From Actinomycetota bacterium (GTDB lineage Bacteria > Actinomycetota > Acidimicrobiia > IMCC26256 > JAENVU01): a stretch of 37,684 nt of DNA. The stretch is from positions 1-37,684 of the forward strand of contig VGBT01000023.1 of the NCBI GenBank assembly GCA_016870395.1, written 5' to 3'. Positions 1 through 37,684 of this stretch are shown one piece after another (within the stretch, counting starts at the first letter, position 1; each line of letters starts with the position of its first letter). The notes under the pieces are model-generated. The model ran no database searches, was not told where the DNA came from, and saw nothing but the letters and a program-made list of their open reading frames with translations. The position numbers and the translations under genes were made by a program.

Positions 1-143
1 ACCGGCTGCATCACTACTGCGGCCACGTCCCCCCAGCCGAATTCGAGCAGGCGTTCTACGCTGCCCAACGAGACACCCCCACCGGGGTCGGAAAACCAAA
101 CACCTGAGCCTCCATCAGACCCAGGGTGATTCAGTAGGGTGCA
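1..143 (+). mobile_element. Right end of an IS3-type insertion sequence (cut by window edge)
   Basis: The window opens inside the last codons of an IS3-type transposase gene. The transposase stop lies at 105-107. The terminal inverted repeat should follow shortly after it. I place the outer end near 143, where the complement reads TGCACCCTACTGAATC, because IS3 elements usually begin TG and end CA. The matching left end lies outside the window, so this boundary is a guess. The next gene begins only 23 bases further on. Confidence 0.5.
3..107 (+). CDS. IS3-family transposase, C-terminal fragment (partial)
   Basis: Only the final 34 codons are visible. They read RLHHYCGHVPPAEFEQAFY and end with TGVGKPNT before TGA. 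The pattern of R-L-H, then a short turn, then P-P-A-E-F-E and an aromatic pair is the standard tail of the IS3 orfB (DDE) transposase, just after the catalytic core. The catalytic residues are upstream of the window, so whether the protein is intact cannot be judged. The gene is cut by the window edge and not necessarily broken. Family assignment rests on this short tail alone. Confidence 0.6.
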   Translation, partial: RLHHYCGHVPPAEFEQAFYAAQRDTPTGVGKPNT

Positions 144-165
144 GTCGGACTGACTGAGGAGCATC

Positions 166-1134
166 GTGCGGCTCTGGCTCAACACCTTCCCCCGAATCGG
201 CGAGACGGCGGACATCGCGCGGGTGGCCGAGGACGCAGGGTTCTTCGGCGTGCTGTTGACCGACAGTCAGTGCCTGGCACCCGACCCCTTCGTCGAGCTC
301 GGGGCGGTGGCTCGGGTGACGGACCGGCTCCACCTCGGTACCTGCACGACGAACGTGCTCACGCGTCACGTCAGCGTCGTGGCGAACCTCGCAGCGACGC
401 TGCAGGCTGACTCCTCCGGGCGAATGCACCTGGGGGTGGCGCGTGGTGACTCCGCCGTCCGCAAGGTCGGTCTCGACCCGGCGACGCCGGAGCAGTTCGG
501 CCAGGCCCTGTCGGAGCTTCGGGGCCTGCTCGCCGGAGCCACCCCTTCGGTGTCCGCAACCGACTCGTCCCTGCAGTGGCTCGACCCGTCGACATCGGCG
601 ACGCCCGTGCTCGGCGTCGCCAGCGGTCCCCGCTCCATCACAGCTGCAGCGCGTCACGCCGACGGGCTCATCCTCCAGGTCGGCACCGATCCGGAGGTGA
701 TCCGGCACTTCGTCGAGCTGATTCGCACCACCACGCCGCGACCGGACTTCCGGATCCTGCTGTACGTGATCGTCGGTCTCTCCGACGACCGGGGCCCGGA
801 CTCCACCGTCCTCGGCGTGACACCGCTGCTGGCGCGGATGGCAGCCGAGCCGCTCCGGGACCTGGGCGCACAGCAGGCGCCCGTCGCCGAGGCCGCTGCC
901 CAGAGCTACTCCCTGGCCACCCACGGACTCTCTGCTGCTCAGGGTGCGGTCGACGGGGCCCTCGAGTACGCGATCACCGGCACGGTCGACGAGTGCGCCG
1001 ACCAGCTCGTCGCCCTCTCGGGGACCGGCTGCGACGAACTCGTGGTCATCCTCGGCTCGATGGACACTCCGACCAGTCAGTTGCTGGACCTGATCCGTAC
1101 CGTCGGCACCAGCATCGGCCCGCGGCTGACCTGA
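166..1134 (+). CDS. LLM-class (luciferase-like) flavin-dependent oxidoreductase
   Basis: A 322-residue TIM-barrel oxidoreductase of the bacterial luciferase-like family, probably using F420 or FMN. The GTG start at 166 is chosen because AGGAG lies six bases upstream and the first strand (MRLWLNTFPRIGE) is typical of the family. Next come the conserved early segments FFGVLLTDSQ and, near residues 50-65, LHLGTCTTNVLTRH. The glycine-containing turn GRMHLGVARGDS follows near residue 90. The C-terminal part carries the GTVDECADQL helix common in this family. The substrate cannot be inferred. It stands alone between an IS3 end and a hairpin at 1141. A subfamily choice such as F420-dependent reductase versus FMN monooxygenase is not possible from sequence alone. 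Confidence 0.88.
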   Translation: MRLWLNTFPRIGETADIARVAEDAGFFGVLLTDSQCLAPDPFVELGAVARVTDRLHLGTCTTNVLTRHVSVVANLAATLQADSSGRMHLGVARGDSAVRKVGLDPATPEQFGQALSELRGLLAGATPSVSATDSSLQWLDPSTSATPVLGVASGPRSITAAARHADGLILQVGTDPEVIRHFVELIRTTTPRPDFRILLYVIVGLSDDRGPDSTVLGVTPLLARMAAEPLRDLGAQQAPVAEAAAQSYSLATHGLSAAQGAVDGALEYAITGTVDECADQLVALSGTGCDELVVILGSMDTPTSQLLDLIRTVGTSIGPRLT

Positions 1135-1140
1135 CTGGAC

Positions 1141-1158
1141 CCACCCCGTCCGGGGTGG
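1141..1158 (+). terminator. Terminator-like hairpin after the oxidoreductase gene
   Basis: CCACCCC and GGGGTGG form a 7-8 bp GC-rich stem with a 2-4 base loop, starting six bases after the TGA of the preceding gene. No T-tract follows, so it is either a non-canonical terminator of the kind common in high-GC actinobacteria or a 3'-end stabiliser. Confidence 0.45.
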
Positions 1159-2085
1159 TCACGCAGGTGCCGGATCGTCGCTCAGCTCGTCGGACGCCGC
1201 GGTGACGACGTGGGACCGGGCGGCTCAGCGCTGGATGACGACCATCCGTTCCCCGGTCATCTCCCTGCTGCTCAGGGTCTCCCCGCAAGTTTGTGACCCT
1301 CCTTGACACGACCGCTGAAGCACCAGGCGGACCGGACCGAGACCAGTGACGCCGACACACGGACGGCGACCAGGAGCTACCTCTCCGGTGCATGCGTCCG
1401 GGCGGCCATGAGCAACGACGTCGACCTGCTCGGCGACGCGATGGGCCCGTTCCCACTCATCCCCAGCGTCGACGAACCACCATCGCTCCCCCGGCGGCCT
1501 GCACGAGGTCGAGGCGGAGCCTGGGCTCACCACTGCGGCGTGCAGCGCCGCTACCGGTGTGGTGGCGCCCTGGTGGCGTCCAGACTTCGGCAGCAGCGGG
1601 CCCTCTGGTCGCGTCCTTGTCGGTGTTCGGCGGACCATGGCGGCCTCCTCGATCGGTCGGTGACCGGGCAGGGATCGCGCCGGTCACGCCTCCCAAGCGC
1701 GCGGACCTCGCCCCGACACAAGTCGGGCACCCAGAAACCGGGGCGGCGACCGTGCGGCCATCTCCCACCGGCGAGCCTTGGTCAGGGTGACCGCACAACG
1801 GCTGGCGAGCTGACCACACGGCCCGGACGACCTTGACCATCTCGACCGCACCCTCGACGCCTGTCTCGACCGATGGCGCGGTCACCGGTCACCGCATGGT
1901 GTCCGCTGGGAACTCTCGGATTTCTGCCCGGCAAGGGTCGCCGCGAGTCCTTAGGAAGGGCATGGACGACCACCCCCGAAGCGACCCCGTCGCGCCGGCC
2001 CGACGTGAAGTGTCACGGGCGGCTGCTGTACTGGTCGACATCGGGCTGCGTCTCGTCCAACGCCGACCCGACGAGGAGGGAAGCG
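1159..2085. other. No gene supported in this stretch
   Basis: About 930 bases between the oxidoreductase and the recombinase. Several open frames exist on both strands, but none has a recognisable domain, a clear ribosome-binding site or a convincing composition; they look like the random open frames of high-GC DNA. The octamer CCGGTCAC or its complement occurs at 1660-1667 and 1680-1687 as an inverted pair with a 12-base loop, and again inside GGTCACCGGTCACC at 1880-1893. This could be an operator or remnant DNA. No excisionase-like gene was found. Confidence 0.5.
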
Positions 2086-3528
2086 ATGCTGACCGTTGCC
2101 TACGTGAGGGTTTCGACTGATGACCAGGTCGAGTACTCCCCCGACGCTCAAGCGAAACGAGCCAGAGACTTCGCCCGCCTCCACGACCTCGGCGCCGTGA
2201 CCGTCATGGCCGACGAAGGCTGGTCAGCGAAGAATCTCGAACGGCCAGAGATGCAACGACTCATCGGGCTCATCGAGGACGGCAAGGTCGCCCACGTCAT
2301 CGTCTGGCGCTACGACCGGCTCGCTCGCGACTCGGGCGACTTCGCCCAGCTCACCCGGCTGATGGAGCGCCATTGCGTGCAGCTGCACTCCGTGGCTGAG
2401 GGCCAGGCCGAGCTGACCACCGCCTCGGGCAAGATGCAGCTCGGTGTGCACGGCGTGTTCGCCCAGTACTACCGGGACCACATCGTGGAGAACGTCACCC
2501 GGGCGATCGAGGACGGCGTGAAGTCCGGCCGGCATCTCAACCGTGCGCCCACCGGCTACCGCATGCACGACGGCGCCCTGGTGCCCGGCGACGACGCCGA
2601 CATCGTGCGGCGCATCTTCGCCCTCCGAGCTGACGGGCTCGCCTACCGGACCATCGAGGAGCGAACCGGCGTCAAGTACTCCACCGTGCGCCAGATCCTC
2701 CTGAACCGGGTCTACTGCGGCTACGTGCGTCACCACGACAACTGGTACCCGGCGCTGCACGAACCACTCGTGACGGAAGCCCAGTTCGATGCCGCCCAGC
2801 GAGCCCACACCCCCGGCCGGCGCCGTAGCAAGGACCTGCTGTCGGGCCGTGTGCGCTGCGGACTCTGCGACCGGGTCGTGGGCGTCGAGTACAACGACCG
2901 GGGCCAGGCCATCTATCGCTGCAAGCATCGAGGCACCGGCTGCGACGTGCCCGGCCGGTCCGCCAAGGGTCTGCACCGTGCTGCACTGCTCGGGCTCGAT
3001 CTGCTCGGCCAGGACTACGAGCTACAGGCAGCGATCCGTACCGAGCTGAGCCGCCACACCGCTCCGTCCGAACCAGCGGGCGGCGGCCGGACCGCCGCAG
3101 CGCTCAAGGCCAAGCGGGCCAAGCTGCTCGACCTGTACTACGCCGACAAGATCACCGCCGACACGTTCGGCGACGAAGAAGGCCGGCTCTCCGCCCAGCT
3201 CGCCGAACTCGAGGCCGCCGACGCCGAACGAGCACAGCGTGACGCCGAACGCTCCGAGCTGGCCGAACGATTCGAGGAAGTCGCCGACCTGCTCGCCTCG
3301 GTCGACATCACCACCGTGTGGGACGAAGCCGACGACCGAGAACGACGTGTGCTCATCGAGGACCTGGTCGACGCCGTCTACGTCTACCCCGACCACCTAC
3401 GGGTCGTTGCCTGCGGCGCTCCCCCGCTCAAGGTCGAGCTGACCGAAGTAGGTCTACGCCCGCCCGCTGGTATGGGAACGTTCGTGTCGGAGGGGGGACT
3501 TGAACCCCCACGCCCTTGCGGGCACTAG
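2086..3528 (+). CDS. Large serine recombinase (integrase) running into tRNA-Leu
   Basis: A 480-residue site-specific recombinase of the large serine family. The ATG at 2086 is chosen because GAGGAGGGAA lies just before it and the protein then opens directly with MLTVAYVRVSTDDQ, placing the catalytic serine at residue 10. The resolvase domain covers residues 1-140 (VWRYDRLARD near 75), the recombinase domain about 155-250, and a zinc ribbon with Cys258, Cys261, Cys279 and Cys286 follows. A coiled coil spans about 336-404. The frame does not stop before the downstream tRNA gene: its last residues, GGLEPPRPCGH, are encoded by the complement of the tRNA 3' half, and the TAG at 3526-3528 lies inside the tRNA. 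It probably integrates or integrated a mobile element here. All catalytic features look intact. Confidence 0.92.
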   Translation: MLTVAYVRVSTDDQVEYSPDAQAKRARDFARLHDLGAVTVMADEGWSAKNLERPEMQRLIGLIEDGKVAHVIVWRYDRLARDSGDFAQLTRLMERHCVQLHSVAEGQAELTTASGKMQLGVHGVFAQYYRDHIVENVTRAIEDGVKSGRHLNRAPTGYRMHDGALVPGDDADIVRRIFALRADGLAYRTIEERTGVKYSTVRQILLNRVYCGYVRHHDNWYPALHEPLVTEAQFDAAQRAHTPGRRRSKDLLSGRVRCGLCDRVVGVEYNDRGQAIYRCKHRGTGCDVPGRSAKGLHRAALLGLDLLGQDYELQAAIRTELSRHTAPSEPAGGGRTAAALKAKRAKLLDLYYADKITADTFGDEEGRLSAQLAELEAADAERAQRDAERSELAERFEEVADLLASVDITTVWDEADDRERRVLIEDLVDAVYVYPDHLRVVACGAPPLKVELTEVGLRPPAGMGTFVSEGGLEPPRPCGH

Positions 3529-3568
3529 CCCCTCAAGCTAGCGCGTCTGCCTATTCCGCCACTCCGAC
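3485..3568 (-). tRNA. tRNA-Leu, anticodon GAG
   Basis: Read on the minus strand, the acceptor stem is GTCGGAG paired with CTCCGAC, discriminator A at 3485. The anticodon stem CTAGC/GCTAG carries the loop TTGAGGG with anticodon GAG (3534-3532). A long variable arm (GCCC GCAA GGGC) marks a class II tRNA, and the T arm is GGGGG TTCAAGT CCCCC. CCA is not encoded. The 3' half overlaps the end of the serine recombinase gene on the other strand by 43-44 bases, which fits use of this tRNA as an integration site. Confidence 0.95.
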
Positions 3569-3579
3569 GTGGCGGGAGG

Positions 3580-3585
3580 ATTGTA
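3580..3585 (-). promoter_or_regulatory. Candidate -10 box for tRNA-Leu
   Basis: TACAAT on the minus strand lies 11-12 bases upstream of the tRNA 5' end, the expected place for a -10 box. No clear -35 hexamer is visible 16-19 bases further upstream. Confidence 0.45.
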
Positions 3586-3611
3586 GCGACCGAGGCCGGC
3601 TCACCCGGCAC

Positions 3612-4017
3612 CAACCTCGGTCCGCGGCGGCCGCTCGGCGAAACGCGTCAGTGAGTCGGGGAACCACGTCAGGCACTTCGCCGACGATCCCGAAGTCAGC
3701 GACTTGGAGCATGACCGCGTTGGGATCGCGGTTGATCGCCACCACCGTTCCAGCGCCGCGCGTACGAACGCGATGCGCCAGCGCGTTCGACACGCCGCAC
3801 GCGACGTACAGACGCGGGCGCACCGTGGTTCCGGTCGGCCCATCTGCTCGGACCGCGGAGCGACCCCCGCCTCCACCAAGAGGACAGACTCCTCCAGCTC
3901 CACCCGCAGGTCCACACGCACCGGCATGCGGGGACGGGTGACCGTCGCGGCGGGCCGAACGCCGACGGGAGCCGCCCAAAGGTCGGGAACCACCTTCACG
4001 AGCACGACGGCCCTCAC
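3612..4017 (-). pseudogene. Electron-transfer-flavoprotein remnant (etfB start / etfA end scar)
   Basis: Between about 3841 and 3635 the minus strand encodes GPTGTTVRPRLYVACGVS, then AGTVVAINRDPNAVMLQVAD and FGIVGEVPDVVPRLTDAF. This is the conserved FAD-binding C-terminal part of ETF alpha. In the alpha family the first block is followed by SGAIQH; here it reads NALAH, so the FAD loop has drifted. Upstream the match continues in a different frame (GVAPRSEQMG), so a one-base frameshift lies near 3838-3842. At 4017 a GTG opens VRAVVLVKVVPD, which resembles the start of ETF beta. The simplest reading is that a deletion fused the beginning of etfB to the end of etfA and the product then decayed. 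The etfB part is weaker than the etfA part. No functional product is expected. Confidence 0.72.
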
Positions 4018-4066
4018 GCGTCCCGATGCGATGGCGGTAGCGCACCTCCCCCACCTCCGCCGGGCT

Positions 4067-4095
4067 TGTTGCGCGATGCGCTCATACAGCGCCTT
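4067..4095. repeat. Direct repeat, copy 1 (29 bases)
   Basis: These 29 bases are identical to 4150-4178. The core is TGTTGCG, then GCGCT-catac-AGCGC. In this copy the outer right arm is altered (CGGCACCA in place of CGCAACA), so the outer stem cannot close. Confidence 0.8.
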
Positions 4096-4122
4096 CGGCA
4101 CCAATCTCGGGGGGTCCTGGGG

Positions 4123-4138
4123 CGGTTCCGCGGAACCG
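4123..4138. repeat. Perfect 16-bp palindrome between the two direct repeats
   Basis: CGGTTCCGCGGAACCG reads the same on both strands. It sits midway between the two copies of the 29-base repeat. It could be a protein-binding site or a hairpin end. Function unknown. Confidence 0.6.
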
Positions 4139-4149
4139 GTGCGGCGGTC

Positions 4150-4186
4150 TGTTGCGCGATGCGCTCATACAGCGCCTTTCGCAACA
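4150..4186. repeat. Dyad-symmetric repeat, copy 2 (37 bases)
   Basis: This copy has full two-level symmetry: outer arms TGTTGCG and CGCAACA (7 bp), 4-base internal loops on each side, inner arms GCGCT and AGCGC (5 bp) and loop CATAC. It begins 24 bases downstream of the oppF stop in the direction of transcription, so it could cap the opp transcript, although no T-tract follows. Confidence 0.75.
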
Positions 4187-4209
4187 AACTGAAGAATCAC
4201 TGGAGGGCG

Positions 4210-5238
4210 TCAGGTCGGTGGAGACGCCTCGGCGAAGTGGCAGGCGACCGGGTGGCCTTGGCCGCGGTCCACCAGTGCCGGCTCCTCCTGCGCGCAGACG
4301 TCCTCGGCCTTCCAGCACCGGGTCCGGAACCGGCAGCCCGACGGCGGGTTCGCGGGGCTCGGCACATCGCCCTCCAGCACGATCCGCTGCCGCGCCCGCT
4401 CCCGCCGTGGGTCCGGCACCGGCACCGCCGAGAGCAGCGCCTGCGTGTACGGGTGCGACGCCTGCTCGTACACCTCATCGGCCGGTCCGGTCTCCACGAT
4501 CTTGCCGAGGTACATCACCGCGACCGTGGCGCACACGTGGCGCACCACCGACAGGTCGTGCGCCACGAACAGGTACGCGAGCCCGAGTTCGTCTTGGAGG
4601 TCCTGGAGCAGGTTCACGATCCCCGCCTGGATCGACACGTCGAGCGCGGAGACCGGCTCGTCCAGCACCACCAGCCCCGGGTCCAGCGCCAGGGCGCGCG
4701 CGATCCCGATCCGTTGGCGCTGTCCGCCGGAGAATTCGTGCGGGAACCGGTTGGCATGCCCGGGCTCGAGTCCCACCCGGTCGAGGAGATGTTCCACCCG
4801 GGCCGCGCCGCCGTCGGACCACACGCCGTGCACGCGCAACGGCTCTGCGACGATCGCTTGCACCGTCATGCGGGGATTCAGCGATGCGTAGGGGTCCTGG
4901 AAGACGACCTGCATCTTCGCCCGCAGGCGCGCCAGGTCTCGGCGCGCCAGCGCGCCCACGTCCTTGCCCGCGAACCGGACGGTGCCGCTCGTCGGCTGCT
5001 CCAGATCCAGCACGCACCGCCCGGTGGTCGTCTTGCCGCAGCCGCTCTCCCCCACGAGCCCCAGTGTCTCGCCCCATCCGATCGTGAACGACACCCCCGA
5101 CACGGCCTGCACCTCGCCCACCACGCGCCGGAACACCCCGGCGCGCACCGGAAAGTGCTTCACCAGGTCGCGCACCTCGAGCACCGGCGCGCCACCTGGT
5201 TCGGCCGGCGCGCCCGCGCCCCGTCGCAAGCTCGTCAT
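4210..5238 (-). CDS. oppF: Peptide ABC transporter ATP-binding protein (OppF/DppF type)
   Basis: A 342-residue cytoplasmic ATPase, the second nucleotide-binding subunit of a peptide importer. Walker A is [10 protein letters not shown] near residue 63, the Q-loop segment is [12 protein letters not shown], the signature is [15 protein letters not shown], Walker B is [12 protein letters not shown] and the switch histidine is in FVAHDLS. The family C-terminal extension is present ([16 protein letters not shown], then a cysteine-containing stretch [11 protein letters not shown]). The ATG at 5238 overlaps the TGA of oppD (ATGA) and has GGTGGAG upstream, so it is preferred over an in-frame start 45 bases earlier. 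Last gene of oppABCDF. Ligand specificity within the oligo/dipeptide/nickel family cannot be read from the ATPase. Confidence 0.93.
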
Positions 5239-6266
5239 CGCTCCACCGTCTCCGGTGCCGGCACCCGCTCCGGGAAATGGCACGCGCTCAGATGCCCCGG
5301 GCCGACCTCCCGCAGCTCCGGTCCCTCGCCGTCGCAGCGCCCGGGCACCTCCGCGTGCTCACAGCGCGGGTGGAACGCGCACCCCGCCGGCAAGGCCAGC
5401 GGTGACGGCGGCTGACCCCCGATCTGGTGCAGGCGTCGGTCGCGTCGTGCCCGACGGTCGAGGCGCGGCAGCGACGCGAGCAGCCCGCTCGTGTACGGGT
5501 GCGCCGGCGCGTAGAAGGTGCGGTCGACGCCGGCGACCTCCACCGCGCGTCCTGCGTACAGCACCAGCACCCGGTCTGCGACGCCTGCCACCACCCCGAG
5601 GTCGTGGGTAACCAGGATCACTGACGAACGGGTCCGCTCCTGGATCCGCCGGAACACGTCGAGCACCTGCGCCTGGATCGTCACGTCGAGTGCCGTCGTC
5701 GGCTCGTCCGCGATGAGCAGGGCGGGGTCGTTCGCGATCGCCATCGCGATCATCGCCCGCTGGCGCATCCCACCCGAGTACTCGTGCGGGTACTGGTCGG
5801 CGCGCTCGGCCGGGTTGGGGATGCCCACCACGTCGAGCAGCTCGACCACGCGCTCCCGCAGCTCGGCCCCGCCCACTTCCCGGTGCACCGTGATCGCCTC
5901 GCCGACCTGCGTGCCGACCGGCATCACCGGGTTGAGCGCCGCGAGCGCGTCCTGGAAGATCATCGCGACCTGCGCGCCGCGTACCTGCTCGAGCTCCTTC
6001 TCCGACGCGCCGAGGATCGGGCGGCCGTGCAGCTCTACCGCGCCGCTCACCCGTGCCGACGATGGCAGCAGTCCGAGGATCGCGAGCGCGGTGACGCTCT
6101 TGCCCGAGCCCGACTCCCCCACGACGCCCAGGGTCTCGCCGGGCGCGACCTCGAAGCCCAGTCCGTCGACCGCGCGCAGGATGCCCTGCTCGGTAGGCAG
6201 GTCGACCGTGAGGCCCCGCACCGAGAGCACGGGTGTCGCGGGGTCGGCGAGGGGTGCGCTTGTCAC
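5235..6266 (-). CDS. oppD: Peptide ABC transporter ATP-binding protein (OppD/DppD type)
   Basis: A 343-residue ATPase partner of OppF. Walker A is [11 protein letters not shown] near residue 50, the Q-loop segment is [11 protein letters not shown], the signature is [16 protein letters not shown], Walker B is [12 protein letters not shown] and the switch is LVTHDLG. The C-terminal extension has [12 protein letters not shown] and the cysteine stretch GCAFHPRC, as in other peptide importers. The GTG at 6266 forms a GTGA overlap with the stop of oppC; the longer open frame upstream reads through oppC in another frame and lacks the domain, so it is rejected. The four-base overlaps at both ends imply translational coupling with oppC and oppF. 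Confidence 0.93.
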
Positions 6267-7255
6267 CGGCGCCGCTCCGAGCGCGGGTCGAACGCGTCGC
6301 GCAGCCCGTCGCCGACGAAGTTCACCGCGAGGACCGTGATCAGGATCGCGAGCCCGGGCCCGTAGATCAAATACGCCTGGCTGGTGCCGACGGTGCCCTC
6401 CGCGTCTTTGAGCAGGTTCCCCCACGACGTCTCCGGTGGCTGCACCCCGAAGCCGAGGAACGACAGCGTCGACTCCGTGACGATCGCCAGCGCGACCCCG
6501 AGCGTCGCGGTGACGAGGATCGGCCCCACGGTGTTGGGCAGGACGTGGCGCACGACGATCCGAGTCGACGACGCACCCGACGCCCGCGCCGCCTCCACGA
6601 ACTCCTTCTCCTTGATCGACATTACCTGCCCGCGCACGACGCGAGCCGCGTACATCCAGAACAGCCCCGCCAGCACGAGGATGATCGTCGTGTCCTCGTT
6701 GCCGAAGCGGTCGAGCGCGAGGGCCAGGATCGCGAGGGCCGGCACCACGAGGAACAGATCGGTCACCCTCATCAGCACCTGGTCGGTCGCGCGCCCGGCA
6801 TAGCCGGCGATCGCACCCACCGCGGTGCCCACGAACGTCGAGATCAGCGCAACCGCGAGCCCGACCTTCAACGAGATCTGCCCCGCGTACAGGACCCGGC
6901 TCAGTTGATCGCGCCCCAGCTCATCGGTTCCCAGCCAGTGGCCGACCCTCGGTGACACCGGCCCGAGAAGCAGGTCCTGTTGCGTGTTGGAATACGGCGC
7001 GAAGAGATCCGCGCCGAAGCACGCCACGAAGATCAACGCGAGGACCCCGAGTGACACCACCGCGAGCTTGTGACGGAAGAACCGGCGGCGGAGCAGCGCC
7101 CATTGCGACCGGGCGACCGGTGCCGCGTGGGCCGCGGCTTCGAACTCGCCGGTCGCCGACGGCAACAGCTCCGCGCCGATGACGCCGCTCGGTCCCGCGT
7201 CGCGCGGCGGGCCTTCCACGAGGCCGTCGTCGTCACGTGGGGTCCGCGTGCTCAC
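6263..7255 (-). CDS. oppC: Peptide ABC transporter permease (OppC/DppC type)
   Basis: A 330-residue inner-membrane permease. A cytoplasmic N-terminal tail of about 60 residues precedes the first membrane helix (LAVVSLGVLALIFVACFGA), after which the family segment HWLGTDELGRDQLSRVLYA appears. Further helices follow, and the EAA loop that contacts the ATPases is EFVEAARASGASSTRIVVRH near residue 220. The TLSFLGFGVQPPETSWG segment is highly characteristic of OppC/DppC proteins. The GTG start overlaps the TGA of oppB (GTGA). It pairs with OppB to form the transmembrane channel. Confidence 0.93.
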   Translation of the reverse strand: MSTRTPRDDDGLVEGPPRDAGPSGVIGAELLPSATGEFEAAAHAAPVARSQWALLRRRFFRHKLAVVSLGVLALIFVACFGADLFAPYSNTQQDLLLGPVSPRVGHWLGTDELGRDQLSRVLYAGQISLKVGLAVALISTFVGTAVGAIAGYAGRATDQVLMRVTDLFLVVPALAILALALDRFGNEDTTIILVLAGLFWMYAARVVRGQVMSIKEKEFVEAARASGASSTRIVVRHVLPNTVGPILVTATLGVALAIVTESTLSFLGFGVQPPETSWGNLLKDAEGTVGTSQAYLIYGPGLAILITVLAVNFVGDGLRDAFDPRSERRR

Positions 7256-8220
7256 GTCAGCCGCACCCGTGGGTCGAGCACGCTGTACAGCACGTCGGCG
7301 AGCAGGTTAAACGCCACGATGAGCGAGGCAGTGACCAGCACCCACGCCGCCAGGACCGGCGCGTCGCCGTCGCTCAAAGACGTGACGAAGAGGCTGCCCA
7401 TCCCCGGAATCGAGAAGATCGTCTCCGTCACGATGACCCCGCCGAAGAGCGCCCCGATGTCGAGCGCCATCACCGTGAGGAGCGGCACCAGGGCGTTGCG
7501 GAGACCGTGTCTCAGGATGACCTGGCGTCGGGGGACCCCCTTGGCCCGGGCCGTGCGGACGTAGTCGGCCGACATCACGTCGAGCATCTCGGCACGTTGG
7601 AACCGACTCCACGACGCGACGATCTGCACGGTGAGCGTCATCACCGGCAGCACCAAGTGGCGCAGGTAGTCGAGGTCGAACCCGCTGCTGTCACCGCTGT
7701 GCAACCCCACGATGTAGAAGAGCGGCTGGTCGAGATCGAACCAGCGCTTGGGTCCGACCGCGAGCAGCTCGATCGCGAGCAGCCCGAACCAGAACGGCGG
7801 CATCGCGAGGCCGAGGAACGAGAGCCCGGTGAAGGTGTAGTCGAGGACCGAGTATTGCCGGACCGCCGAGTACACCCCGAGCGCGATGGCAACGACCGCA
7901 GAGATCAGCACCCCCCAAAAGATCAGCTGCACGGAGCTCCACAGCGCACGCGGAATCATCTCTTCCACCGCTTCGTGCGTGCGCGAGCTCTCGCCGAGGT
8001 CGCCGCGCACGGCGTCGCCCAGCCAGCGCCCGTACTGTGTCACGACCGGATCGTCGAGCCGGAGCCGTTCCTCGCATCGTGAGACCGCTGCCGCGTCACG
8101 AGACGCCCGCAGCCGTGCACACGGGTCGTAGGTCTCTCGCACCATCCAGAACATCAGGAAGGACGCGACGATAACGACGGGCACCGAGTACAGGAGGCGC
8201 CGGGAGACGTAGGTCAGCAT
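7252..8220 (-). CDS. oppB: Peptide ABC transporter permease (OppB/DppB type)
   Basis: A 322-residue inner-membrane permease that pairs with OppC. It begins with a membrane helix (RRLLYSVPVVIVASFLMFW). A periplasmic loop with two cysteines follows, then LGDAVRGDLGESSRTHEAV, the usual OppB/DppB block. The EAA loop is DYVRTARAKGVPRRQVILRH near residue 220, and the ETIFSIPGMGSLFV segment is typical of the family. The ATG at 8220 is separated from oppA by 82 bases that contain a strong hairpin (8241-8274), so its expression may be uncoupled from that of oppA. Confidence 0.93.
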   Translation of the reverse strand: MLTYVSRRLLYSVPVVIVASFLMFWMVRETYDPCARLRASRDAAAVSRCEERLRLDDPVVTQYGRWLGDAVRGDLGESSRTHEAVEEMIPRALWSSVQLIFWGVLISAVVAIALGVYSAVRQYSVLDYTFTGLSFLGLAMPPFWFGLLAIELLAVGPKRWFDLDQPLFYIVGLHSGDSSGFDLDYLRHLVLPVMTLTVQIVASWSRFQRAEMLDVMSADYVRTARAKGVPRRQVILRHGLRNALVPLLTVMALDIGALFGGVIVTETIFSIPGMGSLFVTSLSDGDAPVLAAWVLVTASLIVAFNLLADVLYSVLDPRVRLT

Positions 8221-8240
8221 CGAGCATCTCGGGCGACGGT

Positions 8241-8274
8241 CTCCGGACCCGGCACGGGCCTACCGGCTCCGGAG
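8241..8274 (-). promoter_or_regulatory. Intercistronic hairpin between oppA and oppB
   Basis: CTCCGGA (8241-8247) pairs with TCCGGAG (8268-8274); after a single mismatch an inner CCGG/CCGG pair continues the stem around a 10-base loop. Hairpins just after binding-protein genes are known from other import operons, where they hold back 3' decay and raise the binding-protein level relative to the permeases. That role here is inferred from position. Confidence 0.55.
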
Positions 8275-8302
8275 GTGCGCATCACCCGCGATGCTATGCC
8301 GT

Positions 8303-9994
8303 CTAGCCCTTCTTCTTGAGGCTCCACTCGTTCTTCTTGAGGCTCCACTCGTTCATGTTCCAGAACATCGCCAGGATCGGGTTATCCCCGACGGGCCCGA
8401 CGATGCGTCTGGACCACAGCGCGATGTTGGGCAGCGAGTCGAGCGGGAGGCTCACCTGGTTCTCGGCCATCACCACGTCCGCCGCCTTCGCCGCCTTGAT
8501 GCGCTCGGTCGGATCGTACGCAGTGTCGACCGTCTCGAGCAGCGGGTCGAGCGCGGCCACGTCGATGCGCTGGAAGTTCTGGCCCGAGTCGTCGTTCGAC
8601 GGGCCCGGGATGTACTTCGAGCACGCGATCACGCAGAGACCCGGATCGAGGCTGGTCGCCACGGTCGCGTACAGCGCCACCTGGTAGTCGCCGGTCGGGA
8701 GCTGCTCGGAGAAGAACGACGGGTTCGTCTTGACCGTGAGGGCGAAGCCCGCCTTCTTCAGCATCTCCTGAAGGATCTGGCCGGTGAGCCGGCGGCGCTG
8801 GTCGCCCGGCGTGGTGTTGAGGGTGATCTCGGCGGCCTGGCCGTCCTTCTCCCAGACCCCGTCGTCGTTCTTCGCCCAGCCGTCGCCCTTCATGAGCTGG
8901 TTGACCTTCTTGAGGTTGCGCGTGTATCCGGCGTAAGCCTCCGTGTCCGCGTAGCGCGCCTGTGACGGCGGGTTCAGGGTCTGCAGGGCGTGCTCCACCC
9001 CGATGCCGCCGAAGAGCCGCTTGATGATCAGGTCACGGTCGATCGCGTACGCGAACGCCTGGCGGACCGCCAGCGAGTCGAACGGGGCCGCGTCGTTGTT
9101 GATCCACAGAGCCTCGGTGTTGCCGGTGACCACGTTGACGATCGCCTTCGTGTCGGGGATCCCACCCTCGATCTGCTCCACCGCGTCCGGTTGAGGCTGC
9201 GGGTAGATCGCCAACACCTCGCCGTTCTTGAACGCCTTGAACGCCGCGCTCGTGTTCGCGATGAACTTGAAGACGACCTTGTCGATCTTCGCCTTCTTTC
9301 CCCAGTACTTCGGGTTCGGGGTGAGGGTGACCTGCTCGCCGCGCTCCCAATCCGCGAACCACGGCCCACCGGACCAGGCATACCCGTCGTTCATCTCGGC
9401 GGCGCGGTCCTTGCCTTCGAGCAGATGGCTCGGGAGCACCCCGTACGCGGCGAACAGGGTCCGCCAGCTCGCGTACGGCTCGGAGAAGGTCACGACCGCG
9501 GTCTTCGGGTCGCTGTCGTCGACGCTCTCGATGCTCGCGTAGCCGGATTGGTCGTAGATGTCCTCGCCGGTGACGACCTGGTTCCAGGTGTACTCGAAGT
9601 CGGTGGAAGTGATCGGCACGCCGTCGGACCAGACCGCCTTCGGGCTGATCTTGTAGGTGACGACCTGCTTGCCGCCGACGTCGGCGACCGTCGGCATCTC
9701 GGTGAGGAGCGGGCTCGGCACCTCGGTCCACACGCCCTGCTTCTTCGCGTAGTCGAACACACGCGGGATGGTGTGCTCCTGGATCGCCCACGTGCCCCAT
9801 GCGGAACCGGCACAACTGCCGAGCCAGTCCGCGCAGTCGGGCTCCATCTCGGCGCCCATCACGAGCGTCCCGCCACCGGAGCCCTTCGCGGCCGGACGAG
9901 ACGTGATCGTACCGGCGCTGCACGCGGCGACCGTCGCCAGCGCGAGCGCAACAACCATCGCAACGAGACCGATCGACCGCTTCGGTCGCCTCAT
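8303..9994 (-). CDS. oppA: Peptide ABC transporter substrate-binding lipoprotein (SBP family 5)
   Basis: A 563-residue extracytoplasmic binding protein. The ATG at 9994 is chosen because AAGGGG lies about 10 bases upstream and it gives a proper signal: MRRPKR, a hydrophobic stretch, then the lipobox VAAC, so the mature protein should be a lipoprotein. Family 5 features include VTYKISPKAVWSDGVPITS, DFEYTWN, the ligand-pocket segment NPKYWGKKAKID and VRQAFAYAIDRDLI. It delivers its ligand to OppBCDF. A 21-base tandem duplication repeats NEWSLKK at the extreme C terminus (8310-8351). The open frame extends further upstream, through the end of secG in another frame, and that extension is rejected. 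It follows secG by 52 bases on the same strand, so it may share upstream transcription. Confidence 0.93.
   Translation of the reverse strand: MRRPKRSIGLVAMVVALALATVAACSAGTITSRPAAKGSGGGTLVMGAEMEPDCADWLGSCAGSAWGTWAIQEHTIPRVFDYAKKQGVWTEVPSPLLTEMPTVADVGGKQVVTYKISPKAVWSDGVPITSTDFEYTWNQVVTGEDIYDQSGYASIESVDDSDPKTAVVTFSEPYASWRTLFAAYGVLPSHLLEGKDRAAEMNDGYAWSGGPWFADWERGEQVTLTPNPKYWGKKAKIDKVVFKFIANTSAAFKAFKNGEVLAIYPQPQPDAVEQIEGGIPDTKAIVNVVTGNTEALWINNDAAPFDSLAVRQAFAYAIDRDLIIKRLFGGIGVEHALQTLNPPSQARYADTEAYAGYTRNLKKVNQLMKGDGWAKNDDGVWEKDGQAAEITLNTTPGDQRRRLTGQILQEMLKKAGFALTVKTNPSFFSEQLPTGDYQVALYATVATSLDPGLCVIACSKYIPGPSNDDSGQNFQRIDVAALDPLLETVDTAYDPTERIKAAKAADVVMAENQVSLPLDSLPNIALWSRRIVGPVGDNPILAMFWNMNEWSLKKNEWSLKKKG
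8310..8351 (-). repeat. 21-base perfect tandem duplication in the oppA 3' end
   Basis: Bases 8310-8330 and 8331-8351 are identical. The duplication is in frame and gives NEWSLKK-NEWSLKK before the final KG. The identity of the two units suggests a recent event. Confidence 0.9.
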
Positions 9995-10046
9995 GTCGTG
10001 AACCCCTTCGCCAGCTGCCCCGAACCGGTACGACCGGCCACGGCAG

Positions 10047-10289
10047 TCAGTCGACCCGCAGCCCGAGCAGGATCGTCGTGAAGGTGAACATGAGTGCAGT
10101 GATGACCGTGATGCGGTCCAGGTTCCGCTCGACGGCGGTGGATCCCGCCATCGACCCTCCCAGCGAACCCCCGCCGAACATGTCGGAGAGGCCGCCACCA
10201 CGCCCTGCGTGGAGCAGGATCAAGAGGATGAGCCCCAACGACACCAGGATGTGGAACCCCAGGATGATGACGTTCGGCAACTCGATCAC
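10047..10289 (-). CDS. secG: Preprotein translocase subunit SecG
   Basis: An 80-residue membrane protein. Two membrane helices (about residues 6-27 and 60-77) flank a loop containing LLHAGRGGGLSDMFGG and the family segment STAVERNLDRIT. SecG joins SecYE and assists SecA-driven export across the cytoplasmic membrane. The GTG start at 10289 has AAGGGA upstream. Its place after tpiA in the gapA-pgk-tpiA-secG order is conserved in actinobacteria, which supports the call for so short a protein. Confidence 0.93.
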   Translation of the reverse strand: MIELPNVIILGFHILVSLGLILLILLHAGRGGGLSDMFGGGSLGGSMAGSTAVERNLDRITVITALMFTFTTILLGLRVD

Positions 10290-10351
10290 TGTCCCTTCAC
10301 GACGGCACGCACCACACCAAGCGCCCTGCTGGCAACAGGGGGAGCATGGTA

Positions 10352-10365
10352 CCCAGCGCGCTGGG
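10352..10365. terminator. GC-rich palindrome between tpiA and secG
   Basis: CCCAGCGCGCTGGG is a perfect 14-bp palindrome, flanked by partly pairing TA bases, 11 bases past the tpiA stop. A second weak stem (CCCTG/CAGGG) lies next to it. No T-tract follows, so it may attenuate or process the transcript instead of ending it. Confidence 0.35.
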
Positions 10366-10376
10366 GTATCGGCTGT

Positions 10377-11147
10377 TCAGGCGCCGAACCTGACGACCCT
10401 CGCAAAATCCTCGGGATCCAGTGAGGCGCCGCCCACCAGGGCACCGTCGATGTCGGGCTGGGCCATGAGCTCGGCGATGTTGCCCGGCTTCACGCTCCCG
10501 CCGTACTGAATCCGCACCGCCTCGGCGGCCTCTGCCCCGGCCGCCTCGGCCACGGCCCCCCGGATCAGGGCGATCGTCTCCTGGGCGTCCTCGGGCGTGG
10601 CGTTTCGGCCCGTCCCGATCGCCCAGATCGGCTCATAGGCGACCACGCAGGGCGCGACGGCAGCCGACTTCACCCCGGCGAACGCCTCGGCGACCTGGCC
10701 GAGCACCTTGCCCTGGGTCGCGCCCGCCTCGCGCTCCTCGAGCGTCTCGCCCACGCACACGATCGGCGTCATCTGGTGTTCGAGCACCGACCGGACCTTG
10801 CGGTTCACCATCTCGTCGGTTTCGCCGAAGATCTCGCGCCGTTCGGAGTGGCCCACGATCACGTAGCTCACCTTCAGCTTCACGAGCATCGTCGGGCTGA
10901 TCTCGCCGGTGAACGCGCCCTGCTTCTCCCAGTAGCAGTTCTGGGCGCCGAGCGCGACCGGGATCCGGTCGGCCTCCAGTGTGGTCTGCATCGAGCGCAG
11001 GTCGGTGAAGGGAGGGCAGATCGCGATGTCGACGCGCTCGTAGTCCTCCTTATCGAGAAGGTACGAGAACTTCTGCGCGAACTGGATCGCGGTGAAGTGG
11101 TCGTGGTGCATCTTCCAGTTGGCGGCGATGATGGGTTTGCGGGTCAT
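10377..11147 (-). CDS. tpiA: Triose-phosphate isomerase
   Basis: A 256-residue TIM-barrel enzyme that interconverts dihydroxyacetone phosphate and glyceraldehyde 3-phosphate. The substrate-binding Asn10 and Lys12 lie in AANWKM, the electrophile His100 in IVGHSERR and the catalytic base Glu172 in AYEPIWAIGTG. The phosphate-binding IQYGGSVKP and GALVGGASLD loops close the barrel. The ATG at 11147 overlaps the TGA of pgk (ATGA); the open frame continues upstream through pgk in another frame and is rejected there. Length is normal for the family. Confidence 0.97.
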   Translation of the reverse strand: MTRKPIIAANWKMHHDHFTAIQFAQKFSYLLDKEDYERVDIAICPPFTDLRSMQTTLEADRIPVALGAQNCYWEKQGAFTGEISPTMLVKLKVSYVIVGHSERREIFGETDEMVNRKVRSVLEHQMTPIVCVGETLEEREAGATQGKVLGQVAEAFAGVKSAAVAPCVVAYEPIWAIGTGRNATPEDAQETIALIRGAVAEAAGAEAAEAVRIQYGGSVKPGNIAELMAQPDIDGALVGGASLDPEDFARVVRFGA

Positions 11148-12319
11148 GCAGTCCTTCCCTCTCGGAGCGCGGCGAGGCCGGGCAGGTCGCCCTGCTCGAT
11201 GAGCTCCAGCGATGCGCCGCCACCTGTGCTCACGTGGTCGACGCGCTCGGCGAGCCCGAACTGGCGGATCGCGGCGGCGCTGTCGCCGCCGCCGATCACC
11301 GTGAACCCCCGACAGTCGGCGACCGCCTCGGCGACCGCGCGCGTGCCCGAGGCGAACGGCGCCGTCTCGAACACCCCCATCGGGCCGTTCCAGAGCACCG
11401 TCGCAGCCTCGGCGATCACGTCGCTGAAGATCGCTGCGGTCTCGGGGCCGACGTCGAGGCCCTTCCATCCGTCGGGCACGGTCGTGCCCACGATACGAGT
11501 CTGTGCCTGCTCGGTCATCTCCTGGGCGATCACGATGTCGACGGGCACGAGCACCCGGCCGGTGTCGAGCAGCCGGCGGCAGTCGTCGACCCGATCGGGC
11601 TCCACCAGCGAGTCGCCCACCGAGTGGCCCTGCGCGACGAGGAACGTAAAGGCCATCGCACCGCCGACAAGGATCTGGTCGCAGCGTTCGAGGAGCGCCC
11701 CGATGACCCCGAGCTTGTCGCTGACCTTCGCCCCGCCGAGCACGGCGATGAACGGTCGCCTGGTTGCCGACAGCAACCCCGAGAGCACCTCGACCTCGCG
11801 GGCCAGGAGGCGGCCCGCCGCACTCGGCAGCACCCGGGGCGGCCCCACGATCGACGCGTGCGACCGGTGTGACGCCCCGAACGCGTCGTTGACGTACAGA
11901 TCGACCGCCTCGGTGAGCGACACCGCGAACGAAGGGTCGTTCTCGGTTTCACCCGGTGCGAAGCGCAGGTTCTCCAGCAGCATCACCTGACCGGACCGCA
12001 GGCTCGCCGCCATCGCTGCCGCGGTGAACCCGACCGCCTCCGGCGCGAGCGGCACCTCGACCCCGAGCAGCTCGCCGAGGCGCGCCGCCACCGGCGCCAG
12101 CGAGTACTGCGGGTCGGACGCGCTTTTCGGCCGTCCCAGGTGGCTGCACGCCACCACTGCCGCACCCCGGCCACGCAGCCATTCGATCGTCGGCAGGGCC
12201 GCCGTGATCCGAAGGTCGTCGGCGACGGCCCAGCCACGCAATGGGGTGTTGAAGTCGGCCCGGAGCAGGACGCGCTTGCCCGACGGGTCGGGAAGGTCCT
12301 CGAGGCGCGGCAGGTCCAC
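11144..12319 (-). CDS. pgk: Phosphoglycerate kinase
   Basis: A 391-residue two-domain kinase that makes ATP from 1,3-bisphosphoglycerate. The N-terminal domain has KRVLLRADFNTPL, the basic-patch segment SHLGRPKS and LLENLRFAPGE. The C-terminal nucleotide domain has VLGGAKVSDKLGV, VPDGWKGLDVGPET, VLWNGPMGVFE and FTVIGGGDSAAAI. The GTG start at 12319 lies 21 bases after the gapA stop with only a weak ribosome-binding site, suggesting coupling to gapA translation. It overlaps tpiA by four bases. Confidence 0.97.
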   Translation of the reverse strand: MDLPRLEDLPDPSGKRVLLRADFNTPLRGWAVADDLRITAALPTIEWLRGRGAAVVACSHLGRPKSASDPQYSLAPVAARLGELLGVEVPLAPEAVGFTAAAMAASLRSGQVMLLENLRFAPGETENDPSFAVSLTEAVDLYVNDAFGASHRSHASIVGPPRVLPSAAGRLLAREVEVLSGLLSATRRPFIAVLGGAKVSDKLGVIGALLERCDQILVGGAMAFTFLVAQGHSVGDSLVEPDRVDDCRRLLDTGRVLVPVDIVIAQEMTEQAQTRIVGTTVPDGWKGLDVGPETAAIFSDVIAEAATVLWNGPMGVFETAPFASGTRAVAEAVADCRGFTVIGGGDSAAAIRQFGLAERVDHVSTGGGASLELIEQGDLPGLAALREGRTA

Positions 12320-12340
12320 GGTGAGCTGATCGAGGCGGAG

Positions 12341-13366
12341 CTACGCGCCGACGTGCGCGACGAGGTCGATCAGGCGGTGCGAGTAGCCCCACTCGTTGTC
12401 GTACCAGCCGAGCACCTTGACCGTGCTGCCGTTGGTCATCGTGTCGAGAGCCGAGAAGATGCAGCTCGACGGGTTCCCGACGATGTCGGCCGACACCAGC
12501 GGCTCCTCGGTGTACTCGAGCACGCGCTTGTACGTGGGGTCGGCGGCCGCAGCGCGGAATGCAGCGTTGACCTCCTCGACCGACGCCTCCCGGGCCAGGT
12601 TGGCAACCAGGTCGGTGATCGATCCGGTGGGGGTCGGCACCCGCAGGGCCATGCCGTCGAGCCGGCCCTTCAGGTCCGGCAGGACCGAGCCGATCGCCCG
12701 GGCTGCGCCGGTGCTGTTGGGGATGATCGACAGCGCGGCCGCGCGCATCCGGCGCAGGTCGGGCTTGCCGCTCCGGCTCGCGGTGGCCATGTCCTGGAGC
12801 TGCTGGTCGCTCGTGTAGGCGTGCACCGTGGTGATCAGGCCTCGCTCGATGCCGAAGCTCTCGTGCAACACGCGAGCGAGCGGCGCCAGGCAGTTCGTGG
12901 TGCACGACGCGTTGGAAAGCACGGTGTGGGCAGCGGGGTCGAACACCCCGTCGTTGACGCCAATGCAGATCATCGCGTCAGCGTCGCCGCTCGGCGCCGA
13001 GATCACCACCCGCTTCGCCCCGCCCTTCAGGTGCTCGGCCGCCTTGTCGCGAGCGGTGAACAGCCCGGTCGACTCGATCACCACGTCGACGCCGTTGTCA
13101 CCCCACGGGATCTCGCCCGGCTCGCGCTCCTCGAGCTTCTTGACCTCCCGGCCGTCGATCGAGAAGCCTCCCGCGCTCTCTGCCACCTCGTTGGGGAGCA
13201 CGCCGCCCACCGAGTCGTGCTTGAGCAGGAATGCCATGGTGTGCGAGTCGCCGAACGGGTCGTTGACCGCGACCAGTTCGACGGCGGCGTCGGTCCCCCG
13301 CGTCAGGAGCGCCCGTGTGAACGAACGACCGATACGGCCGAACCCGTTGATGCCAACCCGAACCAT
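12341..13366 (-). CDS. gapA: Glyceraldehyde-3-phosphate dehydrogenase
   Basis: A 341-residue type I GAPDH. The Rossmann motif is VGINGFGRIGR. Asp36 in AVNDPFGD, after the second strand, favours NAD over NADP. The catalytic Cys155 is in SNASCTTNC and His182 in TTVHAYTSDQ. The C-terminal WYDNEWGYSHRL block is intact. AAAGGGG precedes the ATG. Only 35 bases separate it from yvcK, leaving no room for the whiA gene that usually sits here in actinobacteria. Confidence 0.97.
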   Translation of the reverse strand: MVRVGINGFGRIGRSFTRALLTRGTDAAVELVAVNDPFGDSHTMAFLLKHDSVGGVLPNEVAESAGGFSIDGREVKKLEEREPGEIPWGDNGVDVVIESTGLFTARDKAAEHLKGGAKRVVISAPSGDADAMICIGVNDGVFDPAAHTVLSNASCTTNCLAPLARVLHESFGIERGLITTVHAYTSDQQLQDMATASRSGKPDLRRMRAAALSIIPNSTGAARAIGSVLPDLKGRLDGMALRVPTPTGSITDLVANLAREASVEEVNAAFRAAAADPTYKRVLEYTEEPLVSADIVGNPSSCIFSALDTMTNGSTVKVLGWYDNEWGYSHRLIDLVAHVGA

Positions 13367-13401
13367 GTGGAGACCCCTTTGTCTCGTGAGCGGTCTTGGG
13401 A

Positions 13402-14301
13402 CTACAGCAAAGTTGCGAGCACGATCGCCAGTCCGGCCGGATCATGCGCCAGGGCGCCCGGTCGTGCCACCGGCGCGATCACCAGCTCGACACCGAGCGC
13501 CCGCACCTCCTCGGGCGCCACCGAAAGCTCGCCGCCCTCGTGGACGACGAGGCGATCGACCCGTCCGCCGTGCTCCAGGACCGCCCGCACGTGGTCGATC
13601 CCGGCGAGCCCCGCGGTCTCCGGCACCTGCGGCGCGAGGTTGCCCACCTGCACGACGATCGCCCGCGTGTCGCGCAGGGCACGGGCCACTGCGGGCACGC
13701 AGAGCGCCGGGAGCAGGCTGGTGTAGAGCGAACCCGGAGCCAGGATCACCTGGTCGGCCTGCTCGATCGTCTCTACGACGCCTTCCCCGGCGGGTACGTC
13801 AGCCGGGACCAGCTCGACCCGGCGGATGCGCCCCGGCGCGTTCTGCACCGCGACCTGCCCCTCGACCGCTCTGCCCTCCACATCAGCCGTCAGCACCACG
13901 GAGTCCGGGGTCGCGGGCAACACGCGGCCGACCGCACCCAACACCGCACCGGCTTCGGCGAGAGCCCGGCCCATGTCGCCGAGCGTCTCGTATAGGCCGA
14001 CGAGCATCAGGTTCCCGAGCGGGTGGCCGGCAAGCTCGCCCACGCCGAAGCGGTGCTCGTAGGCGCGGGCCCACGCGCCGTCGGGGTCCGCGGCGAGCGC
14101 CACAAGGCACTTGCGCAGGTCACCGGGCGCGGGGACGCCGAGGTCGCGGCGCAGCCGGCCGGTGGAACCGCCGTCGTCAGCCATGCTCACGACCGCGGTG
14201 ATCTCCGACGCGTAGCAGCGCGCCGCGCTCAACGTCACCGAGAGGCCGTGCCCGCCGCCGATCGCCACGAGGGACACCCGTTCGCTAGTCACGGTCCACA
14301 T
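13402..14301 (-). CDS. yvcK: YvcK/GlmR-type gluconeogenesis and cell-wall factor
   Basis: A 299-residue protein of the CofD/YvcK family. The nucleotide-sugar-binding segment is VAIGGGHGLSV (residues 12-22), followed by ADDGGSTGRLR at 41-51 and the APGDLRKCLVALA block. GHPLGNLML and ILAPGSLYTSLLPAL are also family hallmarks. In other bacteria such proteins bind UDP-GlcNAc and tune carbon flow into the envelope. The ATG at 14301 overlaps the end of rapZ by 17 bases; a GTG at 14292 is a possible alternative. The usual neighbour rapZ is upstream; whiA, normally next, is missing. Confidence 0.92.
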   Translation of the reverse strand: MWTVTSERVSLVAIGGGHGLSVTLSAARCYASEITAVVSMADDGGSTGRLRRDLGVPAPGDLRKCLVALAADPDGAWARAYEHRFGVGELAGHPLGNLMLVGLYETLGDMGRALAEAGAVLGAVGRVLPATPDSVVLTADVEGRAVEGQVAVQNAPGRIRRVELVPADVPAGEGVVETIEQADQVILAPGSLYTSLLPALCVPAVARALRDTRAIVVQVGNLAPQVPETAGLAGIDHVRAVLEHGGRVDRLVVHEGGELSVAPEEVRALGVELVIAPVARPGALAHDPAGLAIVLATLL

Positions 14302-15160
14302 CCCGGTGGCGCAGCTGAGGGGTGTAGCCCATCTCCGTGATCATCGTCTGCAACGCCTCGGCGATCGCCACGCTGCGGTGGTGACCGCCGGTGCAGCCGA
14401 TCCCGATCGACAGGTAGGCGCGACCCTCGCGCTCATAGGCGGGCAGCGTGAGCCGGAACAGCCGGTCGAGCTCGGTAAGGAAGCCCTGCGTGTCGGGCTG
14501 GAGCAGCACGTAGTCGCGCACCGGCGCGTCGCGGCCGTCGAGCGGGCGCAACTCGTCGACCCAGTGAGGGTTGGGCACGAACCGGCAGTCGAACATGAGG
14601 TCGACATCGAGGGGCAGGCCGTGCTTGTATCCGAAGCTCACGATGCTCACCGCGAGGTTAGCGCTCTCGTCGTCGGCGAACAGCCGCGCGATGCGGTCGC
14701 GCAGCTCGTGCACGTTGAGGTCGGTCGTGTCGATGACCATGTCGGCCTGCCCCTTGAGCTCCTCGAGCAAAGCGCGCTCCTTCTGGATGCCCTCGAGGAT
14801 GCGCTTGGTGTCGGCGAGCGGGTGGCGCCGTCGCGTCGTGTCGAAGCGGCGGAGCAGCATCTCGTCCGCCGCGTCGAGAAACACGACCCGGGTTGTCGCC
14901 CCGGACGCGCGGAGATCGGAGAGCGCGGCACCGAGATCATCGACGAAGGCGCCGGAGCGGACGTCGATCACTAGGCCGTACCGGTGCGGACGGTCACCGC
15001 CGCGCGCGAGCTCCGCGACCTTGCCGATCAGCGCCGGGGGAAGGTTGTCGATCACGAAGAGACCCAGATCCTCGAGCACGTTGGCCGCGGTGTTGCGACC
15101 CGCGCCCGACATCCCGGTCACGATCGTGACATCGAGCCCGAGGCCCGATGGGCTGCTCAT
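14285..15160 (-). CDS. rapZ: RapZ/YvcJ family nucleotide-binding protein
   Basis: A 291-residue protein with a P-loop N-terminal domain and the RapZ C-terminal domain. The P-loop is GMSGAGRNTA at 16-25, with Arg22 where classical Walker motifs have Lys; I recall Arg here in other actinobacterial members. VIDNLPPALI follows. The C-terminal half carries SIVSFGYKHGLP, DCRFVPNPHWVDELR and IGIGCTGGHHRSVAIAE. In E. coli RapZ is an RNA-binding adaptor that senses glucosamine-6-phosphate; YvcJ of Bacillus hydrolyses nucleotides. GGTGGAGG precedes the ATG. It lies 65 bases after uvrC and overlaps yvcK. Confidence 0.94.
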   Translation of the reverse strand: MSSPSGLGLDVTIVTGMSGAGRNTAANVLEDLGLFVIDNLPPALIGKVAELARGGDRPHRYGLVIDVRSGAFVDDLGAALSDLRASGATTRVVFLDAADEMLLRRFDTTRRRHPLADTKRILEGIQKERALLEELKGQADMVIDTTDLNVHELRDRIARLFADDESANLAVSIVSFGYKHGLPLDVDLMFDCRFVPNPHWVDELRPLDGRDAPVRDYVLLQPDTQGFLTELDRLFRLTLPAYEREGRAYLSIGIGCTGGHHRSVAIAEALQTMITEMGYTPQLRHRDVDRD

Positions 15161-15225
15161 GACGCCTCCACCTTGTCTGGTCGGCTCCGGTGCCCGTCCG
15201 GTCCGGCGTCGAGGTACGTGGGCAC

Positions 15226-17118
15226 CTACGCCTTCTCCCTGTCTGGTCGGATGGTGCCGCCATGGAGGCGGGCGAAGAGGTCGCGCGCCACCGCATCGGG
15301 CAGCCAGCCCAGCGCAAGGAGCTCCTCGAGCGGCTGTTCACGTAGCCGCTTCACCGACTTGTAGTGCTTCAACAGGCGGGTACGACGGGCCGGGCCGAGC
15401 CCGGGGATCTCGTCGAGGACGGACGTCGTCATCTGCTTGCCCCGGAGCTGGCGGTGATACGTGATAGCGAAGCGGTGCGCCTCGTCACGCACCTGCTGGA
15501 GCAGGTACAAGGCCTCGGAGTCGCGCGGGATGCGCACCGGGTCGCCCTCACCCGGCTGGTACACCTCCTCGAAGCGCTTGGCGAGGCCGACGACGGAGAT
15601 CTCCTCGAGGCCGAGCTCCTCCAACACCCGCACCGCGACGTTGAGCTGGCCCTTGCCGCCGTCGACCACGAGCAGGTTGGGAGGGTACGCGAACCGCTGC
15701 CGCGCGCGGGCCCCTTCGTCGCGCTCGTCGAGATAACGACGGAACCGCCGCGTGAGCGCTTCCTCCATCGCGGCGAAGTCGTCCTGGCCCTCCTGGTGAC
15801 GAATCTTGAACCGGCGGTAGTCGGAGCGCTTCGGGAGGCCATCCTCGAGGACGGTCATCGACGCGACGATCTCGGTGCCCTGAAGATTGGAGATGTCGAA
15901 GCACTCGATCCGCAGCGGTGCCTCTGGAAGCGCCAGGGCCTGTTGGAGCGCGGTCAGCGCCCGGGCGCGGGCGTTGTGATCCGACGCGCGCTTCAGCTTG
16001 TGACGGGCGAACGCCTCCTCGGCGTTGTGCGTGACGGTCTCGAGCAGCGCGCGCTTCTCCCCACGCTGAGGGACCCGCACCCGCACCTTCGCGGTCGAGC
16101 GCACAAGCGACAGGAACTCCTCGTAGAGGTCGTGGTCCTCAGGCACGATCGGGACGAGGACCTCACGGGGGACCTCGCTTTCCGGCGCGTCGCCGTAGAG
16201 CTGCTCGAGCACGCGGGCCACGAGGGCCGGCGGCTCGACGTCCTCCACCTTGTCGACGACGAGCGCCTTGCGACCCACCACCCGGCCCCGGCGTACGTAG
16301 AACACCTGCACCGACGCCTCGAGCTCGTCCTCGGCGATCCCGATCACGTCGAGCTCCTCGTTTCGGTCGCTCACCATCTGCTGGCGCTCGACTGCCTTGC
16401 GCACCGAGAGGAGCTGATCGCGCAGGCGAGCCGCTCGCTCGAACTCGAGTGCTTCCGAGGCCTCGTGCATCTGCTTCTCGAGCCGGTCGAGTACTGGCGC
16501 GCAGTCCCCGTCGAGGAATGCGAGCAGGTCCTGGACCAGCGCGGCGTAGGCATCGGTGTCGATCTCGCCAATACACGGGGCAGCGCACTTCTCGATGTGC
16601 GCGTACAGGCACGGCCGACCCAGGCGCTGGTGACGCTCGAACTTCGCGTTGGTGCAAGTGCGGATCGGGAAGGTGCGCAGGAGCAGGTCGAGCGTCTCGC
16701 GGATCGCGTACGCGTGGGCGAACGGTCCGAAGTACCGCACGCCCTTGCGCTTCTTCCCCCGCATGACCATCGCCCGGGGCCACTCCTCGTCGAGGGTGAC
16801 GGCAAGGAACGGGTAGGACTTGTCGTCCTTCAGCCGGATGTTGAAACGAGGCCGGTGCTCCTTGATGAGGTTGTACTCGAGGAAGAGCGCCTCGACCTCG
16901 TTGCGCACTTCGATCCACTCCACCGACGACGCCGCGGTGACCATCTGTCGGGTCCGGGCCGGCAGGCTCGCCGGCGAAGCGAAGTAGCTGGACACCCGGG
17001 ACCGCAGCGACTTGGCCTTGCCGACGTAGACCACCCGGCCCTGGGCGTCGCGAAACTGGTAGGAGCCCGGGCCATCGGGAATCGAAGCAGGAGCGGGACG
17101 GGTCAACACGGCGCCCAT
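15226..17118 (-). CDS. uvrC: Excinuclease ABC subunit C
   Basis: A 630-residue nuclease that makes both incisions in nucleotide-excision repair. The GIY-YIG domain begins at about residue 16 (GPGSYQFRDAQGRVVYVGKA) with KSLRSRVSSYF. A UVR motif (LEFERAARLRDQL) lies near residue 235. The RNase H-like domain includes ECFDISNLQGTEIVASM and NLLVVDGGKGQLNVA. The helix-hairpin-helix DNA-binding tail (LDEIPGLGPARRTRLLKH) ends the protein. The ATG at 17118 is very close to its GGGAG; a GTG at 17109 gives better spacing. The frame stays open far upstream on the strand opposite nadA, but that part is not homologous. It is divergent from nadA across a 222-base gap. Confidence 0.96.
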   Translation of the reverse strand: MGAVLTRPAPASIPDGPGSYQFRDAQGRVVYVGKAKSLRSRVSSYFASPASLPARTRQMVTAASSVEWIEVRNEVEALFLEYNLIKEHRPRFNIRLKDDKSYPFLAVTLDEEWPRAMVMRGKKRKGVRYFGPFAHAYAIRETLDLLLRTFPIRTCTNAKFERHQRLGRPCLYAHIEKCAAPCIGEIDTDAYAALVQDLLAFLDGDCAPVLDRLEKQMHEASEALEFERAARLRDQLLSVRKAVERQQMVSDRNEELDVIGIAEDELEASVQVFYVRRGRVVGRKALVVDKVEDVEPPALVARVLEQLYGDAPESEVPREVLVPIVPEDHDLYEEFLSLVRSTAKVRVRVPQRGEKRALLETVTHNAEEAFARHKLKRASDHNARARALTALQQALALPEAPLRIECFDISNLQGTEIVASMTVLEDGLPKRSDYRRFKIRHQEGQDDFAAMEEALTRRFRRYLDERDEGARARQRFAYPPNLLVVDGGKGQLNVAVRVLEELGLEEISVVGLAKRFEEVYQPGEGDPVRIPRDSEALYLLQQVRDEAHRFAITYHRQLRGKQMTTSVLDEIPGLGPARRTRLLKHYKSVKRLREQPLEELLALGWLPDAVARDLFARLHGGTIRPDREKA

Positions 17119-17340
17119 TCTCCCAGGTCCCCGATCTCGGAACGCTTCAGACCGAACAGCGGACCGCAACGTGGCGAGATCGGAGGGAACACCGCTGACC
17201 GCGGGCCCGTTATGCTGGGCGAAGGCCGGCCTGGCATTCCGGCTACATACTCGGTTCCGAGGCCGACAACCCCGCGGAGTGGCGACCAGGCTGTCCCCGC
17301 CGGCAAGATCGGAGCCTGACCCCGAAGGGGCAAGCGTCCG

Positions 17341-18435
17341 ATGGTGCGATTGCAGGTTCCCCTGCCCGACCGCTACACCGCCGCGGATCCCGGCACCCTG
17401 CGGGAGTGGATCTGGGCGGCCAAGGAGGAGCTGGGCCCCCGGCTCCTGGTTCTCGGCCACCACTACCAGCGCGACGAGGTGATCGAGTGGGCCGACGCCC
17501 GCGGCGACTCGTTTCGGCTGGCCCGGTTCGCGGCCGCCGACCACGACGCCACCGACATCGTCTTCTGTGGCGTGCACTTCATGGCCGAGTCGGCCGACAT
17601 CCTCACCGGGGAGCACCAGCGAGTGATCCTCCCCGACCTCAACGCCGGCTGCTCCATGGCCGACATGGCCGACCTCGACCAGGTAGAGGAGACATGGGAG
17701 ACCCTGGCCGGCGTCACCAACGTCGACCGGGTCGTGCCGATCACCTACATGAACTCCTCCGCGGCTCTCAAGGCCTTCGTCGGCGAGCACGGCGGGGCGG
17801 TCTGCACCTCGTCCAACGCCCGGGCGATCCTCGACTGGGCGCTGGACCGGGGCGACAAGGTCCTCTTCTTCCCCGATGAGCACCTCGGTCGCAACACCGC
17901 CTTCCAGATGGGCTACGACGCGTCGGCGATGCGCTCCTGGAACCCGCGCCACGAGCTCGGCGGGCTCCAGGAGCGCGACGTGAAGGACGCCACGTTCGTG
18001 CTCTGGCGCGGCTGGTGCTCCGTGCACCAGCGTTTCCGGCCAGACCACGTGCAGGCCTTCCGCGAGGCGTATCCCGGTGGCGAGGTGATCGTGCACCCCG
18101 AATGTGCCCACGACGTCGTGGAGCTCGCCGACCGGGTCGGCTCGACCGAGCGCATCCTCGAATGGGTCGAGGCCGCGCCGAGCGGTTCCGCGCTCGGCGT
18201 CGGCACCGAGATCCACATGGTGCAGCGCCTCGCGCGCGAGCATCCGGACCGGACCGTCGTGTCGCTCGATCCCCTGGTGTGCCCTTGCTCGACCATGTTC
18301 CGCATCGATGCGCCGCACCTCGCCTGGTGCCTCCAGTCGCTGGTGGCCGGCGAGCTGGTCAACCAGGTGGTCGTCGACCCACACACCGCCGAGTGGGCCC
18401 GGGTCGCACTCCAGCGCATGCTCGACATCACCTAG
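17341..18435 (+). CDS. nadA: Quinolinate synthase A
   Basis: A 364-residue [4Fe-4S] enzyme that condenses iminoaspartate with dihydroxyacetone phosphate to quinolinate in NAD synthesis. Three cysteine regions are present: Cys104 in LNAGCSMADM, Cys255 in VHPECAHDVV and Cys314/Cys316 in LVCPCSTM, which together can ligate the cluster. The early motif VLGHHYQRDEVIEWAD contains the substrate histidines, and ITYMNSSAALKAF is also conserved. AAGGGG lies about 10-12 bases before the ATG. nadB and nadC are not adjacent in this window. The final TAG overlaps the stop of the convergent gene remnant by three bases within CTAG. Confidence 0.96.
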   Translation: MVRLQVPLPDRYTAADPGTLREWIWAAKEELGPRLLVLGHHYQRDEVIEWADARGDSFRLARFAAADHDATDIVFCGVHFMAESADILTGEHQRVILPDLNAGCSMADMADLDQVEETWETLAGVTNVDRVVPITYMNSSAALKAFVGEHGGAVCTSSNARAILDWALDRGDKVLFFPDEHLGRNTAFQMGYDASAMRSWNPRHELGGLQERDVKDATFVLWRGWCSVHQRFRPDHVQAFREAYPGGEVIVHPECAHDVVELADRVGSTERILEWVEAAPSGSALGVGTEIHMVQRLAREHPDRTVVSLDPLVCPCSTMFRIDAPHLAWCLQSLVAGELVNQVVVDPHTAEWARVALQRMLDIT

Positions 18436-18854
18436 CGGGCGAGCCGCAGGGTCTCGGCTTCGTCGTGACCCCCGACGACGATCACCCGATCGCGGGTCTC
18501 CTCGCGAATCCGGCCGTTGGAACAGACCATGCCGAAGAGCACGAACCAGAGCACCAGGAAGACCGCGCTGCCGAACCCGACGACTCTCGGGAGCACGGCG
18601 CTTCCGACCGCCAGTTGGGTCACCGAGATCGCCACGGCCGCGATCGACGGCAAGAGGAGCCGATGACGCCGCGTGGGCTCGGGCAGACCGGCGGCGTACG
18701 CCGCGATCCCGAGCAGTGCCACCTAGGCGACGGCCCAGCCGAAGCGGAACGAGCCGTGGAACACGTAGTCGCGCCGGACCGCGTGGAGCTTGGACAGACC
18801 GAGCACCGTCGCCACGATGCCGGCCACCGTGCATAAGCCCGCGAGACGACGCAT
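18432..18854 (-). pseudogene. N-terminal remnant of a polyprenyl glycosylphosphotransferase (sugar transferase)
   Basis: From an ATG at 18854 the frame reads MRRLAGLCTVAGIVATVLG, then RRDYVFHGSFRFGWAVA, then an in-frame TAG at 18725-18723. It continues in the same frame as VALLGIAAYAAGLPEPTRR, SAVLPRVVGFGSAVFL and RDRVIVVGG, ending in another TAG at the nadA boundary. The alternation of membrane helices followed by a nucleotide-binding-like VIVVGG strand resembles the N-terminal part of exopolysaccharide sugar transferases. The C-terminal catalytic domain is absent. So the gene carries both an internal amber stop and a 3' deletion. A 96-residue product from the internal GTG at 18722 is possible but unlikely. 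The family call is from memory of similar proteins and is moderate. Confidence 0.65.
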
Positions 18855-18908
18855 GCCACGGTTCTCGGCGCTTCCGAAGTCCGGATCGAGGCCCTGTTCG
18901 CTGCCCCG

Positions 18909-19685
18909 TCAGCTGGGGTGCCGGCCCGCCGCGCCGGCCGGACCCGACACGGGCTCGCCACGCCGGGCGCGCAATGCGAGCAGGCGCGGAATCGTCGCGG
19001 CCTGCGCGTACTCCGGCGCCCGGGCCAGGAACCCCGGGGGCGGCGGTGGCTCGTGCATCCACTCGAGCCGCAGTCCCACCTCGGCCATCCTGTTCAGGTA
19101 CCTTGACATCGGGCGGTGGACGAAGGGCAGCGCCACCCCGGGTGCGATCTCCTCCATCGTCATGCCGTCGCGCAAGTACTCCCCCACCCTCCAGTACTGC
19201 TCCTCGAGGATGTGGTCGTCGATCCATCCGCTGCCGGGCGCCTGCAACAGCGGATGATTGCACAGGAGCAGGAAGATGCCGCCCGGCTCGAGCACGCGCG
19301 CGACCTCGCCGATCGCCTCGTCGAGGGCCTCGATGTGCTCGAACACCAGGCAGGCGAGCACTCCGTCGAAGCTCGCCGGCGCGAACGGCAGCCGGTGCGC
19401 GAACGCCCGCGCGTAGCTCGGCCCACCCCCTCGGCGCCGCGCGGTGTCGAGCTGTGCCTGCGACGGGTCGACGCCCGCGGCGCCCCCGACAGCCGCGCGG
19501 TCGAGCAGGTAACGCGCGATCTGGCCCTCACCACAGCCGACGTCGAGCACGCAGCGCCGGGCGGCGAGCTCGGCGGCAGCCAGCGGCAGGATCTGCTCGG
19601 TGTACTCGGGATCGGCCCCGTCGGTGAAGCCCTCCTGCCACCAGGTCGCGTGCGTCTCCCACGCGGCTCCCGATCCCGTGTCCAC
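18909..19685 (-). CDS. Class I SAM-dependent methyltransferase
   Basis: A 258-residue protein with the class I methyltransferase fold. Motif I is VLDVGCGEGQIARYL (near residue 45), followed by the acidic end of strand 2 (GVDPSQAQLDTAR), FAHRLPFAPASFDGVLACL as motif post-II and ARVLEPGGIFLLLCN as motif III. Such a layout fits small-molecule, lipid or quinone methyltransferases; the substrate is unknown. The start is set at GTG 19685, eight bases after the uvrA stop, because the frame upstream of it overlaps uvrA and shows no domain. No ribosome-binding site is evident, so it may depend on readthrough from uvrA. WWQEGFTDGADPEYTEQ near the N terminus resembles the substrate-side cap of related enzymes. 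Confidence 0.85.
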   Translation of the reverse strand: MDTGSGAAWETHATWWQEGFTDGADPEYTEQILPLAAAELAARRCVLDVGCGEGQIARYLLDRAAVGGAAGVDPSQAQLDTARRRGGGPSYARAFAHRLPFAPASFDGVLACLVFEHIEALDEAIGEVARVLEPGGIFLLLCNHPLLQAPGSGWIDDHILEEQYWRVGEYLRDGMTMEEIAPGVALPFVHRPMSRYLNRMAEVGLRLEWMHEPPPPPGFLARAPEYAQAATIPRLLALRARRGEPVSGPAGAAGRHPS

Positions 19686-19692
19686 AGTGGGT

Positions 19693-22668
19693 TCAGGCGC
19701 CGAGCATCGCGGCGAGGAACTGGCCGGTGTAGGACCCGGCCGTCTTGGCGACGTGCTCCGGAGTGCCTTCGGCGACGACCGTCCCGCCACCGGTGCCGCC
19801 CTCCGGTCCAAGGTCGACGATCCAGTCGGCAGACTTGATGACGTCGAGGTTGTGCTCGATCACCAGGACGGTGTTACCCACGTCGACGAGGCGCTGGAGC
19901 ACACCGAGCAGGCGGCGGACGTCCTCGAAGTGCAAGCCCGTGGTGGGCTCGTCGAGGATGTAGATGGTGCGACCGGTGGAGCGCTTCCCGAGCTCCGTCG
20001 CGAGCTTGACGCGCTGGGCCTCGCCACCCGACAGGGTGGGCGCGGGTTGCCCGAGGCGCACGTAGCCAAGCCCGACGTCGACGAGTGTCTGCAGCCAGCG
20101 TGCGATCGCGGGCTGGTTCGCGAAGAACTCCGCCGCCTCTTCGCACGACAGGTCGAGCACCTCGGCGATGTTCTTGCCCTTGAAGGTGATGTCGAGGGTG
20201 TCGCGGTTGTAGCGCGCGCCCTTGCACACCTCGCACGGCACGTACACGTCGGGGAGAAAGTGCATCTCGATCTTGATCGTGCCGTCACCGGCGCACGCCT
20301 CGCACCGACCGCCCTTCACGTTGAACGAGAAGCGACCCTGTTGGTAGCCGCGGACCTTGGCCTCGGGCGTCGCGGCGAACAGCGCGCGGACCTTGTCGAA
20401 CACGCCGGTGTAGGTGGCCGGGTTGGAACGCGGGGTCCGCCCGATCGGCGACTGATCGATGTTGATGACCTTGTCGAGGTGGTCGGCGCCGTCGATGGTC
20501 TTGTGGCGACCTGGCACCGTGCGCGACCGGTACACGCGCTGCATCAGCGCATGGAAGAGAATGTCGTTGACCAGGGTGCTCTTGCCGCTTCCGCTCACAC
20601 CGGTGATCGCGACAAAGCAGCCGAGCGGGAGCCGCACGTCGAGGTCGCGCAGGTTGTGCTCGCGGGCACCGCGCACGGTGAGCCAGTGGTCGTTCGGCTC
20701 GCGGCGCCGCTCCGGGACCGCGATCCGGCGAGCTCCGGAGAGGTACTGCCCCGTGATCGACCGCGGCTCGGCCTCGACGTCGGCCACGGACCCGACCACG
20801 ACCACTTCGCCGCCGTGCTCGCCGGCGCCCGGCCCGATGTCGACCACGTGGTCGGCGACCCGGATGGTCTCCTCGTCGTGCTCGACGACCAGCACCGTGT
20901 TGCCCAGGTCGCGCAGGCGAACCATCGTGTCGATGAGACGCTGGTTATCGCGCTGGTGCAGTCCGATCGACGGCTCGTCGAGCACGTAGAGCACCCCGAC
21001 CAGGCCGCTTCCGATCTGGCTCGCGAGCCGGATGCGCTGGGCCTCGCCGCCGGCCAGCGTGCCCGCACCGCGGTTCAGGCTCAGGTAGTCGAGCCCGACG
21101 TCGAGCAGGAACTGCAGCCGCTCGTTGACCTCCTTCAACACCCGTTCAGCGATCAGCCGTTCACGCTCCGAGAGCTCCACTGCCGCGAAGAACCGGGCTG
21201 TGTCGCCGATCGAGAGATCGCCGACTTCCGCGATGCTCTTCCCGCCGATCGTGACCGCGAGCGACGCCGGCCGCAGCCGCGCACCGGCACAGGCCGGGCA
21301 GGGTACCTCGCGCATGTAGCCCTCGATCTGCTCCCGGCTGCGGTCGCTTTCGGCCTCGCCGTGACGGCGTTCCAGCCAGGGGATCACGCCCTCGTAGCGG
21401 GTGCGGTACTCGCGCTTGCGCCCATAGCGGTTCTTGTAGCGCACGAAGACCTGCATCGAGCCGGTGCCGTAGAGCACCGCCTTGCGGTCCGCCTTCTTGA
21501 GCCGCTTCCACGGGGTGTCGAGCGTGAAGCCCATCTCCACGCCGACGGCTTCGAGCACCCGGTTGAAGTACTCGCCCCGGAAGCCGCTCCAGGGCGAGAT
21601 CGCGCCCTCCGACAGCGAGAGCTCGTCGTCGGAGACGATGAGCTCCGGATCCACCTCGTGGCGCGTGCCCAGCCCGTCGCAGCGTTCGCACGCACCGTAG
21701 GGAGAGTTGAACGAGAAGTTGCGGGGTGCGAGCTCGTCGAACGAGATCCCGCAGTGCGAGCACGCGAGGTGCTCCGAGAACGTCAGCGTCTCGGGCGCCT
21801 TCTCGCCTTCCCGGGGCACGATCTCGACCTCCGCCACGCCCTCGGCCAGACGGAGCGCGGTCTCGAGCGAGTCGGTGAGGCGCCGTTCGATGCCGGCCCG
21901 CCGCACGAGCCGGTCTACGACGATCTCGATCGTGTGGTTCTCGTAGCGCGCGAGCCGGCCCTTCACCGCCTCCGAGAGGTCGACGACCTCGCCGTCGATG
22001 CGGGCCCGGCTGAAGCCCTGCTTCGCGAGCTCGCCGAGCAGTCCGTCGTACTCTCCCTTGCGGCCACGCACGACCGGCGCCAGCACCTGGAAGCGCGTGC
22101 CGTCCGGAAGCTCCAGCACCCGGTCGACGATCTGCTGCGGCGTCTGGCGGGTGATCACGCGGCCGCACTGCGGGCAGTGGGGAATCCCGACCCGTGCAAA
22201 CAGCAGGCGCAGGTAGTCGTAGACCTCGGTGATCGTGCCGACGGTGGAGCGCGGGTTGCGGCTGGCCGACTTCTGGTCGATCGAGATCGCCGGCGACAGA
22301 CCCTCGATGACGTCGACGTCGGGCTTGTCCATCTGGCCGAGGAACTGCCGCGCGTACGACGACAGCGACTCGACGTAGCGACGCTGGCCCTCGGCGTAGA
22401 TCGTGTCGAACGCGAGGCTGGACTTACCGCTCCCCGAGAGGCCCGTGATCACCACCAGGCGGTCGCGTGGAAGGTCGAGGTCGACCGACTTCAGGTTGTG
22501 CTCGCGCGCGCCCCGCACCGCGATCGTCACCGGCTCGCCCGGCGGGACCACCGGCGGCGCCTTGCGGGCCGCGCCCGCCTTCGCCCCCGTTGCCGTCCGC
22601 GGCTGGGTCGACTTCTTCCCCGCCTTCTGAACCGGCTTCCTCGTCGTGCCGGTCCGCCGCTCCGCCAT
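19693..22668 (-). CDS. uvrA: Excinuclease ABC subunit A
   Basis: A 991-residue DNA damage sensor with two ABC ATPase modules. The first Walker A is [16 protein letters not shown], the second [15 protein letters not shown]. Zinc-finger cysteines are visible as CPQCG, CSHCG followed by CERCDG, and CEACAG followed by CEVCKG. Signatures include [18 protein letters not shown] and [17 protein letters not shown]. The family usually begins at about the [12 protein letters not shown] segment, which starts here near residue 48; the first 45 residues are a Lys/Arg/Ala/Pro-rich tail. It works with UvrB and UvrC, both in this window. A LexA-type box lies 31-46 bases upstream of the ATG, so it is probably SOS-induced. 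Confidence 0.97.
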
Positions 22669-22698
22669 TCCCGGATCGTAGCCCGGCTCGACCCCGAA

Positions 22699-22714
22699 TC
22701 GAACGACTGTTCGA
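22699..22714. promoter_or_regulatory. LexA (SOS) box upstream of uvrA
   Basis: TCGAAC-GACT-GTTCGA is a perfect match to the actinobacterial SOS operator (TCGAAC, four bases, GTTCGA). It lies in the 63-base gap between uvrB and uvrA, the right place to block a uvrA promoter. I saw no comparable box in front of uvrB or uvrC. Confidence 0.85.
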
Positions 22715-22731
22715 CAACGCCACCCGGTGGG

Positions 22732-24756
22732 TCATCCGACGGCCTTGAGCTCGCGCTTGAGCTCGTTGACCTCGTCGCGCAATCGCGCCGCCTCCTCGAA
22801 GCGGAGGTCCTTCGCCGCCTCGTGCATCTCCTCCTGAAGGCTCTGGATCAGCCGACCCAGCTCGTCGGGCGGCACGCCGCGCAAATCGGCGAACAGCGCG
22901 CTTGCCCGGCGCGACCGCCCTCTCCCCCGGCCATTCGCCACGGTGTCGTCGTCCTCGCGCAATCGCACCATCTCGAGGATGTCGGTGACCTTCTTGCGGA
23001 TCGTCTGCGGGTCGATCCCATGCTCGGCGTTGTAGTCGAGCTGGCGCTTGCGCCGTCGATTGGTCTCCGAGATCGCGTGACGCATGGAATCGGTGACCTG
23101 GTCGGCGTACATCACGACCTGGCCCTCCACGTTGCGCGCGGCGCGCCCGATCATCTGGATCAGGCTCGTCGCCGAGCGGAGGAAGCCCTCCTTGTCCGCG
23201 TCGAGGATCGCCACCAGCGACACCTCGGGCAGGTCGAGACCCTCCCGCAACAGGTTGATCCCCACGAGCACGTCGAACTCGCCGAGGCGCAGCGCCCGCA
23301 GGATCTCGACCCGTTCGAGCGTGTCGACCTCGGAGTGCAGGTAGCGCACGCGGATTCCCAGCTCGAGCAGGTAGTCGGTGAGGTCCTCGGCCATCTTCTT
23401 CGTGAGCGTCGTGACCAGGATCCGCTGGTCCCCCTCGGTGCGGGCGTTGATCTCGGCGACCAGGTCGTCGATCTGCCCCTTCGTCGGGCGCACGACCACC
23501 TCGGGGTCCATCAAGCCCGTCGGGCGCACGATCTGCTCGACGACCTTGGTGGACACCTCGAGCTCGTAGGGGCTCGGCGTGGCCGACATGAACACCACCT
23601 GGTTGACCTTGTCGTCGAACTCCTCGAACCGCAGCGGCCGGTTGTCCATCGCGGATGCCAGGCGGAAGCCGTGTTCGACGAGGGTCTCCTTGCGGGAGCG
23701 GTCGCCCTCGTACTGGCCGTGGAGCTGGGGCACCGTCACGTGGCTCTCGTCGAGTACGCAGAGAAAGTCGCGAGGGAAGTAGTCGAGCAGGGTGTACGGC
23801 GCCTCTCCGGGCGCGCGCCCGTCGAGGTGGCGCGAGTAGTTCTCGATCCCGGAGCAGAAGCCGACCTCGCGCATCATCTCGAGGTCGTAGGTGGTGCGCA
23901 TGCGCAGGCGCTGGGCCTCGAGGAGCTTGCCCCGGTTCTCGAGATCGCGCAGTCGCTCGACGAGCTCGGCCTCGATGCCCTCGATCGCGCGACGGAGCTG
24001 CTCCTCCTGGGTGACGTAGTGGCTCGCCGGGAAGAGCACGAGCGTCTCGAGCTCGTTGGTGATCTCCCCGGTGAGCGGATCGACTTCCGCGATGCGCTCC
24101 ACCTCGTCGCCGAAGAGCTGGATGCGCACACCGCGCTCCTCGTAGGCCGGGAAGATCTCGATCGTGTCGCCTCGCACCCGGAACTTGTTGCGCACGAACG
24201 CCATATCGTTGCGCTCGTACTGCAGCTCGACGAGCCGGCCCAGGATGTCACGCTGCTCGTGTTCCTCGCCGACGTTGAGGGTGAGCAGCTGCTGCGCGTA
24301 CATCTCCGGCGAGCCGAGGCCGTAGATGGCTGAGACGCTGGCGATGATCACGACGTCAGGACGGGAGAGCAGCGCGCTGGTGGCAGAGTGGCGCAGCCGA
24401 TCGATCTCGTCGTTGATCGAGCTGTCCTTCTCGATGTAGGTGTCAGTGGACGGGAGGTAGGCCTCAGGCTGGTAGTAGTCGTAGTAGCTGACGAAGTACT
24501 CGACCCGGTTGCGGGGGAAGAACTCGCGGAACTCTGCGGCGAGCTGGGCGGCGAGGCTCTTGTTGGGGGCGAGGATCAGGGTGGGCCGCTGGACCTCGGC
24601 GATGAGCCCTGCGATGGTGAACGACTTGCCCGAGCCCGTGATCCCCAGGAGCGTCTGGTACCGCTCGCCGGCCTCGACGCCGGCGGAGAGCTCTGCAATC
24701 GCCCGCGGCTGGTCGCCCGCGGGGGCGAAGTCGGAGACGAGCTCGAACTCGGGCAC
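22732..24756 (-). CDS. uvrB: Excinuclease ABC subunit B
   Basis: A 674-residue helicase-like protein that verifies DNA damage and recruits UvrC. Walker A is [10 protein letters not shown] (near residue 38), the beta-hairpin that clamps DNA includes [11 protein letters not shown], and the Walker B region is CVLDESHV. Helicase motifs V and VI appear as [20 protein letters not shown] and QMIGRAARN. The C-terminal UVR domain ([17 protein letters not shown]) contacts UvrC and UvrA. The GTG start has a G-rich region upstream. It directly follows a DUF559 gene with a nine-base gap. Confidence 0.97.
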
Positions 24757-24765
24757 GCACCCACC

Positions 24766-25782
24766 CTACCGACCAGGCGTGACCTCGCCCACGCCCGCCC
24801 CATCAACTCCCCCAACCACTTCCGCGCGCCTTCTGGACCCCTGCGTCCAACTTTCGCGCGAAGGTGAGCCGGACATCACCTCCTGCAGCCGCTGCACGAC
24901 TCGACGCGGCTGGTCGACCACTTCGGACCAGCCGAATCGCTGCACACGGAACCCGGCCGCCTGCAAGCGTCGATCTCGGTCCGCGTCACGGCGGCGGTCG
25001 ACGAGCCCCGAGTGGAATCGCGCGCCGTCGACCTCGACCACGACGCGAGCAGACCGAAACAAAAAGTCGACCCGCCCGATCCAGGCGTTTCCGTCGCCCA
25101 GGTCGACCTGCCGCTCCGGCACCGGGAGCCCAGCCTCCCGGGTCAGCGCGACGAAGCGGGCCTCGAGCTCGCTCTCCGGGGGCACGTAGTCCGGCCCTCG
25201 AGCATCGAGCAGGTCTCGAAAGACCACCAGCTTCCTTCGACCGGGCTTCGCGACCTCGAGGTACACCCTCGACAGGGCCTCGAAGCTCACCATCTTGCGG
25301 CTGAGACAGTGGTCCACCAGCCGCTCGACGCGCCGCGGATGAAGCACCGCTGTGAGGTCCATGAGCGTTCTGCCGATCGACGTGCACGGGATCCCACGGA
25401 CAATCGTCTGCTGCGAATTCGGGAGCGTGTTTGTCCGGTGGGCAAGGACACCGCGCCGACGGAGGACGCCGCCGGGAAGGGTCGTCAGCTCGACGCTCTG
25501 GCGCCTCATGCCGGGGAGCCCGAAGAGTGCGGCTGCGCACCGATGGGAGGCCACCGCCGCTGTGCGCGCGCCCAAGACCGCGGCCATCACCTCCGACTCG
25601 AACGTGGTCTCGGTACCCAGCAGACGCAGCACCCCGTGTGCGGTGCGGCACCAACGACCGTTCTCGCAGCGATGCTGAACGAATGACGTGTTGCCTCCCA
25701 GGAGGAGCACTTGCCGGGTGCTGAAGACCCCGTGCTGTCTGGACGCGAGCTCCTCGACGCGCCGATCGAGATCGGACGCCAT
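24766..25782 (-). CDS. AbiEi-like N-terminal domain plus DUF559 (PD-(D/E)XK nuclease-like) protein
   Basis: A 338-residue protein in two parts. Residues 8-60 (ELASRQHGVFSTRQVLLLG and RTAHGVLRLLG) resemble the winged-helix domain of AbiEi-type antitoxins. Residues 205-300 match DUF559, a Vsr-like endonuclease fold: Glu205/207, RVDFLF with Asp239, and VVVEVDGARFH with Glu250 and Asp252 form a plausible active site. The middle carries RTLMDLTAVL, typical of this group. The ATG at 25782 opens MASDLDRRVEELA but has no obvious ribosome-binding site. The last 15-20 residues (from about 305) are encoded by a palindromic repeat; a second copy lies just upstream of the gene. Function is unknown; such genes are often multicopy in actinobacteria. 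It could be a defence, toxin-antitoxin or repeat-associated protein. Confidence 0.8.
   Translation of the reverse strand: MASDLDRRVEELASRQHGVFSTRQVLLLGGNTSFVQHRCENGRWCRTAHGVLRLLGTETTFESEVMAAVLGARTAAVASHRCAAALFGLPGMRRQSVELTTLPGGVLRRRGVLAHRTNTLPNSQQTIVRGIPCTSIGRTLMDLTAVLHPRRVERLVDHCLSRKMVSFEALSRVYLEVAKPGRRKLVVFRDLLDARGPDYVPPESELEARFVALTREAGLPVPERQVDLGDGNAWIGRVDFLFRSARVVVEVDGARFHSGLVDRRRDADRDRRLQAAGFRVQRFGWSEVVDQPRRVVQRLQEVMSGSPSRESWTQGSRRRAEVVGGVDGAGVGEVTPGR
24819..24864. repeat. Imperfect palindromic repeat, copy A (inside the end of the DUF559 gene)
   Basis: About 46 bases with outer arms CTTCCGCGCG and CGCGCGAAGG and inner arms TGGAC and GTCCA around CCCTGC. It aligns along its length with 25832-25877: both share TTCTGGACCC, GTCCAAC and CGCGCGAAGGTGA. 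Same orientation as copy B. Confidence 0.75.
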
Positions 25783-25831
25783 GGGGACGAACGCTACGAC
25801 GCCCCTGTGACACGCACTCCGTGTGCCCAGA

Positions 25832-25877
25832 CCTTCGCGCGGTTTCTGGACCCGGAGGTCCAACCACCGCGCGAAGG
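25832..25877. repeat. Palindromic repeat, copy B (upstream of the DUF559 gene)
   Basis: Outer arms CCTTCGCGCGG and CCGCGCGAAGG (11 bp, perfect), a 4-base mismatch on each side, inner arms TGGACC and GGTCCA (6 bp), loop CGGA. It lies between the stop of the membrane-protein gene and the start of the DUF559 gene, both on the minus strand. It could also act as a terminator, though no T-tract follows. Confidence 0.8.
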
Positions 25878-25890
25878 TGACTGCGTTGGG

Positions 25891-26589
25891 TCAGCCGGCC
25901 TCGAGGTGGTGGACGGTGCCCCCGAGAAGGAGGACGCCGGACCCGGCGATGCCAACGTCCGGTGCCACACGGCTGCGCAAGGTCAGCTCGCCTACGGACG
26001 CCGATGCACGCACGGTCTGTCGCTGGTAGCGCTCCCCGAAAACGGTGAACGCGTCGCGCTGCGCCTCGACCCTGCGGACGAGCTCGTCGAAGTCGGGCAC
26101 CGCCAGGTCGCTCGACGCGAAGGCAGCCGTCCCGAGATCCGTCGCGCGAGCTCTCGCCTCCACCACCTCCGCCTCGAGCGCGGCCTCGTCCGGAAGCCCG
26201 ATGGAGGCCCTTTCGTAGTGGCGCCAGGCCTCGTTGGCCCGGTTGACACGCGGGATCAGCGCGGCGAGCGCGGGAAGTCGCTCGGTCGGCGACACCTCGG
26301 CCAGGGTCGCAGGGGTGTCCAGGTTGACGTCCCCGAATCGTTGCGCGGCCCGGTGCAGGTCGGCGTGCGCCGGCAGCAGGACCTCGTTCTCCCTCCGGGT
26401 CTCACGGCTGATCGCGCTCAGCGTCAGCACCGTGGTCGCGGCAAGGGTCACCAGCCCCACGAGGAACGCCACCCCGAGGCAGAACACCTGCACTTGTAAG
26501 GGGTCCGTGCAACCGCGCCGACGCCGCGCGTCGGGAGCTCGTCCGACCCCGAGGCTCGGGACTGGCATGAGATGCCATGCCATCCGCAT
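25891..26589 (-). CDS. Hypothetical membrane-anchored protein, possibly a truncated sensor
   Basis: About 232 residues if the ATG at 26589 is used; ATG 26568 and a TTG at 26622 that overlaps the coaE stop (TTGA) are alternatives, and none has a strong ribosome-binding site. A basic N-terminal stretch (DARRRRG) precedes one membrane helix (FCLGVAFLVGLVTLAATTVL). A charged, helical extracytoplasmic region of roughly 140 residues follows (RETRRENEVLLPAHADLHR, EAALEAEVVEARARATDLG). A second short hydrophobic segment (VGIAGSGVLLLGG) ends the protein abruptly. This layout is that of the input half of a membrane sensor, such as a chemoreceptor or GGDEF protein, that has lost its cytoplasmic part. 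No domain is recognised with confidence. It lies just downstream of coaE. Confidence 0.55.
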   Translation of the reverse strand: MRMAWHLMPVPSLGVGRAPDARRRRGCTDPLQVQVFCLGVAFLVGLVTLAATTVLTLSAISRETRRENEVLLPAHADLHRAAQRFGDVNLDTPATLAEVSPTERLPALAALIPRVNRANEAWRHYERASIGLPDEAALEAEVVEARARATDLGTAAFASSDLAVPDFDELVRRVEAQRDAFTVFGERYQRQTVRASASVGELTLRSRVAPDVGIAGSGVLLLGGTVHHLEAG

Positions 26590-26618
26590 GGGCCCGGTGA
26601 CCCGGCCCCTCGAGGTGG

Positions 26619-27239
26619 TCAACCAGCCGCAGACCCCTTCGCCTGGTGCCGGCGCACCAGATCGGTCCAGATGTCCTGCACCTGGGCCTCGAGGGTGGCG
26701 CGGTCGCCCGAGTTGTCCACCACGAAGGTGGCGATCGCCCGCCGTTCCTCGTCGGTGGCCTGCGCGGCTATCCGGGCCTCGGCGTCATCTCGCGCTACGC
26801 CGCGCTCCTCGAGGCGGGACAGACGCAGCGCACGCGGCGCCTCAACCACGATGACGGCTTCGTAACCGCGCTTGGCCGCTGTGCCCGACTCGACAAGCAA
26901 CGGCACGTCCATGACGACGATCGCGTCCTGAGGCGCCTCTGCCATCCGCTTCCCGAACGCGGCGTGGATCGCCGGATGTGTGATCGCCTCGAGCGCGGCC
27001 CGCGACTCGTCGGTCGCAAACGCCTTCGCGGCCAGGGCCGGGCGATCGAGACTGCCGTCCGCGCGCACCACGTCCGCACCGAAGCGCTCAACGATCGCGT
27101 CGAACGCCGGCGTTTTCGGTTCCACCACTTCCCGCGCGACCGCATCGGCGTCGAGCACCACTGCGCCACGCTTCGTGAGCATCTCGGCCACGGTCGACTT
27201 GCCGGCGCCGATTCCTCCCGTCAAGCCTACGAGCAGCAC
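26619..27239 (-). CDS. coaE: Dephospho-CoA kinase
   Basis: A 206-residue P-loop kinase for the last step of coenzyme A synthesis, phosphorylating the 3'-hydroxyl of the ribose. The P-loop is GLTGGIGAGKST at residues 5-16; VLDADAVAREVVEP supplies the catalytic aspartate region, and ITHPAIHAAF, VMDVPLLVESG and the lid-like RLSRLEERG follow. The C-terminal FVVDNSGDRATLEAQV is also family-typical. The GTG at 27239 has AGGA about 9-10 bases upstream. It belongs to the actinobacterial rpsA-coaE-uvrB neighbourhood, here interrupted by a two-component system. Bacterial members are usually near 200 residues, so length is normal. Confidence 0.95.
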   Translation of the reverse strand: MLLVGLTGGIGAGKSTVAEMLTKRGAVVLDADAVAREVVEPKTPAFDAIVERFGADVVRADGSLDRPALAAKAFATDESRAALEAITHPAIHAAFGKRMAEAPQDAIVVMDVPLLVESGTAAKRGYEAVIVVEAPRALRLSRLEERGVARDDAEARIAAQATDEERRAIATFVVDNSGDRATLEAQVQDIWTDLVRRHQAKGSAAG

Positions 27240-27254
27240 GGCCGAGAATCCTAT

Positions 27255-28982
27255 GTGGTGCCGACGACCAAGATCTTTACCCAGTCGGCCACGTCCGCCA
27301 AGGTCGTGGCCACGCGATGCGCCGCCTCACGGCGCGCTCAACTCGGACCGACGATCGATGCGCGCTCCGTGCTCGGCCTCGGGCGACTGGTGCCGCTGGT
27401 GGGGCTGCTGCGCTGGGCGAGCCTCGCGGTGGGCGTCTTCCTCCTGCCGACCTATCCCGACCCGAGTGGACCGCGCGTCATCGTGGCGCTGGCGCTGGTC
27501 GGGGCCAACACGATCTTTCGCACGATCCGACCGCTGCGCATCTACCCCGCGACGTGGAAGACCGAGGTCCTGCTCGTCTGCGACCTCCTGGTCTCGATCG
27601 TCGCGATCACGCTGACGGCAGACTGGGCGAGCCCCTTCATCCTCTGCCCGCTGCCGACCGTGATCCTCGCCGCCTACGGCTGGGGCTACCAGCAGGGCGT
27701 GCTCGCGGCACTGCTCACGACAGTCACGATCGGGATCGCCGACGTCTTCTCCGGGGCCTCGGGCGACACCGTCCGCACGGGCTTCTTCACGTCGATCGTC
27801 GTGGTGCTTGCTGCCCTCATCGGCGGCTTCACCCGTCAGATCTGGATCGACGCCGAGGCCTGCGAACGGCACAGCCTCGACGTCGCGAACCGCATGGTCG
27901 TCGCCAACGACCTCCTGCACGCGCTCCACGACGTCGTGCAGACCCTGCCGGCCTCGCTCGACCTGAGCGAAATTCTCGTCTCGACCCGCGACCGGCTTCG
28001 CGAGGTCCTCGACCCCTCGATCGTCGTCGTGGTCGTCCCCGACGAGACGGTGGGGGGTTGGACGGTCGCGCTGGCCGACGGCACGTCGCTGCCCGATCAC
28101 CTGGATCCGTTCGCACTCCCGTCGCTCCTCGAGCGGGCGACCCGCACGCAGGAGGTGATCGTGCTCACCGCTGCAGGAGTCGAAAGCGTCGAGACCTGTG
28201 ACGCCGAGAGCTACAGTGCGCTCTGCAGCGCGCTCTGGGCCCAGGACCGGCTCGTCGGTGTGATCGCGGTCGAGCAGCACGAGACGCAGGCCTTCGACAC
28301 CGACGACGCGGCACTGTTCGGTGAGTTTGCCGCGTCACTCGCCCTCGCGGTCGACAACGCGCGATGGTTCGCCCGCCTGCGAACCCTCGGCGCCGAGGCC
28401 GAACGGGCCCGGATCGCCCGCGACCTCCACGACCGTTTGGCCCAGCGGCTCGCGTACGTCGGCCTCGAGCTGGACCGAGTCGCCCTCGATCGCGACGACC
28501 CGGAGCTCAGGGAGCTCCGGGAGGTGGTGCGGAGCGTGGTGCGCGAGCTGCGCGAGACGCTCTATGAGCTGCGTACGACCGTCACGGAGGACGCCGGCCT
28601 GGCCCAGGTCATCGGACCGTACGTGCAGCGCTGGTCGGCTCGAACCGGAATCGCCGCCACCTATCGGGACGCGAGCGCCGGCGCTTGCCTGCCGATCCAG
28701 GTGGAACAGGAGCTCTGGCGGATCCTCCAGGAATCGCTCACGAACGTGGAGCGGCATGCCGATGCCTCACGCGTGGGAGTCACCTGGAGGATCCGTGAGG
28801 GCCGGGCGCGGCTCGAGATCACCGACGACGGACGCGGGATGGCGGTGGCCGACGGGGGACCCGGGCGCTACGGGCTTCTCGGCATCCGTGAGCGAGCGGA
28901 CGCGGTCGGCGCCCGAATCAACCTTCACAGCAAACCCGGGGCAGGGACCACCATCACCGTCGAGTTGGAGGCCTACCCATGA
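27255..28982 (+). CDS. Membrane-bound GAF histidine kinase (NarL-partner type, HisKA_3)
   Basis: About 575 residues from GTG 27255; the start is uncertain because coaE begins only 15 bases away on the other strand and GTG codons at 27306 and 27369 are also possible. Four to five membrane helices lie at residues 45-192 (LVPLVGLLRWASLAVGVFLL first). A GAF-like domain covers about 225-370. The HisKA_3 dimerisation domain has RARIARDLHDRLAQRLAY with phospho-acceptor His392. The ATPase domain has ILQESLTNVERHADASRV, ITDDGRGMAV and GRYGLLGIRERA. It shares an ATGA overlap with the response regulator, so the two are one signalling pair. The stimulus is unknown; the large membrane part points to an envelope or lipid-phase cue. 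Confidence 0.9.
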   Translation: MVPTTKIFTQSATSAKVVATRCAASRRAQLGPTIDARSVLGLGRLVPLVGLLRWASLAVGVFLLPTYPDPSGPRVIVALALVGANTIFRTIRPLRIYPATWKTEVLLVCDLLVSIVAITLTADWASPFILCPLPTVILAAYGWGYQQGVLAALLTTVTIGIADVFSGASGDTVRTGFFTSIVVVLAALIGGFTRQIWIDAEACERHSLDVANRMVVANDLLHALHDVVQTLPASLDLSEILVSTRDRLREVLDPSIVVVVVPDETVGGWTVALADGTSLPDHLDPFALPSLLERATRTQEVIVLTAAGVESVETCDAESYSALCSALWAQDRLVGVIAVEQHETQAFDTDDAALFGEFAASLALAVDNARWFARLRTLGAEAERARIARDLHDRLAQRLAYVGLELDRVALDRDDPELRELREVVRSVVRELRETLYELRTTVTEDAGLAQVIGPYVQRWSARTGIAATYRDASAGACLPIQVEQELWRILQESLTNVERHADASRVGVTWRIREGRARLEITDDGRGMAVADGGPGRYGLLGIRERADAVGARINLHSKPGAGTTITVELEAYP

Positions 28983-29629
28983 CCCGCGTGCTGGTCGCCG
29001 ACGACCACCAGCTTCTCCGCAACGCGCTGCGGCGTGCCCTCGAGGACTCCGGTTTCACCGTAATCAGCGAGGCTGCCAACGGCGCCGACGCGCTGCGCCT
29101 GGCGCAGCTCCTCCACCCCGACGTGGTCGTGATGGACGTCACGATGCCCGTCCTCGACGGCATCGAGGCCACGCGCCGCATCCACGCCGACGACGCCTCC
29201 ACTCGCGTGCTCGTGCTGACGATGCACGACGAAGATGCGTTGCGAGCACGCGCGATCCAGGCCGGTGCCGTGGGCTTCCTTACGAAAGACTGCGCGCTGC
29301 ACGACCTCGTCGACGCGGTGCGCGACGCCGCCGCGGGCGAGATCACGCTCACCCCGCAAATTGCCACCTCGATGATGGTCCAGTTCGGCGAGCCCGACGC
29401 GCTCGAGGCGGCGAACGGCTCGTGGGTCTCGCCGCTGACACCGCGCGAGCTGGAGATCCTCCAGGCCGTGGCCGACGGGTCCTCCACCTCGGAGATCGCG
29501 TGCGACCTGTTCATCAGTGCGAAGACGGTGAAGAACCACCTCGCATCGATCTTCGCCAAGCTCGACTCCCGCGACCGTTTGCAGGCCGTGCTCAGCGGGA
29601 TGCGGCTCGGGATCGTGCAGCTGCAGTAG
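28979..29629 (+). CDS. NarL/FixJ-family response regulator
   Basis: A 216-residue transcription factor. The receiver domain has the acidic pair Asp8-Asp9, phospho-acceptor Asp53 in VVVMDVTMP, Thr81 in VLTMHD and Lys103 in FLTKD. A LuxR-type helix-turn-helix occupies about residues 150-210: LTPRELEILQAVADG, STSEIACDLFISAKTVKNHL. It begins within the stop of the histidine kinase (ATGA), so the two are translated together. It should bind DNA as a dimer when phosphorylated; targets are unknown. It converges on rpsA with a nine-base gap. Confidence 0.95.
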   Translation: MTRVLVADDHQLLRNALRRALEDSGFTVISEAANGADALRLAQLLHPDVVVMDVTMPVLDGIEATRRIHADDASTRVLVLTMHDEDALRARAIQAGAVGFLTKDCALHDLVDAVRDAAAGEITLTPQIATSMMVQFGEPDALEAANGSWVSPLTPRELEILQAVADGSSTSEIACDLFISAKTVKNHLASIFAKLDSRDRLQAVLSGMRLGIVQLQ

Positions 29630-29638
29630 CCGCCAGGC

Positions 29639-31054
29639 TCACCCCTCGGCCACGGATCCTTCGGTCGCGTGCTCGTCGACGGCTGGCGCTAAGGCCACGG
29701 CTTCGACCGCGGCATCACCCGGCCCGGACCCTTCGGTCGACGCCCCGGTCTCGGCCGCGGCTTCGCCGCCCTCGGCGAAGCCGGGGCCGATGTAGTTGCC
29801 GTGCTCGTCGTAGGCGTGCTCGCCGAACTGGTCCTTGTACTCGGCAGCGACGACGCCTCCTTCGGCGGCCTGCTTGATCGACAGCGAGATGCGTCGTCGG
29901 TCGATGTCGATGTCGATGATCTTGACCCAGAGCTCCTCGCCCGGGGTGACGACCTGCTCTGGGGCCTCCACATGGTGGACGGCCATCTCGGAGATGTGCA
30001 CGAGACCCTCGATGCCGTCGCCCACCTGCACGAATGCCCCGAACGGCACGAGCTTCGTGACGCGGCCGTAGACCAGCTCGCCGACCTCGTGGCTCGTGGC
30101 GAACTCCTGCCACGGGTCCTGCTGGGTCGCCTTCAGCGACAGGGAGATGCGCTCCCGCGGCACGTCGACGTCGAGCACCTTCACCTTCACCTCGTCGCCC
30201 ACCTGCACGACCGAGCTCGGGTAGTCGACGTGCTGCCAGCTCAGCTCGGACACGTGCACGAGACCGTCCATGCCACCGAGGTCGACGAAGGCGCCGAAGT
30301 TGACCACGGAGCTCACAACGCCCTGGCGAACCTCGCCCGGCTTGAGGTTTTCGAGGAACTCGTCACGCTGCTCGCGCTGGGTCTCCTCGAGGTACGCGCG
30401 CCGCGACAGCACCACGTTGTTGCGGTTCTTGTCGAGCTCGATGATCTTGCACTCGATGGTGCGACCGACGAACTGCTGCAGGTCGCGCACCCGCCGCAGG
30501 TCGACGAGCGATGCGGGCAGGAAGCCGCGCAGGCCAATGTCGAGGATCAACCCACCCTTGACCACCTCGATGACCGGTCCGGAGACGACGCCTTCCTCAT
30601 CCTTGACGCGCTCGATCGTGCCCCAGGCGCGCTCGTACTGCGCACGCTTCTTGGAGAGGATGAGCCGGCCGTCCTTGTCCTCCTTCTGGAGGACCAGCGC
30701 CTCGAGCTCCTCGCCGAGTGTCACCACCTCGCCCGGGTTGACGTCGTTGCGGATCGACAGCTCCTTCGAAGGAATGACGCCCTCGGACTTGAAGCCGATG
30801 TCGAGCAGCACTTCGTCGGAGTCGATCTTCACGACCGTGCCGCTGACGAGACCGCCCTCGTCGAACGAGACCAGCGTCGCGTCGATCGCGTCGGACAGCG
30901 ACATGCCACCGAGGTCGTCGAGCACGACCTCCGTGATCGCGCCCCTTTCGGCATCGGTGGCGGCAGTCTCCACTGCGCTGCTTGCGGGGGTGGGCTCGAC
31001 GGCGCCGATCTCGGGTTCGGTCCCGTCGACGCCGGGGGTCTCGTGCTTGGACAA
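29639..31054 (-). CDS. rpsA: 30S ribosomal protein bS1
   Basis: A 471-residue protein with four S1 RNA-binding domains, at about 66-135, 153-218, 239-308 and 324-394. The third and fourth are the most canonical (VVNFGAFVDLGGMDGLVHVS and LVPFGAFVQVGDGIEGLVHI). A Gly/Ala/Glu-rich tail of about 75 residues follows, as in other actinobacterial S1 proteins. An acidic N-terminal leader precedes the first domain. The TTG start at 31054 is used because it is the first start after AGGAG, at suitable spacing, and gives MSKHE. In actinobacteria bS1 aids translation and ribosome recovery. The four-domain form is shorter than the six-domain E. coli S1. Confidence 0.95.
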   Translation of the reverse strand: MSKHETPGVDGTEPEIGAVEPTPASSAVETAATDAERGAITEVVLDDLGGMSLSDAIDATLVSFDEGGLVSGTVVKIDSDEVLLDIGFKSEGVIPSKELSIRNDVNPGEVVTLGEELEALVLQKEDKDGRLILSKKRAQYERAWGTIERVKDEEGVVSGPVIEVVKGGLILDIGLRGFLPASLVDLRRVRDLQQFVGRTIECKIIELDKNRNNVVLSRRAYLEETQREQRDEFLENLKPGEVRQGVVSSVVNFGAFVDLGGMDGLVHVSELSWQHVDYPSSVVQVGDEVKVKVLDVDVPRERISLSLKATQQDPWQEFATSHEVGELVYGRVTKLVPFGAFVQVGDGIEGLVHISEMAVHHVEAPEQVVTPGEELWVKIIDIDIDRRRISLSIKQAAEGGVVAAEYKDQFGEHAYDEHGNYIGPGFAEGGEAAAETGASTEGSGPGDAAVEAVALAPAVDEHATEGSVAEG

Positions 31055-31172
31055 GGGAAGGGTCTCCTGGGGACTGGACGTGGTCGGGCGCCGGGCAGGT
31101 CGTCAGCGTGTTCGGTCACGAGACCGCTGCCGCCGCGCGAAGGCTCGGCCTCCAAATGGAAGCCAGGACAGG

Positions 31173-31934
31173 CTAGCGGTCGGGACCCCTCCGTGCGACA
31201 AGCAGGAGCTCGGGATCGGCGAGGGTCACCGGGCCCGGGCCGTAGCGACCCGGCGTGACCCCGTGGATGGCGAGCACCTCGAGTCCGGCGCCGACGGCGA
31301 GCAGCCCGAGCTCCCGCCGGGTGAAGCACGTGGTCCAAAGGTCGAAGGGGCGTTCGGTGCCCTCGGCGTCGCGCAGCGTGGCCACCTCGTGGAGCACGCC
31401 GGTCTCGGGGTCGAACTCCTCGCCCGCCTCCAGATGGCGCAATGCGAAGTACGACGAGAACGCGCTGAGCAGCACCCCACCGCCGGGACGCACCGCCGCC
31501 GTGATCCGGGACACGACTTCGGCGTCGTCGGCCCCGCCCAGCAGTCCGAAGCCGCCCTGACAGAGGCAGATCGCGGCGTCGTACTCCCCAGCGAAGGCGA
31601 GGTCCCGTACGTCGAGGACCTGGAAGGTGGCGGGCAGCCCCTCGGCCTCCGCCGCCTGGCGTGCGAGGCCGACGAACGTGTCCGAGAGGTCGACGCCGTG
31701 GACGGCGATGCCCCGCCGGGCCAGTGCGAGCGCGTGACGCCCCGGCCCGCACCCGATGTCGAGCACCCGCATCCCCGGCTCGAGGCCGAGCGCCTCGACC
31801 GCGCACGCCACCTCCTGTTCCGTGCCCTTGGTGAAAGCCATTATCCGACCGGTATTAGGCGCCCAGTACCGTGGGCCGAGGCAATCGGCAATCTCGTTGA
31901 ACCAGGGCCCGTCCGGGCAGCCCAGGGCACCCAT
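31173..31934 (-). CDS. Class I SAM-dependent methyltransferase
   Basis: A 253-residue methyltransferase-fold protein. Motif I is MRVLDIGCGPGRHALALA (near residue 55), followed by GIAVHGVDLSDTFVGLARQ for ribose binding, EYDAAICLCQGGFGLLGG as motif post-II and AAVRPGGGVLLSAFSSY as motif III. The N-terminal cap (PDGPWFNEIADCLGPRYW) contains aromatic residues that could shape a small-molecule site. The substrate is not inferable. It lies upstream of rpsA in transcription order with a gap of about 118 bases, and has no obvious ribosome-binding site before the ATG. The C terminus is basic (ARRGPDR). Confidence 0.87.
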   Translation of the reverse strand: MGALGCPDGPWFNEIADCLGPRYWAPNTGRIMAFTKGTEQEVACAVEALGLEPGMRVLDIGCGPGRHALALARRGIAVHGVDLSDTFVGLARQAAEAEGLPATFQVLDVRDLAFAGEYDAAICLCQGGFGLLGGADDAEVVSRITAAVRPGGGVLLSAFSSYFALRHLEAGEEFDPETGVLHEVATLRDAEGTERPFDLWTTCFTRRELGLLAVGAGLEVLAIHGVTPGRYGPGPVTLADPELLLVARRGPDR

Positions 31935-31986
31935 GCGGCGGGGAGCCTACCGACGCGCCAGCGCCCGGCCCCGGGGGCGTGAAGGT

Positions 31987-32016
31987 GAACCCTGAGGAAA
32001 TCGTGCCTCAGGGTTC
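31987..32016. terminator. Perfect 11-bp hairpin downstream of the CsrA-like remnant
   Basis: GAACCCTGAGG and CCTCAGGGTTC flank an 8-base loop. It lies 44 bases past the stop of the CsrA-like gene on the minus strand and 52 bases upstream of the methyltransferase start. There is no T-tract in either direction, but the stem is long and mismatch-free. Confidence 0.5.
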
Positions 32017-32060
32017 GGAGCGTCCACGGGAGCAGGCCGGTCGTGCGCTGGTGGATCGGA

Positions 32061-32230
32061 CTACCGGCCGGAGACTTCCTGGCGAGTGACGGCCACCTCG
32101 GGCGGCGCCGTCACCGCGAGCCGAACCTGTCGGCCGCGCACGTCGGCGACCTCGACAACGATCCTGGTGCCCTCGGGGTGGACAAGGAGACGAGCTGCTC
32201 CCCTGGCCGGCGCGTGAGCGCGAGCGCCAT
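32061..32230 (-). pseudogene. csrA: CsrA-like carbon-storage regulator with a one-base frameshift
   Basis: The ATG at 32230 has a strong GGGAGG seven bases upstream and reads MALALTRRPGEQLV, the standard CsrA opening. The frame then changes: from about 32186 the family match continues one base off as VHPEGTRIVVEVADV, RGRQVRLAVTAPPEVAVTRQ and EVSGR, ending at TAG 32063-32061. Total length is 170 bases, one short of 57 codons, so a single base appears to be missing at about 32184-32189. As it stands the product would be a frameshifted short peptide. CsrA binds GGA motifs in mRNA leaders and is uncommon in actinobacteria. A sequencing or assembly error could also explain the missing base. A perfect hairpin follows the gene. 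Confidence 0.75.
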
Positions 32231-32425
32231 TTCAACCTCCCTGTCGATCTGGTGTCGGGGTGCAACGCTACGGGCAGGGGCGGCAGGTGTCAGAGCGGCT
32301 CCCATTCGAGCTCGGGGCACTTGGGTGATGTTGACCTTCGGCCTTGTTGATTGCCCAACCTGTTCTCTAGCGTCTGACGGGATCCGGGAGCGGCGGGCCG
32401 CTGGGCGGTGCGAGGGGGTGCCACG

Positions 32426-32788
32426 ATGCGCCGTTCGGTAACACTCCTCCTTTGCGCAGCGGGTGTTCTGCTCGCGGCATGGGTTGCGTACGTGGTCCTT
32501 GTAGACACTGACGTAGCCAACTGCGAGCGCCCACAGCGCGGCGTGAACTGGAGCGGCTGCGACCTCTACAACGCGGACCTTCGCAACGCGAACCTCACCG
32601 GCGCGAAGCTCTCCGGCGCGAAGCTCTCCGGCGCGAAGCTCTCCGGCGCGGACCTCTCTGGCGCGGACCTCTCCGGCGCGGACCTCACCGGCGCGGTCCT
32701 CACCGGCGCCGTCTTCAATCAGACGGTTTGCCCTGACGGGGTAACGGTTTCAGCGCCAGACACCTGCGACGGGCACATGCTCGCCTGA
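32426..32788 (+). CDS. Membrane-anchored pentapeptide-repeat protein
   Basis: A 120-residue protein. The ATG at 32426 follows GAGGGGG and opens with [19 protein letters not shown], an uncleaved anchor or signal segment. About eight pentapeptide units of the form A(N/K/D)L(S/T)G follow (NLTGA, three KLSGA, three [15 protein letters not shown]), giving roughly two turns of a right-handed beta-helix. Four cysteines flank the helix (NCERPQ, SGCDL, TVCPDG, DTCDG) and could form disulphides if it faces outward. The 15-base units are nearly identical, so the repeat tract may change length readily. Its 3' end overlaps the 3' end of a membrane-protein gene on the other strand by 74 bases. Function is unknown; some pentapeptide proteins mimic DNA, others do not. 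Confidence 0.82.
32591..32710 (+). repeat. Eight tandem 15-base units coding for pentapeptides
   Basis: Units of 15 bases run from 32591 to 32710. Three consecutive units (32606-32620, 32621-32635, 32636-32650) are exactly identical (AAGCTCTCCGGCGCG), and the following units differ by one to three bases. The identity suggests recent slippage. Confidence 0.9.
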
Positions 32789-33365
32789 CTCGTACTTCCG
32801 GCGCCCAGTGGCCCCACGGGTCGCTGCGGGCCAGGAGCCAGGCGACGACGAACATGGAGCACCCGAGCAGCACGATGGCGGTGGCGTGGATGCCATCCCG
32901 GGACAGCACCATGGCTTCGGCCACCCCGAGGTCGAGGTTGTCGCGGATCCGGCTCGCCGTCATGTCGAGCAGGACGACCGGCCAGACCAGGATGCCCTCG
33001 GCGACCACGAAGACCGCGGTCGCGGATCCGGCCAAGGTCACGGCGAGGATGGCCGCCAGGTCGAGTCGCCGACACGCGGCACGCACGAGCGCGACGATCA
33101 GGAACAGCCAGATCACCCACATGCCGATGGCCAGGGTGGCGTTGAGCGGCATCTCGGAGAAATTGTCGATGTGGAAGTCGACGAACCTCTCGGCGGGAGC
33201 GCCGACCGGCGGCGCCTCGTCAACGGGCATCGCCGCCAACGCACCGGCCAGGTAGAAATAGGGCACCAACCCGAGCCCGGCGACCGCGGCGACGATACCG
33301 GCTCGTCGCCGGGCCGCAGCCAGCTCGGCGTCCGGCAGCGTCGTCTCCGAGTCAAGAGGTCTCAC
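32715..33365 (-). CDS. Multi-pass membrane protein, probably 3'-truncated
   Basis: A 216-residue protein from GTG 33365, whose start overlaps the stop of the acyltransferase gene (GTGA). It has about four to five membrane helices ([77 protein letters not shown]) and a periplasmic or cytoplasmic [12 protein letters not shown] loop. After ARSDPWGHW the sequence turns into a basic, low-complexity tail ([20 protein letters not shown]) that lies over the pentapeptide gene on the other strand. The general layout resembles DUF4386-type proteins, which usually continue with more helices, so the gene probably lost its end when the neighbouring locus arrived. Function unknown. Confidence 0.68.
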
Positions 33366-35473
33366 GGCCTCACCCCCTCGTGTTGCGCCCCAGCCTCGCG
33401 CGCGCCGAGTGCGTCACGAAGCGCGAGTGCGAACTGATCGGTCAGGGCGAGCGACGCCGGGACCGTGAGATGACGGCCGTCGCGGTACACCCAGCGGTCA
33501 CCGCGGTTCGTGACGCACGACCGTTCGCCACAGATCACGGGCAGCGGGTCCACGGTGACCGCTCCGTGCCTACGCGCCGCGTGCTGCTCGGCCGCGAAGG
33601 CCGCTCGCCGGAACTCCTCCGCCTCGGTGCGCGACTGCTCGGCTCCGCACGACCGAGGTGCCAGGTAGACGCGGAGCGCGGCGCAGTTCCGCCCGTCCCA
33701 GTCCAACCACTGCGCGACGGGGTGAACGACGACCGTTGGGATGCCCGCCGCCTCGAGGCGGGCGAGCGTCCGGTCGAGCGCTTCCTCCCACAGCGCCGCC
33801 TTCCCAAGAGCCGAGTCCGCTCGGCTGCCGCTCGTCGGATCCTCCAGGCGCGCACCGGTTCCATGGAGGTAGACGGGCGTCGACGCCGCGAGCACGACGG
33901 TGCTCGGCGGGTTGGCCACGAGGTCGTCCATGGTGCGCTCGAAGAAGTCGCGGCAGCGGTCGTTGCGACGTCCGCGTTGAACCAATCGAAGGTCGACCGG
34001 AGGGCACTCGGGCAACGTCGCGACCGTGAACGCCTTGCCGAGGCCGTTCGCGGCGTCCGCCATCGCCTCGGTGAAGTGCCCGGCATTGGAGTCGCCGACC
34101 AGCACTACCCGGTCCGACGCGTCGGAGACCGGCCACGTACACCCGGGGGGCTGGGCCGACGGGACGAGGCCGGAGTTGCAGCCCCGGACGCGGTCGGCAT
34201 GCCGTTCCCTCGTCGCGGCCACGAAGCTACGAGTGGCCGCCGAGCGCCTCGGCTCGGGAGCGCGCGCGAGCACCAGGGACGCGACGATCGGCACGGCGAT
34301 GCAGACGGCGGCGAGACCGGCCGCACGGCGACCGCGCCACTCCGGGTCGTGCCGGATCGGGTTCTCGAGGTAGCGCCAGGCAAGCCATGCCACGCCCAGC
34401 GACACCATCGCCGCGAGCTCGGGCGCGTTCCCGGAGCTCGGAAACAACGCGACCGCGAACACGATGAGCGGCCAGTGCCACAGGTACCAGCTGTACGAGA
34501 GGTCGCCGATCCAGGTCATCGGACGGGCCGCCAGCAGCTGCGGCAGGCCGGCCGGGGATGCCGTCCCGCCCGCGATGAGGAGCGCCGTCCCAACGACCGG
34601 GATCGCGGCCGCGGAGCCCGGGAACCGCGTCTCGCTCGAGAACGCGAACGCCGCGTATCCCACGAGTGCTGCGCCGGCAAGCCCCGCTCCGATCGCCGCC
34701 GACCTGGGAAGGCGCTCGAGCGAGCCGACCAGGAACGCCACCAGCCCACCGACGGCAAACTCCCAGGCGCGCGTCGGCGCGAGGTAGAAGGCGAAGCGCT
34801 CGTTCACGTCGATCCCCGCGACCGACACGTCGGCTCCCGTCGCGTACACGCACAGCAGGAACGAAGCGATGGCTACCAACGTGACGAGCGTCGCGGTCAG
34901 AGCCAGCCGGTCGCGGCGACCTGCCCGCCGGCTCGCCATCGCGAAGCCCACGAACATCAGTGCCGGGAAGAAGAGATAGAACTGCTCCTCCACGGAGAGC
35001 GACCACATCTGCAGGAGCGGGTTCAGATTCTCCGCAGGATCGAAGTACCCGGCCGGCGACCGGTAGAGCGACACGTTCGCGAGCGACACCGACGCGGCCG
35101 CGCCCGTGCGCGCCGTGACATCCCGCTCGGACTCGCTCACGGCGCCCAGCGACAGGAGCGCCACGACCGTCACAGTGAGCGCGAGCGCCGGCAGGATCCG
35201 CCGCACGCGCCGCGCGTAGAACTCCGCGAACGAGACCCGCCCGGTGTGTTGGAGCTCACGGAGCAACATGCCGGTGATCACGAAACCCGAGATGACGAAG
35301 AACACGTCGACGCCGACGAAACCACCCGGGACGTCGAGCCCCGCGTGGAAGGCGACCACGAGCAGGACCGCAACGGCACGCAGGCCCTGGATGTCGGCGC
35401 GCCGTCCACCGGTCCGAGGTGCGCCGACGCCCGGACCGGCCCCGGGTATCGCCTCGCCGGCAGTCGTGGTCAC
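33362..35473 (-). CDS. Acyltransferase-3 / SGNH-domain envelope acyltransferase (OafA-like)
   Basis: A 703-residue membrane enzyme that probably O-acylates a surface polysaccharide or lipid. The N-terminal acyltransferase-3 domain begins RADIQGLRAVAVLLVVAFHAG (Asp27, His43) and contains about ten membrane helices, with QMWSLSVEEQFYLFFP and DLSYSWYLWHWPLI as hallmark segments. The C-terminal extracytoplasmic SGNH domain has the nucleophile block VVLVGDSNAGHF (Ser462) and the Asp665/His668 pair in RDGRHLTV. Extra cysteines (GCNSGL, PPGCTWP, LPECPP, VICGERSC) suggest disulphides. The GTG start overlaps the polA stop (GTGA), so it is translated with polA. The acyl acceptor is unknown. Confidence 0.92.
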   Translation of the reverse strand: MTTTAGEAIPGAGPGVGAPRTGGRRADIQGLRAVAVLLVVAFHAGLDVPGGFVGVDVFFVISGFVITGMLLRELQHTGRVSFAEFYARRVRRILPALALTVTVVALLSLGAVSESERDVTARTGAAASVSLANVSLYRSPAGYFDPAENLNPLLQMWSLSVEEQFYLFFPALMFVGFAMASRRAGRRDRLALTATLVTLVAIASFLLCVYATGADVSVAGIDVNERFAFYLAPTRAWEFAVGGLVAFLVGSLERLPRSAAIGAGLAGAALVGYAAFAFSSETRFPGSAAAIPVVGTALLIAGGTASPAGLPQLLAARPMTWIGDLSYSWYLWHWPLIVFAVALFPSSGNAPELAAMVSLGVAWLAWRYLENPIRHDPEWRGRRAAGLAAVCIAVPIVASLVLARAPEPRRSAATRSFVAATRERHADRVRGCNSGLVPSAQPPGCTWPVSDASDRVVLVGDSNAGHFTEAMADAANGLGKAFTVATLPECPPVDLRLVQRGRRNDRCRDFFERTMDDLVANPPSTVVLAASTPVYLHGTGARLEDPTSGSRADSALGKAALWEEALDRTLARLEAAGIPTVVVHPVAQWLDWDGRNCAALRVYLAPRSCGAEQSRTEAEEFRRAAFAAEQHAARRHGAVTVDPLPVICGERSCVTNRGDRWVYRDGRHLTVPASLALTDQFALALRDALGAREAGAQHEGVRP

Positions 35474-37684
35474 TTCGCGTCCGCCCAGGTGGCACCGAAC
35501 CCGAGGTCGACCAAGAGCGGCACCGCCAGCTCCGTGACGGACTCCATCACCTCGCGCACGACCGGCTCGACACGCGCACGCTCGCCGAGCGGGACTTCGA
35601 GCACGAGCTCGTCGTGCACCGTGAGGATCACGCGGCTCTCGAAGCCGCCGCCGGCGAGCGCGCGGTCGAGGTCGACCATCGCGAGCTTGAAGATGTCGGC
35701 GGCCGAGCCCTGTACCGGCGCGTTCTGTGCCATCCGCTCCCCCATCTGGCGGATGCGGAAGTTGTCGGACGCGAGCTCGGTGATCTGGCGCCGGCGGCCG
35801 AGGATCGTGGTGGTGTAGCCGCGCGCCTTCGCCTCCGCGACCGTGCGCTGCATGTACTCGTGCACGTTCGGGAACGACGCGAAGTAGTCGTCGAGGATCT
35901 CGCGGGCCTGATCGGTAGGGATGTCGAGGCGTTGGCCGAGCCCGTAGGCCTCCATGCCGTAGGCGAGCCCGTAGTTGACGACCTTCGCGAAGCGCCGCTG
36001 GAACGCGTCGACCTTCTCCTCGGGCGTGTCGAAGACCTTCGCGGCCGTCACTGTGTGCACGTCGGCGCCTCGCGCGAACGCGTCGATGAGACCGGGGTCC
36101 TCCGCCAAGTGGGCAAGGACGCGCAGCTCGATCTGCGAGTAGTCGGCGGTCAGAAGGCCCGAGCCGTCCTCCGCCACGAACGCCCGGCGCATCTCGCGCC
36201 CTTCGGCTGTGCGCACCGGGATGTTCTGGAGGTTCGGTGTCTCGCTCGAGATCCTGCCGGTGGTGGTGGCGAGCTGGTTGAACGTCGCGTGGATGCGACC
36301 GTCGGCCTCGATCAGAGGCGGGAGCGCGTCGGCATAGGTGCTCCGCAGCTTCTCCACCTCGCGGTACTTGAGGAGGTCGTCGAGGATCGGGTGCGGTGTT
36401 TGCGCCGCCATCTTCTGCAGCGAGTCGGCGTCTGTGGACGGTCCGGTCTTCGTGCGCTTGACCGGCGTGAGCCCGAGCTTGTCGAAAAGCACCGCGCGCA
36501 GCTGGGGCACCGAGTTCACGACGAACGGCTCACCCGCGTGCGCGTGGATCTGTCCGACGAGCCGGTCGCACTCTGCTTGCAGGTCGGAACGCAGGCCGTC
36601 GAGGAACGCGCGGTCGATTTCGACACCCGCGTCCTCCATGCGCGCCAGGACCGGCACAAGTGGCCGCTCGACCCGCTCGTACAGGTCCGTGAGCTCGCGG
36701 GCTGCGAGCGCCTCCTCGAGGGACGCGGCCAGCCGAAGAACCGCGATCGCGCGCCGGGCCGCGTCGTCGGCGATCGAGTCGCCGTCGAGATCCAGCGTCC
36801 CCTCCTCCCGGTCGGGGGAGCGCAGCTCGAGCGACAGGAACCGCGCCGCCAGGTCCTCCAGGTCGTACGGCGCTGCGCCGGGGTCCAGGAGGTAGGCCAT
36901 CACCGCGGTGTCGACGGCGAGCGTTGCCACCTCCACGCCGGCCGCTCGCGAAAGACCGTGCATGAGCTCCTTCGCACCGTGGGCGACGAGCGGGGGGCCA
37001 CCGTCGCCCACGAGCGCGCCGAGCCCATACGCGATCTTCGACTCACCGAGCAGGTCGCCGGCGAGGTAGGCGGCGTCGTCTCCGGAGGCGACGCCGAGCC
37101 CGAGCAAGAGGCTGCGGCCCGGCACGCCCGACCAGACCGGCTCGACTGCGACGGGCTCCGACGCCTTGGCCAGCGCGCCGAGCCGCTTCGCCGCGGCCGC
37201 GGCATCGCGCAACACCGCCACCTCGACGTCGAGCGTCTCACCCTCTGGGGCGGTGGCCGCTTCGGCTCCCAGGGCCTCGAGCAGGCGCGGATGGAGGGTG
37301 CGGAACTCGAGCTGCCCAAACAGCTCCCGCACGACCTCGGGGTCCCAGCCTCCAATGCGCAGGGCGTCGAGGTCGACGTCGAGCTTCAGATCGGTACGCA
37401 GGACCGACATCTCGCGGTTGTGGAAGACCTGGTCGCGCCACTCGCCGAGGTTCTGTCGCTGCTTCGGCGGCAGGTCGTCGAGGTGCTCGAAAACGCCCTC
37501 CAGGGCGCCGTAGGCCGAGATCAGCTTCGCGGCGGTCTTCTCGCCGATTCCCGGAACGCCGGGCAGGTTGTCGCTCGTGTCCCCGCGCAGTGCCGCGTAG
37601 TCGGGGTACTGCGCGGGGGTCACGCCGCAGCGCTCGAAGATGCCCGCTTCGTCGTAGAGGGCGTAGTCGGAGACGCCCCGCTTG
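35470..37684 (-). CDS. polA: DNA polymerase I (5'-truncated by the window edge)
   Basis: About 737 residues are visible; the N-terminal start of the 5'-3' exonuclease lies beyond 37684. The first visible part includes ALRGDTSDNLPGVPGIGEKTA, the metal-binding aspartate and helix-hairpin-helix of the 5'-nuclease. The following region corresponds to the 3'-5' exonuclease fold but lacks the DxE motif of proofreading enzymes (WSGVPGRSLLLGLGVA stands in its place), so proofreading is probably lost. The polymerase domain has motif A DYSQIELRVLAHL, motif B RRFAKVVNYGLAYGM and motif C LTVHDELVLEVP. It fills gaps in repair, matching the excision-repair genes nearby. The TGA overlaps the start of the acyltransferase gene. 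Confidence 0.96.
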   Translation of the reverse strand, partial: KRGVSDYALYDEAGIFERCGVTPAQYPDYAALRGDTSDNLPGVPGIGEKTAAKLISAYGALEGVFEHLDDLPPKQRQNLGEWRDQVFHNREMSVLRTDLKLDVDLDALRIGGWDPEVVRELFGQLEFRTLHPRLLEALGAEAATAPEGETLDVEVAVLRDAAAAAKRLGALAKASEPVAVEPVWSGVPGRSLLLGLGVASGDDAAYLAGDLLGESKIAYGLGALVGDGGPPLVAHGAKELMHGLSRAAGVEVATLAVDTAVMAYLLDPGAAPYDLEDLAARFLSLELRSPDREEGTLDLDGDSIADDAARRAIAVLRLAASLEEALAARELTDLYERVERPLVPVLARMEDAGVEIDRAFLDGLRSDLQAECDRLVGQIHAHAGEPFVVNSVPQLRAVLFDKLGLTPVKRTKTGPSTDADSLQKMAAQTPHPILDDLLKYREVEKLRSTYADALPPLIEADGRIHATFNQLATTTGRISSETPNLQNIPVRTAEGREMRRAFVAEDGSGLLTADYSQIELRVLAHLAEDPGLIDAFARGADVHTVTAAKVFDTPEEKVDAFQRRFAKVVNYGLAYGMEAYGLGQRLDIPTDQAREILDDYFASFPNVHEYMQRTVAEAKARGYTTTILGRRRQITELASDNFRIRQMGERMAQNAPVQGSAADIFKLAMVDLDRALAGGGFESRVILTVHDELVLEVPLGERARVEPVVREVMESVTELAVPLLVDLGFGATWADAK

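Follow-up and report, generated by a model that had tools for sequence, protein, structure and literature searches.

A gene encoding an AbiEi-like DNA-binding half fused to a DUF559 nuclease was found to lie between two same-orientation copies of a palindrome of about 48 bases. Most of its relatives examined are built the same way, each with its own palindrome that is usually also scattered around its genome. This architecture resembles a self-spreading repeat system run by an enzyme family not previously tied to such repeats, although binding, cutting and copying by the protein are inferred. The gene was first noticed in a stretch of 37,684 nucleotides (hereafter the window) of an Actinomycetota genome of about 3 Mb (contig VGBT01000023.1, assembly GCA_016870395.1). 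It occupies positions 24766-25782 of the minus strand, with an ATG at 25782, and encodes a protein of 338 aa in which AbiEi_4 (residues 7-54) scores just above its Pfam cut-off and DUF559 (residues 238-302) is detected with an E-value of 1.8e-10. The upstream palindrome (25830-25880) lies about 48-98 bases before the start codon and folds far better than chance (z -7.6, 0 of 200 shuffles as good), whereas the downstream copy (24818-24866) is degenerate (z -2.3, 8 of 200 for 24819-24866). The two copies match at 37 of 48 bases, while the next best place in the window reaches 27 and 20 shuffles of the window reach at most 29. No further copy was found in the window or, at up to 3 mismatches in a 20-base core, in the genome.

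The observation in the earlier note, which reported both palindromes, stands with small corrections. It had placed the downstream copy at the last codons of the gene, but this copy covers about residues 306-322, within a C-terminal tail (residues 304-338; 24769-24873, minus strand) that is probably disordered. Most homologues end near residue 305 and model confidence (pLDDT) falls to about 50 there, so the frame appears to run through the repeat. The unit is located between uvrB (22732-24756, minus strand) and coaE (26619-27239, minus strand). A 243-aa ORF at 25891-26622 of the minus strand, without any Pfam family above cut-off, overlaps the end of coaE by four bases; no homologue of this ORF was found in the coaE-uvrB region of the relatives checked.

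To examine the generality of this layout, we conducted a six-frame search of 247 genomes of the same class, which revealed homologues in 129 of them; a prior peptide-pattern search of species genomes had found none. At 88 loci with enough flank, the stretches before and after the gene were aligned to each other, and 74 exceeded the 99th percentile of cross-locus comparisons, against 10 of 206 control ORFs. Most of these repeats are palindromes of 40-60 bases. At a strict score, a palindrome was detected at either flank of 54 of 89 genes and at both flanks of 26 of 89, against 8 of 207 and 0 of 207 control ORFs, respectively. This palindrome detector was ungapped and undercounted, since several loci (L) that it called negative (L043, L045, L048, L067, L119 and L121) have matched ends. 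Median palindrome centres lie 68 bases before the start and 25 bases after the stop, and the flanking copies were 20 direct, 9 inverted and 8 ties. A few units (L048, L067, L119 and L121) have long matched inverted ends, up to about 60 bases, that are only weakly palindromic and more like transposon ends, while L059, L077, L098 and L045 bear tandem or overlapping arrays of the palindrome beside the DUF559 gene. Of the 14 loci lacking matched ends in the flank alignment, the window gene and L008 nonetheless carry a repeat; the window gene fails because its downstream copy lies further inside the CDS than the stretch compared. DUF559 orthologues kept in place with an intact active site but without matched end repeats do exist in one genus (L095, L104, L108 and L115, of which L095 and L108 have other repeats upstream), but they are a minority. 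Loss of the active site as the reason for missing repeats was not supported, as 23 of 26 palindrome-negative genes keep it.

Palindrome pairs match within a locus but not between loci. The two copies of one locus are at least 75% identical in 34 of 41 loci where both were detected, a level reached by only 6 of 1614 cross-genome pairs and by 0 of 26 pairs between different DUF559 genes of one genome. Palindrome similarity rises with protein identity (Mantel rho 0.13, 6 of 2000 permutations as high), with a median similarity of 0.55 above 60% protein identity and 0.17 below 35%. The overall correlation is weak because most pairs are too distant to share a palindrome; the signal lies in the close pairs, which may partly share it by common descent. 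Although their cores differ, the outer arms of the upstream palindromes of L041-L127 share a loose consensus like (C)CGTTCTGGCG, and the 7-mer CCGTTCT occurs in 5 of 41 against 0.1 expected.

In most genomes tested, the palindrome of the gene is also dispersed. We counted about 20 solo copies in genome (G) G001, about 7 and 12 copies of two families in the complete genome G200, about 11 in G228, about 11 in G134 and about 14 in the complete genome G021. Two extra copies of the L111 palindrome lie within about 5 kb of its gene (G200:C1:2228507-2238176), hinting at local spread. In a comparison with 25 palindromes, all 21 DUF559-bearing genomes matched, although for some of them the matches are mostly the flanking copies, and the foreign matches seen join relatives (a type from the window's genome, G000, in G002 of the same genus, and a G225 type in G087, whose proteins are 76% identical). 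Nine genomes without a detected homologue matched none of the 25, which serves as a control for false positives only since these genomes could still hold other palindromes of their own. In the window's genome, the palindromes of the other two DUF559 genes have further copies (four other places for the L008 type and one for the L002 type), while that of the window gene has none beyond its two flanking copies. A pattern scan of 84,980 species genomes for the window's palindrome gave a single hit, in an alphaproteobacterial MAG, which we judged to be chance. In G021, the one genome where position was examined, 11 of 13 solo copies lie outside any ORF of 120 aa or more, and most are within about 36 bases of a gene end, mostly the 3' end, several being between convergent genes. 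REPs exhibit the same preference (PMC3733652).

Comparison of sister genomes revealed that a whole unit and several solo palindromes are present in one genome and absent from the same site in another. The G021 unit (412139-413219) is missing from the same place in G036 (flanks 95% identical), G039 (90%) and the more distant G031. The empty sites of G036 and G039 hold a short CCGAAGTT stretch equal to the end of the palindrome, unlike that of G031. Solo copies at five loci are present in one sister and absent from the same place in another, while others are shared. Because one short end motif (CGAA-S-TTCG) often remains at the empty site, insertion at that motif and loss by slippage cannot be told apart, and the occupied and empty pairs compared show no consistent target-site duplication. 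Additionally, coaE and uvrB are neighbours across the order with a short gap, which among the genomes checked holds a DUF559 unit only in G000, G004 and G006, the G004 unit (L042) being in opposite orientation to those of the window and of G006 (L041). Solo palindromes without a DUF559 gene were found in this gap in some others (L139, L140, L146 and L149). The G004 and G006 proteins are 51% identical where coaE is 81% identical, which suggests separate arrivals or fast divergence.

The AbiEi-like part of the protein (residues 1-200; 25183-25782, minus strand) comprises a winged helix plus a following domain. It matches the PADLOC AbiEi model (residues 4-179, E-value 1.7e-26) and, by Foldseek, the AbiEi antitoxin 6y8q (E-value 1.9e-5). 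The nuclease part (residues 203-303; 24874-25176, minus strand) matches the DUF559 structure 3hrl, the EDxHD homing endonuclease I-Bth0305I (3r3p, Foldseek TMt 0.80) and Vsr. The likely active-site residues are E207, D239, E250, D252, H257 and D266. Of these, E207, D239, E250, H257 and D266 are kept in 83-86 of 87 homologues and D252 in 74, so the nuclease appears to be under selection to stay intact.

Taken together, the comparisons strongly support the gene and its palindromes forming a unit, as the earlier note had proposed, and we consider it likely, although unproven, that this unit belongs to a REP-like mobile system run by a nuclease unrelated to RAYT. In this model, a dimer of the protein would bind the palindrome of about 50 bases through its AbiEi-like half, one subunit per arm, and the Vsr-fold (EDxHD) nuclease would nick or cut at or near it. 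Host repair or replication would then copy the palindrome alone or the whole palindrome-gene-palindrome unit into new sites between genes. The related I-Bth0305I dimerises on a target of nearly 60 bp (PMC3943268), which would suit such a palindrome. As each lineage of the protein has its own palindrome, several independent gene-palindrome families coexist in one genome. In the window, the downstream end of the unit is decaying and its palindrome is not dispersed, so this unit is either a recent arrival or inactive. Copy numbers are low (about 5-20), and G036 and G039 keep solo copies without a detected gene, though their assemblies are incomplete. A bolder possibility, slightly less likely than not, is that these units are a previously undescribed class of mobile DNA, spreading both themselves and solo palindromes by nuclease-triggered repair with no transposase, and that they may also help explain REP-like palindromes elsewhere that lack a dedicated transposase.

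Other explanations seem less likely. The AbiEi-like half could be a repressor, with the palindrome as its operator and the dispersed copies as binding sites of a regulon or of chromosome maintenance, the nuclease acting elsewhere. AbiEi antitoxins probably bind inverted repeats upstream of their own gene, the upstream copy lies about 70 bases before the start codon, palindrome and protein co-vary, and some copies stay at orthologous positions in sister genomes. Yet the second copy is at the 3' end of the gene, the solo copies of G021 lie mostly next to gene 3' ends, several between convergent genes where no promoter is expected, and repertoires differ between sisters; we regard this alternative as unlikely. 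It is more doubtful still that the hairpins are transcription terminators insulating a mobile gene from its neighbours, with the dispersed copies being ordinary terminators. While the hairpins are strong and often just after stop codons, terminators need not match in sequence, yet the two copies of a locus do, and copies differ between families of the same genome. Moreover, some loci have matched ends that are only weak palindromes, one copy sits upstream of the gene, and strong palindromes are rare at control ORFs.

The palindromes could also be moved by an unrelated transposase or by host recombination and replication slippage, the nuclease gene being a passenger or removing hairpins. Empty sites with a single end motif fit slippage, the protein has no known transposase domain, and repeats around the gene allow deletion or inversion. 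However, no RAYT-type (Y1) transposase (PF01797) was found in 13 genomes, including G000, each palindrome family tracks one DUF559 lineage and the nuclease site is conserved, which makes this reading improbable. Chance repeats around an ordinary solitary nuclease gene, conceivable from the window alone where there is a single pair with one degenerate copy, are refuted by the match between the two copies and by the recurrence of the layout at most homologous loci.

REP palindromes are among the best known bacterial repeats, and the enzyme tied to them is the Y1 transposase RAYT (REP-associated tyrosine transposase). As in the present units, a single gene is flanked by two copies of a palindrome also dispersed extragenically, mostly near gene 3' ends, gene and palindrome co-vary, and several families may coexist in a genome (PMC2817692, PMC3733652). 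Here, however, the enzyme is a predicted Vsr-fold EDxHD nuclease with an AbiEi-like half rather than a Y1/HUH transposase, the palindromes have lineage-specific sequences with no common GTAG tag apparent, and copy numbers are about 5-20 rather than over 100. CGTC-tagged REPs are likewise dispersed extragenic palindromes without a known dedicated transposase (PMC3733652), but with other palindrome sequences and in other phyla. I-Bth0305I shares the catalytic fold and the conserved E/D/H/D pattern and is a selfish nuclease acting on a long target (PMC3943268), yet the present gene is not in an intron or intein, has repeats at both ends and encodes an AbiEi-like half in place of the I-Bth0305I DNA-binding regions. 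In contrast to AbiE toxin-antitoxin systems, no AbiEii nucleotidyltransferase toxin is adjacent to the window gene, a nuclease is fused on and repeats lie at both ends. Vsr and VsrA-type DUF559 proteins belong to the same nuclease superfamily but are stand-alone repair-type nucleases; Caulobacter VsrA, a DUF559 protein, is required for a DNA-damage response in vivo (PMC12907096). Unlike classical insertion sequences, the window gene encodes no transposase domain, although some loci do have matched inverted ends. No description of such a system was found in the open-access literature, most subscription papers and bioRxiv not being covered. A second, unrelated enzyme family bracketed by and co-varying with dispersed palindromes would mean that this way of life arose more than once. 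It would also suggest a role for many AbiEi-DUF559 genes of this phylum that now have none, and it supplies a natural set of protein-target pairs for a long-site nuclease.

Carriage by phages or plasmids was rejected as the main route of spread, since no match was found in phages, none in viral contigs by single-protein query (the alignment being too diverse to query), and only one in plasmids. The layout also occurs outside the class, as 12 of 28 loci of a phylum-wide set pass the same flank test. These include the plasmid-borne homologue, L160 (2507-3376), from the Tsukamurella tyrosinosolvens plasmid NZ_LR134454.1, which has a palindrome pair TGCGGTGGAT...ATCCACCGCA.
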